This document shows, in pieces, positions 1 to 64,000 of a stretch of 64,000 nucleotides of DNA. Each line of letters opens with the position of its first letter. Positions within the stretch are counted from its first letter, which is position 1. Position numbers and translations under genes: made by a program. Below the pieces are notes generated by a model. It searched no databases. It was not told the origin of the DNA and saw nothing but the letters and a program-made list of their open reading frames with translations. Source of the stretch: Desulfobacterales bacterium (GTDB lineage: Bacteria > Desulfobacterota > Desulfobacteria > Desulfobacterales > JAFDDL01); NCBI GenBank assembly GCA_034003325.1, contig JAVEYW010000007.1:124001-188000 (forward strand). The letters are read 5' to 3'.

Positions 1-1
1 T

Positions 2-430
2 TTATTTCCGATTCTATTGAACTTCGGCATTATGGGGGCCACCGGCATCGCCCTGGATACCGGAACCGCCATTATCGCCGCTGTGGCGCTTGGCATCGCG
101 GTTGACGACACAATCCACTTCTTATCGGAATATCAACGCAAACGGGCGCAAGGGATAGCGCTTCCGGCGGCATTGGAAGATACGATCATGCAAAAAGGCC
201 ACGCGATTATCGCCTCTTCGCTGATTCTCAGCCTCGGGTTCGGTGTGCTTGTCCTCAGCAGTTTCGCTCCGATTGTCAACTTCGGAATGCTTTGCGCGAT
301 TATCATGGTGACGGCGATGATAGGAGATATCATCGTGTTGCCGGCGATCATTTTATTGAAAAAAAATAGGGGACAGGCAAATAATACTCTCATCCTTCTT
401 AGCAAGACCAAGAGCCAGAAAAAACGGTAA
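2..430 (+). CDS. RND/MMPL superfamily exporter, C-terminal fragment
   Basis: This is the 3' end of a gene that begins before the window; the frame is open from base 2. The visible ~142 residues hold the motif GIAVDDTIHFLSEYQ, which is typical of the transmembrane helix and following loop of RND-type (MMPL/hydrophobe exporter) permeases, followed by two more hydrophobic segments (around HAIIASSLILSLGFGVLVLS and FGMLCAIIMVTAMIGDIIVL) and a short basic tail. Such proteins use the proton gradient to move lipids or hydrophobic compounds across the inner membrane. The substrate cannot be told from this fragment. The next gene lies on the opposite strand and is convergent. Confidence 0.85.
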   Translation, partial: LFPILLNFGIMGATGIALDTGTAIIAAVALGIAVDDTIHFLSEYQRKRAQGIALPAALEDTIMQKGHAIIASSLILSLGFGVLVLSSFAPIVNFGMLCAIIMVTAMIGDIIVLPAIILLKKNRGQANNTLILLSKTKSQKKR

Positions 431-580
431 GTTTAAAAATTCCAAGTCCCTTATTGATGGCCGCCCCCTTTTTTTCACTGGAAAAGCTAAAATGATACCT
501 GCTTGCCCAATCGAGCCACCAAAGCGCTTCTGTAGCTCAAAACCAATTGGGTTTATAGTAATACAAACCGAATCCCCCCA

Positions 581-1342
581 TTACAGCACCCGCTCCCACA
601 ACGTTGCCTGACTGATCGTGTGTTGAAATTTTCGAGCGGTCTCCCGAATGACAAATTCAATATCCTTTGGTGTCCCGAGCATTTTGAAATGAGGTTGCAG
701 CAAGCCACGCAACCCTTGAAGGGTCGTATAAGGCTCGCCGTTCTTTTTGAAACCGCCGATCCAGTTGTCCCGCCGGGTAAATTCCTCAAGCCAGGTATAG
801 GGAGAGGTGAGCACCAGCAGCCCGCCCGGGTTGAGCCGTTCATGAATGGTGGCCAATAATTTTCCGGGATCATAGAGCCGATCGATCAAATTAGCCGCGA
901 GAATCAGGTCATAATTAGTAAACTGTGGGTTCAGGTTGATCGCGTCCGCCTGAAAAAATTCCACCCGGCCGGCAAAAGAATCAAGTCCCAAGTCGGATAA
1001 CCGTTTCTCATGGTAGGAGAACAGCTCGCCTTCTTCCGCCAATGCGTAATGGATCACCCCCTTTTCCCGAAGCTGAACCGCGATTTGAATAAACCGCGCT
1101 GAAAAATCCAGCCCCGTGACGAACGCAAAGGTTTTGGCCAGCTCAAAACTCGCCCGTCCCACGGCGCATCCCAGATCCAGCGCGCGTTTCATGGGGCGGC
1201 CCGTCATAAAGGAAAGTGTATGGGTAACGCAACGGACGGAAAAATTCCCCGTGCCAAAATGGGGAACACCGTAATGCGCATCACAGTACTGGGCAAGCGC
1301 CGAATCGGTTTCGTAAATGGCTGCGGGCGACAAGGCATTCAA
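581..1342 (-). CDS. OvoA C-terminal-type SAM methyltransferase (putative 4-mercaptohistidine N1-methyltransferase)
   Basis: A 253-residue class I methyltransferase. Motif I is ALDLGCAVGRASFELA (about residues 54-69), followed by GLDFSARFI and by the family signatures ILAANLIDRLYDP and LVLTSPYTWLEEFTRRD, ending with FVIRETARKFQH. I recognise this arrangement from the C-terminal methyltransferase domain of the ovothiol enzyme OvoA, which methylates the imidazole of 5-thiohistidine. Here it stands alone: no sulfoxide synthase (EgtB-like, DinB plus FGE domains) is fused or adjacent. The start is a TTG with a strong AAGGAGG eight bases upstream. It is divergent from the KAS III gene. Family assignment is fairly sure; activity on a thiohistidine is inference. 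Confidence 0.82.
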   Translation of the reverse strand: MNALSPAAIYETDSALAQYCDAHYGVPHFGTGNFSVRCVTHTLSFMTGRPMKRALDLGCAVGRASFELAKTFAFVTGLDFSARFIQIAVQLREKGVIHYALAEEGELFSYHEKRLSDLGLDSFAGRVEFFQADAINLNPQFTNYDLILAANLIDRLYDPGKLLATIHERLNPGGLLVLTSPYTWLEEFTRRDNWIGGFKKNGEPYTTLQGLRGLLQPHFKMLGTPKDIEFVIRETARKFQHTISQATLWERVL

Positions 1343-1631
1343 TGACGCTTCCTCCTTGAACGGAATCTGGGCTAAATGGTTTCCTGCTTATCTTCGGCCG
1401 TTCCAGAATTCAGAATGATGATAAGCTAGTTTTGAATATCCATGCTTTCTCCCGGGCGCGTTGGCATGTTAATAACGCAATACATCAGAGATGGACCCGT
1501 ATCAATATGGAATCGCGCCAATGCCGATGCAACCGAATTCCGCGTTTTTTTAATTCCGCTTCCTCTTGTGAACGCAACGATAATTCGATATATTGGCGCA
1601 ATTTTCAATTTAAGGAGAAAACGGTTTTCAT

Positions 1632-2693
1632 ATGGCAAACTCAATTATCACCGCCACGGGATCCTATATCCCCGATAGAAAGGTTCCGAACCAGCACTTT
1701 CTCAATCACGAATTCTATGACGAGAAAGGCGAAAGGATAGCCAAACCAACGCCCGAGGTCGTCACAAAATTACAGGAAATTACCGGTATTCAGGAACGTC
1801 GCATCGCTCCGGATGATCTGAACACGTCCGATATCGCCACATTGGCCGCGGAAAAAGCGCTGGCCAACATGGATCGCGAAACGCTTGATTATATCATTGT
1901 CGCACAAAATTTTGGGGATGTGTCTCTTGCTTTTCGTCAAACGGACATGGTCCCCTGCATCGCGGCCCGGGTAAAACACAATCTGCGAATTAAAAACCCC
2001 TTTACGGTCGCCTTTGATATTCCCTTCGGGTGCCCCGGCTGGCTGCAGGGAACCATCTTGGCCGACTATCTGATTAAATCCGGAGATGCCAAGCGCATTC
2101 TGGTGATCGGCGCGGAGATTCTCTCCCGTGTCTCGGATAAATTTGATATGGATTGCATGATATTTGCTGACGGCGCCGGCGCCACCCTGATGGAGGCCAC
2201 CGCGGAAAACACCGGCATTTTGAACCACCTTACCCGCTCGGACACATATCGTGAAGCCCATCTGTTGAATATGGGCCGATCCTATCAACCGGAGCGAACC
2301 GGTCAGCAGCTTTACATCAAAATGAAGGGGCATGAAATTTATAAATATGCCGCAAGACAGGTTCCGAAAACAATCAAACAAAATCTTGACAACGCCGGCA
2401 TCACCTTGACCGAAGTGAAGAAGATTCTGTTGCACCAGGCAAATGAGAAAATGGACAATGCCATGTTAAATCGGCTTTTCAAACTCTACCAGATCGAAGA
2501 AATCCCCGCAGATATCGCGCCGATGATTATTTCCTGGGCCGGTAACAGCTCCGTGGCCACGTTGCCCATCATGTTCGATCTCATCCAAAGAGGAAAGCTC
2601 CCTGATCATCGGTTACAACCCGGTGATATTGTTGTTTTCGCCTCGGTCGGCGCCGGCATGAATACCAATTCCATGATTTACCGCATGCCCTGA
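1632..2693 (+). CDS. 3-oxoacyl-ACP synthase III family protein (KAS III/FabH-like)
   Basis: A 353-residue thiolase-fold condensing enzyme. The Cys-His-Asn triad is visible: Cys ~134 in IPFGCPGWLQG, His in ILLHQANEKM, and Asn in SWAGNSSVATLPIMFDL. The C-terminus GDIVVFASVGAGM is the usual glycine-rich KAS III strand. Such enzymes start fatty-acid chains or make specialised acyl products (ketones, quinolones, hydrocarbons) from acyl-CoA. The first ~50 residues and an insert around residues 100-125 differ from housekeeping FabH, so a specialised substrate is possible. AAGGAG lies ahead of the ATG. A Trm112-like gene follows after 27 bases. Confidence 0.88.
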   Translation: MANSIITATGSYIPDRKVPNQHFLNHEFYDEKGERIAKPTPEVVTKLQEITGIQERRIAPDDLNTSDIATLAAEKALANMDRETLDYIIVAQNFGDVSLAFRQTDMVPCIAARVKHNLRIKNPFTVAFDIPFGCPGWLQGTILADYLIKSGDAKRILVIGAEILSRVSDKFDMDCMIFADGAGATLMEATAENTGILNHLTRSDTYREAHLLNMGRSYQPERTGQQLYIKMKGHEIYKYAARQVPKTIKQNLDNAGITLTEVKKILLHQANEKMDNAMLNRLFKLYQIEEIPADIAPMIISWAGNSSVATLPIMFDLIQRGKLPDHRLQPGDIVVFASVGAGMNTNSMIYRMP

Positions 2694-2720
2694 AAAACAG
2701 GGTACCCCAGGAGGAAACCA

Positions 2721-2891
2721 ATGGCCGTTAGTAAAGAACTTCTCGATATTCTAGCCTGTCCGAAATGCAAGGGTCCTCTTTCGCTCAATGAAGCTGAAAA
2801 CGGCCTCATTTGCCATCATTGCAAGCTTCTTTATGAAATTCGGGATGATATACCCATCATGCTCATAGACGAAGCCAAGCCGATAGACTAA
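2721..2891 (+). CDS. Trm112 family zinc-ribbon protein
   Basis: A 56-residue protein beginning MAVSKELLDILACPKCKGPL, with a second CxxC (ICHHCKLLYEI) and the ending RDDIPIMLIDEAKP. This is the standard bacterial Trm112/YcaR pattern: a four-cysteine zinc ribbon followed by a short beta segment. In other systems Trm112 proteins activate methyltransferases; bacterial members often have no assigned partner. It follows the KAS III gene with an AGGAGG just upstream of its ATG, so the two are probably co-transcribed. Confidence 0.9.
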   Translation: MAVSKELLDILACPKCKGPLSLNEAENGLICHHCKLLYEIRDDIPIMLIDEAKPID

Positions 2892-2916
2892 TGCGGACTA
2901 TTTTGCCCGAAACCCT

Positions 2917-2943
2917 TAGGGGCACGGTGCGCCGTGCCCCTAC
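2917..2943. repeat. REP-like palindrome with 11-bp stem
   Basis: TAGGGGCACGG, loop TGCG, then CCGTGCCCCTA: a perfect 11-bp stem between the Trm112 gene and the DUF4416 gene. There is no T-run, so it is not a typical intrinsic terminator. Similar G-rich/C-rich palindromes occur as dispersed repetitive elements in many bacterial genomes. Confidence 0.6.
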
Positions 2944-2976
2944 AGCGCCAGGACGAAAAAAGAAACCCGATTGCCC

Positions 2977-3507
2977 ATGAGCCAGCCGCAACCGCCTCAA
3001 TCCGCCAAACTCGTCATCGGCCTTTTTACCCGCCAAAAGGACCTGTTTCATCCTATTGCGGCAGCACTTTCGGAGCGATTCGGGGCCATTGACATGATAA
3101 GCTCCTGGTTTCCATTTGATTATACGAATTATTACGAAACCGAGATGGGTACTGGGCTGTTCCGTCGCATGGTGGTGTTCAAGCAACTCATTGGGCAAGA
3201 TGCGCTTTCAACGATAAAGCTCGCCACCAACACCATCGAAAAGGACTATTGCGAAAGCGGCAAGCGCCGGGTCAATATCGATCCGGGATACCTTTTACTT
3301 GAACGGTTCGTTCTGGCCACCGGTAAAAATTTCGCCCATAGAATCTATATCGGCCATCATATCTATGCGGACCTGACGCTGATATACACGCAGGGAAATT
3401 TTCAGACACTGCCCTGGACCTATCCGGACTATGCCGGCGATGAGATGATTGGGTTTCTTAAAAAAGTTCGAAAAAAATTCGCTTTGGATTTGAAGGTTGG
3501 GGCTTAG
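2977..3507 (+). CDS. DUF4416 family protein
   Basis: A ~176-residue protein. Recognisable features are KLVIGLFTRQKDLF near the N-terminus, then SSWFPFDYTNYYETEMG and the central INIDPGYL-like block (VNIDPGYLLLERFVLATGK) followed by HRIYIGHHIYADLTLIY. This is the layout of DUF4416, common in Desulfobacterota and without a known function; homologues are sometimes labelled GTP-binding, but no P-loop is visible here. The ATG at 2977 is used; a TTG two codons earlier is possible, and neither has a clear ribosome-binding site. The stop codon lies inside a 17-bp direct repeat that recurs at 3623. Confidence 0.82.
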   Translation: MSQPQPPQSAKLVIGLFTRQKDLFHPIAAALSERFGAIDMISSWFPFDYTNYYETEMGTGLFRRMVVFKQLIGQDALSTIKLATNTIEKDYCESGKRRVNIDPGYLLLERFVLATGKNFAHRIYIGHHIYADLTLIYTQGNFQTLPWTYPDYAGDEMIGFLKKVRKKFALDLKVGA

Positions 3508-3639
3508 AGCGTAGAGCCCTTTATCAGAAACATACACGAAAAAGCGTGTATCATTGGAGAAGGTTGTTAGCTGCCAAGCATCCCAGCATCCCAGCCGCCC
3601 AGCATCCGGCTTTGCCGCATTAGGGCTTAGAGCGTAGAG
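3500..3639. repeat. Dispersed intergenic repeat, copy 1, with 17-bp direct repeats at its ends
   Basis: Bases 3517-3617 are nearly identical, in inverted orientation, to 19371-19467. The unit contains a TACACG/CGTGTA hairpin, a run of 8-bp CAGCATCC-like units and the palindrome CCGGCTTTGCCG. This copy is bracketed by a 17-bp direct repeat, GGGCTTAGAGCGTAGAG, at 3500-3516 and 3623-3639. The left direct repeat overlaps the DUF4416 stop codon. Confidence 0.85.
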
Positions 3640-3672
3640 ATTGGAGAATGGAGAAAGGAAACGGAAAAACGC

Positions 3673-4557
3673 ATGATCAATAGCATGACGGCTTTTGCAA
3701 GGGCGGAACACGCGACTGAGAAGTTATCGGTTCTGATGGAAATCAGGGCGGTTAACAGCAAGGCACTGGATATGATGATTCGCATTCCCTCCGGCTATCA
3801 GCCGCTGGAAGAAAGAATCAAATCATTGGTGAATCAACGGGTGTCAAGGGGTAGAATTGAAATCAGCTGCCAGGTAACGCCGCTGGATCCGGATGAGGCC
3901 GAGTCTTTTGAAATCAACACGATAAAGGCAAAAGCCTTGTACAAGGCACTCAGTGCGCTGAAGGATGAATTGGGGCTTACCGGTCCCATTGCCCTGGAGC
4001 AGATTACCGCATCGGGAAATATTATTCGGCCGGCGGAAAACGAGCGGAATTTGGATTCGGACTGGATAGTGATTCAGGCCTGCCTGCAAACTGCATTGGA
4101 CGCGCTGTGTACCATGCGGGCCGCAGAAGGCGCCAACCTGGCGGCGGATCTGACCCACCGACTGGGAACCATCGAAACGCGGCTTGTGGACATTGAAGCC
4201 GCGTCGGCGGGCTTGCTGACACGCTACCGCGAGCGGCTGATGGAGCGAATATTGGCCATCACGAAAGGGAGCATTGAAATCGATGCCGCCAGAATCGCCC
4301 AGGAAGCAGCCATTTTGGCGGATCGTAGCGATATTTCCGAGGAGATTATTCGAGCCAAAAGCCATATTCAGCAGTTCCGCGCCATCATGGCCGAGCAGGA
4401 GGCCAGCGGCCGGAAACTCAACTTTCTGCTGCAAGAATTTAACCGGGAGTTCAACACCATGGGCGCCAAGGCCGGCAATGCCGATATTTCCCACACCATT
4501 GTCGAGGTCAAATCAGAACTTGAAAAAATGCGCGAACAAGTGCAAAACGTGGAATAA
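3673..4557 (+). CDS. yicC: YicC/YloC family endoribonuclease
   Basis: A 294-residue protein opening with INSMTAFARAE, then the conserved EIRAVNSKALDMMIRIP and, at the C-terminus, GRKLNFLLQEFNREFNTMGAKAGNADISH, the YicC hallmark (N-terminal YicC domain plus DUF1732). Family members are metal-dependent endoribonucleases; in E. coli YicC has been linked to RyhB turnover. The gene opens a co-directional cluster with remA-like, gmk and rlmB, an order that is common in Gram-positives and delta-type proteobacteria. Confidence 0.93.
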   Translation: MINSMTAFARAEHATEKLSVLMEIRAVNSKALDMMIRIPSGYQPLEERIKSLVNQRVSRGRIEISCQVTPLDPDEAESFEINTIKAKALYKALSALKDELGLTGPIALEQITASGNIIRPAENERNLDSDWIVIQACLQTALDALCTMRAAEGANLAADLTHRLGTIETRLVDIEAASAGLLTRYRERLMERILAITKGSIEIDAARIAQEAAILADRSDISEEIIRAKSHIQQFRAIMAEQEASGRKLNFLLQEFNREFNTMGAKAGNADISHTIVEVKSELEKMREQVQNVE

Positions 4558-4647
4558 TGAAAACATCGTTTTTCCCCGGGCGGCAAGAGGGCGTCGAGCG
4601 GCATACCGAACTGCGCCCCACAAGCCTTTTAAGGTGATGGAGTGATT

Positions 4648-4941
4648 ATGGAACAGGATTTATTAAATATCGGATTCGGCAACACGGTGGTGGCGGACCG
4701 GGTGGTGGCCATTGTGTCTCCGAATTCAGCGCCCATGAAACGGCTCAAGGACCAGGCCAAGGAAAACAATCGGCTCGTGGATGTCACTCACGGCAGACGT
4801 ACCCGGGCGATCATCGTCATGGACAGCAACCATATTTTTCTCTCCGCCATTCAAGCGGAAACCGTTTCTCAACGATTTGCCGCTTTAAAAGACCCCAAAA
4901 AAACAAAGCCGAGCCTTCATGCCGACGAAAACGAACTGTAA
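4648..4941 (+). CDS. DUF370 / RemA-like regulatory protein
   Basis: A ~97-residue protein with [21 protein letters not shown], then [27 protein letters not shown]. This matches the DUF370 family, which includes B. subtilis RemA, a DNA-binding regulator of matrix genes. The conserved core ends near residue 80; the remaining ~17 residues are a lysine-rich tail. ATG 4648 is preferred over GTG 4642 because GGAG lies five bases upstream of it. It overlaps gmk by 23 bases. As in other phyla it sits between yicC and gmk; the target in this organism is unknown. Confidence 0.88.
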
Positions 4942-5578
4942 TCGCGCTTCAAACGACCAATTTCCCCCTGCCAGAGGTCACATTTTTATTGTTTCCGCAC
5001 CATCCGGCGCCGGAAAAACAACGATGTGCCGCGCGTTGCGGGGAAATATTCCGGATCTGCGTTATTCCATCTCCTATACCACCCGTGCGCCCAGGCCCGG
5101 AGAACAAAACGGCATCGATTATCATTTTATTACACAGGCGGAATTTAAAACCCGCTTGACCCGCGGCATGTGGGCGGAGTGGGCCGAGGTCTACGGCAAC
5201 TATTACGGCACCGATGCCGAATTTCTGGAACATACCGTGGCCGCCGGAGAGGATGTGCTGCTCGATATCGATGTGCAGGGCGCCACTCAAATTGTGAAAC
5301 GGTTTAGCGACAGCATCACCATTTTTATTCTGCCCCCGTCCATGGATACGCTGGCGCAGCGGTTAACCAAAAGGGGCACGGCTTCGGCCGAGGACACGAA
5401 ACGACGATTGGACAGCGCGGCGGCAGAAATCGCACAGAAACACTCATACCGCCACATCATCGTCAATGATGATCTGAATAAGGCTGTCTCGGAATTAACC
5501 ACCCTGGTAACGGCCTATCGGGAAGGACGGGTTTCCCCCCTCACATCAAGGCCAGAAAACGCGACCGGGCCGGTATGA
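4919..5578 (+). CDS. gmk: Guanylate kinase
   Basis: Converts GMP plus ATP to GDP plus ADP. The 219-residue protein has a P-loop in [16 protein letters not shown] (from about residue 25), the GMP-binding stretch [20 protein letters not shown], a second nucleotide contact [10 protein letters not shown], and the lid region [18 protein letters not shown]. The length is usual for the family, with a ~20-residue N-terminal extension that overlaps the upstream gene. Its last codons overlap the rlmB start, which suggests translational coupling. Confidence 0.95.
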
Positions 5579-6363
5579 AAACGGAACTCCTTTACGGCCA
5601 TCATCCGGTTAGAGAGGCGCTGAAAGCCAGCCGAAGAAAGATTCATCTCCTTTACTTAAGCCGGGAGGCCGCTTCAAGCCATGCCATCCTGGCCCTTGCC
5701 GAACAACAACATATTCCGGTGGAAAGAGTAACCGGGGATAAAATACAATCCTTGACCCGGACAGACAAACATCAAGGGCTTTGCGCGGTAGTGGACGGCT
5801 TTCCCTTGACGAGCGACACGGAATTATTTAACACGATGAGCCAAACCGGCAAGCCGGCTTTTTTTCTGGTGATCGACGGCGTTCTGGACCCCCACAATCT
5901 GGGGGCGCTGATTCGCAGCGCGCTGGCCGTGGGCGTAGGAATGGTCATCACGCCGCAGGATCGAAGCGTTCCGCCGACCGCCGCCGTGTCAAAAGCATCG
6001 GCCGGCGCGCTGGAACATATCCGATTGGCGAGGGTTACCAACCTGAGCCGAACGATCGATGCGTTAAAGGAAAAAGGCTTGTGGGTCTTCGGACTTGATC
6101 GGGCGGCGGCGAGGCAACTATATGACACGGACATGACGGTCCCCACAGCCCTGGTGGTCGGCGGTGAGGAAAAAGGCATTCGGCCGCTGGTCAAAAAGCA
6201 TTGCGATGGGTTGGTATCCATTCCGCAGCTGGGACCGCTTAATTCCCTGAATGCGTCGGTGGCCGGCGCCGTGGCCATGTACGAGGTTCTGCGCCAGCGA
6301 AATCGCTCGACCCCCTATCAACAAAATGAAAAAACGCTTTATTCCGCGAAAGGTGACGCATAA
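5575..6363 (+). CDS. rlmB: 23S rRNA (guanosine-2'-O-)-methyltransferase RlmB (SpoU family)
   Basis: A 262-residue SPOUT methyltransferase expected to modify G2251 of the 23S rRNA P-loop. It has an N-terminal substrate-binding domain ([10 protein letters not shown]) and the three SpoU motifs: [29 protein letters not shown], and [17 protein letters not shown], which form the knotted SAM site. The length and motif order fit RlmB/TrmH. It overlaps gmk by four bases (ATGA) and shares its last base with the icd start region, so translation is coupled through the cluster. Confidence 0.92.
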
Positions 6364-7586
6364 TGGAAACAGGAAACAAAATTGTTAAAAACGCCGACGG
6401 CACCCTGACCGTCCCGAACACACCGGTCATTCCCTTTATTGAAGGGGATGGTACCGGACCCGATATCTGGCGGGCCTCCAGACGGGTCATCGACCAGGCA
6501 GTGGCGCACGCCTTCGGCGGCACCAAAAAGATTCTCTGGAAAGAACTCAATGTCGGCGAAAAGGGGTTTGAAAGAACCGGCGAGTGGCTACCGAACGAGG
6601 CCCTTGAAGCGATTCGGGAATACGTGGTCGCCATCAAGGGGCCGTTAACCACACCGGTTGGAAAAGGCATTCGAAGCCTCAATGTGACCATTCGGCAAAA
6701 ACTGGATTTGTACGCCTGTGTTCGGCCGGTTCAATACATCGACCCGGTGCCAAGCCCCATGAAAGCCCCCGAGAAAATCAACATGGTGATCTTTCGGGAA
6801 AATACGGAAGATGTCTACGCGGGGATTGAATGGGCCAGCGGCAGTCCGGAAGCCGAGAAAATCGCCGCTTTTATTCGGGATCAAATGGGCGCCGAGCTTC
6901 CGCGGAATGCCGGTATCGGCATTAAGCCCATGAGCCCGCAGAACAGCAAGCGCCTGGTCGCCAGCGCCATCCTTCATGCCATCGACAACCACCTGCCCTC
7001 GGTCACCCTCATGCATAAAGGCAATATCATGAAGTTCACCGAAGGGGCCTTTGCCACCTGGGGATATGAGGTTGCAAAGGAAAAATTCGGGGACAAGACC
7101 CTTACCGAGGCCGAGCTGTGGGACACCTATGACGGCAAACAACCGGAAGGCAAAGTCGTGATCAAGGACCGGATCGCGGACATGCTCTTTCAGCAGGTGC
7201 TGCTGCGGCCGGAAGAGTATCATGTTATTGCCACGCCGAACCTGAACGGCGATTATATTTCCGATGCACTGGCCGCGCAGATCGGCGGTCTTGGTATGGC
7301 GCCGGGCGCCAATATCGGAGACACCTGCGCCGTGTTCGAGGCCACGCACGGCACCGCGCCCAAATATGCCGGACTGGATATGGTAAACCCCGGCTCTCTG
7401 ATTCTCTCAGGCGCCATGATGCTCGATTATATGGGATGGAAAGCGGCCGCCGATCTGATCAGAAGCGCCCTGCAGCAAACCATTCAAAAAGGAATCGTCA
7501 CCTATGACCTGGCCCGCCAGATAAAGGGGGCGACCGAGGTCAAATGCTCCCGGTTTGCCGAGGAAATAGTCAATCAAATGGGATAA
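6363..7586 (+). CDS. icd: NADP-dependent isocitrate dehydrogenase
   Basis: Oxidatively decarboxylates isocitrate to 2-oxoglutarate. The 407-residue protein is of the E. coli homodimeric type: the N-terminal [11 protein letters not shown], substrate-binding [19 protein letters not shown], catalytic [18 protein letters not shown], and the coenzyme loop [20 protein letters not shown]. The Lys-Tyr pair in that loop is the known determinant for NADP over NAD. In sulfate reducers the enzyme can serve an oxidative TCA cycle. It is tightly linked to rlmB upstream, and comF may begin inside its 3' end. Confidence 0.96.
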
Positions 7587-8422
7587 CCCGAAGGAAGGGC
7601 CGATGGGAATGGCGCCGTCTCGGGTCCGCTGTGCTGGGCCTGCTGCTGCCGTTAAGATGCCGGGCTTGCGGGCAGGCATTTCATTCTTTCCCTGAAAACC
7701 CGGGAACACCGGTGATAGGGGGCGCTTCGCCTGTCGACGAGGGGCGGGTTCCCATGATGAATGGCTTATGGTGCCCGGCTTGTATGTCTCGGTTCAGGCC
7801 GATCAGCTCTCCGCTGTGCAGCCGGTGCGGCATCCTGTTTACCAGCCGGGAAGGGGCGGATCATCTTTGCGGCGATTGCATTTCAGCGCCCGGGCATTTT
7901 GCCCGCGCTCGGGCCGCCGGTGTGTATGACGGCCCCCTCATGGCGATGGTTCACAGCCTGAAGTACAAAGAGAACACCACCCTGGCGCGCCCGTTGAGCA
8001 GCCTGCTTTATGTCGCATTTCAACGGTTTTGGAAGTCCGAAAGCATTGATCTTGTGCTGCCGGTGCCCCTGCATCGAAAGCGAATGCGACGGCGTGGATT
8101 CAATCAGGCCTGGCTGCTGATTCGGGACTGGCCGGATCGGTTTCAAAAGACCTATGGTAAGGCGTGCGGAATCGAAGTGCAAAACGAATACCTTTTCCGC
8201 CACCGGCCGACCGCGCCGCAAACCGGCCTGGGAAAGCACCACCGGCAGCACAATATTTTAAATGCATTTTCCGTGACGCCGGCAGCCGGAATCACCGGCA
8301 AGCGCATCCTTTTGGTGGACGATGTCTTCACCACGGGCGCCACCGTCAACGAATGCGCCCGGGTGCTTCTGGCAGCCGGTGCCCGGCAGGTGGATGTGTT
8401 GACCTTGGCAAGAACGATGTGA
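7544..8422 (+). CDS. comF: ComF family protein (amidophosphoribosyltransferase-like)
   Basis: A double zinc-finger plus phosphoribosyltransferase-fold protein related to the competence factor ComFC. Cysteines RCRACGQAF and WCPACMSRF, then LCSRCGILF and LCGDC, form the zinc-binding part; the PRPP-binding loop is [20 protein letters not shown] near the C-terminus, and [16 protein letters not shown] is the usual middle motif. ATG 7544 overlaps icd by 43 bases; GTG 7631 would give the compact start usual in the family and is equally plausible. In other bacteria ComF assists DNA uptake; the role here is unproven. Confidence 0.88.
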
Positions 8423-8460
8423 GCCGATTGTGCGTGGCGGCTGAAAAAAACGGGTGGTGT

Positions 8461-9240
8461 GTGTTGATTGAAAAGCAGGTTGAGGGGGTATCGTATTATG
8501 AGTTCCCTCATTTTTCAGAAATTGCGGGGCTGCGCCATGGCGTTTTTACGCGAAAGGGCGGTCACAGCCGCGGGCCGTATGCGAGCTTGAATGTGGGGCG
8601 GTCGGTGGGCGATTCGCCCGAGGCCGTAGAAAAAAACCGGCTTGCGGTGCGGCGCGCTCTTGCCGATGCCAGCTTAATATTTATTCACCAGGTGCACGGC
8701 AGCGACATTGTCGTTTTCGAGGGGCATTCCCCGGAGATGCCCCCGATCATTCCCCCCGTGGGCGACGCTGTCATCACCAATGTCCCCGGCGCCCATCTCG
8801 TTATTCAAGCGGCGGATTGTCAATCCGTCATGCTGGTTGATCCGGTTCACACCGCCATTGCCAACATTCATTCCGGATGGCGGGGCAGTATTCAAAACAT
8901 TGTCGAGCGGACCGTGGAAAAATTGGCAGCGGTGTTCGGCTCGCGGCCCTGCGACCTGTTGGCAGGAATCGGGCCGTCGCTCGGTCCCTGTTGCGCGGAA
9001 TTCATCCATTATAGAGAGGAAATCCCCGAAGCGCTATGGCAATATAGAACCAGGTCGTGTTATTTTGATTTCTGGGCCATCAGCCGGAACCAATTGCAGG
9101 CTGCCGGCGTCATGGCACACAATATTCACCAAAGCAACCTGTGTACCCGGTGCCGAACCGATCTTTTTTTCTCTTATCGGGCCGAAAAAAACACAGGCCG
9201 GTTTGCCGCTGTCATCGGCCTGACCGGGGTAACGGATTAA
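8461..9240 (+). CDS. pgeF: Peptidoglycan editing factor PgeF / YfiH (multicopper-oxidase-like, LACC1 family)
   Basis: About 259 residues. Family motifs are HGVFTRKGGHSRGPYASLNVG, IHQVHGSDIV, QAADCQSVMLVDP, and IHSGWRGSIQNIVE, followed by GIGPSLGPCCAEF and SNLCTRCRTDLFFSYRAEK. The conserved Cys and His residues form the zinc site of this family, whose members act as purine nucleoside enzymes in vitro and, in E. coli, help remove wrong residues from peptidoglycan precursors. The reading frame is open much further upstream; GTG 8461 or GTG 8434 gives the usual length. It is followed six bases later by pyrK. Confidence 0.88.
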   Translation: MLIEKQVEGVSYYEFPHFSEIAGLRHGVFTRKGGHSRGPYASLNVGRSVGDSPEAVEKNRLAVRRALADASLIFIHQVHGSDIVVFEGHSPEMPPIIPPVGDAVITNVPGAHLVIQAADCQSVMLVDPVHTAIANIHSGWRGSIQNIVERTVEKLAAVFGSRPCDLLAGIGPSLGPCCAEFIHYREEIPEALWQYRTRSCYFDFWAISRNQLQAAGVMAHNIHQSNLCTRCRTDLFFSYRAEKNTGRFAAVIGLTGVTD

Positions 9241-9246
9241 TTCACC

Positions 9247-10041
9247 ATGATACAAGAAAGTGCGAACGTTCTGTGGAACCGGCCCAAAGGGCCCGCCTAT
9301 TACAGCCTGGGGTTGGCGTGCAAGGGCTATGCACAAGCCATACCGGGCCAGTTTGTGATGCTTCGCATCTCACAGCAACACGCCCCTCTGCTTCGCAGGC
9401 CGTTTTCCATTCACCGGTTGATTATTCAAAAGGGACAATGCGTCGGCATCGAACTTTTATATAAGGTGGTGGGCGTGGGAACAAGACTGCTTTCCAGTGC
9501 ACGGAAAGGAGATTTGCTGGATATACTGGGACCCATTGGAAACGGTTTTCGCATTCCGGACCGATATCACACCGTCTACCTGGTCGGCGGCGGCATCGGT
9601 GTCCCGCCGCTGGTGTTTCTGGCCACGCAGCTGGTGCAATCCGGCATGTCGCCTGCCGCATGCCGCATGTTTTTAGGCGGCCGGTCAGAGGAGGATCTGC
9701 TGTGCATCGAGGATTTTAAATCCCTGGGAATCGCCGTGCACATCACCACAGATGACGGCAGTGCCGGGGACCATTGCCTGGTCACGCATCCCCTGGAAAC
9801 AGCGGTCGCCCAATCGCCGCCCGATGGGATATATGCCTGCGGCCCCCTGCCGATGCTGGCCTGTATCGTCGGCATCAGTGAAAAATATGCCGTTGCCTGC
9901 CAGGTATCCATTGAATCCATGATGGCTTGCGGCATGGGTGCGTGTCTCGGCTGTGCCGTTCCCAAACGGAATGACCCGGACCGATATTGGCATGTGTGCA
10001 AGGACGGTCCGGTATTTGATGCAGCGGATGTGTCTCTGTAA
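9247..10041 (+). CDS. pyrK: Dihydroorotate dehydrogenase electron-transfer subunit PyrK
   Basis: A 264-residue FAD and 2Fe-2S protein that carries electrons from dihydroorotate dehydrogenase (PyrDB) to NAD. The FAD-binding stretch LLRRPFSIHRL, the nucleotide-binding glycine loop YLVGGGIGVPPLVFLA, and the C-terminal cysteines in MACGMGACLGCAVP with a fourth in WHVCKDGPVF match PyrK. The usual partner pyrD does not follow; the next genes are atpZ and atpI. A related function as an electron-transfer subunit for another oxidoreductase cannot be excluded. Confidence 0.88.
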   Translation: MIQESANVLWNRPKGPAYYSLGLACKGYAQAIPGQFVMLRISQQHAPLLRRPFSIHRLIIQKGQCVGIELLYKVVGVGTRLLSSARKGDLLDILGPIGNGFRIPDRYHTVYLVGGGIGVPPLVFLATQLVQSGMSPAACRMFLGGRSEEDLLCIEDFKSLGIAVHITTDDGSAGDHCLVTHPLETAVAQSPPDGIYACGPLPMLACIVGISEKYAVACQVSIESMMACGMGACLGCAVPKRNDPDRYWHVCKDGPVFDAADVSL

Positions 10042-10158
10042 CGCCGCCAAAATTGCCAAAATTGCATTGACTTGACCGGCGGCTTGTGTTAGTGCCCTTT
10101 ATCTTATAGTCATGCCTGATGAGACGGGTCAAACGCATTCGAAAGGACGGCGCTGTTT

Positions 10159-10377
10159 TTGAAAAAAGAAAACCGGCAAGCATTCAGGGAACTGGCTTTT
10201 TACAGCAGTCTCGGCCTGTCGGTGGCATTTTCGATCTTCATCGGGCTCGGGCTCGGGCTTTATTTGGACCGCAAACTCAACACCCATCCGTGGGGGTTGT
10301 TTATCTGTCTGGGACTTGGAATCGCCGCCGGTTTTCGCAACATCGGACTTGCCATTAAAAAAACCAGGAAGTTCTGA
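10159..10377 (+). CDS. AtpZ/AtpI family F0 accessory membrane protein
   Basis: A 72-residue protein with two transmembrane helices (FYSSLGLSVAFSIFIGLGLG and PWGLFICLGLGIAAGF) joined by YLDRKLNTH, the pattern of AtpZ-like proteins that help assemble the F0 rotor or its ion supply. It starts at TTG 10159 with AAAGGACGG upstream. It is the first gene of the F0 operon and lies 28 bases before atpI. Confidence 0.85.
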   Translation: MKKENRQAFRELAFYSSLGLSVAFSIFIGLGLGLYLDRKLNTHPWGLFICLGLGIAAGFRNIGLAIKKTRKF

Positions 10378-10405
10378 CCAGCGGCAACGGCGGAAAGAGG
10401 GAATA

Positions 10406-10792
10406 GTGAATATTCAACAGCGATTATTGGTATTTGTCACCCGATCCAATTGGGTGCTGTTTGCCATCGCCAGCATTCTGAGTGTTTCCCTGTTTTCTTT
10501 AGACTTTGCGGGCGGCATTTTTTTCGGTGGTCTTATTGTCACGGTCAACTTTCACCTATTGTCCGGAACGCTGAAAAAAACGCTCACACCGCCGCACATC
10601 GGGTCGCATACTCTGGTTCTGGCAAAGTACTATTTTCGGTTCGTTGTCAGCGGCGCGATCATTTTCCTGCTTATTTGGGAACATATCGTAGACCCCGTGG
10701 GGCTTATCATCGGTCTTTCCGTGGTCGTGGCCAGCATTATGCTCGCCACCATGCGTGAAATCAAACTTTTACTCTGCAAGGAGGCTGTATAA
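10406..10792 (+). CDS. atpI: ATP synthase subunit I
   Basis: A 128-residue protein with four predicted hydrophobic helices: VLFAIASILSVSLFSLDF, GIFFGGLIVTVNFHLLSG, FRFVVSGAIIFLLIWEHI and VGLIIGLSVVVASIMLATM. This fits AtpI (subunit I), thought to help assemble the c-ring and supply magnesium. It starts at GTG 10406 with AAAGAGGG upstream. The 3' end carries the AAGGAGG ribosome-binding site of atpB. Confidence 0.87.
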   Translation: MNIQQRLLVFVTRSNWVLFAIASILSVSLFSLDFAGGIFFGGLIVTVNFHLLSGTLKKTLTPPHIGSHTLVLAKYYFRFVVSGAIIFLLIWEHIVDPVGLIIGLSVVVASIMLATMREIKLLLCKEAV

Positions 10793-10793
10793 G

Positions 10794-11483
10794 GTGGAAC
10801 ATCCGTATTTGTTTTTGGTCAAATTGTTCGAGATGGTCGGCTTGGGCAGTTTTGCCCATCATTATCCGCATGTTATTTATTCCTGGTTTGTCATCGTCGT
10901 TCTGATTATTGTGGGTGCGATGGCTGCCAAAACCGTAAGTCTGATTCCCACCAAAATGCAGAACTTTTTTGAGGTGGTCATTTCGGGGATGGAAGAATTC
11001 ATGGTCGACATCACCGGCGAGGAAGGCCGGTGGCTCTTCCCGTTGCTGGCAACGGTATTTATCTACATCGCCGCATGCAACCTGATCGGCCTGGTTCCCG
11101 GTTTTTTCCCCCCGACGGCCAACTTGAACACCACCCTATCCTGCGCGCTTGTCGTTGTTGTTTCCACGCACCTCATCGGTGTGAAATACCACGGCGCAAA
11201 ATACATCAAACACTTTATGGGTCCCATTTGGTGGCTGGTACCGATTATTTTCTTTATCGAAGTAATCGGTCATATCGCCCGAATCTTGAGCCTGTCCATT
11301 CGTCTTTTCGGTAACATGATGGGCCATGAACTGGTGTTGGGAATTTTATTCATGCTCGCGGGCGCCTTTCTGGCACCGCTGCCGATTATGGCGTTGGGTA
11401 TTTTCGTGGCCCTGGTGCAGGCGTTCGTTTTCTTCCTGCTCTCGGTCATGTACTTTACCGGCGCAATGGAACATGCCCATTAA
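10794..11483 (+). CDS. atpB: ATP synthase F0 subunit a
   Basis: A 229-residue polytopic membrane protein forming the ion half-channels beside the c-ring. The essential arginine is in LSLSIRLFGNMMGHELV; the conserved region NLIGLVPGFFPPTANLNTTL and the last helix VALVQAFVFFLLSVMYFTGA also fit. GTG 10794 is the start because AAGGAGG lies nine bases upstream; the longer in-frame reading inside atpI is not needed. It is co-transcribed with atpI and atpE. There is no atpF, so the peripheral stalk and F1 genes must lie elsewhere. Confidence 0.95.
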   Translation: MEHPYLFLVKLFEMVGLGSFAHHYPHVIYSWFVIVVLIIVGAMAAKTVSLIPTKMQNFFEVVISGMEEFMVDITGEEGRWLFPLLATVFIYIAACNLIGLVPGFFPPTANLNTTLSCALVVVVSTHLIGVKYHGAKYIKHFMGPIWWLVPIIFFIEVIGHIARILSLSIRLFGNMMGHELVLGILFMLAGAFLAPLPIMALGIFVALVQAFVFFLLSVMYFTGAMEHAH

Positions 11484-11576
11484 TCAAGCATCGTTTTTTC
11501 GACGTCATTGTTTTTTATACAGGATTATGGAAGAAGCCAAACTTTAATACTTTTAAATGAGGAGGTAGAGTTAAAC

Positions 11577-11867
11577 ATGGAAGCGAATGCATTACAGTTT
11601 TTTATTGCTTGCGTTACCGCAGCTGGTTTCGGTATCGCCGTTGCAGCGTTTGGTTGCGGTATTGCCCAGGGCCTCGGCCTGAAAGCAGCCGTCGAAGGGA
11701 TTGCCCGGAACCCCGAATCTTCAGGTAAGGTAACGGTTACCCTGCTGATCGGTCTGGCGCTGATCGAGTCTTTGTGTATTTACGCTCTGGTTATCGCGCT
11801 GATTCTGATTTTTGCGCATCCGCAGGCAGCAGCCATCGCCGGCTTGTTAGGTGGCGGCGCGCACTAA
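11577..11867 (+). CDS. atpE: ATP synthase F0 subunit c
   Basis: A 96-residue hairpin protein of two helices forming the rotor ring. The ion-binding glutamate is in helix 2, [17 protein letters not shown]; the polar loop is [12 protein letters not shown]. Helix 1 carries a glutamine in [10 protein letters not shown]. Gln in helix 1 together with Glu-Ser and a Tyr four residues after the Ser in helix 2 are ligands known from sodium-binding rings, but Thr is replaced by Leu. ATG 11577 follows a strong GGAGGT. A bidirectional terminator closes the operon. Confidence 0.95.
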
Positions 11868-11896
11868 CGCATATTTGCGGATACATCTGTTTTTAT

Positions 11897-11936
11897 AAAA
11901 AAGGCGGCGCTGAATATTTTCAGCGCTGCCTTTTTT
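11897..11936. terminator. Bidirectional intrinsic terminator between atpE and uvrA
   Basis: Stem GGCGGCGCTGA (11903-11913) pairs with TCAGCGCTGCC (11920-11930) with one wobble. It is flanked by an A-run on the left and TTTTTT on the right, so it can end both the plus-strand atp operon and the minus-strand uvrA transcript. Confidence 0.9.
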
Positions 11937-12056
11937 ACATTCGAGAACACCGCAAGCCTTCAATCCGCACCCGCTATTCAACCAATTTCATATCGGCTAT
12001 TTTTATAGTTTAACTATCGATATGTTATAAGTCTTAACCACACTATTTATAAACTG

Positions 12057-14906
12057 TCAGCTCGGCGTCATCCCCCTCTTTTCCAACACGACTTTAAGAT
12101 ACCGGCCGGTATGGGATTCGGGCATGGCCGCAATCTCTTCCGGCGTGCCGCATCCTAGAATTCGTCCCCCGGCCTCGCCGCCCTCTGGCCCAAGGTCAAT
12201 AATATAATCGGCCGTTTTAATCACATCCAGGTTATGCTCAATCACCAGAATGGTATTTCCCGCGTCCACCAAGCGATTTAACACTTCAAGCAAATGGCGC
12301 ACATCTTCCATGTGAAGGCCCGTGGTCGGTTCATCGAGTATGTAGAGCGTCTTTCCGGTACCCTGCTTACTAAGCTCCCGGGCCAGCTTGATGCGCTGGG
12401 CCTCTCCGCCGGACAGCGTGGTGGCCGACTGACCTATTTTAATATAGCCGACCCCCACATCCTGCAGGGTTTCAAGCTTTTCCCGAATGAGCCGAATAGG
12501 TTCAAAAAAGGCCCGGCACTGGTTGATGGTCATATTCAGCACCTCGGCGATGGTTTTTCCCTTGTATCGGATCTCCAGGGTTTCTCGGTTATACCGTTTG
12601 CCGTGGCAGACATCGCAGGTCACATACACATCCGGCAAAAAATGCATCTCAATACGAATAATGCCGTCCCCGCCGCAAGCCTCACACCGGCCGCCTTTCA
12701 CATTGAAACTGAACCGCCCTGATTTATACCCCCGCATACGGGCATCCGCTGTTTTGGCAAAAAGATCCCGAATATAGGTAAACAGGCCGGTATAGGTGCC
12801 GGGATTGGATCTGGGCGTTTTGCCGATGGGGCTTTGATCGATATGAACGATCTTGTCGATATGATTCAACCCGGAAATATGCCGATACCGGCCGGCCCGG
12901 CTGCGGGACCGGTATAATTGCTGTGCTATCGCCGGGTATAAGGTTTCCAGAACGAGACTTGATTTTCCAGACCCGGACACCCCCGTCACACAGATCAAAC
13001 ACCCTAAGGGAAACGCCACATCGATGTCCTTCAGATTATTTTCCGAGGCGCCCTCGATCAAAAGCCTTGTCCCATTCCCGCAACGGCGAACGGCCGGCAC
13101 CGGCACCTGTCTTTGTCCCGATAGATACTGCCCGGTCAAGGACTCGGCAACCGCTGAAAGCTGGCCGGGCGGCCCCGAATACAGAATTCGCCCGCCGTTC
13201 ACGCCGGCACCGGGGCCCATATCGATCACGTGGTCGCAGGTGCGAATGGTGGTTTCATCGTGTTCCACCACCAGCACGGTATTACCCAAATCACGCATTT
13301 TAAACAACGCATTCAGCAGCCGCAAATTATCCCGCTGATGCAGCCCGATGCTCGGTTCATCCAATACATACAGAACCCCCGTTAATTTTGATCCGATCTG
13401 GGTGGCCAACCGGATTCGCTGGCTTTCTCCACCGGACAAGCTCTGCGCCGACCGGTCCAGGGTCAGATAGGATAAACCGACATCTTCCAGAAAGCCGATT
13501 CTGGCTCCGACCTCCTTGACAATATTCCGGGCAATGGCCCCTTCTTTCTCATTCAGGGAAAGCTGATCAAAAAACGCTCGAACCTTTTCCACGGTCATGG
13601 CCGTCAACTCATGAATGCGCACACCGCCAAGCGTCACCGATCGGCTCGCCGGATTCAATTTGGCACCCCGGCAGGCGGAGCAGGTGCGATAATTCATAAA
13701 CCGGGAGACCTCCTCCCGAATCTGGCGGGAATCGCTTTCCCGATAGCGCCGTTTTAAATTGGGAATTATTCCTTCAAAGGGCTTTTGAATGGTCACCCGA
13801 CGTTCCTTGCGCATAAAGGAAAAGGGAATTTGCGTCTCTCCCGAGCCGTAGAGAAGGACCTGCTGAAAGGCTTCGGGCAGCGCCTTGTAGGGCGTATAAA
13901 TATCCACCTGATAACAGGCGGTGAGTGCCTCTAAAAATTCTATGAAATACAGAGAACTGCGAGTCGCCCATGGCGCTGCCGCCCCTTGGCGCAGGGAAAG
14001 CGAGGGATTCGGGAAGATGAGCTCCGGATCAAATTCGGTAATAGCGCCCAGTCCGTTGCATTCCGGGCAGGCACCCTGCGGCGAGTTAAATGAAAAGCTG
14101 GCCGGCGTCAATTCAGGATAACTGACATCACAGGTAACGCAGACAGCCTTCTCGCTGAAAAAAAGGCTGCTATTCACCTCATCCCCTGTTATGACATCCA
14201 CCATCGCGCGGCCTGCCGACTGGGCCAAGGCCAACTCCAGTGAATCGGCCAGGCGATTTTTGATTTCGGGTTTGACGATCAACCGGTCCACGACCACGTC
14301 GATCGTGTGCGGCGTCTGCTTGTCCAGACCTTTCACCGCTTCTATTTCCAGCATTCGGCCATCCACCCGAACACGAGCAAACCCATCCTTTCGCAATCGT
14401 TGAATCAGTTTCTCATGCCCCCCTTTTGCAGCCGACACCAGAGGCGAAAGCAAAATGATGCGCGTTCCTTCCGGCAACGCCATCACCTGATCGACCATTT
14501 GGTCGATGCTCTGCGCGCTGATGACGGCGCCGCATTGATGGCAGCGGGGCACCCCGACCCGGGCATAGAGCAACCTTAAATAATCGTAAATTTCGGTCAC
14601 GGTGCCTACCGTGGAGCGGGGGTTGTGCCCAGCGCTTTTTTGCTCAATGGCAATGGCGGGGGAAAGCCCCTCGATATGATCCACATCCGGTTTTTCAAGC
14701 CGTTCCAGAAACTGCCGGGCATAGGCGCTCAACGATTCCACATACCGGCGCTGCCCCTCGGCATACAAGGTATCAAACGCCAGGCTTGATTTACCGGATC
14801 CCGAAAGGCCCGTTACCACAACCAGGGCATTTCGGGGAATATCCACATCTATCCCCTTCAGGTTATGTTGCCGCGCCCCGCGAATCATAATTTTATCTGT
14901 TTGCAA
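12057..14906 (-). CDS. uvrA: UvrABC excinuclease subunit A
   Basis: The DNA-damage sensor of nucleotide excision repair; 949 residues, normal for class I UvrA. There are two ABC ATPase modules: the first Walker A is [16 protein letters not shown], followed by [20 protein letters not shown]; the second is [16 protein letters not shown]. Zinc-finger cysteines CHQC, CVTC/CPEC and [14 protein letters not shown] are present, as are both signature motifs ([18 protein letters not shown] and [17 protein letters not shown]) with downstream [12 protein letters not shown] and [12 protein letters not shown]. The C-terminus ends soon after the second module. Its upstream region carries a 6-bp tandem array. 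Confidence 0.98.
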
Positions 14907-14927
14907 AGAAATACCATCATGGTTAAT

Positions 14928-14972
14928 CGTGAACGTAAACGTACACGTGCGCGTGAACGTGCACGTGCACGG
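14928..14972. repeat. Hexamer tandem array (CGTGNA-type) between uvrA and pdxA
   Basis: Seven consecutive imperfect 6-bp units starting CGT: CGTGAA, CGTAAA, CGTACA, CGTGCG, CGTGAA, CGTGCA, CGTGCA, then CGG. The array sits between the pdxA stop and the uvrA start, that is, in the uvrA upstream region. Confidence 0.85.
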
Positions 14973-15013
14973 ATCTATAAGAACCCACCCCTCTTTGCCC
15001 GCTCCAAATTCCC

Positions 15014-16036
15014 CTACAATTTCGCAGCCGCTTTAAAAAACACCTGTTGCACCGCCATTTCAACGGCCGCCCGAAGGCTTCTCTCATTCGCCCGGCCGGT
15101 GCCAGCTATATCATAGGCCGTCCCATGGTCCACGGAAGTTCTGATAATGGGAAGGCCCAGGGTCGTATTGACGCCGTCTTCAAAATGCAGCAATTTAAAC
15201 GGAATCAACCCCTGGTCATGGTACATGCAAACCACCCCGTCAAACTGTCCGGCGGCGGCATGATAAAACACCGTGTCCGGCGCAAAGGGGCCGGAAGCAT
15301 TCACCCCGGCCGCTCTTGCCGCCAGAACGGCGGGCAGAATCAGCCGGGCCTCCTCATCCCCGAATAAGCCGCCCTCGCCCGCATGGGGGTTTAACCCCGC
15401 CACCGCCAACCGGGGATCAACCATGCCGAATCTTTCCCGAAGGGCATGCGCTGTTAGAATAATCGTTTCCAAAATGCGTTGCGTGCTCAGTTCTGCCGCC
15501 ACCCGGCAAAGGGCCGTATGAATTGTGACCAGCACCACACGCAGCCGCGTACCGGCAAGCATCATAACCACCTGCTCCGTGCCCGTCCGCTTGGCCAACA
15601 ACTCCGTATGCCCGGGGAAATCAAAACCGGCCTCGGCCATGGCTTTTTTATTGATGGGGCAGGTGACCATGGCGGCTATTTCACCTTGAACCGCTAAATC
15701 AACCGCTGTTTCGATATAAGAGACCATAGCCCGTCCGGTTTCATAAGTCGGATGGCCCCAGTCAATCCGGTCCGGCAATAGCGGGGAAACTTGTAACACG
15801 TTCAACACCCCCGCCTCGTATACCCCCTTGGCCGGTGCGGGTATCGGATTAAGTCGCAACCGGCTGCCCATGCGGTGCGCAATCCATGCAAGCCGGGAGA
15901 CATCCCCCACTACCAACGGCCGGCACAGCGCCGATAACGTGGCATCCTCAAAGGTCTTGATCACAATTTCCGGGCCGACCCCCACCGGATCCCCCATGGT
16001 AATGCCAATAATCGGAAGTGGTAATTTATTACTCAT
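15014..16036 (-). CDS. pdxA: 4-hydroxythreonine-4-phosphate dehydrogenase
   Basis: Oxidises 4-phosphohydroxy-L-threonine in the DXP-dependent route to pyridoxal phosphate. The 340-residue protein starts [20 protein letters not shown] and has the metal-binding histidines in [30 protein letters not shown] and [15 protein letters not shown], with the ending [21 protein letters not shown] split by this text limit but continuous in the protein. Length and motifs are standard. AGGA lies upstream of the ATG. It is followed on the same strand by uvrA after 107 bases. Confidence 0.95.
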
Positions 16037-16600
16037 ATATGATTTTCCTAGGTAATTCGTTACTCTTTTTTCCCCCCCGTTAACGGGAATAAAATACTGT
16101 TTTTGGCTTTATAGCACGGCAGGCGCCGGATCAAAATCCCTGAGGGCGGCCAGTTTTATCGCTATGAAAATACCGTGCCAGCGATTCGATTTCAGTGGTT
16201 ATTAATTATATTGAAAACAGACGATATTCGTTAAAAAAAACAGCTTTTAAGAGATTCATTGTTTTTCGACAAGCGGGTATCAATGATAGATCCCCTTAAA
16301 ATCCCTAAAGAAACGTCACCCTCCGCAGAATCCGATTTCAGGAGGGGGAACTGTGTCAACAAGATAATTTTTATTGTATATCCATATCATTACAAATTGT
16401 TAACAACTCATTGGCCCTTCACCTTCAAAACACGGTTTTTCCGGATTGACACTTATCCCTGTTTCCCCTAAAACCCATCTCGTTGTCACGGAAGCAATAA
16501 TAAATCGGCAGTATCCTTCCAAACTGAAAATTTTCCGCTCTTTAGCGGGTCTCATCTGAAGCAAAAATTATACCCGAATTATTCTCTAACGGAAAGCGGT
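16037..16600. other. Intergenic region upstream of dnaA
   Basis: 564 bases, AT-rich in the middle (around 16195-16260 and 16360-16400). It holds a good housekeeping promoter at 16446-16474 and a short hairpin CCGCT/AGCGG near 16541-16555 in the dnaA leader. I found no cluster of TTATCCACA-type DnaA boxes, so there is no positive evidence for a classical oriC. A 70-codon open frame at 16259-16471 has no recognisable features and is not called. Confidence 0.5.
16446..16474 (+). promoter_or_regulatory. Predicted sigma-70 promoter for dnaA
   Basis: A perfect -35 TTGACA (16446-16451), a 17-base spacer, and -10 TAAAAC (16469-16474, four of six). The leader to the dnaA start would be about 125-130 bases. 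Confidence 0.5.
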
Positions 16601-16609
16601 TTGAAACTG

Positions 16610-17965
16610 ATGGATTCACTATTTCAAAAAGTCAAGGCTGCCTGTAAACAACAACTTCCCACACACGCGTTCAAAATGTGGATCGAGCCGATCGAGTTTA
16701 GTAATATCGAGAGTAATCAGCTCATTCTCGGCGCCCCAAATTTTTATATCAAACGCCGGTTTCAGGATCAGTTCGCAGGGCTTGTATTGTCCGAGTGGGA
16801 ACACGCCACCGGCATGCGCATGAGCCTACAGGTGGACGTCCTGAAAAACAATGGAAAACAGGCCGTAGAGCCTACCGGCGCCGAACCAAAGGCGCCGATA
16901 CAGCTGGCGCTGCCCGGTATTCAAGTCAAACCGTTCAGCGGTCGCCTGTTGCGAAGAGATTTTACCTTTGACCAGTTTGTGGTCGGCACCAACAATGATT
17001 TTGCCTTTTCCGCGGCCCTGGCCCATGCCTCGCGCAAAGTGATGGATCAGAATCCGTTGATGCTCCTGTCCCAAACCGGCATGGGGAAAAGCCACTTATC
17101 CCAGGCAGTCGGGCACCATATTCTTTCTGAAAGGCCCCATGAGCGGGTGTTTTATATGACAGCGGAAGATTTTACCAACGAGATGGTACAATCCTTGCGC
17201 CAGGACTGCATCGACAAATTCAAAAAAAAATACCGGGACCATTGCGATGTTCTTTTGCTTGAAGATGTGCATTTTCTGAGCGGTAAAACACGTACGCAGT
17301 CCGAACTGGCCGCCACCCTGGATTATCTGAGCGATACGGGCAAAAAAATTATTTTTTCCAGTTGTTTTTCTCCCGTGGAGATTCCGAAAATTTCGGATTC
17401 ACTCAGATCACGGCTCTCTTCAGGCCTGATCACCCGGATCGATACGCCTAATTTTCGAACCCGGGTCCGTATTCTTCAGAAAAAGGCAAAGGCTAAAAAT
17501 CTGAATATTCCCGACGATGTCATCCATTATCTGGCCGGAGAGTTGTCGGAAAACGTTCGGCAACTGGAAAGCGGACTCATTGGTGTTTCGGCAAAATCCT
17601 CCCTTTTAAGCAAAGAGATCGATTTGGATCTGGCCGAAAGCGTGGTCAAGCATATTACCAGCCAGCGACAAACCATCACGGTTGAAAGCATCAAGCAGTT
17701 GGTATGCAAGCAATTCGGCATCAGCGCCGCCGATATCGCCTCCAAATCCCGCAAGCAGCATATTTCACGGCCAAGGCAAATCGCTATGTATCTTTCCCGT
17801 AAATATACGGACTCTCCCCTTCAGACCATCGGCAGGAGTTTTAACCGCTATCATGCCACCGTCCTTCATGCTGTCAACCTGGTTGAATCCGGCATCAAAG
17901 ACAGCGGCGTGCTCAAGCAACAGGTCAACTACCTTGTCGACAAACTGGAGCGGGGTGTATTCTAA
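16610..17965 (+). CDS. dnaA: Chromosomal replication initiator DnaA, divergent
   Basis: About 451 residues with all four DnaA domains: a domain I like MDSLFQKVKAACKQQ, a short linker, an AAA+ core and a C-terminal helix-turn-helix. The P-loop is SQTGMGKSHL (first glycine replaced by serine), Walker B is LLLEDVHFLSGKTRTQ (E-D instead of D-D), the arginine-finger segment is LRSRLSSGLITRI and sensor II NVRQLE. The DNA-binding motif, usually GRDHTTVLHA, reads NRYHATVLHA. No dnaN follows; the next gene is an FAD oxidase. TTG 16601 is an alternative start. It could be the sole initiator of this lineage or a paralogue. Confidence 0.85.
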   Translation: MDSLFQKVKAACKQQLPTHAFKMWIEPIEFSNIESNQLILGAPNFYIKRRFQDQFAGLVLSEWEHATGMRMSLQVDVLKNNGKQAVEPTGAEPKAPIQLALPGIQVKPFSGRLLRRDFTFDQFVVGTNNDFAFSAALAHASRKVMDQNPLMLLSQTGMGKSHLSQAVGHHILSERPHERVFYMTAEDFTNEMVQSLRQDCIDKFKKKYRDHCDVLLLEDVHFLSGKTRTQSELAATLDYLSDTGKKIIFSSCFSPVEIPKISDSLRSRLSSGLITRIDTPNFRTRVRILQKKAKAKNLNIPDDVIHYLAGELSENVRQLESGLIGVSAKSSLLSKEIDLDLAESVVKHITSQRQTITVESIKQLVCKQFGISAADIASKSRKQHISRPRQIAMYLSRKYTDSPLQTIGRSFNRYHATVLHAVNLVESGIKDSGVLKQQVNYLVDKLERGVF

Positions 17966-17992
17966 TCCGCCTTAAACGGAACCGATCACGTC

Positions 17993-19372
17993 ATGCCCCT
18001 TGAAAACCGGATATACGCTCAACTTCAACACTGTGTGGGAAGCGCCCATTGCACGCGCGAGAAGGAAGATCTGGCCTGCTACGCCTATGATGCCACCCGG
18101 CAAATGCATCTGCCGGATGCGGTCATCTTTCCGGGAAGCACAGGGGAAGTGGCGGCCATCCTTCGGCTGGCCAACGAGGCGAATTTTCCCGTCATCCCCC
18201 GGGGCAGCGGCTCCGGCACCACCGGTGGCGCACTACCTGTCAATGGAGGCGTCGTCCTGGTAACCACCCGTCTGAACAAAATTCTTCATATCGATACGGA
18301 TAATCTCGTGGCCCATGTGGAGCCGGGCGTCCTGACGGGTCATCTTCACACGGAAGTCGAAAAGCTGGGCCTTTATTATCCGCCGGATCCATCCAGTGCC
18401 GAATTTTCAACGCTCGGCGGGAACTTAGGCGAGTGCGCCGGAGGCCCGCGTGCCGTAAAATACGGCGTTACGCGGGATTACGTGCTGGGACTTGAAGCGG
18501 TCATCGGCACAGGCGAGATCATTCATGCCGGGGTTCAAACCACCAAGGGCGTGGTCGGTTATGATTTAACCCGCCTGATGGTCGGCTCCGAAGGCACCCT
18601 GGGGGTGATCACCCGCATGGCACTTCGGCTCATTCCCAAGCCCGAATCGGTTCGGACCTTAAAAGTTGTGTTTGAAAGAATCGAAACCGCCGCGGAAACC
18701 GTATCTGAAATCATCCGGAGCGGTTTGGTTCCCCGCGCCATTGAATATATGGACAATGCATCCATCCGCTGCGCGGAAACGTATCTAAAAATCGGGTTGC
18801 CGACCACGGCGGGTGCGCTTCTCATTATTGAAGTGGATGGCCGGAATGAAGAGACCGCCCGCGATATTCAGGCCTTAAAAACCCTGTGCGATGCCAGGGG
18901 CGCGCTGGAAGCCGTCATCGCCCAAAATGAACAGGAAGCCAAGAATCTGTGGCGGGCGCGAAAAGCGCTCTCACCCGCCATGTATTTATATGGCCCGGAT
19001 AAAATAAATGAAGACATCGTGGTACCACGCAGCAAGATTCCAGATATGGTGCGAAAGATAGAAGCCTTGAAAAAAGAAACCGGACTCACCATGGCCAGTT
19101 TCGGCCATGCGGGGGACGGCAACATTCATTTTCACATTATGTTGGATAAAAAGGTGAGCCGGGATGCGCTGAAGGCTGAAAACGCGGTCAGCGCGCTTTT
19201 CGATTACACGCTGGCGCTCGGGGGAACCATTTCCGGCGAACATGGGGTTGGAACCGCCAAGGCGCCCTATTTTAACCGGGAAATCGGCGTCGTTGAAACC
19301 CGGTTAATGAAAAAAATAAAATCGGCGTTCGATCCACGGGGAGTGCTCAATCCGGGTAAGATATTCTCCTAA
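17993..19372 (+). CDS. FAD-linked oxidase, GlcD / D-lactate dehydrogenase type
   Basis: A 459-residue flavoprotein. The PCMH-type FAD domain has PVIPRGSGSGTTGGALPVNGG and LGGNLGECAGGPRAVKYGVTRD; the C-terminal FAD-oxidase domain has ASFGHAGDGNIHFHIM and GGTISGEHGVGTAKAPYF, ending NPGKIFS. These are hallmarks of glycolate oxidase subunit D and bacterial D-lactate dehydrogenases that feed electrons into the membrane or an electron-transfer partner. A matching GlcF-like Fe-S protein is encoded at 34.5 kb; pairing is only a guess. The gene follows dnaA after 27 bases and ends at the dispersed repeat. Confidence 0.93.
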   Translation: MPLENRIYAQLQHCVGSAHCTREKEDLACYAYDATRQMHLPDAVIFPGSTGEVAAILRLANEANFPVIPRGSGSGTTGGALPVNGGVVLVTTRLNKILHIDTDNLVAHVEPGVLTGHLHTEVEKLGLYYPPDPSSAEFSTLGGNLGECAGGPRAVKYGVTRDYVLGLEAVIGTGEIIHAGVQTTKGVVGYDLTRLMVGSEGTLGVITRMALRLIPKPESVRTLKVVFERIETAAETVSEIIRSGLVPRAIEYMDNASIRCAETYLKIGLPTTAGALLIIEVDGRNEETARDIQALKTLCDARGALEAVIAQNEQEAKNLWRARKALSPAMYLYGPDKINEDIVVPRSKIPDMVRKIEALKKETGLTMASFGHAGDGNIHFHIMLDKKVSRDALKAENAVSALFDYTLALGGTISGEHGVGTAKAPYFNREIGVVETRLMKKIKSAFDPRGVLNPGKIFS

Positions 19373-19467
19373 TCCGGCAAAGCCGGAAGCTGGGCGGCTG
19401 GGATGCTTGGCAGCTAACAACCTTCTCCAATGATACACGCTTTTTCGTGCATGTTTCTGATAAAGGG
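19371..19467. repeat. Dispersed intergenic repeat, copy 2 (inverted relative to copy 1)
   Basis: The reverse complement matches 3517-3617 except for a few substitutions and one missing 8-bp CAGCATCC unit. It contains CCGGCAAAGCCGG at 19373-19385 and the TACACG-type hairpin. It lies between the convergent glcD-like gene and the small minus-strand Cys protein, and directly abuts the glcD-like stop codon. Confidence 0.88.
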
Positions 19468-19487
19468 TATATGGTTACTAAAAGGGC

Positions 19488-19685
19488 CTAATTTACCCTG
19501 CTAAAAAAACCTTCAGAGATCATCAGATCTTCCAACACCTCAATCCGGACACTTTGTTCATTCTCAATTGCGCAACGCAAATTCAGGGCACAATATTTTT
19601 TACAGATCAAATTTTTCCGGTTGAAATTTCCAAAACATCCCACATGATCATCCAGAGAGATGGCCTTCAAAATACTTTTATTCAT
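19488..19685 (-). CDS. Small four-cysteine protein downstream of suhB
   Basis: A 65-residue protein with the cysteine pattern CFGNFNRKNLICKKYCALNL followed by RCAIE: Cys residues ~17, 28, 32 and 38, which resembles the CFG...C..CA...C signature of small putative metal-binding modules. The ATG at 19685 has a good ribosome-binding site (AAGGTG five bases upstream), and it starts 13 bases after the suhB stop, so it is probably the last gene of that operon. I do not recognise a named family; the calling rests on the ribosome-binding site, the operon position and the Cys spacing. Confidence 0.6.
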   Translation of the reverse strand: MNKSILKAISLDDHVGCFGNFNRKNLICKKYCALNLRCAIENEQSVRIEVLEDLMISEGFFSRVN

Positions 19686-19698
19686 TATACACCTTAAC

Positions 19699-20520
19699 CT
19701 AACTTATGTTATTTTCACTTCCAAGCAACACAAGCATCTCGGAGTGAATAAAGCCATTGGTGGCCACGATCTGCGCCATATCGTTCGAAAAGGGGCTATT
19801 CTGAAAATTCGTCACTCTGCCGCCGGCTTCTTCGGCAATCAACGCCCCGGCGGCCGTATCCCACGGCTTGAGATTTTCTTCCCAAAATCCGTCAAACCGC
19901 CCACAAGCCACATAACATAGATCAATGGCTGCCGAACCGAATCGCCGAATGCCCTGACTGGCAGCCATACAATTTGAAAACCGCGTCAAGAGCGGCGCCA
20001 TCATGTCTCTTGCGTTATACGGAAAGCCCGTAACCAAAAGGCTATCCGCGATGGACTCAGTGGATGAGACCCGGATAGCCTTGCCATTTAACGTCGCGCC
20101 TTTTCCTTTAATCGCTGCAAACAACTCACCGCCGGCCGGGGAAAACACCACCCCCATCACCACCTGACCGGCCACCGAAAAGGCAATGGAAACGGAATAT
20201 ACATCCAGCCCATGCGCAAAATTAGTGGTACCGTCCAGCGGGTCGATGATCCACTGGTATTTTCCATCGCCGATGATAAGGCCACTTTCTTCCGCCAGAA
20301 TATCATGGCCCGGATAAGCGGAACGAATGGTATCGATAATCCGCTTTTCCGATGCCGTATCCGCTTCGGTCACCAGATCGATGACCCCTTTTTTCCGAAT
20401 ATTCAATGCGCCGCCATGAAAGCCGCGCAAGATCTCTCCAGCCTGACAAGCGGCACGAACACCGACGCTTTTGATTTGTTCAAGATCCATATCTGACGCT
20501 GAGTATATGAACTCGACCAT
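19699..20520 (-). CDS. suhB: Inositol monophosphatase family protein
   Basis: A 273-residue magnesium-dependent phosphatase of the SuhB/IMPase fold. The metal-binding motifs are LVTEADTASEKRI, ILAEESG, WIIDPLDGTTNFAHG and, at the C-terminus, LKPWDTAAGALIAEEAGG. Family members hydrolyse inositol 1-phosphate or related sugar phosphates, and E. coli SuhB also takes part in rRNA transcription antitermination. The ATG at 20520 has AGGA upstream; a second in-frame ATG is at 20490. It is on the same strand as hflX and dnaB; a fragment of the dispersed repeat lies just upstream. Confidence 0.92.
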   Translation of the reverse strand: MVEFIYSASDMDLEQIKSVGVRAACQAGEILRGFHGGALNIRKKGVIDLVTEADTASEKRIIDTIRSAYPGHDILAEESGLIIGDGKYQWIIDPLDGTTNFAHGLDVYSVSIAFSVAGQVVMGVVFSPAGGELFAAIKGKGATLNGKAIRVSSTESIADSLLVTGFPYNARDMMAPLLTRFSNCMAASQGIRRFGSAAIDLCYVACGRFDGFWEENLKPWDTAAGALIAEEAGGRVTNFQNSPFSNDMAQIVATNGFIHSEMLVLLGSENNIS

Positions 20521-20537
20521 GGAAAGTCAATCCTAAT

Positions 20538-20580
20538 CCGGCAAAGCCGGATGCTAGGATGCTGGGATGCTGGGATGCTC
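20538..20580. repeat. Dispersed repeat fragment: CCGGCAAAGCCGG plus 8-bp tandem units
   Basis: The 13-bp palindrome is at 20538-20550, followed by ATGCTAGG, ATGCTGGG, ATGCTGGG and ATGCTCG: the same palindrome-plus-octamer end seen in copies 1 and 2, without the rest of the element. It lies between hflX and suhB. Confidence 0.75.
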
Positions 20581-20658
20581 GAACGCTTTAAAGATAACGC
20601 CCTTAGCGCAAAAAAAACGATCATTCCCGTTTTGGGATGTATGTTGCTGATAACGGTA

Positions 20659-22299
20659 TTAATCCGGTTTGCAACGGTTGACCAGTTGCTCCATTTCTTC
20701 GATGAGCGGCCGAAGTGTTTCGGGGTCACGAGCGGAAATAAAGACCCCGTCCAGCCGGCCCTTCAAGCCGGCCAGCAACTCCGGCGCCACCCGATCTTGT
20801 TTGTTAAAGGCACAAAGGCACGGCATCCGGTTCAAGTTGAGTTCGATCAGCACCTTTTCCACGGAATCCATATGCGCCTCAAAATGCGGTGAGCTGACAT
20901 CCACCACATGCAGCAGTAAATCCGCGCTTTCCAATTCTTCTAGCGTCGCCCGAAAGGCCGCCATCAACTCCTTGGGAAGATCCCGAATAAACCCGACCGT
21001 GTCCGTGATGATCACTTCCGTATCCCGTGGAAACCGCAGGCGCCTGCTGGCCGTATCAAGCGTTGCGAACAAACGGCTTTCCGCCAGCATGTGACTGTGT
21101 GTCAGTGTGTTGAGCAGGGTGGATTTTCCGGCATTGGTATAGCCGATAATCGAAATAACCGGAATTTGCTTGCGATCCCGGCGGGCCCGTTGTTGCGCGC
21201 GCTGCTTGCGGACCAGCGCCAGATCCTTTTCAAGGCGGGTGATTCGTTCCCGTACCCGGCGGCGGTTGATCTCAAGCTTTGTTTCCCCGGGGCCTCTGCC
21301 GCCGATACCGCCGGTCAACCGGCTCATGGCGGTATTTTTGGCAATCAGCCGGGGCAATAAATACCGCAACTGGGCTAGCTCCACCTGCCGCTTGCCATCT
21401 CGGGTCCGGGCGCGCTGGGCAAAAATATCCAGAATCAGTTGCGTGCGGTCAATCACTTTAAGATCTATCAGGTCCGTGATGGCGCGAATCTGGGAAGGGT
21501 TCAGCTCCTGGTCAAACACCAGCAGGGAAACCCCTGCCTGCTGCGCAACAATGGACAATTCCTGAAGTTTTCCACTACCCAGAAGATACCGGGCATCCGC
21601 CCGGCTGCGCTGCTGAAGCCGGGTACCGACCACCTCTATGCCGCAGGATCGGGAAAGCGCTTTCAGCTCATTTAAGCTATCCAACGCAGCCTGTTTGGGT
21701 CCGATGGCGACCCCGACCAACAACGCCCGTTCGATTCCACTCTCGGTATAATGAATACTGCCCGCCGACCGGCCGATCTCACGTTCCAGAGCCAGAATCA
21801 TCTCCAGGCAATCCATCTCCGGATGGTGCGGGGAAATCGGGGGCAATATCTCGTAGGGTGCCTCTTCGGACGCACTCGGGATAAGGTGCGCGACCCATAT
21901 TTCGCGAGCCAGCCCATCACCGGCGACCGTCACCACCGCCATAAGGTCCAGTCGCAGCAGGGATAAATCGGTCAGATCATCCCGGCTGACCCCTTCGGTT
22001 TCCTTCAGATGCGTATGAATGCAGCGAAGTCCTCTTAACCGACCGGGAGCGCTGCGATAGGACTGCGTGTCGGGAATCACGATACCATGCGCATCCCCCA
22101 CGATCACAAATTCCACATGCCCCCGGCGGTTGACCAAAAGTCCCATTTGGCGGCCGGTTTCGTGGGAAAGCGCGGCAAGATCGCGGCACAGCTCCGGAGT
22201 GATGACAAATTGCGGTGGAATCCGCCGCCGGTAAAGGTTTTCAAGCCGGTGCAACTGATTTGCCTTCAGCCCGATGGTGTTCCCATGGAGTCGCTTCAT
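20659..22299 (-). CDS. hflX: GTPase HflX
   Basis: A ribosome-associated GTPase that splits stalled 70S ribosomes. The 546-residue protein is longer than E. coli HflX (426) because of an extra N-terminal domain of ~180 residues. The HflX core holds GIEVVGTRLQQR, SGGETKLE-type GPGETKLEINRRRVRERI, G1 GYTNAGKSTLLNTL, G3 DTVGFIRDLP, G4 AFNKQD and SARDPETL. Long HflX proteins of this kind are usual in Desulfobacterota and Clostridia. Its ATG directly follows the dnaB stop codon, so the two are coupled. Confidence 0.94.
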   Translation of the reverse strand: MKRLHGNTIGLKANQLHRLENLYRRRIPPQFVITPELCRDLAALSHETGRQMGLLVNRRGHVEFVIVGDAHGIVIPDTQSYRSAPGRLRGLRCIHTHLKETEGVSRDDLTDLSLLRLDLMAVVTVAGDGLAREIWVAHLIPSASEEAPYEILPPISPHHPEMDCLEMILALEREIGRSAGSIHYTESGIERALLVGVAIGPKQAALDSLNELKALSRSCGIEVVGTRLQQRSRADARYLLGSGKLQELSIVAQQAGVSLLVFDQELNPSQIRAITDLIDLKVIDRTQLILDIFAQRARTRDGKRQVELAQLRYLLPRLIAKNTAMSRLTGGIGGRGPGETKLEINRRRVRERITRLEKDLALVRKQRAQQRARRDRKQIPVISIIGYTNAGKSTLLNTLTHSHMLAESRLFATLDTASRRLRFPRDTEVIITDTVGFIRDLPKELMAAFRATLEELESADLLLHVVDVSSPHFEAHMDSVEKVLIELNLNRMPCLCAFNKQDRVAPELLAGLKGRLDGVFISARDPETLRPLIEEMEQLVNRCKPD

Positions 22300-23679
22300 T
22301 TAACTCCCGTCATAATAATCAGAAGATGCCAGGTTCTCAAAGCGGGTATAGGATTTTAAAAAGGCAAGACGCGCGGTACCGATGGGGCCATTTCTCTGTT
22401 TGGCCACAATAATTTCCGCCGTGTTGATGTTGGGGTTGTTTTCTTCCTTATTATAGACCTCATCCCGATAGATGAACGCCACCACATCGGCATCCTGCTC
22501 CAGAGCGCCGGACTCTCTAAGGTCCGATAGCTGGGGACGCTTATCGCTTCTTTCTTCAAGCTTGCGGTTAAGCTGCGATAAGGCAATGACGGGCACATTC
22601 AATTCCTTGGCAAGGCCTTTTAACGATCTGGAAATTTCCGAAATCTCAAGATCCCGCCGATCGGAAATGGTTCGGCTTCGCATGAGCTGAATATAATCAA
22701 TGATGATAAGCCCCAGCCCTTTCTCCATTTTCAGCCGTCTGGACTTGGTTCGAACATCCATGGAGCCCAGACTGGGCGAGTCGTCAATGTAGATGGGCGC
22801 CTGTGAAAAGGCGTCCGCGGCATCCGTCAGCTTTCGATAATCGTCATTGCTGAAAAACCCGCTTCTCAATTTAGAGGAGTCCACCCGGGATTCCGCGCAA
22901 AGCATGCGCATGGAAAGCTGTTCCTTGGACATTTCCAGAGAAAAAACGGCCACCGGCACCTTTCCGTCCACCGCGGCATTTCTGGCGATATTCAACGCAA
23001 AGGCGGTTTTCCCCATACTGGGCCGGGCGGCTAGAATAATCAAATCCGATTTCTGAAGCCCGGCCGTCATCTGATCCAGCTGCGTATAGCCGGTGGGCAC
23101 TCCGGTGAGAAGCGACTTGTTATTTTTTCGTTCTTCAAGCTCGTCCAGGTTATCAATGACGAGTTTTTCCACCGGATAAAATGCCGGCTTGATCTTATCT
23201 TCCGATATTTCAAAAATACTGCTTTCGGCAAAATTGATGACCTCGTCCACTTCCCCCTGGTGCTCATAACACCGGCGAGTGATTTCATTGCTGCGCTGAA
23301 TCAAGCGCCTGAGCACCGCTTTTTCGTGAATGATGCCCGCGTAGTGCCTCGGATTAACGGCCATCGGCACCGAACTGACCAGATTTGAAAGATAAGCGGC
23401 CCCCCCGATATCTTCCAGCAGGTTGATATTCCGAAGATGCGTGGTAAGCGTCACCAAATCGATCGGTTCCCGCTTATCAAATAAATTCGTGATAGCCGAG
23501 AATATCTTCTGATGGGCGGGCCGGTAAAAATCGTCCGCTCCCAACACTTCCACCACATCAAACAACGCCTCATTATCAATTAAAATGGCGCTTAAAAGGG
23601 ATTCCTCGGCTTCAATGCTTTGGGGGGGCAGATGGCTTAGGGAGGGATCTTTGGAACGATTTTGCGGGGAATCTGCCAT
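22300..23679 (-). CDS. dnaB: Replicative DNA helicase DnaB
   Basis: The hexameric replication-fork helicase; ~459 residues from ATG 23679. The N-terminal domain begins LPPQSIEAEESLLSAILID; the RecA-like domain has Walker A AARPSMGKTAFALNIA, Walker B GLIIIDYIQLM, the H4-like ALSQLNRKLEERSDKRP and the arginine-finger region AKQRNGPIGT. The frame is open to 23763, but 23679 gives the family-standard start. It sits in the rpsF-rpsR-rplI-dnaB arrangement typical of many bacteria, with a heptamer tandem array and a repeat palindrome between it and rplI. Confidence 0.96.
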   Translation of the reverse strand: MADSPQNRSKDPSLSHLPPQSIEAEESLLSAILIDNEALFDVVEVLGADDFYRPAHQKIFSAITNLFDKREPIDLVTLTTHLRNINLLEDIGGAAYLSNLVSSVPMAVNPRHYAGIIHEKAVLRRLIQRSNEITRRCYEHQGEVDEVINFAESSIFEISEDKIKPAFYPVEKLVIDNLDELEERKNNKSLLTGVPTGYTQLDQMTAGLQKSDLIILAARPSMGKTAFALNIARNAAVDGKVPVAVFSLEMSKEQLSMRMLCAESRVDSSKLRSGFFSNDDYRKLTDAADAFSQAPIYIDDSPSLGSMDVRTKSRRLKMEKGLGLIIIDYIQLMRSRTISDRRDLEISEISRSLKGLAKELNVPVIALSQLNRKLEERSDKRPQLSDLRESGALEQDADVVAFIYRDEVYNKEENNPNINTAEIIVAKQRNGPIGTARLAFLKSYTRFENLASSDYYDGS

Positions 23680-23768
23680 ATAAATGCGGCCAAGTCTCAC
23701 TAATCCCGGGGGCAGGCAAAACGGCCGCCTTTCCCCGGGCAAATGATTAAACACACGAAACATCGAAA

Positions 23769-23781
23769 CCGGCTTTGCCGG
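23769..23781. repeat. Dispersed CCGGCTTTGCCGG palindrome
   Basis: Exact match to the 13-bp palindrome seen at 19373, 20538 and (12 bases) 3606. It lies immediately upstream of the widest dnaB reading frame. Confidence 0.75.
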
Positions 23782-23810
23782 AGGCTAAACCCTATCCGCT
23801 ATCCGCTGTC

Positions 23811-23887
23811 AGCTATGAGCTATGAGCTATCAACTATGAGCTATGAGCTATGAGCTATCAGCTATCAGCTATCAGCTATCAGCTTAA
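23811..23887. repeat. Heptamer tandem array AGCTAT(G/C), about ten units
   Basis: Ten successive 7-bp units, AGCTATG or AGCTATC with one AACTATG, then AGCTTAA. It lies between rplI and dnaB. Each pair of units contains AGCT, so the array is partly self-complementary. Looser related units (CTATCCG) extend left to about 23791. It is too short in period to be a CRISPR. Confidence 0.92.
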
Positions 23888-23957
23888 CTCAAACATCTCG
23901 TTTCACGGCCCCTCTGCGATTATCCGCGTTTTTTCGGGCATATCTTTGAAAAAGGGG

Positions 23958-24404
23958 CTACTGCTCGGGAACGATTTCCACGGTAATCTCGGGTTCCACA
24001 TCCTTATACACTCGAATGGGGATTTTATAAGAACCCAAGCTTTTAATCGGCTCGCTTAAGAGCACCCTGCGTTTATCCACCTCGATTTCCTGTTTGGCCA
24101 AAGCATCCAGAATATCCCGCACGGTGATCGATCCATACAAACGATCCTCTTCGCTAACCTTTGCCGCAATGGTGCAGACCACGGATTCAAGCCGTTTGGC
24201 CATTTCCTCGGCCATGGACTTTTCCTTTGCTATCTGCAGGTCTACCTTGCCTTTTTCCGACTCCATCAATTTTCGGTTCTGCACAGTCGCCAATATGGCT
24301 TTGCGCTGCGGCAGCAAATAATTTCGGGCATAGCCCTTGGCAACATTGACTTCGCTGCCGATGATACCGAGGGACTCAATCGTCTCCCTTAATAAGACTC
24401 TCAT
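23958..24404 (-). CDS. rplI: 50S ribosomal protein bL9
   Basis: A 148-residue bL9. The N-terminal rRNA-binding domain carries GSEVNVAKGYARNYLLPQRKAI, then a long helix (KLMESEKGKVDLQIAKEKSM) and a C-terminal domain with LYGSITVRDILDAL and DKRRVLLSEPIKSLGSYKIP. Length and domain order are normal. It is the fourth gene of the rpsF operon, 14 bases after the DUF2232 gene. Confidence 0.97.
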   Translation of the reverse strand: MRVLLRETIESLGIIGSEVNVAKGYARNYLLPQRKAILATVQNRKLMESEKGKVDLQIAKEKSMAEEMAKRLESVVCTIAAKVSEEDRLYGSITVRDILDALAKQEIEVDKRRVLLSEPIKSLGSYKIPIRVYKDVEPEITVEIVPEQ

Positions 24405-24418
24405 GGTTGTTCCTCCAC

Positions 24419-25384
24419 TCAGGAAACGCCGTTGGTTTCCGTCGGTTGCTTTAATTTTCTAAAATCCAGCCAAATGTCGAAAATCCCCAAGCCGATCACA
24501 AGGATAAGGGCATAAATCTGCAAGGCGATCATGCTGTATAAAAACCATTTCATTGCTGCGGGCAAGCGCTTTTTATTAAAATAAAAAGAAACGATGGCAA
24601 TGCCCTGAAAAAAATAGACCGGCAACAGCACGATCAGACCGTTGAAACCTGTCAGCTTAATCCCCACTTCGGGGATAAGCAACAATACACCGAAGCCGAT
24701 AATCCCCCACACGAAATGCTCCGGTGCTTTCCATTGATTCAACCGCTCAAAACGCTCAATATCCGGGCATCCGACCTTTAATAACGGCCGGGCCAACAGC
24801 AAGTTTATCCAAGCGCCGAACAGTGCTGCAGCCATACAAATTCCGGGCAAAATGCGAACAATCACATATGGCGCATGCTCAAACGCGACGGAAAGCGCTT
24901 GCATCTGCTCACTCGGCATATCGAGTGTTTTGTACGCCTCCTGGTAAACCGCGAGGTTTGCCTTGATATAATCCGATAAAAACACGCCGATATCAAGGCC
25001 TGCCGCATTCGTGTATAAAAACAGCGTGCAAATAGCAGCCAAAAAAACAACACCGGCTGCAACGCCGATGGTCTTTTCAATAGGCAATCGGCGCTCCAGG
25101 CATTCCCCCAGGGAAAAGCCCATCACCAATTGCCCCAAAAAGAAAAACAGATCCGCCGTCAGACCGCCGGTTTGCCCCAGCCAAAGGAGAAAAGCGGCTG
25201 CCGGAACAATGCCCCCGTAAAACCTGCCGAGCTTAAGCCGGTAAAACAGTACCGGCAAAGGAATCACCAGGACGGCAAACACCCCGAAAAACGGAATCAT
25301 GACCGCAGCGGCAAACAGCAACGCAGTGATCACGATTCCACTCAGAATCAGCGTGGGGCTCTGGCCAGTCACCACCTTCGGCAC
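24419..25384 (-). CDS. DUF2232 / YybS-like integral membrane protein
   Basis: A 321-residue, very hydrophobic protein with about eight membrane helices (for example SGIVITALLFAAAVMIPFFG, VLVIPLPVLFYRLKLG, GLTADLFFFLGQLVMGFSLG and LLLIPEVGIKLTGFNGLIVL). The helix pattern and its place between rpsR and rplI are those of DUF2232/YybS family proteins, whose function is unknown. The start is GTG 25384 with AAGGAG upstream. Confidence 0.85.
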   Translation of the reverse strand: MPKVVTGQSPTLILSGIVITALLFAAAVMIPFFGVFAVLVIPLPVLFYRLKLGRFYGGIVPAAAFLLWLGQTGGLTADLFFFLGQLVMGFSLGECLERRLPIEKTIGVAAGVVFLAAICTLFLYTNAAGLDIGVFLSDYIKANLAVYQEAYKTLDMPSEQMQALSVAFEHAPYVIVRILPGICMAAALFGAWINLLLARPLLKVGCPDIERFERLNQWKAPEHFVWGIIGFGVLLLIPEVGIKLTGFNGLIVLLPVYFFQGIAIVSFYFNKKRLPAAMKWFLYSMIALQIYALILVIGLGIFDIWLDFRKLKQPTETNGVS

Positions 25385-25430
25385 GCGCGAATTTTCTCCT
25401 TGTCAGCCGAGCTATTCCGGATGCCCCGTT

Positions 25431-25727
25431 TCAGTGCGGAAGGGATCCGACAAAGGGCAACAGTGCAATGGAACGTGCCCGTTTAATGGCTGTTTGCAGC
25501 ACCCGTTGATGTTTCGCGCAGGTGCCGGAAATTCGGCGGGGAATAATTTTACCCCGCTCCGATACAAAATAACGCAACGCCTTTGCGTCTTTATAATCGA
25601 TAACCAGGCTGCTGTCCGCGCAGAAACGACAGACTTTCCGGCGATGAAAAAACCGTTTTTTTCGTTTGGGAGCGCCATTTTTGGCGTTACTGCCGCCCCG
25701 TCCTTTATATTGGGTTCCTATCGCCAT
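25431..25727 (-). CDS. rpsR: 30S ribosomal protein bS18
   Basis: A 98-residue bS18 with a glycine/lysine-rich N-terminus, the RNA-binding [40 protein letters not shown] and [21 protein letters not shown]. The cysteines CxxC plus a third in SGTC suggest the zinc-binding form. GGAGG lies upstream. It follows rpsF by one base and is expected to pair with bS6 in the 30S platform. Confidence 0.96.
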
Positions 25728-25728
25728 G

Positions 25729-26199
25729 TTATGCCTCCTCGTCTTCTTCGTCGGTATCGGTGTTCAAGGTGTCGCCGGCATCATCGTCATCGTCGTCCGC
25801 CACGGCACCAAGCTTGGCCGCTGTAGCCGATGCACCATCCCCCGACTCGGATGCAACCGCCTTTTCTTCTGCCGATTTTGCCATTTCTTCACGAATTCGA
25901 TCCGGGTCGGCATCGTTATCCAGGATAATGGTCATGTATTTGATGACCTTATCGTCAATGCGAAAAGAGCGTTCGATCTCATCCACCAAAGGCCCGTCCC
26001 CGCAATAATCGAGCCGGACATAAAATCCCCGGTTGCGTTTGCGAACCTCGTAGGCAAGTTTTCTCATGCCCCAATCGTCACGCATCACCAACACTCCTTT
26101 GTATTTTGAAATGAGTTCGGCAAGGCGCTCAAAAATGGACCCCCGTTGTTCATCGGAAACCTCGGGATCGACAATAAAAATTGTCTCGTATCGTCTCAT
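25729..26199 (-). CDS. rpsF: 30S ribosomal protein bS6 with a long acidic tail
   Basis: The first ~95 residues form a normal bS6 ([55 protein letters not shown]). The remaining ~55 residues are a low-complexity tail rich in Glu, Asp, Ala and Ser ([20 protein letters not shown]). E. coli bS6 also ends in a glutamate tail that RimK extends, but this one is much longer and genetically encoded. First gene of the rpsF-rpsR-DUF2232-rplI operon, with its own promoter and leader hairpins. Confidence 0.96.
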
Positions 26200-26281
26200 T
26201 GTGCCTCCTTATGGGTATAAAGCCCCGTGCGATATGCACGGAGCAAGGACCACTGTGTTTTATCAAAACCAAAACTTGGTC

Positions 26282-26310
26282 AGTTAACACTCCCGGCCCT
26301 TGGCTGTCAA
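26282..26310 (-). promoter_or_regulatory. rpsF: Predicted sigma-70 promoter for the rpsF operon
   Basis: On the minus strand: perfect -35 TTGACA (26310-26305), a 17-base spacer and -10 TTAACT (26287-26282). The transcript leader would be about 75 bases and carry the hairpin CCGTGC/GCACGG close to the ribosome-binding site. Confidence 0.5.
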
Positions 26311-26588
26311 GGTCTTTTTCCAAATAATAAAAATGGATGGGCTTTCACGTCCCGGGGTATGCCACGGCCGATTTGGGATTAAAGACAGTTCGCGGTTTAA
26401 CCGCAAGTGCTTCCTGATTATTAAGGAGAAAATGCTTACCATCGAAATTTTCAATAACATATCAAAAGTATATCGTAATTACGTATTTGACATTTATGTC
26501 TTTGTCACTGAATAAGAGTCACCTTACCGGGATTTTTAGCCCTCGGCATCGTCAACCGCATCCGTTTGAAAGTACAAAAAGGCTGCGA

Positions 26589-26616
26589 CTGACATCACCG
26601 CATGCCGTTCTATAAA
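26589..26616 (+). promoter_or_regulatory. Predicted sigma-70 promoter for the porin gene
   Basis: -35 CTGACA (26589-26594), 16-base spacer, -10 TATAAA (26611-26616). The ribosome-binding site AAGGAG and ATG follow about 30 bases downstream. Confidence 0.5.
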
Positions 26617-26647
26617 GTAATTCATTAGGATCAAAAGGAGAATAAAG

Positions 26648-27826
26648 ATGAAAAAAATGATAGGGGTGCTCGCTGTTACGTTGCTTTTACCCGCCATTGC
26701 CATGTCTATGGAAATCTACAAAAAGGATAATATTTCCTTAAGCGCCGGCTGGTGGGGACAAGCCTGGTATCAGTTTGTTTCCGATATGGACACGGATGAT
26801 GACGGCGCAGTGGATGACAACGCAAACGATTTTCTTGTCCGCCGCAGCTATTTTTATCTTGAAGGCATTGTCACCCCGGCGCTGAGCTTCTTTGTTCACT
26901 TGGCCGGGGACAAACTGGGAATGGATGAAATTACGAACAATTCGGGCGACGGCCTGGGGTCGGGCATTGCCCTGCGGGACGGCTGGATTAATTATAAACT
27001 TGCTGGTGACGATGTTATGGTACAGGTCGGCCGCATGTATATCCCCTTTACCCGCAACTACGGCACCACCTCCACCAAGTCCCTGCTGACAGTCGACCTT
27101 GACTGGGGTCAGGGCGGATTGCGCAGCAGTATTTTTTATCCGAGTACGGTCGGCCGTGACGATGCCATCACGCTGTGGGGCAATATTCTGAAAGATAAAC
27201 TGCAATATCGATTGATGGTCGGCGACGGGGAAGAAAGCGATGCCAAAAATCCGGATGACAACGTGCGTTTTGCCGGACGCCTGAGTCTTAACCTTTTTGA
27301 TCCTGAAACCAATTGGTTTAACGCCGGCACTTATCTGGGAAGCAAGCATATACTGGCCTTCGGTGCGGGCTTCGATTTTGAGCAGGATATGGTTATCGGC
27401 GCTAAAGAAGATGATTATGCCGCCTGGACCATTGATCTTCATTTCGATCACCCCCTGGCAAACGGCGACAACCTGACGCTTTCCGTTTCCTATATTGATA
27501 TTTCACACAATGCCAACGCCATTTCATGGACGAATTTTAGCGCGGGAGATGACGGAAATCTGATATCCGCAAGCGCAGGGTATTATTTCGGCCATCCATT
27601 CGGCCCCGGCAACCTGCAGCCCTGTGCCCACGTTCAGAATATCAGTTCCGACGAAAAAGGTGACGATGACACTTTTATTTACGGATTCGGCATCAATTAC
27701 TACCTAAAGGGCGCGGGAAACAAAATCACCCTGGACCTGACGTTCATCGATCAGGAGGAGGAAATCACGGATACGTTGCTTCAGGATAATACCATTCTTA
27801 CCCTTCAGTTCGCCGCCGGCTTCTAA
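26648..27826 (+). CDS. Outer-membrane porin, OprP/phosphate-selective-porin-like
   Basis: A 392-residue protein with a signal peptide (MKKMIGVLAVTLLLPAIAMS) followed by a series of amphipathic beta strands. The start LSAGWWGQAWYQFVSD, the block FLVRRSYFYLEGIVTPALSF and the mid-protein VQVGRMYIPFTRNYG are typical of 16- to 18-strand porins of the OprO/OprP type. The protein ends in an aromatic residue (LQFAAGF), the usual signal for the BAM complex. Acidic stretches such as DMDTDDDGAVDDNAND form predicted loops. The substrate is not apparent. The strong AAGGAG and promoter suggest high expression. Confidence 0.85.
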   Translation: MKKMIGVLAVTLLLPAIAMSMEIYKKDNISLSAGWWGQAWYQFVSDMDTDDDGAVDDNANDFLVRRSYFYLEGIVTPALSFFVHLAGDKLGMDEITNNSGDGLGSGIALRDGWINYKLAGDDVMVQVGRMYIPFTRNYGTTSTKSLLTVDLDWGQGGLRSSIFYPSTVGRDDAITLWGNILKDKLQYRLMVGDGEESDAKNPDDNVRFAGRLSLNLFDPETNWFNAGTYLGSKHILAFGAGFDFEQDMVIGAKEDDYAAWTIDLHFDHPLANGDNLTLSVSYIDISHNANAISWTNFSAGDDGNLISASAGYYFGHPFGPGNLQPCAHVQNISSDEKGDDDTFIYGFGINYYLKGAGNKITLDLTFIDQEEEITDTLLQDNTILTLQFAAGF

Positions 27827-27889
27827 ACCGTCATCACCCATATGAAACCGGACACGGGATAGTATCTGTGCAGCAGTTTATAGGACCGT

Positions 27890-28096
27890 ATGATCAATTT
27901 CATTTTTTTCTGCCCGACTCATAACAAGGTGTTTGAAAGTGCGGATTTTACCGTATTGGAAAACCAAGGCGTCATCACCGACGCGGCGGGAAACAAAACG
28001 CTGAATGCCAAGGTGGCGCTGACCGTGCCGTGTCCGTTTTGTGGGGAAAAGCATATCTATCATGCCAGTGAGTTTTTGTGTCCGTTTACCGGTTAA
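27890..28096 (+). CDS. Small zinc-ribbon-like protein upstream of yedE
   Basis: A 68-residue protein with NFIFFCPTHNKVFESADFTV at the start and VPCPFCGEKHIYHASEFLC near the end. The Cys pairs suggest a small metal-binding ribbon. AGGA is five bases upstream of the ATG, and the gene lies 36 bases before yedE, so it probably belongs to the same operon. I do not recognise a named family. Confidence 0.65.
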   Translation: MINFIFFCPTHNKVFESADFTVLENQGVITDAAGNKTLNAKVALTVPCPFCGEKHIYHASEFLCPFTG

Positions 28097-28132
28097 CGCG
28101 CTCTGGGAAAAAAGAGAGGGGGGGAACAAAAG

Positions 28133-29224
28133 ATGCAAGGGAAAAACATTTTTGCTACAAGATGGGGCATCATCGGGGTGGGGGCTTTTATCGGAATTAT
28201 CGCCCCTGTATTGCAGAAACTGGGCAATCCCGGAAACATGGGGATTTGTGTGGCCTGCTTTGAGCGGGACATTGCCGGCGCGCTCGGGCTTCACCGGGCA
28301 GCGGTGGTGCAGTATCTTCGCCCCGAGATCATCGGATTTGTGCTCGGGTCGATGATGGCCGCCTACCTGTTTAAGGAGTTTCGGCCAAGGGTCGGCTCGG
28401 CGCCCATTGTCCGGTTTGTTCTGGGGGTCTTTGCCATGATCGGCGCGCTGGTTTTTTTGGGCTGCCCATGGCGAGCCGTATTGCGGCTTGCAGGGGGAGA
28501 CGCCAATGCGATTCCGGGGGTATTGGGCCTGACCTTCGGCATCTGGGTCGGCACGCTTTTTTTGAAAAAAGGATATACTCTCGGGCGCTCACAGGCAACT
28601 CACACCACCGTCGGATGGATGCTCCCGCTGATCATGCTCGGATTTCTTTTATTAATGCTTGTTTTTCCCCAAGTTTCGGGCAACGACAAGAGCGGCGTGC
28701 TGTTTTACAGCATGGAAGGACCGGGCGCCATGCATGCACCTCTGTTTTTGGCGTTAATCATCGGTCTGAGTATCGGTTTTCTGGCCCAGCGTAGCCGGTT
28801 TTGCACCATGGGCGCCATTCGGGACACGGTCCTGTTCGGCCAGATTCACCTATTGACCGGTTTTATCAGCCTGCTGCTCTTCGCGTTTTTAACCAACCTG
28901 ATTCTGGGGCAGTTTAAGGTGGGGTTTGACAGTCAGCCCGTAGCTCACACCCTGCATCTCTGGAATTTTTTAGGCATGGCCCTGGCCGGTCTGGCGTTTG
29001 CGCTGGCCGGTGGATGCCCCGGGCGGCAACTGTTTCTCTCCGGTGAAGGGGATGGGGATGCCGCTGTCTTTGTGCTGGGGATGATTGTGGGCGCCGGGTT
29101 CGCCCATAATTTCGGACTGGCAAGTTCACCCAAAGGCTTGGGCACCTACGGCATTGCGGCCGTCATCATCGGTTTTCTAGTATGTCTGTTTATCGGCGTT
29201 ACCATGAGAAGAAAAACCGCATAA
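28133..29224 (+). CDS. yedE: YedE family putative selenium transporter (YeeE/YedE)
   Basis: A 363-residue integral membrane protein with about ten helices. The N-terminal signature GICVACFERDIAGALGLH, then RPEIIGFVLGS, GALVFLGCPWRAVLRLAGGD and, in the second half, QRSRFCTMGAIRD and GGCPGRQLFLSGEGDGD, match the selenium-associated YedE subfamily of the YeeE/YedE thiosulfate-permease superfamily. The conserved cysteines fit a channel that relays a chalcogen. The neighbours (YedF/TusA, DUF3343, YjeF-C-like kinase) are the usual companions in selenium-using bacteria. Whether the cargo is selenium or thiosulfate is not shown. Confidence 0.88.
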   Translation: MQGKNIFATRWGIIGVGAFIGIIAPVLQKLGNPGNMGICVACFERDIAGALGLHRAAVVQYLRPEIIGFVLGSMMAAYLFKEFRPRVGSAPIVRFVLGVFAMIGALVFLGCPWRAVLRLAGGDANAIPGVLGLTFGIWVGTLFLKKGYTLGRSQATHTTVGWMLPLIMLGFLLLMLVFPQVSGNDKSGVLFYSMEGPGAMHAPLFLALIIGLSIGFLAQRSRFCTMGAIRDTVLFGQIHLLTGFISLLLFAFLTNLILGQFKVGFDSQPVAHTLHLWNFLGMALAGLAFALAGGCPGRQLFLSGEGDGDAAVFVLGMIVGAGFAHNFGLASSPKGLGTYGIAAVIIGFLVCLFIGVTMRRKTA

Positions 29225-29235
29225 GGAGGGGTAAA

Positions 29236-29454
29236 ATGAGTTCAACTGTCGATGCAAGAGGGCTTTCCTGCCCCCAGCCGGTCATTTTGACACTGAATGA
29301 AATCAAAAAAGGAACCGAAAAGGAAATCTTCGTGATCGTGGATACGGACACATCCAAGGAAAATGTCATAAGAGCCGCAGCCAGTCAGGGGTGTCAGGTA
29401 ACCGATGTCTCTTCGCAAGGAGAAAGCTATCGCATCACGATTACGAAGGCTTAA
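29236..29454 (+). CDS. yedF: TusA/YedF family sulfurtransferase-like protein
   Basis: A 72-residue SirA/TusA-fold protein with the hallmark VDARGLSCPQPVILTLNEIK: the CPxP cysteine that carries sulfur or selenium as a persulfide or perselenide. The C-terminal half has ENVIRAAASQGCQVTDVSS. AAGGAGGGG precedes the ATG at 29236. It starts 11 bases after yedE and three bases before the DUF3343 gene, so the three are almost certainly one operon. Classical YedF is a fusion of this domain with a DsrE-like domain; here the second part is absent and the DUF3343 protein may take its place. Confidence 0.87.
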   Translation: MSSTVDARGLSCPQPVILTLNEIKKGTEKEIFVIVDTDTSKENVIRAAASQGCQVTDVSSQGESYRITITKA

Positions 29455-29457
29455 GCC

Positions 29458-30006
29458 GTGCGCAGATTTTTCGGAAAACCAAAACAGGCACGCCCCAAAA
29501 AGGCAAAAAGTGCATCCGTAAACTGTGGACTGCTGGTTTTTGAAAATACCAGTGACGTGATACACGCTGAAAATGTCCTTAAAAGGTCCGGTTGGACTGT
29601 TCGCGTCATGGGGCCACCGCCTGAAATTCAGACCGGCTGTGATTTGGTCATTGAATTCCCGTTGATAGAAGAGCTGAATATTATAAGGATATTGACCAAC
29701 GCAGCGGTTCCCCCCCTTCAGGTAGTGCCGGTTACAGCGCCATTGCTTAAACCCGTCGACTTATTTCACACCAAGGATTTTGGCGATTATCTGATGGTGC
29801 GAGCGGCCAACATGAAAATCACCATCGAAAAAAAAAGCTTGAAAATTGTGAATATTTCAGGCGGCGGGTGTCCGGACGTGCCTTTTTTGGCGCAGGAAAT
29901 GGTGGGCAAAACAGTGGCGGAAGCGCCCAGACCCAGAGACATAGGGCATACCCTCTGCGGATATGCCCTCGATCTCGCCTACGAGGCATTATGCAAAAAA
30001 TGTTAG
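29458..30006 (+). CDS. DUF3343 domain protein, putative Se/S carrier
   Basis: A 182-residue protein: a basic N-terminus, a DUF3343 domain (CGLLVFENTSDVIHAENVLK, then GWTVRVMGPPPEIQTGCDLV), and a C-terminal block with VNISGGGCPDVPFLAQEMVG and RPRDIGHTLCGYALDLA, ending CKKC. DUF3343 proteins are found with selenium genes and carry candidate chalcogen-handling cysteines (in TGCD, GGGCPD, HTLC and the terminal CKKC). It begins at GTG and overlaps the next gene by 16 bases. Role as a carrier is inferred from context. Confidence 0.78.
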   Translation: MRRFFGKPKQARPKKAKSASVNCGLLVFENTSDVIHAENVLKRSGWTVRVMGPPPEIQTGCDLVIEFPLIEELNIIRILTNAAVPPLQVVPVTAPLLKPVDLFHTKDFGDYLMVRAANMKITIEKKSLKIVNISGGGCPDVPFLAQEMVGKTVAEAPRPRDIGHTLCGYALDLAYEALCKKC

Positions 30007-30863
30007 GCATTGTCGGTACGGTACCAGACCGTGAGTTTCCCCTGATTCACGGGAAAGTGTCCCTGGTCGACGGGAATATCACCATAAACACCCGAAAGAT
30101 TACCGTCAATCGCGGCACGCCCGCGCTTCTGGCGGCAGCGCTAAAGGCTTCCGAATGCATCAAGGGTTCTGAGATATATGCCTTTTTGGTCGGAGATATC
30201 GGCAAAGGAGACGGCAGCCGTCACCTATATCAATTTCTGGCCAAGCATTTGCCCGATTTCGATTTTCAGGTGCTGACCTTTCATTATCTTCAACCGGATG
30301 TAGATTGGCATAACCGGGTTTTATTCGCGGTGGACACCATGAAACAAAGGCCGACGCTAATTGCCGATGCGGGATTTATGTATGCGGCAAAAATGAGCGG
30401 GCAGGCCCCCCTCTATGATTTTTTCACCCCGGATGTCGGGGAGTTGGCATTTCTGGCGGATGAGCTCGCGCCGCATCCCTTTTACACCAGGGGGTTTATT
30501 CTGCACCAAAACAATAGAGTGCCGGATCTGATTCGGCGAGCTTACCAACACGGTAACGCCGCCAACCATCTATTGGTGAAAGGCAACACCGATTACATTG
30601 TCACTGAAGACACAGTAATTGAAACCGTGGCGCACCCGTCCTTTGATGCCATGGAGGCTATCGGCGGTACCGGTGACACCTTGACCGGACTGCTGACCGT
30701 TTTTTGCGGTATGGGGCTAAAGCCGGCGAATGCTGCGGTGTCCGCCGCCAGAGTCAATCGTTGGACCGGCTACTATGCCACCCCCTGTCCTGCCACGCAG
30801 ATTTCCGAATTGATAGATAAAATCCCGTTGGCTGTGTGGAAGGTGGCAGATGTTCACCCATAA
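29991..30863 (+). CDS. YjeF C-terminal / NAD(P)H-hydrate dehydratase-like kinase-fold protein
   Basis: A 290-residue ribokinase-fold protein. The C-terminal catalytic motif is IGGTGDTLTGLLTVFCGMG (Asp of GTGD), preceded by LLVKGNTDYIVTEDTVI and the PDVGELAFLADE segment. This resembles ADP-dependent NAD(P)H-hydrate dehydratase domains, but without the epimerase half, and sequences of this type recur next to yedE/yedF in selenium-using bacteria. Its substrate there is unknown. The ATG is nested in the 3' end of the DUF3343 gene. Confidence 0.78.
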   Translation: MQKMLGIVGTVPDREFPLIHGKVSLVDGNITINTRKITVNRGTPALLAAALKASECIKGSEIYAFLVGDIGKGDGSRHLYQFLAKHLPDFDFQVLTFHYLQPDVDWHNRVLFAVDTMKQRPTLIADAGFMYAAKMSGQAPLYDFFTPDVGELAFLADELAPHPFYTRGFILHQNNRVPDLIRRAYQHGNAANHLLVKGNTDYIVTEDTVIETVAHPSFDAMEAIGGTGDTLTGLLTVFCGMGLKPANAAVSAARVNRWTGYYATPCPATQISELIDKIPLAVWKVADVHP

Positions 30864-30872
30864 CCAGGCCGG

Positions 30873-31550
30873 TTACACCCCTGCCACTTCTTTGCCGCAA
30901 TGTTTGCAAACGTTGGCCCGCTGCTTTATGATTTCCGAGCAGAATGGGCACTCTCTGGTAAAATGGCGCGCATGAATTTTATCAATGGCCTTATTCACCA
31001 TCTCCTGAAGAAGGTGATTGCCGAATTTTAGGCTTCGAAGCGGGTCTATTGCCTCCAGCTCGCCGATATCGCCTATCATTTCAGCCGATTTAAGCCGAAC
31101 GCGAACCGGCTCGCCGGCATCGGTCAATATTCTGAGCACAGTGACGCCATCCTTGGCAATATAACAGTCCGCCAACAGGGAAAATCCTCGTTTAATATTT
31201 TCCTTGAGCATCTCCTGCTCCATCACCACCTGATTGTCGATGGCTTGGCCCGAAGCGCCGATCGGGCTGAAAACCGGCATTCCTTCGAATTGTTCCGTCC
31301 CCGGATAGCACATACAACGATAAGATGAATTTCGCCCGTAGTTTTCTTTCATATTATTCCAGCCCTCGACATATAGCGGGCACTCATCATTAAAGCAAAG
31401 ATAGAGATAAGGCGTTCCCCATCCCAGGCCGTCACCAACGTTGATCGGCGGCACTTCCCACAAGCTCATTTCATGTCCGCAGTGAGGGCAAAGGGGTTTT
31501 TTCTTATCTATCAGATCATGAAGGATTTCTTCCTTGGTTTCAAATGCCAT
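30873..31550 (-). CDS. Double zinc-ribbon protein of unknown function
   Basis: A 225-residue protein with CxxC pairs at both ends: PLCPHCGHEMSLWEVPP near residue 20 and ECPFCSEIIKQRANVCKHCG at the C-terminus. Between them is a cysteine-bearing region CFNDECPLYVEGWNNM and SYRCMCYPG, then an alpha/beta region (RSLKFGNHLLQEMVNKAIDK). ATG 31550 is chosen over longer starts because AAGGAG lies just upstream. It is convergent with the selenium operon, ten bases from its end. I cannot assign a function. Confidence 0.75.
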   Translation of the reverse strand: MAFETKEEILHDLIDKKKPLCPHCGHEMSLWEVPPINVGDGLGWGTPYLYLCFNDECPLYVEGWNNMKENYGRNSSYRCMCYPGTEQFEGMPVFSPIGASGQAIDNQVVMEQEMLKENIKRGFSLLADCYIAKDGVTVLRILTDAGEPVRVRLKSAEMIGDIGELEAIDPLRSLKFGNHLLQEMVNKAIDKIHARHFTRECPFCSEIIKQRANVCKHCGKEVAGV

Positions 31551-32088
31551 TTTATTTCTCCTTGTTTTGAGGGTCAAAACCATGCATCGATGATTTCTGC
31601 GCCAATCTTGTTTCGATGATGCCCGGTGCATTACCGGAAAAATTAAGCGCACTTAGCGGTGTTGTCAATCAAACTCACCGGCCCCTTAAGCGATTGATGA
31701 ATAATTTCAATTTGATGGTAGAATTAATAAATATGGATTCACCCATCAAAACAAATTGTCATCCATTTGACGACAAGGGGCAAGAAGGCGAGTTTTTTCC
31801 GATGATCGTCAAAAATTTGGCAGGCGATCCCCATCTTTGCCCCCATTCAAAATCGACGCTCAAGCCTGCCCGCCCTTCCCTTCAACGGCGCTAAAAGCGA
31901 TTATAACTTTTGGGAAAACAACGGAAAAATATTCAGGTTCGAATAGGAAAAAATTGCCGAATTCCCGCGCCTATATTTGAATTGCCCCTTAAAGAACGGC
32001 ATATTTCATCTTGGCACAAGGCTTGCTTATTACTCAATCAAACGCTTCTTCTTTCTCTCTCTTAAAGATGAGCTTATAAAAGGGAAAA
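31551..32088. other. Intergenic region upstream of the diguanylate cyclase gene
   Basis: 538 bases between divergently oriented genes. It holds the sigma-54 promoter at 32011-32027. A 92-codon open frame at 31616-31894 lacks a clear ribosome-binding site and recognisable motifs, so it is left out. AT-rich stretches around 31690-31760 and 31900-31990 could bind an enhancer-binding protein, but no site is recognisable. Confidence 0.45.
32011..32027 (+). promoter_or_regulatory. Sigma-54 (RpoN) promoter, -24/-12
   Basis: TTGGCAC (32011-32017), five bases, TTGCT (32023-32027): all consensus positions of the TGGCAC-N5-TTGCW element match, including the invariant GG and GC. The start point would be near 32038, about 50 bases before the GGDEF gene. 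Confidence 0.75.
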
Positions 32089-33144
32089 ATGCTTATGATA
32101 CTGCCAATCAAACGGTTTTTTAAACATGCGGCCTCAGCAGCGCAGGCTCTCTGTGGTATGGCCCGGCAAATCGATTACAAGACCCTCAATCGATACATCC
32201 TCTCCATCAATCAGGGCCTGACCTTAGAAGCCATCTTGCAGGAAGCCGGCCGGTGTTTAAAGGATATTTTGAACTATCAACTATTTGCCTTTGCCGTTCA
32301 AGACAAACACCGGCTGGATATCTGGATTGATCCGCGTATCTATCAGGAACCCCTGAAGCGTGTGATTCAGCGAGATTTCGGGACGATCCAAAACCTAAAG
32401 GTTCATTCAATTTATGACCAAGCGCACCAGCCCCATGACTGGCTGACATTTCATGACCGGAACCTGCTTTCCTATTCCCTGATGGACGAAAAGTGTCTGG
32501 CGCGCATGTATATTCTACCGGAGCGATATATGCTTCCCCATCACACTGAAATCCTGGATATTATCACTAAAACGCTGGGTGTTGCACTGAAAAATTACCT
32601 AAGCATCAAGCGCCTGGAAGATGATGTGGCCTTAGATTCGCTGACGGGTTGTTACAACCGGCGGGAATTCGACCGTTTGATAAGCCACCACATCGCCAGC
32701 ACAAAACGGCACAATCGGGATTTATCGATCATCATGTTTGATGTGGATCACTTTAAGCATGTCAACGACACGTACGGGCATCCGGCGGGCGACGCCGTGC
32801 TGAAAACCTTGTCACAGGCGATTTTAAAGGCTATTCGAAAAGAGGACTATCTATCACGGTATGGCGGAGAAGAGTTCATTGTGGTGTTGCCGGACACGAA
32901 AATGCCCCGGGCCATGGAATTGGCCCAGCGGCTTCAGGGCATTATCGAGAATCTTGACATTACGATTCCGGGCGGGCAGAAACTTCGAAAAACCGCTTCC
33001 TTCGGGGTCGCCACCCTACGCGGACACGATAACAAAGACAGCCTGGTAAAAGCGGCTGATACCATGCTGTATCAAGCCAAAGCCGCCGGTCGAAACCAGG
33101 TCATGCCCAAGCTTTATGCCGTAAAAACGAATAGGCAAAACTAG
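32089..33144 (+). CDS. GGDEF domain protein (probable diguanylate cyclase)
   Basis: A 351-residue protein. The first ~175 residues form a GAF-like sensor region (LEAILQEAGRCLKDILNYQL) without obvious ligand residues. The GGDEF domain follows from about residue 180: DSLTGCYNRREFDRLI, IIMFDVDHFKHVNDTYGHPAGDAVL, active site RYGGEEFIVVLP, and VKAADTMLYQAKAAGRNQV. GGEEF is a catalytically competent form, so it should make c-di-GMP. An RxxD inhibitory site is not evident. No membrane helix is clear. It has its own sigma-54 promoter and is followed by a strong hairpin. Confidence 0.92.
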   Translation: MLMILPIKRFFKHAASAAQALCGMARQIDYKTLNRYILSINQGLTLEAILQEAGRCLKDILNYQLFAFAVQDKHRLDIWIDPRIYQEPLKRVIQRDFGTIQNLKVHSIYDQAHQPHDWLTFHDRNLLSYSLMDEKCLARMYILPERYMLPHHTEILDIITKTLGVALKNYLSIKRLEDDVALDSLTGCYNRREFDRLISHHIASTKRHNRDLSIIMFDVDHFKHVNDTYGHPAGDAVLKTLSQAILKAIRKEDYLSRYGGEEFIVVLPDTKMPRAMELAQRLQGIIENLDITIPGGQKLRKTASFGVATLRGHDNKDSLVKAADTMLYQAKAAGRNQVMPKLYAVKTNRQN

Positions 33145-33156
33145 TCGGGCCGACAA

Positions 33157-33185
33157 GCGCCGGCGAAAGCGTTTTTCGCCGGCGC
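33157..33185. terminator. Strong hairpin between convergent GGDEF gene and ilvC
   Basis: GCGCCGGCGAAA pairs perfectly with TTTCGCCGGCGC (12-bp stem, five-base loop). There is no T-run on either strand after the stem, so termination may be incomplete or Rho-aided, but its place between two convergent genes supports a terminator role. Confidence 0.6.
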
Positions 33186-33215
33186 ATAACACCCATTAAC
33201 GACAGCAAACCCGGT

Positions 33216-34271
33216 TTAGCTTTTTTTTCTTCTCTCGGGCCGCAAGGAGCGAACCGCAGCACCGGCCCGCCACATTTCAGAATTTTTGATGGCATCCAAT
33301 TCCACCTGGAGCTTTTCGCGATAATCGGGCTTGCTGTTCAAATCGAGCGTCCGCGCGGTTTCTTTTCCGGTGATGACGCTGTGATAAAGATCTTTGAACA
33401 ACGGCAATACCGCATCCCGGAACTTGGGCGCCCAATCCAGGGCGCCGCGCTGAGCCGTGGTGCTGCAATTGGCGAACATCCAATCCATGCCGTTTTCAGC
33501 GACCAGGCGAATAAGACTCTGCGTCAGTTCTTCCACGGTTTCATTAAAGGCCTCACTGGGAGAGTGCCCGTTTTGTCGAAGTGTTTGATACTGAGCTTCC
33601 ATCACCCCCGCCAGGCATCCCATGAGAACCCCACGCTCACCCGTCAAATCGCTGTAAACTTCTTTTTCAAAGGTGGTGGGAAAAAGATAGCCGCTTCCGA
33701 TGGCGATTCCCATGGCCAACGTTCGCTCTTCGGCCCGTCCCGTATAGTCCTGAAATACCGCATAGCTCGAGTTGATACCGCTGCCGTCCAGAAAATTGGT
33801 GCGTACCGTGCGACCCGAACCCTTTGGTGCCACCAAAATGACATCGATATTGGCCGGTGGAATAATGCCGGTCTGATCCTTGTATACCGCGCCGAATCCA
33901 TGAGAAAAAAACAGGGCGTCTCCCTCATTCAAGCATTCTTTGACCTTGGGCCACAACGCCACCTGGCCGGCATCGGAAAGCAGAAACTGAACGATGGTTC
34001 CCCTGCGGGCAGCCTCTTCAATTGAGAAAAGGGTCTTTCCGGGAATAAATCCGTCCGCAACAGCCTTATGCCAGGAGGCGGTCCCTTCCCGCTGCCCGAC
34101 CATGACGGCAATGCCGTTATCTTTCAAGTTCAATGCCTGCCCGGGCCCCTGAACTCCGTAACCCAGCACCACGACCGTTTCATTTTGAAGAATCGCCCGC
34201 GCCTTTTCCAAGGGAAATTCTTCTGATGTCACGACGTCTTCCACAGTGCCGCCAAAATCAATTTTAGCCAT
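33216..34271 (-). CDS. ilvC: Ketol-acid reductoisomerase
   Basis: Converts 2-acetolactate to 2,3-dihydroxyisovalerate in valine, leucine and isoleucine synthesis. The 351-residue class I enzyme has the Rossmann motif VVVLGYGVQGPGQALNLKDNG, the cofactor loop VGQREGTASWHKA, VILVAPKGSGRTVRT and the C-terminal knotted domain with metal ligands in YSDLTGERGVLMGCLAG and EAFNETVEELTQ. GVQGPGQ replaces the common GSQGHAH, marking the less common KARI subgroup found in some Bacteroidetes and Desulfobacterota. It has its own promoter and a ribosome-binding site AGGAGG. Confidence 0.95.
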   Translation of the reverse strand: MAKIDFGGTVEDVVTSEEFPLEKARAILQNETVVVLGYGVQGPGQALNLKDNGIAVMVGQREGTASWHKAVADGFIPGKTLFSIEEAARRGTIVQFLLSDAGQVALWPKVKECLNEGDALFFSHGFGAVYKDQTGIIPPANIDVILVAPKGSGRTVRTNFLDGSGINSSYAVFQDYTGRAEERTLAMGIAIGSGYLFPTTFEKEVYSDLTGERGVLMGCLAGVMEAQYQTLRQNGHSPSEAFNETVEELTQSLIRLVAENGMDWMFANCSTTAQRGALDWAPKFRDAVLPLFKDLYHSVITGKETARTLDLNSKPDYREKLQVELDAIKNSEMWRAGAAVRSLRPERRKKS

Positions 34272-34389
34272 GTGTTCCTCCTGATAATTGGTTTGTCCCG
34301 GTTACGCCCACTCAGGCCGAATCGAAAATATGTTACCAGACTGATTAATATCAGATTGATACCCAATGTTGCAAAACAAGCAACCATTT

Positions 34390-34418
34390 TTCATAGGCTC
34401 CCGCCCCTTTTTTGTCAA
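34390..34418 (-). promoter_or_regulatory. ilvC: Predicted sigma-70 promoter for ilvC
   Basis: On the minus strand: perfect -35 TTGACA (34418-34413), 17-base spacer, -10 TATGAA (34395-34390, four of six). The leader would be ~110 bases. No convincing branched-chain leader peptide or attenuator is visible. Confidence 0.5.
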
Positions 34419-34495
34419 AAGAAAGTTTCCATATTTGAAAGCTGATTCCCCGGCAAGTTGACACGTCCCGTATACCGTTGTAAAGCTGATTTGCC

Positions 34496-35791
34496 ATGAC
34501 ACCCGCCATTCATAACATCGCCGAATCAATGATCGGCCTTGAAAAGCTGCTTTCGGCATGCACGCGCTGCGGATCATGCCTAAGCGTTTGCCCGGTGTAC
34601 CAAATTACCGGCCACGAGGCGGATGTCGCCCGGGGTAAGCTCGCGATGTTAGACGCGCTTGCCGACAAACTGTTTGAAACCCCCGCGGGGGTTATGGAAA
34701 GGCTCGATCGCTGCCTGCTGTGCGGATCATGCGCGCATCACTGTCCGGCAGGGGTGAACGTGTTGGAGATTTTTTCCAAAGCACGGTTTATTTTAAAGGG
34801 GGTCATGGGACTCTCAGCCGTTCACCGGGCCGCATTGAAACAGATTCTGGCGGAACCGAAGCGTTTTGACAGGGTGCTGTCCGCTGCCGCCAGGGTTCAA
34901 AACATCTTCTTGGGGAAAACGGTATGCCAGCGTGAAACCGTATCGATTCCCATCGGCCCGACGCGCATTCGGGACCGGCATATGGTGCCGCTGGCCCCCG
35001 CATCTTTTCTCGACAGCATACGAAAAGGAGCGCTACCGGAGCAATCGGCCGGCCGCCCCGGCATGCCCCGAGTAATTTTTTTTGCGGGATGTTTGACGGA
35101 TAAATTTTTCCCCGACGTTGCTCAAACAGCAACCGCCGCGCTTACCCATGCCGGGGTTCACCTCTTTATTCCGCCGCAGCAGGGATGTTGCGGCATGCCG
35201 GCGGTATCCATGGGGGATTCAACCGCTTTTGCCCGTCTCATGCAATACCACGTCTCCCTGCTCTCATCGCAACCCTATGATTATCTGGTGACAGCCTGCG
35301 CCACATGCGCCGCCATGATCAAGACCCTGTGGCCGAAGCTTTCCCGAATCGTTTCCAAAAATTTGGCGACCCAAACCACCGCGATTTCCGAAAAGACCAT
35401 GGAGATCAGCCAATTTTTAGTCCATTTGAACGCTATTCCGAAAAAGGCGCCGCCCGTTGAATCAGAACCGATTCCCATCACCTATCATGACCCGTGCCAT
35501 TTAAGCGGATCATTAGGGGTCTTCAAAGAGCCCAGGCAATTGATACGGGCCATTCCCGGTTATCGTCTGGTTGAAATGGAGGGGACAAACACCTGCTGCG
35601 GCATGGGCGGCATCTTTAATTGGCGGCACTACGATTTATCCATGCAAATAGGCAATCGAAAACGGGAAAAAATATTAGCGACCGGTGCCAAGATAGTTGC
35701 CACTTCCTGCCCCGCCTGTATGTTACAGCTCAAGGATTTACTCGCGAATACCTCCCCCGGAATAACAGTAAAGCATATTATGCAGTTATAA
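34496..35791 (+). CDS. CCG-domain Fe-S oxidoreductase, GlcF-like
   Basis: A 431-residue cytoplasmic iron-sulfur protein. Two 4Fe-4S motifs lie near the N-terminus (CTRCGSCLSVCPVYQ and CLLCGSCAHHCPAGVNVLE). The C-terminal half has two CCG domains (GCCGMPAVSMGD and TCCGMGGIFNWR, with FFAGCLTDKFFPD and TYHDPCHLSG). This is the layout of glycolate oxidase subunit GlcF and heterodisulfide-reductase-like subunits, which pass electrons from a flavoprotein. No GlcD/GlcE gene is next to it; the GlcD-like gene at 18 kb may be a partner. It is divergent from ilvC. Confidence 0.92.
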   Translation: MTPAIHNIAESMIGLEKLLSACTRCGSCLSVCPVYQITGHEADVARGKLAMLDALADKLFETPAGVMERLDRCLLCGSCAHHCPAGVNVLEIFSKARFILKGVMGLSAVHRAALKQILAEPKRFDRVLSAAARVQNIFLGKTVCQRETVSIPIGPTRIRDRHMVPLAPASFLDSIRKGALPEQSAGRPGMPRVIFFAGCLTDKFFPDVAQTATAALTHAGVHLFIPPQQGCCGMPAVSMGDSTAFARLMQYHVSLLSSQPYDYLVTACATCAAMIKTLWPKLSRIVSKNLATQTTAISEKTMEISQFLVHLNAIPKKAPPVESEPIPITYHDPCHLSGSLGVFKEPRQLIRAIPGYRLVEMEGTNTCCGMGGIFNWRHYDLSMQIGNRKREKILATGAKIVATSCPACMLQLKDLLANTSPGITVKHIMQL

Positions 35792-35924
35792 GCCAACCAC
35801 TTGTTTTTTTCTTGTCATACGGCGTCTATTTGGCAATAATGAATATGATGCAACTTCACGGGTGGAATCATCGCTTTGGCTTAATCATATTAAACACTTT
35901 ACCAAATCATGCAGGAGGTGGCCT

Positions 35925-36395
35925 ATGTCGCAAAATATACTGATTGCTTTTGATGACTCGGAAAATGCCATGCGCGCAGTTGAATTTGTTGGTGCAAAGT
36001 TCAACCCCAAAAACAAGGTGACCCTGTTTCATGTGCTCCCCGACACGGCAGCCTTATGTGAATTGCATAGTCCCGAGCTTACGGAGTTTTTTGTAGCACA
36101 ACAAAGCAGTTTCTGTGTATTGGAAGCCAAAAAAAGGCAACTGATTGAAGCGGCAATGGAAAAAGCCAAGTCGTTGTTGATATCAAGTGGATTTTTATCC
36201 GCAAATATCACCAGTACGATTCAGACCAGAAAAAGCGGAATTGCCCGAGATATATTGGCCGCCTCGGAGGACGGCTTTGATACGATCGTGTTGGGGCGAC
36301 GCGGGCTTTCCGGCGTTCGTGAGTTTTTTCTCGGAAGTGTTTCTCAAAAAGTGTTTAATTCCGCAAAAAACTTATCCGTAGTCATCGTAAATTAA
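35925..36395 (+). CDS. Universal stress protein (UspA family)
   Basis: A 156-residue single-domain USP. It starts SQNILIAFDDSENAMRAVEF and ends with the ATP-binding-type motif VLGRRGLSGVREFFLGSVSQ (G-2x-G-9x-G-S pattern), then NLSVVIVN. A middle stretch (ELTEFFVAQQSSFCVLEAKK) replaces the usual ARILDEA-type region. AGGAGGT lies upstream of ATG 35925. It is single-gene in this context and convergent with the LOG-family gene. The role is general stress or signalling; no specific ligand can be assigned. Confidence 0.92.
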   Translation: MSQNILIAFDDSENAMRAVEFVGAKFNPKNKVTLFHVLPDTAALCELHSPELTEFFVAQQSSFCVLEAKKRQLIEAAMEKAKSLLISSGFLSANITSTIQTRKSGIARDILAASEDGFDTIVLGRRGLSGVREFFLGSVSQKVFNSAKNLSVVIVN

Positions 36396-36444
36396 TTTGG
36401 TTGTTGCCCGCATGCGATCTTGTGAAGCCGGACCAGGGGCATCT

Positions 36445-37095
36445 TCAGAGCACTATGGTTTGCTTGATGGCTTTGAGGATTTCCTGCGGGTCATCCATAA
36501 TTTTCAGAATATCCATGTCTTCCGGGGATATCATTTTATGGTCCAGTAACTGCTCCCTGATCCAATCGGCAAGACCGCTCCAATAGGCAGACCCCACCAG
36601 GATTAAGGGGAAAGGACGGATTCGCCGGGTTTGTATCAACGTAACAGCTTCGAAAAGCTCATCTAAAGTTCCCATGCCCCCCGGAAAGATAAGGTAAGCC
36701 GTGGCATATTTGACAAACATGACCTTTCGGATGAAAAAATATTTGAATTCAATCTTGATATTGGCGTAGGGATTCGGTTTTTGCTCAAATGGAAGTGAAA
36801 TATTCAATCCCACGGAGGTGCCGCCGGCTTCGGCGGCGCCTTTGTTGGCTGCTTCCATAATGCCTGCGCCACCGCCCGTAATGACGGCAAACCCGTTTCT
36901 AGCGAAAAGCGCCGCTGTTTTCTCTGCGATTTTATAAAAAGGATCTCCCGGTTTTGTTCGGGCCGACCCGAAAAAGCTGGCCGCCGGTCCGATATCATGC
37001 AAAGATTCCACGCCCTCCACGAACTCACCCATAATTTTGAACAGCCGCCAGGCTTCTCCGAGCTTGATATCGTCTACAATATATTGCTTTTCCAT
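36445..37095 (-). CDS. LOG family protein (TIGR00730-type)
   Basis: A 216-residue Rossmann-fold protein with GGGAGIMEAANKGAAEAGG and FPGGMGTLDELFEAVTLIQ, the two motifs of LOG proteins. These enzymes release the base from cytokinin-like nucleotides or act as AMP/GMP nucleosidases. ATG 37095 is chosen because GAGGGGG lies upstream; longer starts would run deep into the upstream gene. It overlaps the TrxB-like gene by 22 bases, so the two are translationally coupled. A link between the two activities is not obvious. Confidence 0.9.
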   Translation of the reverse strand: MEKQYIVDDIKLGEAWRLFKIMGEFVEGVESLHDIGPAASFFGSARTKPGDPFYKIAEKTAALFARNGFAVITGGGAGIMEAANKGAAEAGGTSVGLNISLPFEQKPNPYANIKIEFKYFFIRKVMFVKYATAYLIFPGGMGTLDELFEAVTLIQTRRIRPFPLILVGSAYWSGLADWIREQLLDHKMISPEDMDILKIMDDPQEILKAIKQTIVL

Positions 37096-38000
37096 TGCCC
37101 CCTCAATTTTTTCGCATAGGAAGCCGCCTCTATGCCCGCCACACATCCCTCACCAACCGCCTTGGCAATTTGCCAAGGCGGGCCACAGATATCCCCGGCT
37201 GCATAAATACCGGGGAGATTGGTTTCCTGCTTCCGATTGACACCGATATACTTCATCTCATCATCCAACCGAATACCGAGGGACAAAGCAAGCTCCATAA
37301 GGCCTTTGGCGCCCAACTCGATAAAGACACCACTGACCGGAAGGGAAACGCCATCGCTTAAAAGCAACGCGTTGACAGCGTCGCTGCCGATAATGGCTGT
37401 TACACCGGTTGTCTCGTGAAGCACAATCCTGCTGTTTCTGACTTTTCTTTCAAGCGATTCGGATAGGTTCATTTGGTCGCAGACCAAATGGACCGTGCCC
37501 GCAATCTCGGACAGTGTCAAAGCACCGTCCGCGGCAGCACTTTCGCAGCCGATCACCGCGACAGTTTCACCTCGAAAAAAATTGCCGTCACAGTCCACGC
37601 AATAGCTGACCCCTTTGCCGAGAAGCTCCTTTTCACCCGGGACTCCCAATTGGTTTCGATACGTTCCGGTCGCGATAATGATCGTTCGGGTTTCAATTTC
37701 ACAGCCGCTTTCAGTCAATACCTGGTATCCCAACTCTTTCGGCGTAATCCGCAAAATATCTTCTTCCAAAAACTCGGCGCCAAAAGCATTGGCCTGAATA
37801 CGGCCGGTTTTCAGCATTTCTTCCCCTGACACTTTAAAAATAAAGGCGAAGTTTTCCACATGCGCCTTGTACGCGCTGCTGCCGCTTTCCTTTCCCAATA
37901 CGATGACAGCGGCCTTTTTTCTTGCCGAATGGATGGCCGCCTGAATTCCGGCAGGCCCTGTCCCGAGAATAACCACATCATATAATTGTATTTCCGCCAT
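37074..38000 (-). CDS. Thioredoxin-reductase-like FAD/NAD(P) oxidoreductase
   Basis: A 308-residue pyridine nucleotide-disulphide oxidoreductase of the low-molecular-weight TrxR type. The FAD loop is VILGTGPAGIQAAIHSARKK; the redox centre is SYCVDCDGNFF (CxxC with Val-Asp rather than the usual Ala-Thr); the NAD(P) loop VIGCESAAADGALTLSE departs from the GxGxxA/G motif; the C-terminal FAD motif is GIYAAGDICGPPWQIAKAVG. These changes leave room for another electron acceptor or cofactor. It precedes the LOG gene and is downstream of gdhA. Confidence 0.85.
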   Translation of the reverse strand: MAEIQLYDVVILGTGPAGIQAAIHSARKKAAVIVLGKESGSSAYKAHVENFAFIFKVSGEEMLKTGRIQANAFGAEFLEEDILRITPKELGYQVLTESGCEIETRTIIIATGTYRNQLGVPGEKELLGKGVSYCVDCDGNFFRGETVAVIGCESAAADGALTLSEIAGTVHLVCDQMNLSESLERKVRNSRIVLHETTGVTAIIGSDAVNALLLSDGVSLPVSGVFIELGAKGLMELALSLGIRLDDEMKYIGVNRKQETNLPGIYAAGDICGPPWQIAKAVGEGCVAGIEAASYAKKLRGQWKSNIL

Positions 38001-38047
38001 TTTTCACCCCGGTATACCGCCTTAAGCCATCAATCGCGTTGATTCCG

Positions 38048-39397
38048 TTACACAATCCCCTGGTCCATCATGGCCGACACAATGCGAACAAAACCGGCAA
38101 TATTGGCGCCGATATGATAGTTCGCCGGCGCACCATGCGCGGCTGCAATATTCAGGCAATTCCGGTGAATGGTTTTCACAACGGTCTGTAGCCTGGCATC
38201 CACCTCCTCCCGCGTCCAGCTGAGGCGCATGCTATTTTGAGCCATTTCCAGGCCGGCCACTGCAGCGCCGCCGGCACCGGTTGCTTTTGCGGGGGCATGC
38301 AATATATTCTTATCATGGAAAATGCGTACCGCTTCCGGTGTGCACGGCATGTCGGCCCCTTCCGCGATAACTTTAATGCCCTGATTAATTAAATGATACG
38401 CATCTTCCTCGCCGATTTCATTTTCGGCGGCGCAGGGAAAGGCGCAATCCGCCCAGTGGTTCCATAACGGATTGGTGTTTCTTTGGGGATCAAACGGGGT
38501 ATAGCTCGCATTTGAATACTCATGTGCGTACTCGCTGATCCGTGCCCGCTGAATGGTTTTAAGGTTTTTAACAAACGCCAATTTGCCATGATCCAACCCT
38601 TCTTCATCGTATATATAGCCGCCAGAATCCGAAAGGGTAATGACCTTTCCACCCAGAGAAATGATTTTTTCCGCGACATGAAGCGCGACATTTCCCGCCC
38701 CTGAAACAAGGCAGGTCTTTCCGGCAAGTTCTTGGTTGCGCGTCGCCAGCATTTCCTGGGCAAAATAAGCCACACTGTAACCGGTGGCTTCGGGTCGCAT
38801 CAGACTCCCTCCCCAGGAAAGGTTTTTGCCGGTGAAAGCCCCTGAAAATTCGTTTCGAAGCTTTTTATACATGCCGAAAAGATAACCTATTTCTCTCGGA
38901 CCAACGCCGACATCCGCGCTGGGAATATCCGTATTGGGCCCCATATGCCGAAAAAGGGTGCGCATGTACGACTGGCAAAACTGCATCATCTCGTTATCCG
39001 ATTTGCCTTTCGGGTCAAAATCGGAGCCGCCTTTGCCACCACCTAAGGGCATCGTGGTCAAAGCATTTCTCATGACCTGCTGAAGGGCAAGAAATTTCAG
39101 AATGCTCAAGTTAACAGACGGGTGAAACCGCAGGCCACCCTGGTATGGACCCAAGGCGCTGTTCATGCCGATTCTATACCCTGTATTGACGTGTACCTCT
39201 CCCCGGTCATCCATCCAGGGAACACTGAAAATGATGACAAGCTCCGGCGCTGTGATTCGCTCTAAAATTTTCGCTTTTCCGAACTCCGGATTCTTATCCA
39301 AAGCGGGCCGAACCGAATCAATTATTTCCTGAACGGCTTGGTGAAATTCTATTTCTCCGGGGGCTCGAAACCTGAGCCGGTCCATGAATTGTTGCAC
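38048..39397 (-). CDS. gdhA: NADP-specific glutamate dehydrogenase
   Basis: Reversible amination of 2-oxoglutarate to glutamate. The 449-residue protein has the substrate lysine block MPLGGGKGGSDFDPKGKS and the dinucleotide motif VSGAGNVALHVAEKI, followed by VITLSDSGGYIYDEEG, whose Ser after Asp is the NADP-type acceptor. It is the hexameric GdhA type of E. coli and lower eukaryotes. The GTG at 39397 is the start because GGAGGAGGT sits six bases upstream. It is followed by the TrxB-like gene. Confidence 0.95.
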   Translation of the reverse strand: MQQFMDRLRFRAPGEIEFHQAVQEIIDSVRPALDKNPEFGKAKILERITAPELVIIFSVPWMDDRGEVHVNTGYRIGMNSALGPYQGGLRFHPSVNLSILKFLALQQVMRNALTTMPLGGGKGGSDFDPKGKSDNEMMQFCQSYMRTLFRHMGPNTDIPSADVGVGPREIGYLFGMYKKLRNEFSGAFTGKNLSWGGSLMRPEATGYSVAYFAQEMLATRNQELAGKTCLVSGAGNVALHVAEKIISLGGKVITLSDSGGYIYDEEGLDHGKLAFVKNLKTIQRARISEYAHEYSNASYTPFDPQRNTNPLWNHWADCAFPCAAENEIGEEDAYHLINQGIKVIAEGADMPCTPEAVRIFHDKNILHAPAKATGAGGAAVAGLEMAQNSMRLSWTREEVDARLQTVVKTIHRNCLNIAAAHGAPANYHIGANIAGFVRIVSAMMDQGIV

Positions 39398-39419
39398 GAA
39401 AGACCTCCTCCAAAAAAAA

Positions 39420-40043
39420 TCAAGCGGCCGCTTTTTTGGCCTCAACCAACCTGATCACCAAGTTGACGGCTTGATCCATACTCAGTTTGGACAAATTCAA
39501 TACCAGGTCATAATAATACGGCTGATCATAATCTTCATGATGAAAAAGCTTGAGCAACTTCATTCTCCGCTTGCTCTGGCGATTCACGGCATCTGCGGCC
39601 GCACTGGCAGACAAATCGTATCGCTTCTGCATAAAGCGATTGCGATCCTCTTGATCCGCCACGCAAAGTATATGCAGGGTATTGGGTCGGTTCTTCAGAA
39701 TAAATTGTGCGCCCCGCCCCAGAATAATCGTATTATCCTTTTCCGCCAGGCGCGGTATGATTTCATTGAGCAAGCGCACATATGTCGGACCGTCCATGTA
39801 TTTTCGCTGACTATCAAAAATATGATCGATAAACCGCTTCGGGGAAAGACGTCCGGAGTTTTTAAGCCCGTCAATCCCCTCGGATTCAAACGCTTTTATG
39901 CTTTCAGTGGAAATCTTGGCTTGTTCCGCCATTGAATCGATGATCTCTTCATATACGAACTTGTACCCGAGTTTTTCCGCCACGACTTGCGCCAACGTGT
40001 GACCGCCTGAACCAAATTGTCTGGAAACTGTGATAACGGGCAT
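39420..40043 (-). CDS. Cytidylate-kinase-like family protein
   Basis: A 207-residue P-loop protein: MPVITVSRQFGSGGHTLAQVVAEKLGY-type start, where the Walker A region RQFGSGGHTLA is a relaxed P-loop, then TIILGRGAQFILKN and a C-terminal YDLVLNLSKLSMDQAVNLVI. This is the AAK/cytidylate kinase-like family (TIGR-type AAA kinase) that is common in Desulfobacterota and Bacteroidetes. The substrate is not known; the protein lacks the NMP-binding domain typical of true Cmk. AAGGAGG precedes the ATG. It is upstream of gdhA and could share its transcript. Confidence 0.8.
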   Translation of the reverse strand: MPVITVSRQFGSGGHTLAQVVAEKLGYKFVYEEIIDSMAEQAKISTESIKAFESEGIDGLKNSGRLSPKRFIDHIFDSQRKYMDGPTYVRLLNEIIPRLAEKDNTIILGRGAQFILKNRPNTLHILCVADQEDRNRFMQKRYDLSASAAADAVNRQSKRRMKLLKLFHHEDYDQPYYYDLVLNLSKLSMDQAVNLVIRLVEAKKAAA

Positions 40044-40194
40044 CGAAACCTCCTTTTGCTAAATTTATGAATGAAGTTAACTGTATAGGCATTTCAAAAC
40101 CGGGTCAAGGCCGAAATGGAGGCCGTTCCGAAATATCGGTTCGATTTGATTTGCAAAGGCGTGATTTCAGTTCGATGAACGGGTTGCCGGCTCT

Positions 40195-40686
40195 CTACAG
40201 AGACCAAACTCTGAATGCGATAAGATTTTGGAAATAGATGGTCTCCACCGGATGCGAAAGTTTATTATTCACGAGGGCTGTCAGGTCACTTTTCAAGGTG
40301 GCCATATTTCTTTGACGAATATGAGCCGCCATTCGACCGCCCGTGCCAGTGATAATCTCATTTTTTATAAGGGGAAGCATACGACTCAGACTTTTCTCCT
40401 GATATTTGTCCTTACAGGGAATCAATATTCTCAATTCTAAAAAGGTCTGATCGTCAAGGTTGAATGACACCTCACAGGGAACATAGGCGTAAGGATAATC
40501 AGCAGATGCATCGAAGAAGAGGGCTTTGAGGGTTCGCTGGCCGACTCCGGAGGTTGTTACCGCCCAAATGGCAAAGAACATGGATACTATGTAGACCACT
40601 AAAAACCGCCGGAAGGTCTTGGTAGCCATTTTCCGGGCAATCGTTTCGCCCAGCAACGACGAAAGGTCATTTCCCCACTTTTTCAA
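40195..40686 (-). CDS. FliL-like single-span membrane protein (orphan)
   Basis: A 163-residue protein with a cytoplasmic N-terminus, one membrane helix (FLVVYIVSMFFAIWAVTT) and an extracytoplasmic domain ending VETIYFQNLIAFRVWSL. The topology, strand pattern (EVSFNLDDQTFLELRILIPC) and terminal VYFxxFxxQ-like segment resemble FliL, the flagellar basal-body stator partner. No flagellar genes are nearby, and the match is weak, so a hypothetical protein with FliL-like features is the safe reading. GAGGGGGG lies upstream of its ATG. Confidence 0.6.
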   Translation of the reverse strand: MKKWGNDLSSLLGETIARKMATKTFRRFLVVYIVSMFFAIWAVTTSGVGQRTLKALFFDASADYPYAYVPCEVSFNLDDQTFLELRILIPCKDKYQEKSLSRMLPLIKNEIITGTGGRMAAHIRQRNMATLKSDLTALVNNKLSHPVETIYFQNLIAFRVWSL

Positions 40687-41026
40687 GATCCCCCCTCATA
40701 CCGGTCTTCGGAAATTCAGGCTTTGTTGGCCATTCAATGCGATTTTCTTTTCGGAAAATCGCTGCGATTATCATACATCGGTACGGATCATGACATAGCG
40801 AAGCAATAACAGTGCCAGTGTGATCATATTTTTTTCTTTGATTATCAAGAGGTTGCTTTTTGGCCCAAAATGTGATTGTTATTCATGGCATGTTCCTGCC
40901 AAATATGGGCGGCATAATGAACATTTTATGGCACTTAAAGGCAGGGAATGGCAGTCGAAGCCCTCAGAGTTTCTCCTGCCGCTTCGATTAAACCCGGAAG
41001 CGCTCTCTCGGGCTAATAGGGATTCA
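40687..41026. other. Intergenic region upstream of the M3 peptidase
   Basis: 340 bases. The peptidase frame is open from 40820, so part may be coding if a start at 40928 (ATG) is used. Otherwise I see only AT-rich sequence around 40820-40860 and no clear promoter. Confidence 0.4.
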
Positions 41027-42886
41027 ATGGGAATGCGTTCCAACAACATCGGCAAACATTCAGGCGAAGATGCTGGCGGCGGGCAATGGGATCTGACCGC
41101 ATTTTTTCAGGATTTTCACAGCCCGCATTTGGTGACCTTCAAACAGGCCTTACATGCGGATATCTGTGCCTTGCTCACGGACGCGGCCGATATGCCCGCG
41201 CCGACACCTAAGAATGCCGCCAAATGGGAAGCGCTTGTTCTTCGCGCAGAAGATATCGGCATGCGCACAGAGCACTTATCCGCCTATATCGACGCGTTGT
41301 CAGCTTGCGATGCCGCCAATGAAGCCTACGGACAAGCCAAAGGCGATCTGAACATCGTGACGGCCGGAATCGAAAAGTTCAAGGTGTTGTTGGGCCAGGC
41401 ATTGAACAGCGCCGACCCCGGTTTTCTCGGCCCATTTCTGGCAAGAGATCGACTTCGGGAGATCTCCTATGCGCTGGACCGGTTGCGCCAAAACGCATCC
41501 CTTCGCATGGATCAGGAAAAAGAGGCGTTGGCCGCTGATCTGAACATTGACGGGTTTCACGCCTGGGAGCGTCTCTACCATGATCTGTCCGGCAAGCTGA
41601 CCTTTACCATGACCTTTCCGGACGGTCACCGGGAAACACGTCCGATGGCGCAGTTGCGCGGGCTTTTGGCTCACCCGGATCACCGAATCGGGCGCGCCGC
41701 GTTTGAAGCGGGAAACCGGGCATGGGCCCGCGAGGCCGATAGTTGCGCCGCCGCGCTTAACGCCATTGCCGGCGGCCGCTTAACGTTGCAACGGTATCGG
41801 GGAATTGATCATTTTCTATCGCCCGCCCTGTTCGACGCCGGCATTCAAAAAGAAACCCTGGCCGCCATGTACGAAGCGGTTTACGCGCACCTCAATTTGG
41901 CTTCGACGGTTTACCGACTCAAGGCAACCTATCTTCAGCGCAAGGGAATTTGGTTTTTCGAAAGAGAGGCGGCGCTACCCCTGCCAAGCGCCGGCAATAT
42001 CACCTGGACAGAGGCCCTCGCGATGGTCCGGAACGCTTTTGAATCGATGTACCCGGAATTGGGCGATTATTTTTCCCGCATGGTCGATGCCCGATGGATC
42101 GAATCAGCGCTTCGCCCCGGAAAACGTCCCGGTGCGTTTTGCATTCATTCCAAACTGATTCGGCAACAGCGCATCTATATGTCTTTTTCAGGCACCCTGG
42201 CGGATGTCCAAACGCTGGCCCACGAAGCCGGGCATGCCTGGCACGGGCACTTGATAGGCAATTTGCGTCCCATGGCCCAACGATATCCCATGCCCATTGC
42301 GGAAACGGCATCTATTTTTTGTGAGCGAATTCTCACTCGATCGCTGCTGAATGACCCCCGCCTCGACCCTATCGAAAAACTGCACGTGCTGAATGCCGAG
42401 CTATGCAGCGCGGCAGTCCTGCTTTTGGACATTACCTGCCGCTTTGAATTTGAAAAACGTTTTTATGAAGAACGGCAAGAAGGGGTGGTTCCGGTTTCCC
42501 GGCTTAAGGAGATAATGTGCTCGGCGCAGCACCGGATTTATGGGGATATTCTTCTCGATAACGGCGCGGACCCCCTGTTTTGGGCTTCCAAGCTTCATTT
42601 CTATTTCACGGATGTCGCGTTTTATAATTTTCCTTACACCTTCGGTTTCTTGCTGGCTTTGGCGCTGCACCGGCGCTTTGAGCAAGAGGGCAAGGCGTTT
42701 CTTTCACGGTATGAACTGTTTTTGAAAGAAAGCGGCAGTGCTTCGGTTGAAACCATGATACAGGCACTTTTCGGCGTCGATATTCGCCGGCCGGAATTTT
42801 GGGCCGAGGCGATTCAAAGTTTATCCACGCAAGTGGATGCTTATTCAGAACTGCTTAAAAAAAGCATGAGAAACCATGCGGCATGA
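41027..42886 (+). CDS. M3 family oligoendopeptidase (PepF-like)
   Basis: A ~619-residue cytoplasmic zinc metallopeptidase that cuts short peptides. The active-site motif HEAGHAWHG (HExxH) lies around residue 400, with the third zinc ligand and assisting region in PMPIAETASIFCERILTR. N-terminal residues (QWDLTAFFQDFHSPH) are the PepF-type opening. ATG 41027 is used with AGGGA just upstream; 40928 or 40820 would give a longer, unusual N-terminus. It is convergent with the XRE-cupin gene. Substrate range is not evident from sequence. Confidence 0.9.
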   Translation: MGMRSNNIGKHSGEDAGGGQWDLTAFFQDFHSPHLVTFKQALHADICALLTDAADMPAPTPKNAAKWEALVLRAEDIGMRTEHLSAYIDALSACDAANEAYGQAKGDLNIVTAGIEKFKVLLGQALNSADPGFLGPFLARDRLREISYALDRLRQNASLRMDQEKEALAADLNIDGFHAWERLYHDLSGKLTFTMTFPDGHRETRPMAQLRGLLAHPDHRIGRAAFEAGNRAWAREADSCAAALNAIAGGRLTLQRYRGIDHFLSPALFDAGIQKETLAAMYEAVYAHLNLASTVYRLKATYLQRKGIWFFEREAALPLPSAGNITWTEALAMVRNAFESMYPELGDYFSRMVDARWIESALRPGKRPGAFCIHSKLIRQQRIYMSFSGTLADVQTLAHEAGHAWHGHLIGNLRPMAQRYPMPIAETASIFCERILTRSLLNDPRLDPIEKLHVLNAELCSAAVLLLDITCRFEFEKRFYEERQEGVVPVSRLKEIMCSAQHRIYGDILLDNGADPLFWASKLHFYFTDVAFYNFPYTFGFLLALALHRRFEQEGKAFLSRYELFLKESGSASVETMIQALFGVDIRRPEFWAEAIQSLSTQVDAYSELLKKSMRNHAA

Positions 42887-42897
42887 TAACGTCATCT

Positions 42898-43539
42898 TCA
42901 TTCAACAGCGTAAATCACCGCTAAAATCGTAGCCGTCCCTTTTTCGGCAGCAAGCAGATGGGGCGTTGCGGAATGGTAGTAAATGCTGTCACCGGGCGCC
43001 AAAATGACGTGGTCTTCTCCAATCTTTGCGGTGACAGACCCTTCCAAGACATAGATAAATTCTTCGCCATCATGAAGGCTCACGGCTCCTTCCGGATTTT
43101 CCGCCAGCGTTACCATCAATGCTTCCATGTGCCGGCCTTTTACATCCGCGGCGAGGCTTTTATATGAATAAAGGTGCTGCTTCCCCTTCTTTCCGGTAGA
43201 GCGCTGAATGGTTTTTCGATCCGTTTTTCGCGTAACGGAAAAGGGCTTATCGCCTTCGCCGGAAATCACATTGCCAAACGCACTGTCCATGGCCTTTGAA
43301 AGCCGGATAACCGTTCCTAGCTGGGGTTGAACTTCCTTATTTTCAATATCTGAAAGCAGCGCCTCGTCAAAACCGGTCATACCCGCCAGGGACGAGAGTG
43401 TGATGCCCTTGGATTCCCTGAGTTGTCGGATTTTATCGCCGATGGCGACCGTTTTTTCCAGCCGCTCCGGTCGAATGTCGCCGGTCAAATCGTCCAAATA
43501 ATCAAGATGATTCCGAGGGAGTTCCTGATCGATTCCCAT
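42898..43539 (-). CDS. XRE-family regulator with C-terminal cupin domain
   Basis: A 213-residue two-domain regulator. Residues ~35-90 form the helix-turn-helix (IRQLRESKGITLSSLAGMTG, then LLSDIENKEVQPQLGTVIRL). The C-terminal cupin is HDGEEFIYVLEGSVTAKIGED with APGDSIYYHSATPH. This architecture (MerR/XRE-cupin) binds small ligands such as polyamines, sugars or metals and usually controls neighbouring transport or metabolic genes. ATG 43539 has AGGAGG upstream. It sits upstream, on the same strand, of nothing close; the nitroreductase follows on its 5' side. Its target is unknown. Confidence 0.9.
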   Translation of the reverse strand: MGIDQELPRNHLDYLDDLTGDIRPERLEKTVAIGDKIRQLRESKGITLSSLAGMTGFDEALLSDIENKEVQPQLGTVIRLSKAMDSAFGNVISGEGDKPFSVTRKTDRKTIQRSTGKKGKQHLYSYKSLAADVKGRHMEALMVTLAENPEGAVSLHDGEEFIYVLEGSVTAKIGEDHVILAPGDSIYYHSATPHLLAAEKGTATILAVIYAVE

Positions 43540-43650
43540 GGTTGCCTCCTGGTTTATGGGGGGCCGGTTGGCCCAATCGTTACAAAAAAATGCCGGGCTG
43601 TACCTAATCAACCGTTGTTGTGTTCCCTTTTTGGGAGATGGTCCTCACGA

Positions 43651-44193
43651 TTAGAATGTTTCGTAATGGGTAAATTCCACCGGCTCCCGTCGTTTGGGGG
43701 CGGATGGAATTCTGGCCGGATACCCGACGGGAATCAGGGACACCAGCTCAAAGCCATCGGGCACCTTTAAAATCGCTTTTGCCTGATTATGGTCGAATAA
43801 CCCGGTAATCACCGATCCTATCCCCTGATCTTGCGCAGCCAGGCATAGGCTCTGGGTAAAAAGGCCCAGGTCAAACAGAAACCAGTCCCCGAATTTGGTC
43901 GTAACTTTTTCTTTATAAAAACCGGAGCTGTTCAGTTTTCCGCAGATCGCCAACACCACGGGGGCCGCAGCCATGGATTTCCATGCGGGATTGGTTTTTT
44001 CCATAGCACCTTGAAGCTGCCGCTTCAATTCGAGGTCTTTGACCACGATCACTTCCCAGCACTGCGAGTTCGCCCAGGAAGGGGTCCATTTGGCCGCGTC
44101 TAAAATATGGGATAGAACCGCTTCCGGAATCGGTCGATCTTCATAATTACGAACACTTCTTCGGTCTCGAATCACTTCACTGAATTCAGCCAT
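43651..44193 (-). CDS. Nitroreductase family protein
   Basis: A 180-residue FMN-dependent oxidoreductase. The N-terminal motif is VIRDRRSVRNYEDRPIPEAVL, the centre has WTPSWANSQCWEVIVVKD and the C-terminal QGIGSVITGLFDHNQAKAIL with VSLIPVGYPARIPSAPKRR. It belongs to the compact nitroreductase subfamily common in anaerobes. The substrate (nitro compounds, quinones or flavin reduction) cannot be told. It lies between the XRE-cupin and the response-regulator genes on the same strand. Confidence 0.9.
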   Translation of the reverse strand: MAEFSEVIRDRRSVRNYEDRPIPEAVLSHILDAAKWTPSWANSQCWEVIVVKDLELKRQLQGAMEKTNPAWKSMAAAPVVLAICGKLNSSGFYKEKVTTKFGDWFLFDLGLFTQSLCLAAQDQGIGSVITGLFDHNQAKAILKVPDGFELVSLIPVGYPARIPSAPKRREPVEFTHYETF

Positions 44194-44259
44194 GAAACAT
44201 ACCTCCTTGCATGCGGGTTTCGATTACGGACGCTCCCCCCACCGGAAACAACCGGGCAT

Positions 44260-44667
44260 TCAAATGATGGATTGAATCAGTTGAATCAAGTCCTCGGCAT
44301 CAGGGGGCTTTTCCACATACCCCTCGGGTGTATACGAATTATCTCCGGCGACCGGATTCAATAATTTGACGTAATGAAAAAAAGTTTTTTGAGCGATGGC
44401 GGAAAGCATGATCACCGGCGTGTCTTTCAACACGGCATCAGACTTGAATTGATGAAAGGTATGAATACCGTCTTCGATTTTCGGCATCATGACGTCCAGT
44501 ATCACCAGATCCGGCCGATGATGCCACGCCATTTCAAGCGCCTGTTGACCGGTTTCCGCGGAAATTGCTTCATATCCGTTTGTTTCCGCAACAGTGGAAA
44601 CAAATATCCGCATATCCGCCTCGTCATCCACGACCAGTATTTTTTTTACGGAATGCTTCGCTTTCAT
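44260..44667 (-). CDS. Stand-alone response regulator receiver protein
   Basis: A 135-residue CheY-like receiver with no output domain. KKILVVDDEADMRIFVSTVA gives the acid pocket, RPDLVILDVMMPKIEDG the phosphorylated Asp, VIMLSAIAQ the conserved Thr/Ser position (Ser here), and GYVEKPPDAEDLIQLI the conserved Lys. It starts at ATG 44667, overlapping the stop of the small membrane protein gene in an ATGA. No histidine kinase is adjacent, so its partner must lie elsewhere. Confidence 0.9.
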   Translation of the reverse strand: MKAKHSVKKILVVDDEADMRIFVSTVAETNGYEAISAETGQQALEMAWHHRPDLVILDVMMPKIEDGIHTFHQFKSDAVLKDTPVIMLSAIAQKTFFHYVKLLNPVAGDNSYTPEGYVEKPPDAEDLIQLIQSII

Positions 44668-44846
44668 GAGTTGCCTGGCCCTTGTGACGCGACCGAATCT
44701 CTGTGACAGTCGCAATGTTTTTCGCCGCAATGGGAACAGATATATTGCGGCACCGTATCAGCGGCTTTCTTTCTCTTGGCGTTAACCGACCAAAATAAAA
44801 ATACCACCGTCATTACGACCGCCAACGTGATTAAAACGATCATCAA
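44664..44846 (-). CDS. Small membrane protein with CxxC-type cysteine cluster
   Basis: A 60-residue protein: one membrane helix (MMIVLITLAVVMTVVFLFWS), a basic stretch, then QYICSHCGEKHCDCHRD with four Cys and two His, like a small zinc site. A strong AGGAGG precedes the ATG, and the gene overlaps the receiver gene by ATGA, so it is almost surely real and coupled. No known family is recognised. Confidence 0.72.
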   Translation of the reverse strand: MMIVLITLAVVMTVVFLFWSVNAKRKKAADTVPQYICSHCGEKHCDCHRDSVASQGPGNS

Positions 44847-44921
44847 GAATCCTCCTGCCCCGGATGATGAGAAGCACCCGGCCTTTTCACTCGTGATTTC
44901 TCCATTTTTCCCAAACGGCTA

Positions 44922-45824
44922 TCAGTTGTTTACCAGGTCAAGCAAGGCGGATTCAATATCCGGAAAGCGGAAAGTGAACCCTGCTTTCAGTAAATTCTCC
45001 GGAACCGCCCGGGTACTTGACAGCAGAACGTCGACAAGTTCCCCGAGAAGAAGGCGTATCATAAACTTCGGCGCGGACATGATTGCGGGCCGGTCCAGCA
45101 CCCGGCCGAGCGTTTCGGCCAGCTCGGAATTTCGAACCGGTTCAGGTGCGCAAAGGTTGAACGGCCCGCGGGCATCCCGTTCTTCGAGCAAAAAATGAAT
45201 CGCACGAATCAGATCCGCCATATGAATCCAGGGGAACCAATGGGCACCGTTGCCCATCGGACCGCCAACAAACAGCTTAAAGGCCGGTTCCATCTTTGCA
45301 AACGCGCCGCCGCCCCTTCCCAGCACAACACCCAATCGCATGAGGGCCACCCGGACGCCCGGACGCTCCGCTTTTAATGCTTCGGCTTCCCAGTCCCGGC
45401 TTAGGGTTCCCAGAAAATCCTGCCGCCAGGGTTCGGATTCCGTCAGAATATCCTCCCCGCGATCCCCATAATACCCGACCGCTGATGTGCTCAGAAACAC
45501 CATTTCCCGATTTTCGGGAATCGCGGAAACCAGGTGGCGGGTGGTCAACACGCGGCTGTCATACATCAGGCCTTTATAGGAATCATCCCAACGGTGAAAT
45601 ATGGACTGGCCGGCAAGGTTTATCACCGCATCGACTTGAGACACCGTTTGCTGCCAATCCCCCTCGACAGTTGTGTCAGCCGCCATGTATTGAAACTGCG
45701 AATGGTCAATCCCCTTCGGATGAGGACTTCTTCCCAAAGCAATGACCTGATGACCGTTTTTCAGCAAGTGCTGCGATAAATACCGTCCCACGAAACCCAG
45801 CCCGCCAGTGACCAATATTTTCAT
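44922..45824 (-). CDS. TIGR01777-type NAD-dependent epimerase (YfcH-like)
   Basis: A ~300-residue extended short-chain dehydrogenase: MKILVTGGLGFVGRYLSQHL (GxxGxxG), VDAVINLAGQSIF, FLSTSAVGYYGDRGED and WFPWIHMADLIRAIHFLLE, followed by the DUF1731 C-terminal region (ALLRLLLGELVDVLL-type segment). ATG 45824 is chosen because GGGAGA lies six bases upstream; another ATG is two codons earlier. Members of this subfamily (YfcH, SulA-like) have few assigned functions. Confidence 0.9.
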   Translation of the reverse strand: MKILVTGGLGFVGRYLSQHLLKNGHQVIALGRSPHPKGIDHSQFQYMAADTTVEGDWQQTVSQVDAVINLAGQSIFHRWDDSYKGLMYDSRVLTTRHLVSAIPENREMVFLSTSAVGYYGDRGEDILTESEPWRQDFLGTLSRDWEAEALKAERPGVRVALMRLGVVLGRGGGAFAKMEPAFKLFVGGPMGNGAHWFPWIHMADLIRAIHFLLEERDARGPFNLCAPEPVRNSELAETLGRVLDRPAIMSAPKFMIRLLLGELVDVLLSSTRAVPENLLKAGFTFRFPDIESALLDLVNN

Positions 45825-45973
45825 GGACATTCTCCCGTGTTTTTCGCGCAAAGGCATGTCAAGAACTTAAGCAAACCTATTTTGTAAATCTAGCAGAAGC
45901 GCCATTGGAGGTCAACCGGTATAAAAGAGGCGCACCATAAAGCAGGGCTTTCCTTGCAGCTAAGTGCAAGAAA

Positions 45974-46012
45974 TAAAAAAAAACGGGGCAACATCTTGAA
46001 ATGAGGCCCCGT
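45974..46012 (-). terminator. Intrinsic terminator of the HesB-like gene
   Basis: On the minus strand: ACGGGGC (46012-46006), an ~16-base loop, GCCCCGT (45989-45983), then a T-run of nine (45982-45974). Confidence 0.85.
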
Positions 46013-46029
46013 AACTTGTTTTGTACGAA

Positions 46030-46347
46030 TTAGTGGCAGCTGCCGGTCGTGCTACAGGAACCACATGCGGTGGGCGGTCCGAAATCCAAACCGCAGTCAA
46101 GTTTAAATCCGTTTATCAGAAAATCGACTTTAATGGGTTTGGCCTTTTCCATCAGGCTTTTTTCCACCAGATAGGTAAACCCATCAATCACATATTTTTC
46201 ATCTCGATCCGTTGGCTCATCCAGAGCCATTGCCAGTCCCGGCCCCGCTCAGCCGCCCTGGTTAAGGAAAATCCGAATCGGTGTCGGCGTTTTTCCCTTA
46301 AAAAATTCGCCAATCTGTGTTGTTGCTGATTCCGTTACATTAAGCAT
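46030..46347 (-). CDS. HesB/IscA-like selenoprotein (UGA read as selenocysteine)
   Basis: A 105-residue IscA/HesB-fold protein if the in-frame TGA at 46251-46249 (codon 33) is read as selenocysteine. The frame stays intact on both sides: IRIFLNQGG, U33, then AGPGLAMALDEPTDRDEKYV, and ends with GPPTACGSCSTTGSCH. In homologues without selenium this position is the conserved Cys of QGGCAGPSLGMALDEP. A SECIS-like hairpin lies 20 nt after the UGA. AAGGAGG precedes the ATG at 46347, and the gene has a good promoter and terminator of its own. HesB-like selenoproteins are known in deltaproteobacteria. A read as two frames or a pseudogene is less likely. Role: Fe-S cluster or metal handling is inferred. 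Confidence 0.9.
46214..46228 (-). promoter_or_regulatory. Bacterial SECIS-like element
   Basis: On the mRNA: GGCUC, loop UGGAU, GAGCC: a perfect 5-bp stem with a G in the first loop positions, 20 nt downstream of the UGA. The distance and loop G fit bacterial SECIS rules (UGA to stem 16-37 nt). Confidence 0.7.
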
Positions 46348-46418
46348 GAGTGCCTCCTTAATAAATATGGCAGGGGGGAATTAAGATGTCAGCGTTCCCT
46401 GCTCTGAAATATGGGCTT

Positions 46419-46447
46419 AAAATAACGGCAAGAATCGAGTTTGTCAA
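46419..46447 (-). promoter_or_regulatory. Predicted sigma-70 promoter for the HesB-like gene
   Basis: On the minus strand: perfect -35 TTGACA (46447-46442), 17-base spacer, -10 TATTTT (46424-46419, four of six). Confidence 0.5.
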
Positions 46448-46504
46448 TGTGCATGCGAAAACATATCGAATTAATATATATGAAGCGCCCGACATTCATC
46501 CGCT

Positions 46505-48283
46505 TTAACGGCGACATGGGGCTTGATCATCGTTTCGGCCAATTTCCCACGGCAGGAAGGCCGAGTCAGGGTGGTTTTGGAAGAGCGGCACGATCTTAAA
46601 GGAAGCCACATCCACCAGCCCCAAATCGGTGATTTTCAGATCGGGGATAACCGGAAGCGCCAGAAAGGAAAGCGTCATAAAAGGATCAGAAAGAACAGCA
46701 CCCAGGCTTCTTGCCGCCAAGGTGAGTTCATCCAGTTTGTTTCGAACCACCGCCAATGGCTCCCCGGACATGAGGCCCGCCACCGGTAGCGGCAATTCGC
46801 AAAGGATTTGACCCTCGCAGGCGACGGCCAGACCGCCGCCCATCTCTATAATGCGGGCAAGCACTGTGTTCATATCCGTATCGTTTTCGCCCACCAAAAT
46901 GATATTGTGGGAGTCATGCGCCACGCTGGCGCCGATAGCGCCGCGCTTCAGCCCCATGCCCCGCACAAACCCCACACCGACATTGCCGGTTGCCTTGTGA
47001 CGCTCCACGACGGCGATTTTTAACAGATCGCGACGGGTATCCGCCACCGCCCTGTTCTCCTTAACGGATACCGGCACAAAGGCTGCGGTGGTTACGATCT
47101 GATCCGGAATGATTTGAATAACGCGAATATCGGTCCCTGCCAGGGGAATGGAAAAATCGGGCTTGCTGATTCCCACGTTCATGGCCGGCGGCGGGGGCGG
47201 AAGGGTCGGAAACAAAATGCCCGGCAGGACATACCCATTCTCGACGGACAAAATGCCGCCCGAGTAAACCGATTCGATCTTAAGATTTGAAAGATCGGAG
47301 AGAACCACCAGATCCGCCCTTCTGCCCGGCCCGATGGCACCCGAATGCGATAAGCCGAAATATTCGGCCGGATTCAACGTGCCCATTCGAATGGCGGTAA
47401 CAGGATCAAGCCCGGCCTGAATCGCCCGGCGGATGAGGTCATCCACATGCCCTTTCTCCAATAGATCCTGCGGGTGACGATCATCCGTGCACCACATCAT
47501 GCGGTGGCAGTCGCCCGCGTTGACCAAGGGAAGAATATCGAAAAGATTTTTCGCGCCGGTGCCCTCGCGAATCATGATGTGCATCCCGGCCCGCAGCTTG
47601 TCCCGGGCCTCTAAAGCGCTGGTGCACTCGTGATCGCTGGCGATGCCGGCGCCGATATAGGCATTGAGCGCCTTTCCGGAAAGTCCGGGGGCGTGCCCGT
47701 CGACCTTTTTGCCGTGCGTTTCTGCTATCTCGATTTTTTCAAGAACGGCAGAATCCCGGTGAATCACGCCGGGAAAATTCATCATTTCGGCCAACGCGAG
47801 GATTCGCTCGTGCGCCATCAGAGGCGATAGATCCCCGGCCGCAAGACGAGCACCGGCGGTTTCCAATTCAGTCGCCGGAACACAGGACGGCAGCGTATAA
47901 TACACATTGACCGGCTGGCCTTCGGCGGCGTCAAGCATATACCGAATCCCGGCGATGCCCAGAACATTGGCGATTTCATGGGGATCAGCCACCACAGTGG
48001 TGGTACCCCTTGCCAGCACGGCCCTGGCAAACTCGCTTACACTCACCATGGCGCTTTCGATATGAAGATGGGGATCGATAAATCCGGGCGCAACGATTTT
48101 TCCTTTCAGGTCTACGACCTGTTTCGCCGCATAGTCTCCGATGCCCACAATATGGCATCCGGCAATGGCAATATTTCCGGGAAGCATTTCACCTGAAAAA
48201 ACATTGACGATCCGCGCATTCGTGAGAAGTAAATCAACCGGCGTATTCCCACCCGCCGCTGCGATGAATTGCGTTTTGGTCAT
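46505..48283 (-). CDS. ade: Adenine deaminase
   Basis: Deaminates adenine to hypoxanthine. The 592-residue protein is of the Ade/AdeC type: metal-binding DPHLHIESAMVSVSEFARAV, ADPHEIANVLG, DGHAPGLSGKALNAYIGAGI and MWCTDDRHPQDLLEKGHVDD, with the C-terminal domain SVAHDSHNIILVGENDTDM. ATG 48283 overlaps the upstream gene stop in an ATGA, so they are coupled. Last gene of a purine-salvage operon with PNP and two amidohydrolases. Confidence 0.95.
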   Translation of the reverse strand: MTKTQFIAAAGGNTPVDLLLTNARIVNVFSGEMLPGNIAIAGCHIVGIGDYAAKQVVDLKGKIVAPGFIDPHLHIESAMVSVSEFARAVLARGTTTVVADPHEIANVLGIAGIRYMLDAAEGQPVNVYYTLPSCVPATELETAGARLAAGDLSPLMAHERILALAEMMNFPGVIHRDSAVLEKIEIAETHGKKVDGHAPGLSGKALNAYIGAGIASDHECTSALEARDKLRAGMHIMIREGTGAKNLFDILPLVNAGDCHRMMWCTDDRHPQDLLEKGHVDDLIRRAIQAGLDPVTAIRMGTLNPAEYFGLSHSGAIGPGRRADLVVLSDLSNLKIESVYSGGILSVENGYVLPGILFPTLPPPPPAMNVGISKPDFSIPLAGTDIRVIQIIPDQIVTTAAFVPVSVKENRAVADTRRDLLKIAVVERHKATGNVGVGFVRGMGLKRGAIGASVAHDSHNIILVGENDTDMNTVLARIIEMGGGLAVACEGQILCELPLPVAGLMSGEPLAVVRNKLDELTLAARSLGAVLSDPFMTLSFLALPVIPDLKITDLGLVDVASFKIVPLFQNHPDSAFLPWEIGRNDDQAPCRR

Positions 48284-49599
48284 GACTTGCCCCGCGCGAT
48301 CACGCGCCCCCACGCACTGGCTCGCTTCAGAATGTCTTCCACATCAAGGTCCACAAGCTTTCCGTTTTTCACCCGCCATTTCCCCGCCACCATCACCTCG
48401 CGCACATCCGCGCCTTTGGCCGCATACACCACATGGGACACCGGTGAGTACATCGGGGTCAGATGGGGTTGCCGGGTATCGATCAAAATAAGATCCGCCT
48501 GTTTTCCCACCTCAAGAGAGCCGATACTATCCGCCATTCCCAGCGCCGCAGCACCGCCCAGGGTCGCAAGACGCAGCACGCTTTCGGCATTCAGGACGGT
48601 CGGGTCGAGAAGATGTGCCTTGTGCAGCTTGGCCGTCATGTCCATCTCTTGAAACATGTCCTGGTTGTTATTGCTGGCGCAGCCGTCCGTGCCGAGTCCT
48701 ACGGTAATGCCGGCAGTTAGAAAGGCGGAAATGGGGGCGATGCCGGAGGCCAGTTTCATCTCGCTTTCCGTGGTAACCGAAACCGGCGCATTTTGTCGGG
48801 CGATAAGGGCGATATCTTCCGCATTCACCCAAATGGTGTGCACCAGAAGCGTTCGCGCATTCAGCACGCCCAGCCGATTCAGGTAGCCGATGGAAGAAGC
48901 GCCGTGCGCTTCCTGAATTTGAACCAACTCCGTCTGCGTTTCGGCCGCGTGAATCTGAAACAAGCTCCCTTTTGCCTCGGCCGCGGCTTTGGCCTTTTGA
49001 ATGGTATCGGCGCTGCACGTGTACGGCGAATGACAAAAGATGGAAGGGGTAATTAGCGGTGATCGGTTTTGCCATTTTTCCATAAACCGAACCGCATGGG
49101 CCACATTGTCCCTGGGATCGGGTACGCCCGGCGCCGGAAAATCGATGACGCCCTGGCCCAAAACCGCGCGCATGCCTGCTTCCAAAACCGCCTGCGCCAC
49201 GACATCTTCAAAAAAATACCCATCGCAGCAGGTGGTGGTGCCGGAAAGAAGCAACTCCGCACAGGACAACAACGTCCCGGCCCGAACCGAATCGGGTGCC
49301 ACGTGGGCCGCCTCGGCCGGAAACATGTGCTCGTTCAGCCACGTCATCAGCGGCAAATCATCGGCAAGCCCGCGAAACAGCGACATGGGAAGATGCGTGT
49401 GCGTATTCACCAGGCCGGGAAGCACGATAGCGCCCTGCGCATTCCTTATTTCCCCGGCTTCCAAAGGGATGGAATTCTCCTCACCGATATGAACGATCCT
49501 CCCTTCTCGAATCCCGATGACGCCGTTTTCAATGATGTCGAAATCCGGATTCACCGTGACAAGGGTGCCATTGGTTATCAATGTGTCAACATGCATCAT
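48280..49599 (-). CDS. MtaD/SAH deaminase-like amidohydrolase, divergent paralogue
   Basis: A 439-residue amidohydrolase of the MtaD/TrzA/ATZ group. Zinc ligands are present: LVNTHTHLPMSLFRG (HxH), LFQIHAAETQTELVQIQ (His, Glu), LLVHTIWV (His) and GLGTDGCASNNN (Asp). The segment that is VAHNPESNMKLASG in the paralogue reads VSVTTESEMKLASG here, changing His, Asn and Pro near the active site. It likely deaminates a related purine (adenosine derivative or other), but specificity is open. It is sandwiched between the other amidohydrolase and adenine deaminase in one operon. Confidence 0.9.
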   Translation of the reverse strand: MMHVDTLITNGTLVTVNPDFDIIENGVIGIREGRIVHIGEENSIPLEAGEIRNAQGAIVLPGLVNTHTHLPMSLFRGLADDLPLMTWLNEHMFPAEAAHVAPDSVRAGTLLSCAELLLSGTTTCCDGYFFEDVVAQAVLEAGMRAVLGQGVIDFPAPGVPDPRDNVAHAVRFMEKWQNRSPLITPSIFCHSPYTCSADTIQKAKAAAEAKGSLFQIHAAETQTELVQIQEAHGASSIGYLNRLGVLNARTLLVHTIWVNAEDIALIARQNAPVSVTTESEMKLASGIAPISAFLTAGITVGLGTDGCASNNNQDMFQEMDMTAKLHKAHLLDPTVLNAESVLRLATLGGAAALGMADSIGSLEVGKQADLILIDTRQPHLTPMYSPVSHVVYAAKGADVREVMVAGKWRVKNGKLVDLDVEDILKRASAWGRVIARGKS

Positions 49600-49641
49600 T
49601 TCACCGATCCCGTCTTTCCCCCCTTAAGGTGGGGGCCATGC

Positions 49642-50946
49642 TCACCGCTTTACGATTTCCCGCACCTCTTGCATGACCGTATTCACATCCATGGTCAGAA
49701 GATGTCTATTCTCCATCACGACCCGGCCGTTAATGATGGTATGCATCACATCGCTTCCGGAGGCCGCATACACCAGATGGGATTCGGGCCGGTACATGGG
49801 CGTAAGGTGGGGCTTTCGGGTATCGATCACGATGATGTCCGCCTTTTTCCCGGCGACCAAGGACCCGGTGACGGCATCAAGCCCCAGTGCGGCCGCGCCG
49901 TTCAGGGTCGCCATGCGAAGGGTATCGGCCGCGGCCATGACCGTGGGATCGAGCGCATGAACCTTGTGAAGTTTGGCGGCCGTATCCATCTCCCGGAACA
50001 TATCGAGATTGTTGTTGGAAGCGCACCCGTCCGTGCCAAGGCTCACGCAAATGCCCGCATTCATGAGCTGCGGCACCGGCGCGATGCCCGAAGCAAGCTT
50101 CATATTGCTTTCCGGGTTATGGGCCACCTTTACCTCATGGGCCTTTAGAAGTGAAATATCCTCATTTTCCAGAACCACGCAGTGACAGGCCAGCAGTCGG
50201 GAGGAGAGCACGCCCAGGTTCGCCAGATGGCGCACGGGCGTCACCCCATATTTTCCCCGTATCTGTTCTACTTCGCTCTGCGTTTCGGACACATGAACCA
50301 CCAACCGAAGATTCATCTCCTCGGCCATCCAATGGCCCCGCTGCAAGAGATCGGGCGCGCACAAATAGGGCGAGTGCGGCTCTATGGCGATAGAGACCAG
50401 GGGATGATCCTTCCATTGGGTCGCAAGGGATCGGCTGTAGGCAAAACCCTTTTCCAACTCACCGTAATGGGGAGACGGAAAATCAAAAAGCACTTCTCCC
50501 ACAATAGCCCGCATGCCGGCATCCGCGGCAGCCCGCGCCACCCCGCCCTCAAAGAGATACATATCGCAAAAGCAGGTGGTACCGGACAGTATCATTTCCG
50601 CGCAGGCCAGAAGGGCGCCCCAATACACCTTTTCTTCGGTCAGACCGGCTTCGGCCGGAAAAATATGGTCATTTAGCCAGCTCATGAGCGGCAAATCGTC
50701 AGCAATGCCCCGAAAAAGCGTCATGGCGGCATGGGTATGGGTATTGATCAATCCCGGCATGATAATGCCGCCCCGTGCGTCGATATGCCGTTTCGCGGTT
50801 TTCCACGGGCTATTTGACGCGGGGCCCACCCACACGATGCCGTCATTTTGAACCGCCACCGCGCCGTTTTCGATTAAGGGCGCGCGCGAATCCATCGTCA
50901 GCACGGTGCCATTTGAAATCAGCAGATCCAGCGGAGTCTCATTCAT
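49642..50946 (-). CDS. MtaD-like amidohydrolase (5'-methylthioadenosine/SAH deaminase-like)
   Basis: A 434-residue zinc amidohydrolase with INTHTHAAMTLFRGIADD (HxH), VVHVSETQSEVEQI, CHCVVL, VAHNPESNMKLASGI and SLGTDGCASNNNLDM. This is the canonical MtaD/TM0936-type pattern, which converts 5'-methylthioadenosine, SAH or related adenosine derivatives to the inosine form. It overlaps the PNP stop by eight bases. With PNP and adenine deaminase it forms a salvage route from adenosine-type nucleosides to hypoxanthine. Confidence 0.93.
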   Translation of the reverse strand: MNETPLDLLISNGTVLTMDSRAPLIENGAVAVQNDGIVWVGPASNSPWKTAKRHIDARGGIIMPGLINTHTHAAMTLFRGIADDLPLMSWLNDHIFPAEAGLTEEKVYWGALLACAEMILSGTTCFCDMYLFEGGVARAAADAGMRAIVGEVLFDFPSPHYGELEKGFAYSRSLATQWKDHPLVSIAIEPHSPYLCAPDLLQRGHWMAEEMNLRLVVHVSETQSEVEQIRGKYGVTPVRHLANLGVLSSRLLACHCVVLENEDISLLKAHEVKVAHNPESNMKLASGIAPVPQLMNAGICVSLGTDGCASNNNLDMFREMDTAAKLHKVHALDPTVMAAADTLRMATLNGAAALGLDAVTGSLVAGKKADIIVIDTRKPHLTPMYRPESHLVYAASGSDVMHTIINGRVVMENRHLLTMDVNTVMQEVREIVKR

Positions 50947-51766
50947 CGATTTGTTTGATTACCTCCTGAATCATCTCTCCCATTTTCGTCGCCGCCCCTT
51001 CGGCGCACGCAATGATGTCCGCCACCGACGCCGGCTGAGGGGAATCGGGGGTGTGCACATTGGTAATGGTGGAAAGCCCCAAAATCCGCATACCGGCATG
51101 GCCGCCGCATATAACTTCCTGTACCGTGGAAAAGCCCACGGCATCGGCGCCGATGGTGCTTAAAAACCGAACCTCCGCCGGTGTTTCCAGAGAAGGCCCG
51201 ATCAATCCGGCGTAAACCCCGGTTTGCATGCCGGCGCCACAGGCCCGGCCCACCTGTCGCGCCAGGGCTGCGAGCGTCGGGTCATAAACCCGGCTCATGT
51301 CCGGAAACCGCTCTCCCCAGCCGTCTTCGTTCGGCCCGATCAGCGGGTTATGGCCGGTGAGGTTGATGTGATCCGCGATGACCATCAGATCGCCCGGTGA
51401 AAAGGCCGTGTTCAGCCCGCCGGCCGCATTGGACAAAATAAGATATTTTACACCCATAGCCTGCATGACCCGCACGGGAAACGCCACTTCCCGGGAAGTA
51501 TAACCCTCGTATAAATGAAACCGGCCCTGCATCGCTATCACCGGTTTTTCGGCCAGACGCCCCAGCAACAGCCTTCCGGCATGACTCTCCACCGTGGAAA
51601 CCGGAAAATTTGGAATTTCCCGGTACGCAAACGCGGCATCGATTTCGACCTTCGCCGTGCTTTCTCCCAGCCCGGTGCCGGTCATCAGGCCGATTAAGGG
51701 CGCATTGCGGCTATATCTTTTTAAAAATTCGGCTGTTTCAAGAACTTGTGTCCCGTATTGACTCAT
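50939..51766 (-). CDS. Purine-nucleoside phosphorylase (trimeric type)
   Basis: Cleaves inosine or guanosine with phosphate. The 275-residue protein has LIGLMTGTGLGESTAK, FPVSTVESHAGRLLLG, MQGRFHLYEGY, ILSNAAGGLNTAFSPGDLMV and GPSLETPAEVRFLSTIGADA. The base-binding region reads VGFSTVQEVICGGHAGMRIL, where Phe replaces the usual Met, and TITN keeps the Asn. The low-molecular-mass trimeric family is normally specific for 6-oxopurines; MTA phosphorylase activity is possible. GGAG is eight bases upstream. First gene of the operon. Confidence 0.92.
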   Translation of the reverse strand: MSQYGTQVLETAEFLKRYSRNAPLIGLMTGTGLGESTAKVEIDAAFAYREIPNFPVSTVESHAGRLLLGRLAEKPVIAMQGRFHLYEGYTSREVAFPVRVMQAMGVKYLILSNAAGGLNTAFSPGDLMVIADHINLTGHNPLIGPNEDGWGERFPDMSRVYDPTLAALARQVGRACGAGMQTGVYAGLIGPSLETPAEVRFLSTIGADAVGFSTVQEVICGGHAGMRILGLSTITNVHTPDSPQPASVADIIACAEGAATKMGEMIQEVIKQIDE

Positions 51767-51961
51767 GCAATCGTCTCCGGTGTCATCAAAAAATAATTAG
51801 GGTGCGGCCATCATAATCAACCCGAACACCGCCGTCAAGCTGCTCTCGGCGCATTCGCCGGTCTTGCTTGCCCTGAAGGGCGCCATGCGGTATAAGCCCT
51901 TTCATTCACCCGTGCAGTCCCTAACGATTGCCCGTTCGGAAACGGCAAGGAAACGCTTCGA

Positions 51962-52585
51962 ATGACCATCAGACAATTCAGAAGAAGACTTCAGAACCAG
52001 CGAAAACATGCGCTTCGCAGTTTCGAGCGCCACCGCAGGAAAAATCTTCTCGCGACGCCCGGAGAATACGCATACATTATCGTTCTCGACCAGTTAAAAC
52101 CGACCTTCAATATTGGAAAGATCTTCCGCAGCGCCGAGGCTTTCGGCGCTCACGAAGTGCATGTCATCGGCACGCCCTTTTTCGACCCGACGCCTGCCAT
52201 GGGGTCCTTTAAATGGGTGCCGGCCCGGTTTCACGACACCTTTGATGCGTGTTACCAGACCTTGCGCGAACGCGGCTATTCGCTTTTCACGCTGGATCCA
52301 TCAACCGGAACGCCGCTGCCCGAAACAACCCTGCCGAAAAACAGCGCCTTTATTTTCGGCCATGAGGAGTTCGGCATCAGCTTTGACCCGCTTGACTATG
52401 AGGGCATCGCTTCCCTTCGCATTCCGCAATTGGGAAAGGTGCAAAGTTTAAACGTGAGCATCGCGGCGTCCCTGGTGATGTATGAATACACGCGCCAGCA
52501 TGGTCCGCCGCGGACGCAACCGGCTCCTATTCCCGCAACGGCGGACTTAATCACGGATAATCCCGATCGCTCTGAACTCTTCTGA
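51962..52585 (+). CDS. TrmH/SpoU-family RNA methyltransferase
   Basis: A 207-residue SPOUT-fold protein. Motif 1 is NIGKIFRSAEAFGAHEVHVI, motif 2 FIFGHEEFGISFDPLDYEGI, and motif 3 IPQLGKVQSLNVSIAASLVM. The basic N-terminus (RQFRRRLQNQRKHALRSFER) could contact RNA. The target is probably a 2'-O-methyl position in rRNA or tRNA, but the short length prevents a definite choice between TrmH, TrmL and related proteins. AAGGAA is upstream of the ATG. Its last 39 bases overlap the convergent SMUG1-like gene. Confidence 0.9.
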   Translation: MTIRQFRRRLQNQRKHALRSFERHRRKNLLATPGEYAYIIVLDQLKPTFNIGKIFRSAEAFGAHEVHVIGTPFFDPTPAMGSFKWVPARFHDTFDACYQTLRERGYSLFTLDPSTGTPLPETTLPKNSAFIFGHEEFGISFDPLDYEGIASLRIPQLGKVQSLNVSIAASLVMYEYTRQHGPPRTQPAPIPATADLITDNPDRSELF

Positions 52586-53260
52586 AATGATCTTTTCCCA
52601 TCCCCGGTTGGCCTTTGGGTTGGCGGGGCTCGGGTGTGTGATTTTCCCAACCGTGATCTTCGTGTCCGAAAGGGCGATGGCCGCCCGTTGCGCGGCAAAT
52701 TCACCGATACCGATCACATAGCGGGGAGAAAAATAGGCGGCGGTCTCGCGAAGCGCCCGGTCGCAGATGGCCAATAACGGCTCGCGTTCCGATTTGGGCA
52801 GGTGGTTCGGGGTGATGTTTTTACCGCTTTCCGCCATAAATACCAGCGGGCAGTAATTGGCGACGAAAAATCGGCTGAAAAAAAGATCCGGCGTATTAAA
52901 TTCCTTTTTCGCCCATCCCCACAGCCGTCTGCCGCTGACCTCGCTTCGCTTGCAGGCAAATCCCTCCACCGGCCGCCTGGGATGCATGGATGCGGGCTGA
53001 TTCACCGGTGCGCGAATGCCCAGCCACTCGGTCACGGCGGCCACCTCGCCGAAGGGAACCCCGGTCTGGACCATTCCCCATGGACCCGGATTCATACCCA
53101 ACAGCAAGACTTCCCGCGGCGCACGACCGTATCGCTTCAGATAATGTTCGTGCGGCGCGCGGGCATATACCAAGGGATTATACACATGCGTGACGGGCAA
53201 GGAGAAACTGAGCGCCGAAACCGCCTTCACCAGTTTCGCGATGATTGTCTCAAACGCCAT
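52547..53260 (-). CDS. SMUG1-type single-strand-selective uracil-DNA glycosylase
   Basis: A 237-residue uracil-DNA glycosylase superfamily protein. The water-activating motif LLLGMNPGPWGMVQTGVPFG is the SMUG1 signature, followed by SGRRLWGWAKKEF and, at the C-terminus, KITHPSPANPKANRGWEKII, the intercalation loop region. Bacterial SMUG1 proteins (for example of Geobacter) remove uracil, hydroxymethyluracil and similar bases. It is convergent with the TrmH-like gene and overlaps its 3' end. Confidence 0.9.
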   Translation of the reverse strand: MAFETIIAKLVKAVSALSFSLPVTHVYNPLVYARAPHEHYLKRYGRAPREVLLLGMNPGPWGMVQTGVPFGEVAAVTEWLGIRAPVNQPASMHPRRPVEGFACKRSEVSGRRLWGWAKKEFNTPDLFFSRFFVANYCPLVFMAESGKNITPNHLPKSEREPLLAICDRALRETAAYFSPRYVIGIGEFAAQRAAIALSDTKITVGKITHPSPANPKANRGWEKIISEEFRAIGIIRD

Positions 53261-53275
53261 CGGCTCGAATTCGTT

Positions 53276-53638
53276 TTAGCGCCCCGGCACAATAATCCGA
53301 GAATCGCTTTGTTGCTGTTGTTTTTTTTGCATTTCCTGCATTTTCTGGAACTGCTCGATCATTTGCGCCATGGCTTTTTCCATCGCCGCGGGAAAGACGT
53401 GAAGCGCTTCCTCGAAGCTATTGGCCTCCAGCATCGCCTGAAGCGGCAGCGGCCCTTCGGGGCTCATCAGTTGCGTGGAGCCGACATATTGCTCCGTGCG
53501 GCTATCATCCCGTGAGCCGTCCGGCTTGATGGGCACCAGCCGCCGAATGGAGGCCACTTTCATATCCGTAATATTCTCTTCCCGGTAGAGATTGTCTTGG
53601 TTTACCGTAAAATCGATTCCCTGATTGCCTTGCGCCAT
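53276..53638 (-). CDS. Hypothetical protein with Gln-rich C-terminus
   Basis: A 120-residue soluble protein: a beta-rich first half (GIDFTVNQDNLYREENITDM, ASIRRLVPIKPDGSRDD) and a helical, Gln/Met-rich end (MAQMIEQFQKMQEMQKKQQQ). ATG 53638 has AAGGA upstream. It lies 15 bases downstream of the SMUG1-like stop... on the minus strand the SMUG1-like gene is downstream of it, so they may be co-transcribed. I recognise no family with certainty; such small proteins recur in Desulfobacterales genomes. Confidence 0.65.
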   Translation of the reverse strand: MAQGNQGIDFTVNQDNLYREENITDMKVASIRRLVPIKPDGSRDDSRTEQYVGSTQLMSPEGPLPLQAMLEANSFEEALHVFPAAMEKAMAQMIEQFQKMQEMQKKQQQQSDSRIIVPGR

Positions 53639-53757
53639 AATATTTATCCTTTTCGTAAACAGGCGGTTAATCAAATATGTGCCGCCTCATACCATAATCA
53701 CCCCGGCTTTGCACCTATAATCGGTGAAACTGCAAAGGTGCATAATCGTTACTTCTA

Positions 53758-53961
53758 TCACACAATGCCCAGCAATCGAAGGATAACCGGCAACAGCAAG
53801 GCAATAATGATCATAATGCCCGGAACCGTCAGATAGGGCCGATACCAGGGCGCGCCGGCCACGCGCGCTTTTTTCAATTCCGACAAAAACCAGTTCCCGA
53901 TAAAAATCGCGGCAACCAAAACCGCTATCATCTTCAAAAGCCCCGCTATCCCCTGCATCAT
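53758..53961 (-). CDS. Small two-helix membrane protein
   Basis: A ~67-residue protein with two hydrophobic helices (GLLKMIAVLVAAIFIGNWFL and VPGIMIIIALLLPVILRLLG) separated by a basic loop (ELKKARVAGAPWYRPY). The topology is plausible for an inner-membrane accessory protein. The frame opens at TTG 53973; ATG 53961 or 53958 lies after GGAGAG. No motif or neighbour gives a function. An overlapping 120-codon frame on the same strand (53687-54049) looks like a shadow. Confidence 0.62.
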   Translation of the reverse strand: MMQGIAGLLKMIAVLVAAIFIGNWFLSELKKARVAGAPWYRPYLTVPGIMIIIALLLPVILRLLGIV

Positions 53962-53973
53962 TCTCTCCACCAA

Positions 53974-54328
53974 GATCCCCGGAATCTATTTGACCCCCGG
54001 GTATTTTCGAGTATTTATTAAAATTTTCAGAGTGATAATACAATCGCATGAAAAAATCAAACCCTCCGGATAGAAACCGTGCTTAAGGAATCAAAATTTA
54101 CTAAGGAGATCGCGCAAAAGATCGGTATAGTGGGCACCCCTGCAGGGGCAAGAGTTCCAGGTTGCATGTGGAACTGCCCGGAGTTCGGAAAAGGTTGACT
54201 TGAATTTCCCAAAGTGAGATTTCATTAAAGGTGACGCCAATAAGTTGAAACCGAATGGTATGAACACGAAAACGCCGAAAGGCGCGGCCGGTTGACGAAA
54301 CCGGAATATCAAGGATGCAACCATTAAC
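53974..54328. other. Intergenic region upstream of the NUDIX gene
   Basis: 355 bases. It holds the palindrome CCCCTGCAGGGG near 54137-54148 and, in its last part, AAGGA ahead of the GTG start of the NUDIX gene. A minus-strand open frame (54091-54441) overlaps the NUDIX start; its residues around CPCRGAHYTDLLRDLL look like decayed coding sequence, but I cannot support a gene. Confidence 0.4.
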
Positions 54329-55171
54329 GTGATACCGCTTGAACCCTTCATTAAAGATCCGGGCCGGTTAAAATCGCATATTTGTGATCGGCTGCAGGTC
54401 GCCTGCCTGCGGCACAAACTGCGCGAAACATATGCCGACACATCGATTCCTTCCTTTGCGATTCTCTTCCTGTTGGAAATGCATCGTTTGCCGGGCCGGG
54501 CACACGCAGAACCTTGTCTGGTGTTAAACGAACGCTCCGAGTTGGTTCGTCAAGCCGGAGATCTGTGTTTTCCGGGCGGCGGCATCATGGAACGGCTCGA
54601 CCCGATTTTGGCGGGATTGCTTAAACTGCCCGGAATGCCGCTATCCCGCTGGCCGCACTGGTCTTATTGGCAACGCCGGTATCCGGACACCGCGCGCCGA
54701 ATGGCGCTGTTTCTGGCCACCGGTCTCAGGGAAAGCTTTGAGGAAATGCGACTGAACCCGCTGGGAATCGATTTTCTCGGCCCCATGCCCTCGGAGAAGT
54801 TGATCCTGTTTCATCGGGTCATTTTCCCAACGGTCGGATGGCTCGGCCGGCTGCAACGCCTCAAGCTGAATCCGGAGGTGGCGCAAATCATTTATCTGCC
54901 GTTAAGGGATTTTTTCAACCCGAATCATTACGCCCGGCTTCATTTTCGGTACGACCAGCGTACGATGGGAAACACGTTAGCACCCCTTCCGGCGGAGCAT
55001 CCGTGTTTTATTCCCCCAATCGATAACGGCACCGCACCGTTGTATGGCGCCACATTTCGCATTGTTCTGACCTTTCTGGCCGTGGTCTTCGGGTTTGAGC
55101 CCCCGGCACTCGAATCCCTGCCGATGATTCCCGGCAATCTGGGAAAAAACTATATGCCACGCAAGCCTTGA
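54329..55171 (+). CDS. NUDIX hydrolase (CoA pyrophosphatase-like) with a long NUDIX-box insertion
   Basis: A 280-residue protein. GDLCFPGGGI is the start of the NUDIX box of the CoA-pyrophosphatase subgroup (SFPGG), and LFLATGLRESFEEMRLNP is its catalytic end (RExxEE). In usual members about a dozen residues separate them; here ~45 residues are inserted (ILAGLLKLPGMPLSRW and the aromatic HWSYWQRRYPDT). The rest (GPLPS/PTVGWLGRLQRL, LKLNPEVAQIIYLPLRDFF) fits NudL-like proteins. The insertion may alter substrate. The start is GTG with AAGGA upstream. Confidence 0.82.
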   Translation: MIPLEPFIKDPGRLKSHICDRLQVACLRHKLRETYADTSIPSFAILFLLEMHRLPGRAHAEPCLVLNERSELVRQAGDLCFPGGGIMERLDPILAGLLKLPGMPLSRWPHWSYWQRRYPDTARRMALFLATGLRESFEEMRLNPLGIDFLGPMPSEKLILFHRVIFPTVGWLGRLQRLKLNPEVAQIIYLPLRDFFNPNHYARLHFRYDQRTMGNTLAPLPAEHPCFIPPIDNGTAPLYGATFRIVLTFLAVVFGFEPPALESLPMIPGNLGKNYMPRKP

Positions 55172-55269
55172 AAATTGGCCACCCCCTGGCCCTTGTCAGC
55201 ATAAGGCTAAAAATGATAAGGGGATTCCAGATTTTCAAAAAAACCCTAACTGGCGATTAATTTCATCTT

Positions 55270-56451
55270 ATGGAAAAAATACCATCGGGAAATAGCGCGA
55301 TCTGCACCCCCTCGGAAATTCCCGAAGCGGCCGCCGAAAGCCTGAGCGCCCTGCGGAATAATATCGATGCCATCGATCGGCAAATCGTTTCACTTCTGGC
55401 GCAACGCCAGCAGGAAGTCAATGCGGTGGTAGCCCTGAAAAAAACCCACAACCTTCCGGTTTACCACCCCGCCCGGGAAGAAAATCTGATTTCCGACCGG
55501 CGTGCCAGAGGCATTCAGGCAGGGCTCAATCCGGATTATCTTGAAGAGCTTTTCCGTTGTATCATTCACCAGTCCCGTGTGGAACAAACCGCCAAAATCG
55601 CTGAAAAGGGAACCCGGCCCGGCGCAACGGTCCTTATCGTGGGGGGAAGCGGCGGCATGGGAAGATATTTCACCCGATATTTCAGAGAGGCCGGCTATTC
55701 AGTCAGAAGCATGCGAAGCACGGATTGGCCGAACATAGAAGCCCTTTGCGATCGAATCGATCTGGCCATCATCAGCGTCCCGATCGACGTCACGGTTTCG
55801 GTGATTGAAAAAATTGCCCCCTATCTGCCGCCCGATTGCATTCTTACGGATCTGACCAGCATCAAGGGGCCGCCCATGACGGCCATGCTCGCGGCTCACA
55901 CCGGGCCGGTGGTGGGGTTGCATCCGCTATTCGGCCCGACCACTTCCATTATGGACAAACAGATCGTGGCCGTAACCCCCGGCAGGGGAATGGCGGCCTG
56001 CCAATGGCTGATCGATCAGTTTATCCTCTGGGGGGCCATCCTCGTGCAGACCACCCCCCGGGAGCATGATGACATCATGGCCATTGTTCAAGCGTTGCGC
56101 CATTTTGCCACCTTTACCTTCGGCAAGTTTTTATGGCAGCGCCGCCTGAATCTCGCAAGATCGCTTGAATTTTCAAGTCCCATCTACCGGCTGGAACTCG
56201 GCATGGTGGGAAGACTCTTTGCTCAGGACGCCGCCCTTTACGCCGAAATCATCTTCGCTTCCAGGGAGCGGATCGAGCTGCTAAAGGCCTACGTCGCCTC
56301 CATGATGGATAACATCGAAATGCTTGAAAAGGGCGGCAAGGAGACCTTTAACAAGGAATTCGCCAAAATTGCCGAATGGTTCGGCCCCTTCAGCGAACAG
56401 GCCATGCGGGAGAGCACCTTTTTGATCGATAAGCTGATCGAGCGATTTTAA
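55270..56451 (+). CDS. tyrA: Bifunctional chorismate mutase / prephenate dehydrogenase
   Basis: A 393-residue T-protein-like fusion for tyrosine synthesis. Residues ~25-105 are a chorismate mutase of the AroQ type (LRNNIDAIDRQIVSLLAQRQ, EENLISDRRARG). From residue ~118 the NAD domain VLIVGGSGGMGRYFTRYFRE starts, with IISVPIDVTVSVIEKIAPYL and VGLHPLFGPTTSIMDKQIVA, the prephenate-binding histidine region, and a helical C-terminal dimer domain. E. coli TyrA has the same order. It is convergent with the decarboxylase gene. Confidence 0.94.
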   Translation: MEKIPSGNSAICTPSEIPEAAAESLSALRNNIDAIDRQIVSLLAQRQQEVNAVVALKKTHNLPVYHPAREENLISDRRARGIQAGLNPDYLEELFRCIIHQSRVEQTAKIAEKGTRPGATVLIVGGSGGMGRYFTRYFREAGYSVRSMRSTDWPNIEALCDRIDLAIISVPIDVTVSVIEKIAPYLPPDCILTDLTSIKGPPMTAMLAAHTGPVVGLHPLFGPTTSIMDKQIVAVTPGRGMAACQWLIDQFILWGAILVQTTPREHDDIMAIVQALRHFATFTFGKFLWQRRLNLARSLEFSSPIYRLELGMVGRLFAQDAALYAEIIFASRERIELLKAYVASMMDNIEMLEKGGKETFNKEFAKIAEWFGPFSEQAMRESTFLIDKLIERF

Positions 56452-56521
56452 TTCCGTACGGCATCTTTCAATGGAATCAAAGCCATCTGCGGGGTGCCCG
56501 TGGCAGGGAAGATGAAGCCGG

Positions 56522-57715
56522 TTATCCGATATAGGCAATGTTTCCGGCATCATTCTTTTTTTCGTTCAGAATGACGATATCGACTTTTTCAAGGGAATTA
56601 AAGGTGGTGGCGCTGGCGATCGTGTAGGCGCCCATCATGTGCGCGACCACAAGATCCCCCAGCTCAAGCTCGGGAAGCAGAATATCTTCGGCGATCACAT
56701 CCACACTGTCGCACGTCGGACCGGCCAGCACGCTGGGATATTGCGCGTTTTCTTTTCGAAGCACCGTGATGGGGTACTGCGCCTTATCAAAAATGCGCCC
56801 GCTAAAGGAGCCGTAAACGCCGTCATCAAGGTAATACCACCAGCGCCCTTCTCGATAGGCCTTTCCCACAACGCTGGTTACCGCCGTCACCGAAGGCGCG
56901 GCCAGATACCGGCCCGGTTCGGCGATGACCCGAAGATGCTCGGGCAGGGTGCCAAGCGCCGCGCGAATCGGTGCGCAAAATTCGCCGATGTCCGCGGTGT
57001 CCGCCTCATAGGCCGCCGGGAAACCGCCGCCGATGTTGAGGACGCTCATCGTCACCCCCATGGCCTCGGCCCGCGCGATCAACTCTTTGCAGGATTCAAT
57101 CGCGGCGACATGGGCATCCGGCGTCCGGGATTGAGACCCCACATGAAAGCACAGCCCTTTGATGTGAATCCCCATGTTTCTGGCCTGATTGATCAGATGC
57201 AAAGCTTCGGCGGGTGCGCAACCGAACTTTTTGGAAAGATCGACGACCGCATCCTTGCCCCTGAAACTCACCCGCAGCAAAATCCCGACCCGATGGCGAT
57301 ACACTTGAAATTTTTCAAGCTCCAAGGGGTTATCCACGACAAAGGTGGTGCACCCGAACCGAAGGGCCTTTCGAATATCCGCATCCCGTTTGATCGGATG
57401 CGTAAAAACAGTGCGCCGAGGGTCTAAATGCAGGCTTTGAAGGAGCCGAATTTCCCCGAACGAGGCCACGTCGAAAAAAGCCCCCTCTTGATGCAGCGTG
57501 GCCACAACGGACGCATGCGGCAGGGCTTTGATCGCATAGTACAACTGCACGCCCGGCAGCACATCGGATAATGCTCTGAATTTACGACGTAACGTCTCAC
57601 AATCAAGCACGAGCAGGGGAGTGCCGTGACTTTCCGAAACCCTGCGACAGGTCTCGGCTTCCACAATCAGTTGATCATGCCACGACAGCTCGTCTTTAAC
57701 GATTGAGGGCATCAT
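56522..57715 (-). CDS. Fold-III PLP-dependent basic amino acid decarboxylase (ornithine/lysine decarboxylase-like)
   Basis: A 397-residue alanine-racemase-fold decarboxylase. The PLP lysine is in LYYAIKALPHASVV; His in FHVGSQSRTPDAH; the glycine loop is LNIGGGFPAAYE; the phosphate contact EPGRYLAAPS; and the catalytic Cys/Asp from the partner subunit is LAGPTCDSVDVIAED, with MMGAYTIAS. These are hallmarks of eukaryotic-type ODC and bacterial LDC/ODC. It shares one base with speE (TAATG), so it is the third gene of a polyamine operon. Ornithine is the likely substrate by context; lysine cannot be excluded. Confidence 0.9.
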   Translation of the reverse strand: MMPSIVKDELSWHDQLIVEAETCRRVSESHGTPLLVLDCETLRRKFRALSDVLPGVQLYYAIKALPHASVVATLHQEGAFFDVASFGEIRLLQSLHLDPRRTVFTHPIKRDADIRKALRFGCTTFVVDNPLELEKFQVYRHRVGILLRVSFRGKDAVVDLSKKFGCAPAEALHLINQARNMGIHIKGLCFHVGSQSRTPDAHVAAIESCKELIARAEAMGVTMSVLNIGGGFPAAYEADTADIGEFCAPIRAALGTLPEHLRVIAEPGRYLAAPSVTAVTSVVGKAYREGRWWYYLDDGVYGSFSGRIFDKAQYPITVLRKENAQYPSVLAGPTCDSVDVIAEDILLPELELGDLVVAHMMGAYTIASATTFNSLEKVDIVILNEKKNDAGNIAYIG

Positions 57716-58575
57716 TATTTCGGGGCAGCTCCTATGGCGGCTTTGACATATTGAGGCAACGCAAACGCCGCCTGATGAATTTCCGGGTTATAGTATCGCG
57801 TCTCTATGCCGGAGGCTGCATACCGCTCTTGAAGGGTCTGAAGCGGTACCCGGCGCAACTGCGGATCATCCGATGCCCAGGCAAAGGCCATGATTCCCCC
57901 CACGTAAGTGGGAACCGCGGCAGAGAAAAACCCCCAGTCCTTAAACACCTTGGACAGGTTTCTATCGGTGTTGACCACTTCATCCAATTGCATGAAGGGC
58001 ACCCCGTTCTGGGTGACCAGAACGCCGCCCGGAGCCAAAAGGCGCCGGCAGCCGGCATAATAATTTTCTTTAAACAGAACCTCTCCCGGCCCGATGGGGT
58101 CGGTGGAGTCGGTAATGATGACGTCAAACTGTTCCGTGTTTTCCTTGACAAACACGATTCCGTCCTGAATCACAATTCGGGTGCGCGGATCATCAAAAGC
58201 GCCCTGGTGATGATTCGGCATGTGCTCACGGCAAATCTCCACCAGTTCCCCGTCAATTTCCACGAGGGTGACATGCGCCACATCCTTGTGCCGCAGCACT
58301 TCCCGCAGCATGCCGCCGTCGCCGCCGCCGATAATGAGCACTCTTTTCGCATGGCCGTGCGCGAAAATCGGCACATGGGTCAGCATCTCATGATAGATGA
58401 ACTCATCCCGCTCCGTGCTTTGAACAATCCCGTCCAGGATCATCACCCGGCCGAACTTGGCATTATGGAATATTACCAGATGTTGATGCTCGGTCTGAAG
58501 TTCGTAATAGACCTTGTCCACGGAAAACAGTTGTCCATAGGCATCATACAGCGTTTCAACAAACGGCTTCATCAT
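57715..58575 (-). CDS. speE: Spermidine synthase
   Basis: Transfers an aminopropyl group from decarboxylated SAM to putrescine. About 286 residues. The motifs are [20 protein letters not shown], then [17 protein letters not shown] (SAM-type glycine loop), [18 protein letters not shown] and [17 protein letters not shown], all conserved in SpeE. ATG 58575 is preferred because GAGGAG lies nine bases upstream; an ATG at 58602 lacks a site. It overlaps the speD end by about 20 bases and touches the decarboxylase gene. Confidence 0.94.
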
Positions 58576-59059
58576 GTTCAACTGCTCCTCTGAGGTGCTC
58601 ATGAACCGTGACGCGTTCGGGATTCAAATTGCGCGTAATAATTTCCAAGGCTTTTCTCGGTTCCGATTCGCCGCACATGAAAATGTCAAAGGCCGCAAAC
58701 TGACGCTCCGGCCAGGTATGAACGCTGATATGGGATTCCGCTAACACCGCCACGCCCGATATACCGCCTTCAGGCGTAAAATGGTGCAGATGGATATGAA
58801 GCAACGTCGCTCCGGCGGCCTCAACCGCCTTACGGAAAGTTTCTTCCATCACATCCAGATTATCTAAATGTTGCGCTCCCCACAGATCAATGATCAGATG
58901 AGATCCGGCACATTCGAGTCCATCACGTTTAATAAAGTGATCTTTTGGCTCTTTTTGACTCTCGGGTTGGCAGTATGCGGGCCATTTGGAAATTGATCTA
59001 TTGGCACCGACCGAATCAATCGGCACCCTCTCCCGGGTAGCGACGTTGGTATGCATCAT
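58556..59059 (-). CDS. speD: S-adenosylmethionine decarboxylase proenzyme
   Basis: Makes decarboxylated SAM, the aminopropyl donor for spermidine. The ~167-residue proenzyme cleaves itself at the Glu-Ser site in [14 protein letters not shown]; the new serine becomes the pyruvoyl group. C-terminal [18 protein letters not shown] fits the SpeH-type class. The N-terminal ~45 residues before [18 protein letters not shown] are an unusual extension. ATG 59059 has AAGGAG eight bases upstream. First gene of the operon with speE and the decarboxylase. Confidence 0.93.
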
Positions 59060-59097
59060 TGGCATCACTCCTTATAAAACAGCACCCTTCTTTTTTA

Positions 59098-59120
59098 AGC
59101 GCCGTTTTTGGAGCGGCGCT
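59098..59120 (-). other. Hairpin in the speD 5' leader
   Basis: A perfect 7-bp stem AGCGCCG/CGGCGCT with a nine-base loop, ~40 bases upstream of the speD start. No known riboswitch consensus is recognised; a role in translation control is only a possibility. Confidence 0.45.
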
Positions 59121-59168
59121 GATTTAGGAAAACATAAATCCTCGTTGGTTAGTTTTTGGTTGGGGCGG

Positions 59169-59196
59169 ATTCTACCCATTTATGAATGAATTTCAA
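59169..59196 (-). promoter_or_regulatory. speD: Predicted sigma-70 promoter for the speD-speE operon
   Basis: On the minus strand: -35 TTGAAA (59196-59191), 16-base spacer, -10 TAGAAT (59174-59169), each five of six consensus bases. The leader is ~100 bases. Confidence 0.5.
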
Positions 59197-59557
59197 GAAA
59201 AATTTTCATAATCCGTCTTTTTTTTTAATTCCCGTCAAGCCAGCCCCCTAGGCCGCCCTGAAGACGGTCTTTTTTTTATTGGAGTCTGCCGGCCGAAGGG
59301 GCGTGCCGCAACATCAACCCCTCCCTGTCGGAAACCTCCGCCCCCAAGCGTTTTGTCGATGCAATACTGATTGACTGAGAAATACTTTTAATCTAAAAAC
59401 AAGTAGTTATGATTGACAATGGTTGCATAGGGGCACCTGCTCGGAATCAGGTAATTTAACAAAAGAACGGGGACGCCGTTACGGGCAAAAAGACGCCGGT
59501 TCCGGATGGGCATAACTTCAAGAGGATACGGGAAGCATAAACGGTTAGGAGGTTTGA

Positions 59558-60538
59558 ATGGATACGGAATTTCATTTCCATATGACGGGCATTATCGCGT
59601 ATGCGGCCGGTTTTACGCAAAAAGAGGCCCGAACCATCGCTTACGCTTGCGAGTACACCGACGAGAACGATGAAACCTTTCGGGTCAAGGACCGCCGGAC
59701 CGAAGAAATCTACGAAAATTATATTTCTCAGACCATGAACATTCTAAAGCCAAGGCGGCATCTGATGCGCATCTATCCGGTGTTTCACTTCATTCCCGGA
59801 GACTATGACGCCGAGACAGCCCGAAGAAAAGACGGAAAAATGCACTTACTCGTTACGACACCCGACAATGAGATAGCCAATGACCTGATCGATGCGGCAC
59901 TGAAAGTTCAGGATGAAACCCGCCTGCATCGCATCGGCATTGCAACCCACGCCTACGCGGACACCTGGGCGCATCAAAATTTTGTGGGCTGGTACGATTA
60001 TTTCAACAATATCGGCCTCGATATAAAGCCCGATATCGGCCATGCCGACGCAGAGCATCACCCCGATTGGCCGAGCCACCGGTGGGAGGATAACCGGCTG
60101 GTCGAAGGTGAAATCAACAACACCGCCCGCTTTCTTGAAGCTGCGGAGAAGATCTATAAAAAGTACCGCCAGTCGGATCCGTTGAAAAGCCGGAAACCCA
60201 AGATGAATTGGGAAACGCTGTGTGAAAAACTCGCAAATGCCATGGGTACCCTCTTTTCCGGCGCCATGAATTGGTATCGCGAGAATCGCATGCGTCAATA
60301 CCTCGCATTGGCTCCCTGGCTTGAAAAATTCGACGAAACCAAGTGGTTTGACAACGCCATCGAGAAAAATGTGATCGCACGGATTCATAGCGGACTTTGT
60401 CACTGGCGCGAGGATGTTGAAATAGAAAAGACGGATTGGTTTTTATTTCAGGATGCAGTCAAAGCGCACCAAGCCCTTGCCATGGATCGGCTCAACCCCA
60501 TTTTCGGGAAAATGGGGGTTGATCTTCATGATCATTGA
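59558..60538 (+). CDS. DUF6765-like protein (His-rich, possible phospholipase-C-like fold)
   Basis: A 326-residue soluble protein beginning MDTEFHFHMTGIIAYAAGF, then KEARTIAYACEYTDENDE. The block IGIATHAYADTWAHQNFVGW, with several His and Asp residues, and HADAEHHPDWPSHRW suggest a metal-binding site like those of zinc-dependent phospholipase C/S1-P1 nuclease folds. I recall a DUF6765 family of this type, but the assignment is tentative. A GGAGG-like site lies ahead of the ATG. It has no operon partner, and a terminator-like hairpin follows its end. Confidence 0.65.
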   Translation: MDTEFHFHMTGIIAYAAGFTQKEARTIAYACEYTDENDETFRVKDRRTEEIYENYISQTMNILKPRRHLMRIYPVFHFIPGDYDAETARRKDGKMHLLVTTPDNEIANDLIDAALKVQDETRLHRIGIATHAYADTWAHQNFVGWYDYFNNIGLDIKPDIGHADAEHHPDWPSHRWEDNRLVEGEINNTARFLEAAEKIYKKYRQSDPLKSRKPKMNWETLCEKLANAMGTLFSGAMNWYRENRMRQYLALAPWLEKFDETKWFDNAIEKNVIARIHSGLCHWREDVEIEKTDWFLFQDAVKAHQALAMDRLNPIFGKMGVDLHDH

Positions 60539-60561
60539 AACCGGCTCTCTGGTTCAGGAAC

Positions 60562-60612
60562 AAAAAAACCCCCAAAGCATTTGCCGCTATCGGCAGCGAG
60601 TGCTTTGGGGGG
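60562..60612. terminator. Terminator hairpin between the DUF6765-like and O-antigen ligase genes
   Basis: CCCCCAAAGCA (60569-60579) pairs with TGCTTTGGGGG (60601-60611) around an inner TGCCG/CGGCA stem. On the minus strand the stem is followed by a T-run, ending the minus-strand ligase gene; a plus-strand role is possible. Confidence 0.85.
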
Positions 60613-60635
60613 GTTCAAGTGTTCCGTGTCAAAAG

Positions 60636-62987
60636 TTAGCTGTTAAGATTTAATAGACTTTCCATCCGTCTTTTTGCCTCTTTATTGTCCGGTTCCAGAA
60701 AAAGAGCATGGGTGTATTCCTCTTTTGCGCGAAAGGTAATCTGAAGCGTTTCATATAACGAAGCGGTTTCCAGCCGCACCCGAACATCCTTTGGCAAATG
60801 ATGAATCGCTGCAAGCATCACCCCAAGGGCTTTATCATATTGCTTTCGTTTCCGGTAGTAACCGCACACCTGGTGGAACCAGCCGGCGGTGATCACCGGC
60901 TCATTATTTATTTGATCAAGCGCTGTTGCGAAGGCCCGCGCCGCCAGATCTTCCATCCCCTCAGTTGCCAGAAACGCCGCATAGATCAAATGCGGCGCCA
61001 CCCTGTCCGGCAACACCCGCGGGATGTCCGTTAGCGCCAGCTTGTTTTCCAACATAAGCGCCATACAGGATTTCGTTTGAGAGGGGGCGATCGAGATGGC
61101 CTTTTTGATCATTAAAAAGCCTTCTTCCTTACGCTGCCGGTTGATTAGCCACACGCCGTATTCCTTGTATCCATCTGAATCGGTCGGGCCATAATGAATG
61201 GCGGCCCGAAACAGCTTATCGGCCGTTTCCCCGTCCGATCCCCGCGCGGCATGAAAGAGCGCCAGCTCGCGCAGAAAAAGAGCGTTTGAGGGCGCCAGCC
61301 GGATGGCCTTATGATAAAACGGCAACGCCGTCTCTGGATTGTCATCATGAAGCATAATCGTATTGGCCTTTAAAAGCGGATACATTGCATGCAAGCGATC
61401 AAAAATGGCCGCCTTGTCCAGATTGGCATGAATCAGCGCCAGTTGCTCCGAAGTAACTTCTTTGTTGAATAAAATCTTCCAGAGCGGTGCAGAAAACCGT
61501 TCCCCCGTGTGCGTCCCGAGATTAAAAGTCACCGCACTCAACAGGATCAAAAACACAGGAATGGCGATATGCTTCCAGGGGTCATTATTGACCGCTTTAA
61601 GCAATGTGGCCTTTTGTGTGCTGCGAAGCCGCGTATTAGCCGCTGAAACCAGAATGCCAAGCATGAGAAAAAAATAAAGCCCGTTAGCACCGAGATGCAG
61701 ATTAAAATCCGTTAGGCTGTGAATCAGGATTGAAAAAAGGCCCGCTGCGCATCCGACAAAAATATAAACTGAAAACGGCTCCCGACGCTTTTTAATTGTT
61801 CGAAATGATTGCAGAAAAACGATCCCCAGAAACCAGGATGCCAATACAACGGCAATAAGGCCTCCATCCGTAGCCAGTTCGATGTAATCGTTATGCGCGT
61901 GGGAGAATGTCATGCCGCCTGGAAAGCTTCGGTACGCCGGAAAGATCGCCCCAAAGGAACCAAAACCGGCTCCGGAAATCGGAAAATCCGTCATTATTCG
62001 AATTGAATCCTGCCATATCAACAACCGGCTGTCAGCGATATCACCGTCTATATTCCGAATTTTCTGAAACCGATCGAAAATCGGATCCCACCCGAACCAG
62101 CCGACGGAAAAGAGAACAACGATAAACAAGACACAAAGGCTAATTCCGGCTTTCTTGTTTTTGCCTCTGATCAGCAGCAGCACACCCAATAAACTAAGGC
62201 CCAAGCATAGGCCCGAAATGCCCCCTCTGGAAAGGGACACAAAAACCGAGGCGGCCATCAAAATACAGCCATACCCGATAAGCACGTATGTGTGGCTCCG
62301 GGGTTGGCTGAAAAATTCAACGATTCGCTCCCGAAGGCTCGTATAGCACACCACTGGCCTCATGAGCAGAAACAAGCTGACAGCAATCGGTATCAGCATT
62401 TCCATCAGGCCGGCATAATGGTTTCGGTTAACATACGTTCCAAAACCGGATGTGCGCGGAACCGATCGGAACCAGAACATCGTCTCGGGAGCGGTAATAT
62501 GCTGTACGATGGCAACCAAAGCAAAGACCGCTCCGAATCCAACCAGTATATAAACGGTCCGCTTCAGCAGCGTCTGATCCGTCAAGAGTTGAACGGTCGA
62601 TATATATAACGCCGTATAGGCGGCAAATAGGAAAAATTCCGAAAGGGTGGCTTTTTGATTCACCGTAAGCGGCAGCCAGGCCTTCGGATCAAATATACCG
62701 ACCGTATCGGCATAGATTCGATGGGTTGACGGCGATACCAGCTTTATGAGCACAGCGGGCAGCGGCACCAACTGTAACAAAATATACCCCAGGAAAAGCA
62801 TCAGCGGCAAAAAGCCCGGAACTTCGACCCATTGCGTTTCCTCATCCTTTCGCTGCACCCATAATAGGGCAAGAATCAGCAGCGCCGCCCCCTCCATGAC
62901 GGCAAGCGCCCAAGATTCCACCGCACCGAAGGCCAGGGGGGCAAATATGAGAAGAAAGATGAAGAGGCGGTATATCAGTTTTTTCAT
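60636..62987 (-). CDS. O-antigen ligase/polymerase (Wzy_C) with C-terminal TPR repeats
   Basis: A 783-residue membrane protein: about a dozen helices in the first ~480 residues, with the conserved periplasmic loop motif MTFSHAHNDYIELATDGG and the second one RTSGFGTYVNRNHYAGLMEM typical of WaaL/Wzy and PglL-type enzymes. Residues ~530-783 are TPR-like helices (ALPFYHKAIRLAPSNALFL, ALGVMLAAIHHLPKDVRVRL, EYTHALFLEPDNKEAKRRM). The fusion is usual for exopolysaccharide loci of the exosortase/PEP-CTERM or Wzy-dependent type. It polymerises or transfers polysaccharide in the periplasm. Downstream of the CpsB gene in the same locus. Confidence 0.9.
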   Translation of the reverse strand: MKKLIYRLFIFLLIFAPLAFGAVESWALAVMEGAALLILALLWVQRKDEETQWVEVPGFLPLMLFLGYILLQLVPLPAVLIKLVSPSTHRIYADTVGIFDPKAWLPLTVNQKATLSEFFLFAAYTALYISTVQLLTDQTLLKRTVYILVGFGAVFALVAIVQHITAPETMFWFRSVPRTSGFGTYVNRNHYAGLMEMLIPIAVSLFLLMRPVVCYTSLRERIVEFFSQPRSHTYVLIGYGCILMAASVFVSLSRGGISGLCLGLSLLGVLLLIRGKNKKAGISLCVLFIVVLFSVGWFGWDPIFDRFQKIRNIDGDIADSRLLIWQDSIRIMTDFPISGAGFGSFGAIFPAYRSFPGGMTFSHAHNDYIELATDGGLIAVVLASWFLGIVFLQSFRTIKKRREPFSVYIFVGCAAGLFSILIHSLTDFNLHLGANGLYFFLMLGILVSAANTRLRSTQKATLLKAVNNDPWKHIAIPVFLILLSAVTFNLGTHTGERFSAPLWKILFNKEVTSEQLALIHANLDKAAIFDRLHAMYPLLKANTIMLHDDNPETALPFYHKAIRLAPSNALFLRELALFHAARGSDGETADKLFRAAIHYGPTDSDGYKEYGVWLINRQRKEEGFLMIKKAISIAPSQTKSCMALMLENKLALTDIPRVLPDRVAPHLIYAAFLATEGMEDLAARAFATALDQINNEPVITAGWFHQVCGYYRKRKQYDKALGVMLAAIHHLPKDVRVRLETASLYETLQITFRAKEEYTHALFLEPDNKEAKRRMESLLNLNS

Positions 62988-63041
62988 CAGGCGGCACCGG
63001 GGTGGCCGGAAGTGTTCAATATGAATAAGCGTTAAGATCTT

Positions 63042-63734
63042 CTACCGGCCGGCAATGACGGCGGCGGGGTTGGTCGTGACGAGTTGGGCCGCTTTGGCCT
63101 TGCCCAGGATTTTTCCCGCTATCCTGACCGCATCGGAGAGCACCGGCTGACGATAGGTGGCGCTATGGGCATCGGTTGCCAGAAAATCGACAACCCCCTT
63201 TTTTAGAAGAAAACGGGCACAGGCGGCAATATCGGCGCCAAAATGCCCGGTCAGGCTATCGGCCGTAATCTGAACCTTCACATCGGACGATAACAGATTC
63301 AATAATGTTTCGGGCCTGCGTATCACACTCGAATTGCGTTCCGGATGGGTTATGATCGGCCGGTACCCGTGAACCGAAAGATTGAACAAAGTTTCCCGCG
63401 CGCTTGCCGGCAGATGGGAGTGGGGAAATTCAATCAGGATATACCGCGTACTGTTGATTGTCCGATGGCGCAGATCCGCCGGATTCAAATGCGAGGGAAC
63501 ATCGGCGCCGCGAAGCACGCGGATGGGAATGCCCTCGCTTTTCAACCGCTCATTCAAGGCGGCAAGCGCGCTCTCAATCGCTGATACGGACGGCGTTTTC
63601 TCTTGCACATGCGGCGTGGCGACAATGGTTTCGATCCCGTCCGTTGCTGCAATTTTCGCCATCTCGACAGACGCTTCAATAGAACTTGGCCCGTCATCGA
63701 TTCCGGGCAAAATATGGCAATGAATATCAATCAC
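63042..63734 (-). CDS. CpsB/CapC (YwqE) family tyrosine-protein phosphatase
   Basis: A 230-residue PHP-fold metallophosphatase. It starts MIDIHCHILPGIDDGPSSIE (HxH metal site), then IVATPHVQE, the middle FPHSHLPASARETLF, ITHPERNSSVI and the end FLATDAHSATYRQ. Members dephosphorylate BY-kinases that control capsule or exopolysaccharide chain length. The BY-kinase gene lies next to it, 25 bases upstream on the same strand, as is usual. Confidence 0.92.
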   Translation of the reverse strand: MIDIHCHILPGIDDGPSSIEASVEMAKIAATDGIETIVATPHVQEKTPSVSAIESALAALNERLKSEGIPIRVLRGADVPSHLNPADLRHRTINSTRYILIEFPHSHLPASARETLFNLSVHGYRPIITHPERNSSVIRRPETLLNLLSSDVKVQITADSLTGHFGADIAACARFLLKKGVVDFLATDAHSATYRQPVLSDAVRIAGKILGKAKAAQLVTTNPAAVIAGR

Positions 63735-63759
63735 CGCTCATGGCTGCAACGGCCGCCTC

Positions 63760-64000
63760 TCACCGGCCATCCTCCGACGAATAATGATACGAATAATCAT
63801 TATAGTAATAATATCCGCTTTTCTTCAGGTCAGCCGCATTGATGACGACGCCGAGGACTTTTGTTTCAATTTCTTCCATAGATTTTAAAACTTTATAGGC
63901 TGACTCATAGGTGGTTTTACCTGATCTCATCACCAAAATCGTGCCGGCCGCCAGCTTACTGATTACGAGGCCGTCGGCCACGGACAGCAAGGGCGGCGAA
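63760..64000 (-). CDS. BY-type tyrosine kinase (Wzc/CpsD-like), C-terminal fragment
   Basis: The gene continues past the window edge; only its last ~80 codons are seen. SVADGLVISKLAAGTILVMRS is the region after Walker B in BY-kinases, KVLGVVINAADLKKSG the usual strand, and the C-terminus GYYYYNDYSYHYSSEDGR carries a tyrosine cluster that is the autophosphorylation tail. With the YwqE phosphatase and the Wzy_C/TPR ligase it forms a polysaccharide export and chain-length control module. The N-terminal half and Walker A are outside the window. Confidence 0.88.
   Translation of the reverse strand, partial: SPPLLSVADGLVISKLAAGTILVMRSGKTTYESAYKVLKSMEEIETKVLGVVINAADLKKSGYYYYNDYSYHYSSEDGR

Follow-up and report, generated by a model that had tools for sequence, protein, structure and literature searches.

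The dnaA gene at positions 16610 to 17965 of the window, the 64,000-nucleotide stretch of a Desulfobacterales contig that was analysed, most likely encodes the sole, orthologous replication initiator of its genome, a variant in DNA recognition that is shared by the whole order and serves an origin located at dnaN and equipped with TTATNAACA boxes.

Domain structure and recognition residues of DnaA

The gene starts with ATG, lies on the forward strand and codes for 451 amino acids. In a profile search, its product matched the Pfam domains DnaA_N, Bac_DnaA and Bac_DnaA_C above the curated cut-offs and the NCBIfam equivalog TIGR00362 with 415 bits (cut-off 344). The arginine finger motif reads LRSRL, and by sequence and alignment its R267 (counted without Met1; 17411–17413, + strand) is equivalent to R285 of E. 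coli. These results agree with the original prediction, which was made from the sequence and stated that all four domains and the arginine finger are kept. The altered motifs that it listed are present in the ORF as well, namely the P-loop SQTGMGKS (17069–17092, + strand), the Walker B motif LLLED (17252–17266, + strand) and the recognition motif NRYHATV (17843–17863, + strand) at the N-terminus of the recognition helix, in which Tyr stands for Asp433 and Ala for Thr435.

The base-contacting positions of DnaA are 399, 423, 432–435 and 438–439 (PMC5043019, PMC7561715), of which R399 of E. coli makes a minor-groove contact (PMC5742627) and residue 423, a proline in E. coli, a base contact (PMC5043019). 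In an alignment to solved DnaAs, these positions are occupied by R, Q, R-Y-H-A and L-H. The Arg equivalent to R399 (17750–17752, + strand) is invariant in the order sample, and the Gln404 (counted without Met1; 17822–17824, + strand) found at the position of Pro423 is invariant in 15 order members; this P423Q change was absent from the original prediction and emerged from the alignment.

Domain IV was modelled by AlphaFold2 with fair confidence (pLDDT per block mostly 75–90), and this part of the model superposes with 1J1V, the DnaA-box complex of E. coli, at 1.4 Å and a TM score of 0.92. The AAA+ part of the model was poor and left out of the analysis. In comparison with DnaA of E. coli and B. 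subtilis (TIGR00362; 8BTG, 1J1V), the four domains, the AAA+ module with its arginine finger, the equivalents of R399, R432, H434 and H439 and the fold of domain IV are common to both, whereas the protein described here carries P423Q, D433Y and T435A, lacks one residue just before the recognition motif (F-NRYHATV versus FGGRDHTTV in E. coli), opens its P-loop with Ser and has E-D in Walker B. Furthermore, its gene is unlinked from dnaN and oriC, and the box is TTATNAACA and not TTATNCACA.

Copy number and conservation in the Desulfobacterales

A profile search of the genome (4.62 Mb in 46 contigs, 97.6% complete) gave a single match to PF08299 and a single full match to Bac_DnaA, and it revealed no canonical DnaA elsewhere. 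The count of dnaA homologues, which had been proposed as a check, is one full-length gene. A second, weak Bac_DnaA match was rejected as another DnaA, as it is the IS21 helper IstB.

Within the order, a DnaA match was obtained in 54 of the 58 genomes searched, this genome included, and almost always as one full-length copy. The motif NRYHAT was present at 28 of the 30 order loci read, the remaining two having KRYHAT and NRYHGT. Among 80 named loci of GTDB genomes, a set that overlaps partly with the 30 loci and whose titles are mostly Desulfobacterales, Desulfobacteraceae or Deltaproteobacteria, 77 had a readable motif: 70 NRYHAT, four NRQHAT and single cases of NRYHGT, NRYHST and KRYHAT. Asp at position 433 was found in none of these 77 loci, and the E. 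coli-type combination of D433 and T435 is not a feature of Desulfobacterales DnaA. LLLED (62 of the 80 named relatives read) and the P-loop form LLSxTGMGKSHL are likewise usual among the order relatives read. The residue pattern is the norm of the Desulfobacterales and neither due to chance nor peculiar to this genome, an outcome that the original prediction had itself named as speaking against its proposals.

One of these proposals was a paralogous, DnaA-like regulator with another binding site, in which case a canonical DnaA would be the real initiator. The altered motif and the missing linkage to dnaN are compatible with such a paralogue, and two distant genomes of the phylum do hold a dnaN-linked DnaA together with an unlinked DnaA of the NR type. 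However, there is a single DnaA in the genome, nearly all searched members of the order have one full-length DnaA of the NRYHAT type, and the product exceeds the cut-off of the DnaA equivalog model, so that a paralogue is very improbable. Since it is the only full DnaA of the genome and its residues are normal in the order, the protein is the orthologous initiator and not a second paralogue.

Location of the replication origin

The statement that dnaA is unlinked to dnaN was confirmed: dnaA is located on contig C7, whereas dnaN lies on contig C2 (C2:156961), ahead of gyrB. In the relatives, both genes are on separate contigs or at least about a megabase apart wherever both were found. The GC skew, which had been suggested for placing oriC, is mainly negative before dnaN and positive after it on C2, and there is no skew switch at dnaA on C7. 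Sampled along a closed relative (G010), the skew stays above zero over the first 2.2 Mb and below zero between 2.4 and 4.42 Mb, with sign switches near 4.42 Mb, the position of dnaN, and near 2.3 Mb, while dnaA is located at 1.23 Mb within one arm. The GC skew of a near-closed relative (G048) was too noisy for placing the origin. As the skew switches at dnaN and not at dnaA, oriC is located at dnaN-gyrB, away from dnaA, in the genome under study and in the closed relative.

The candidate for oriC is an intergenic region about 1.2 kb before dnaN (C2:155262-155808; L035:18263-18808) that contains TTATCAACA, TTATAAACA and near-boxes. In a scan of 444 kb of the genome for TT[ATG]TNAACA, the 550-bp window with the most matches was located there, and the dnaA promoter, with a palindrome that is scored on both strands, was a runner-up. 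With the strict pattern, the dnaN region of the closed relative showed no cluster of boxes.

A gene pair is located between the oriC candidate and dnaN (L035:18809-19958), likewise in much of the order. In other order members, the core of boxes and trinucleotide repeats lies immediately before dnaN.

DnaA boxes at the origin

The 21 segments of the order that cover dnaN-side origins contain 31 copies of TTATNAACA, which has A at box position 6 (A6), compared to 2.3 expected (14-fold, in 14 genomes), and three copies of TTATNCACA, which has C at this position (C6), compared to an expectation of 0.8. In the regions ahead of 30 dnaA genes, the respective numbers are 26 versus 2.3 and two versus 0.9, the expectations in both cases being derived from dinucleotide shuffles. 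For the regions upstream of the 77 named dnaA genes, where the expectations are based on base composition, 109 copies of TTATNAACA versus 7.8 expected were counted in 68 of the 77 regions, and nine of TTATNCACA versus 4.8. A few C6 boxes persist in the Desulfobacterales, and in the order segments TTATNCACA is near chance at the origin as well as at the dnaA promoter. The variant with G at position 6 was found eight times (0.8 expected), at dnaN origins only. The single-base variants of the box show strict requirements at positions 1, 2, 7 and 9 and none at position 5, and position 3 also accepts T or G. TTATCCACA, TTATNGACA and TTATNTACA were discarded as order consensus, being not or weakly enriched. 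A description of TTATNAACA-type boxes for Desulfobacterota was not found in the open-licence literature, and an earlier description elsewhere is possible.

The alignment of the order origins revealed the core GTTATTANNN-TTATNAACA-spacer-(TTA)n with the repeats TTA, ATA and ATT. Two co-oriented boxes, a short spacer and at least three DnaA-trios, the layout known from the basal unwinding system (PMC8287927, PMC10721633), are present in most of the 21 genomes, on the dnaN side, where the skew switches in the genome under study and in the closed relative. The differences from this system are the A at box position 6 and, in the genome under study, a degenerate trio-side box (CTGTGAACA).

According to the proposed mechanism, DnaA would bind boxes of the consensus TT(A>T,G)TNAACA via its altered recognition helix, with Gln, Tyr and Ala at the positions of Pro423, Asp433 and Thr435 and with R399, R432, H434 and H439 kept, and it is predicted to favour TTATCAACA and TTATTAACA over TTATCCACA. 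Upstream of dnaN-gyrB, a pair of co-oriented boxes whose starts are about 10 bp apart would recruit DnaA, which may then assemble on the adjacent trinucleotide repeats and open the duplex as in the B. subtilis basal unwinding system.

The DnaA boxes of Thermotoga maritima are 12-mers, AAACCTACCACC. Its DnaA (2Z4R) likewise lacks D433 and has a short F-NR motif (FNRSHPVV in the alignment), but its boxes are another sequence, whereas the Desulfobacterales keep the 9-mer frame TTATNNACA. Because the order is devoid of D433, has an origin located at dnaN and relies on a different box, standard origin prediction would likely fail in Desulfobacterales.

The region upstream of dnaA

The reported lack of a canonical box cluster upstream of dnaA holds, as TTATCCACA does not occur anywhere in the 64-kb window. 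The missing TTATCCACA cluster at dnaA is explained by an origin located elsewhere and by the use of TTATNAACA in the order. The copies of TTATNAACA at the 77 named dnaA genes are mostly in one orientation and have two preferred places, near −200 and −330. A role in autoregulation is probable for the copies at these two places. In the window, the place of the order-wide box at about −200 is taken by the palindromic DnaA-box-like site TTGTTAACAA (copy TTGTTAACA), 213 bp before the ATG (16397–16406). A probable dnaA promoter was found on the forward strand at 16446–16474 with the −35 hexamer TTGACA (16446–16451), a spacing of 17 bp and the −10 hexamer TAAAAC (16469–16474), and the layout in relatives, GGTTTGACA-N17-TTAAAT, matches it. 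Further upstream, a remnant of a conserved element with the consensus GGATaTgctTAAAATnctTA is located at 16289–16312 on the same strand. An RNA element upstream of dnaA was not detected in an Rfam search.

In 48 of the 77 named loci (e.g., L165, L173 and L181), AGAWWW hexamers with a spacing of exactly 10 bp were observed at about −360 to −400, beside the −330 box. In total, there are 77 AGAWWW pairs at distance 10, 41 at distance 20 and 15 at distance 30, with about 2.7 expected. At most a remnant of this array is present in the window, near 16210–16250. The array was rejected as a series of literal DnaA-trios, because its period is 10 and not 3.

The order shares a conserved, AT-rich stretch upstream of dnaA in which two boxes and a phased array of 10-bp repeats are found. 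It could itself be an origin, which would place oriC at dnaA. This is highly unlikely, however, given that neither contig C7 nor the closed relative has a GC-skew switch at dnaA and that the core of two boxes, spacer and trios sits at dnaN. The region upstream of dnaN-gyrB remains the preferred location of oriC.

DnaA residues and box sequences across the phylum

For a comparison across the phylum, 40 loci from other families were used together with 30 genomes mostly from families that score low against the Pfam HTH model. In the dnaA flanks of canonical DnaAs with the motif GG[KR]DHST, 30 C6 boxes (17-fold enriched) and 39 A6 boxes (14-fold) were found. In the order with Y433, A6 is enriched 13 to 14-fold and C6 about 1.5 to 3.5-fold (composition-keeping shuffles). 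The Desulfobacterales have lost C6 boxes rather than gained A6 boxes, and the shift is one from C or A to A alone, since canonical D433 DnaAs elsewhere in the phylum use both. As A6 is equally enriched beside D433 DnaAs, the use of this box does not by itself presuppose the changed residues. The second proposal of the original prediction, an initiator whose box consensus has changed, is borne out in part: both the dnaN-side origin and the dnaA promoter of the order carry TTATNAACA instead of TTATNCACA, but A6 boxes also accompany canonical D433 DnaAs, so that a link between this shift and the residues is plausible rather than proven.

That P423Q, D433Y and T435A caused the loss of the C6 boxes is plausible, with the chances about evenly balanced. 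In a tree of the AAA+ domain, most DnaAs of the phylum belong either to a canonical clade or to an F-NRxH lineage that includes the Desulfobacterales, with two changes for Y433 and five for D versus non-D. A test of independent pairs that set residue 433 against C6 boxes comprised 2 to 4 pairs only (p = 1); the change was too rare to be tested phylogenetically, and for this reason the causal link between residues and boxes is unproven. Neutral drift, with residues that changed without a response of the boxes and a common A6 box that was fixed by chance or base composition, would agree with this lack of support and with the about equal use of A6 and C6 in canonical relatives. It is nevertheless a less likely explanation, as the enrichment of C6 drops from the canonical relatives to the order while that of A6 stays at the same level, and as Y433 and A435 hardly vary even across deep divergences.

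For Epsilonproteobacterial DnaA-box pairs, a clade-wide shift in preference (T5) was attributed to the N-terminus of helix 5 (PMC5043019). A clade-wide change in box preference is common to both groups, but the Epsilonproteobacterial pairs keep the 433–434 dyad and the C at position 6. The question of initiator-replicator specificity was left open for other clades (PMC5043019), and the natural variation described here lends itself directly to testing which box base is read by which DnaA residue.

Tentatively, two DnaA lineages may be distinguished in the phylum, although this scenario is rather uncertain: a dnaN-linked one with GG[KR]DHST that would read TTATN(C/A)ACA, and an unlinked one with F-NRxH[SA]T, a free position 433 and diverged boxes (TTATNAACA in the Desulfobacterales, TTTTC(G/A)ACA in the family f94). 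The Desulfobacterales would have swapped the linked for the unlinked DnaA and re-tuned their origin, and rare genomes with two DnaAs would represent intermediates.

In the family f94, an array of TTTTC(G/A)ACA with steps of 9 to 12 bp was observed ~50–250 bp before dnaN (L288, L286), and these origins are paired with NRTHST and NRNHST DnaAs. The divergence of the f94 boxes fits a co-divergence of residues and boxes in what is a small sample.

Two distant genomes, G174 (L299:2047-3381) and G147 (L298:1310-2620), each have a DnaA copy linked to dnaN-gyrB and an unlinked copy of the NR type. The linked copy is long-branched in G174 and has the motif DRNIST and an altered P-loop in G147. Both genomes are possibly intermediates of an initiator replacement, or mixed assemblies. 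Furthermore, two genomes of one family, G072 and G204 (L295, L296), contain a second, long-branched DnaA with the motif GRNHTSI besides the canonical one.
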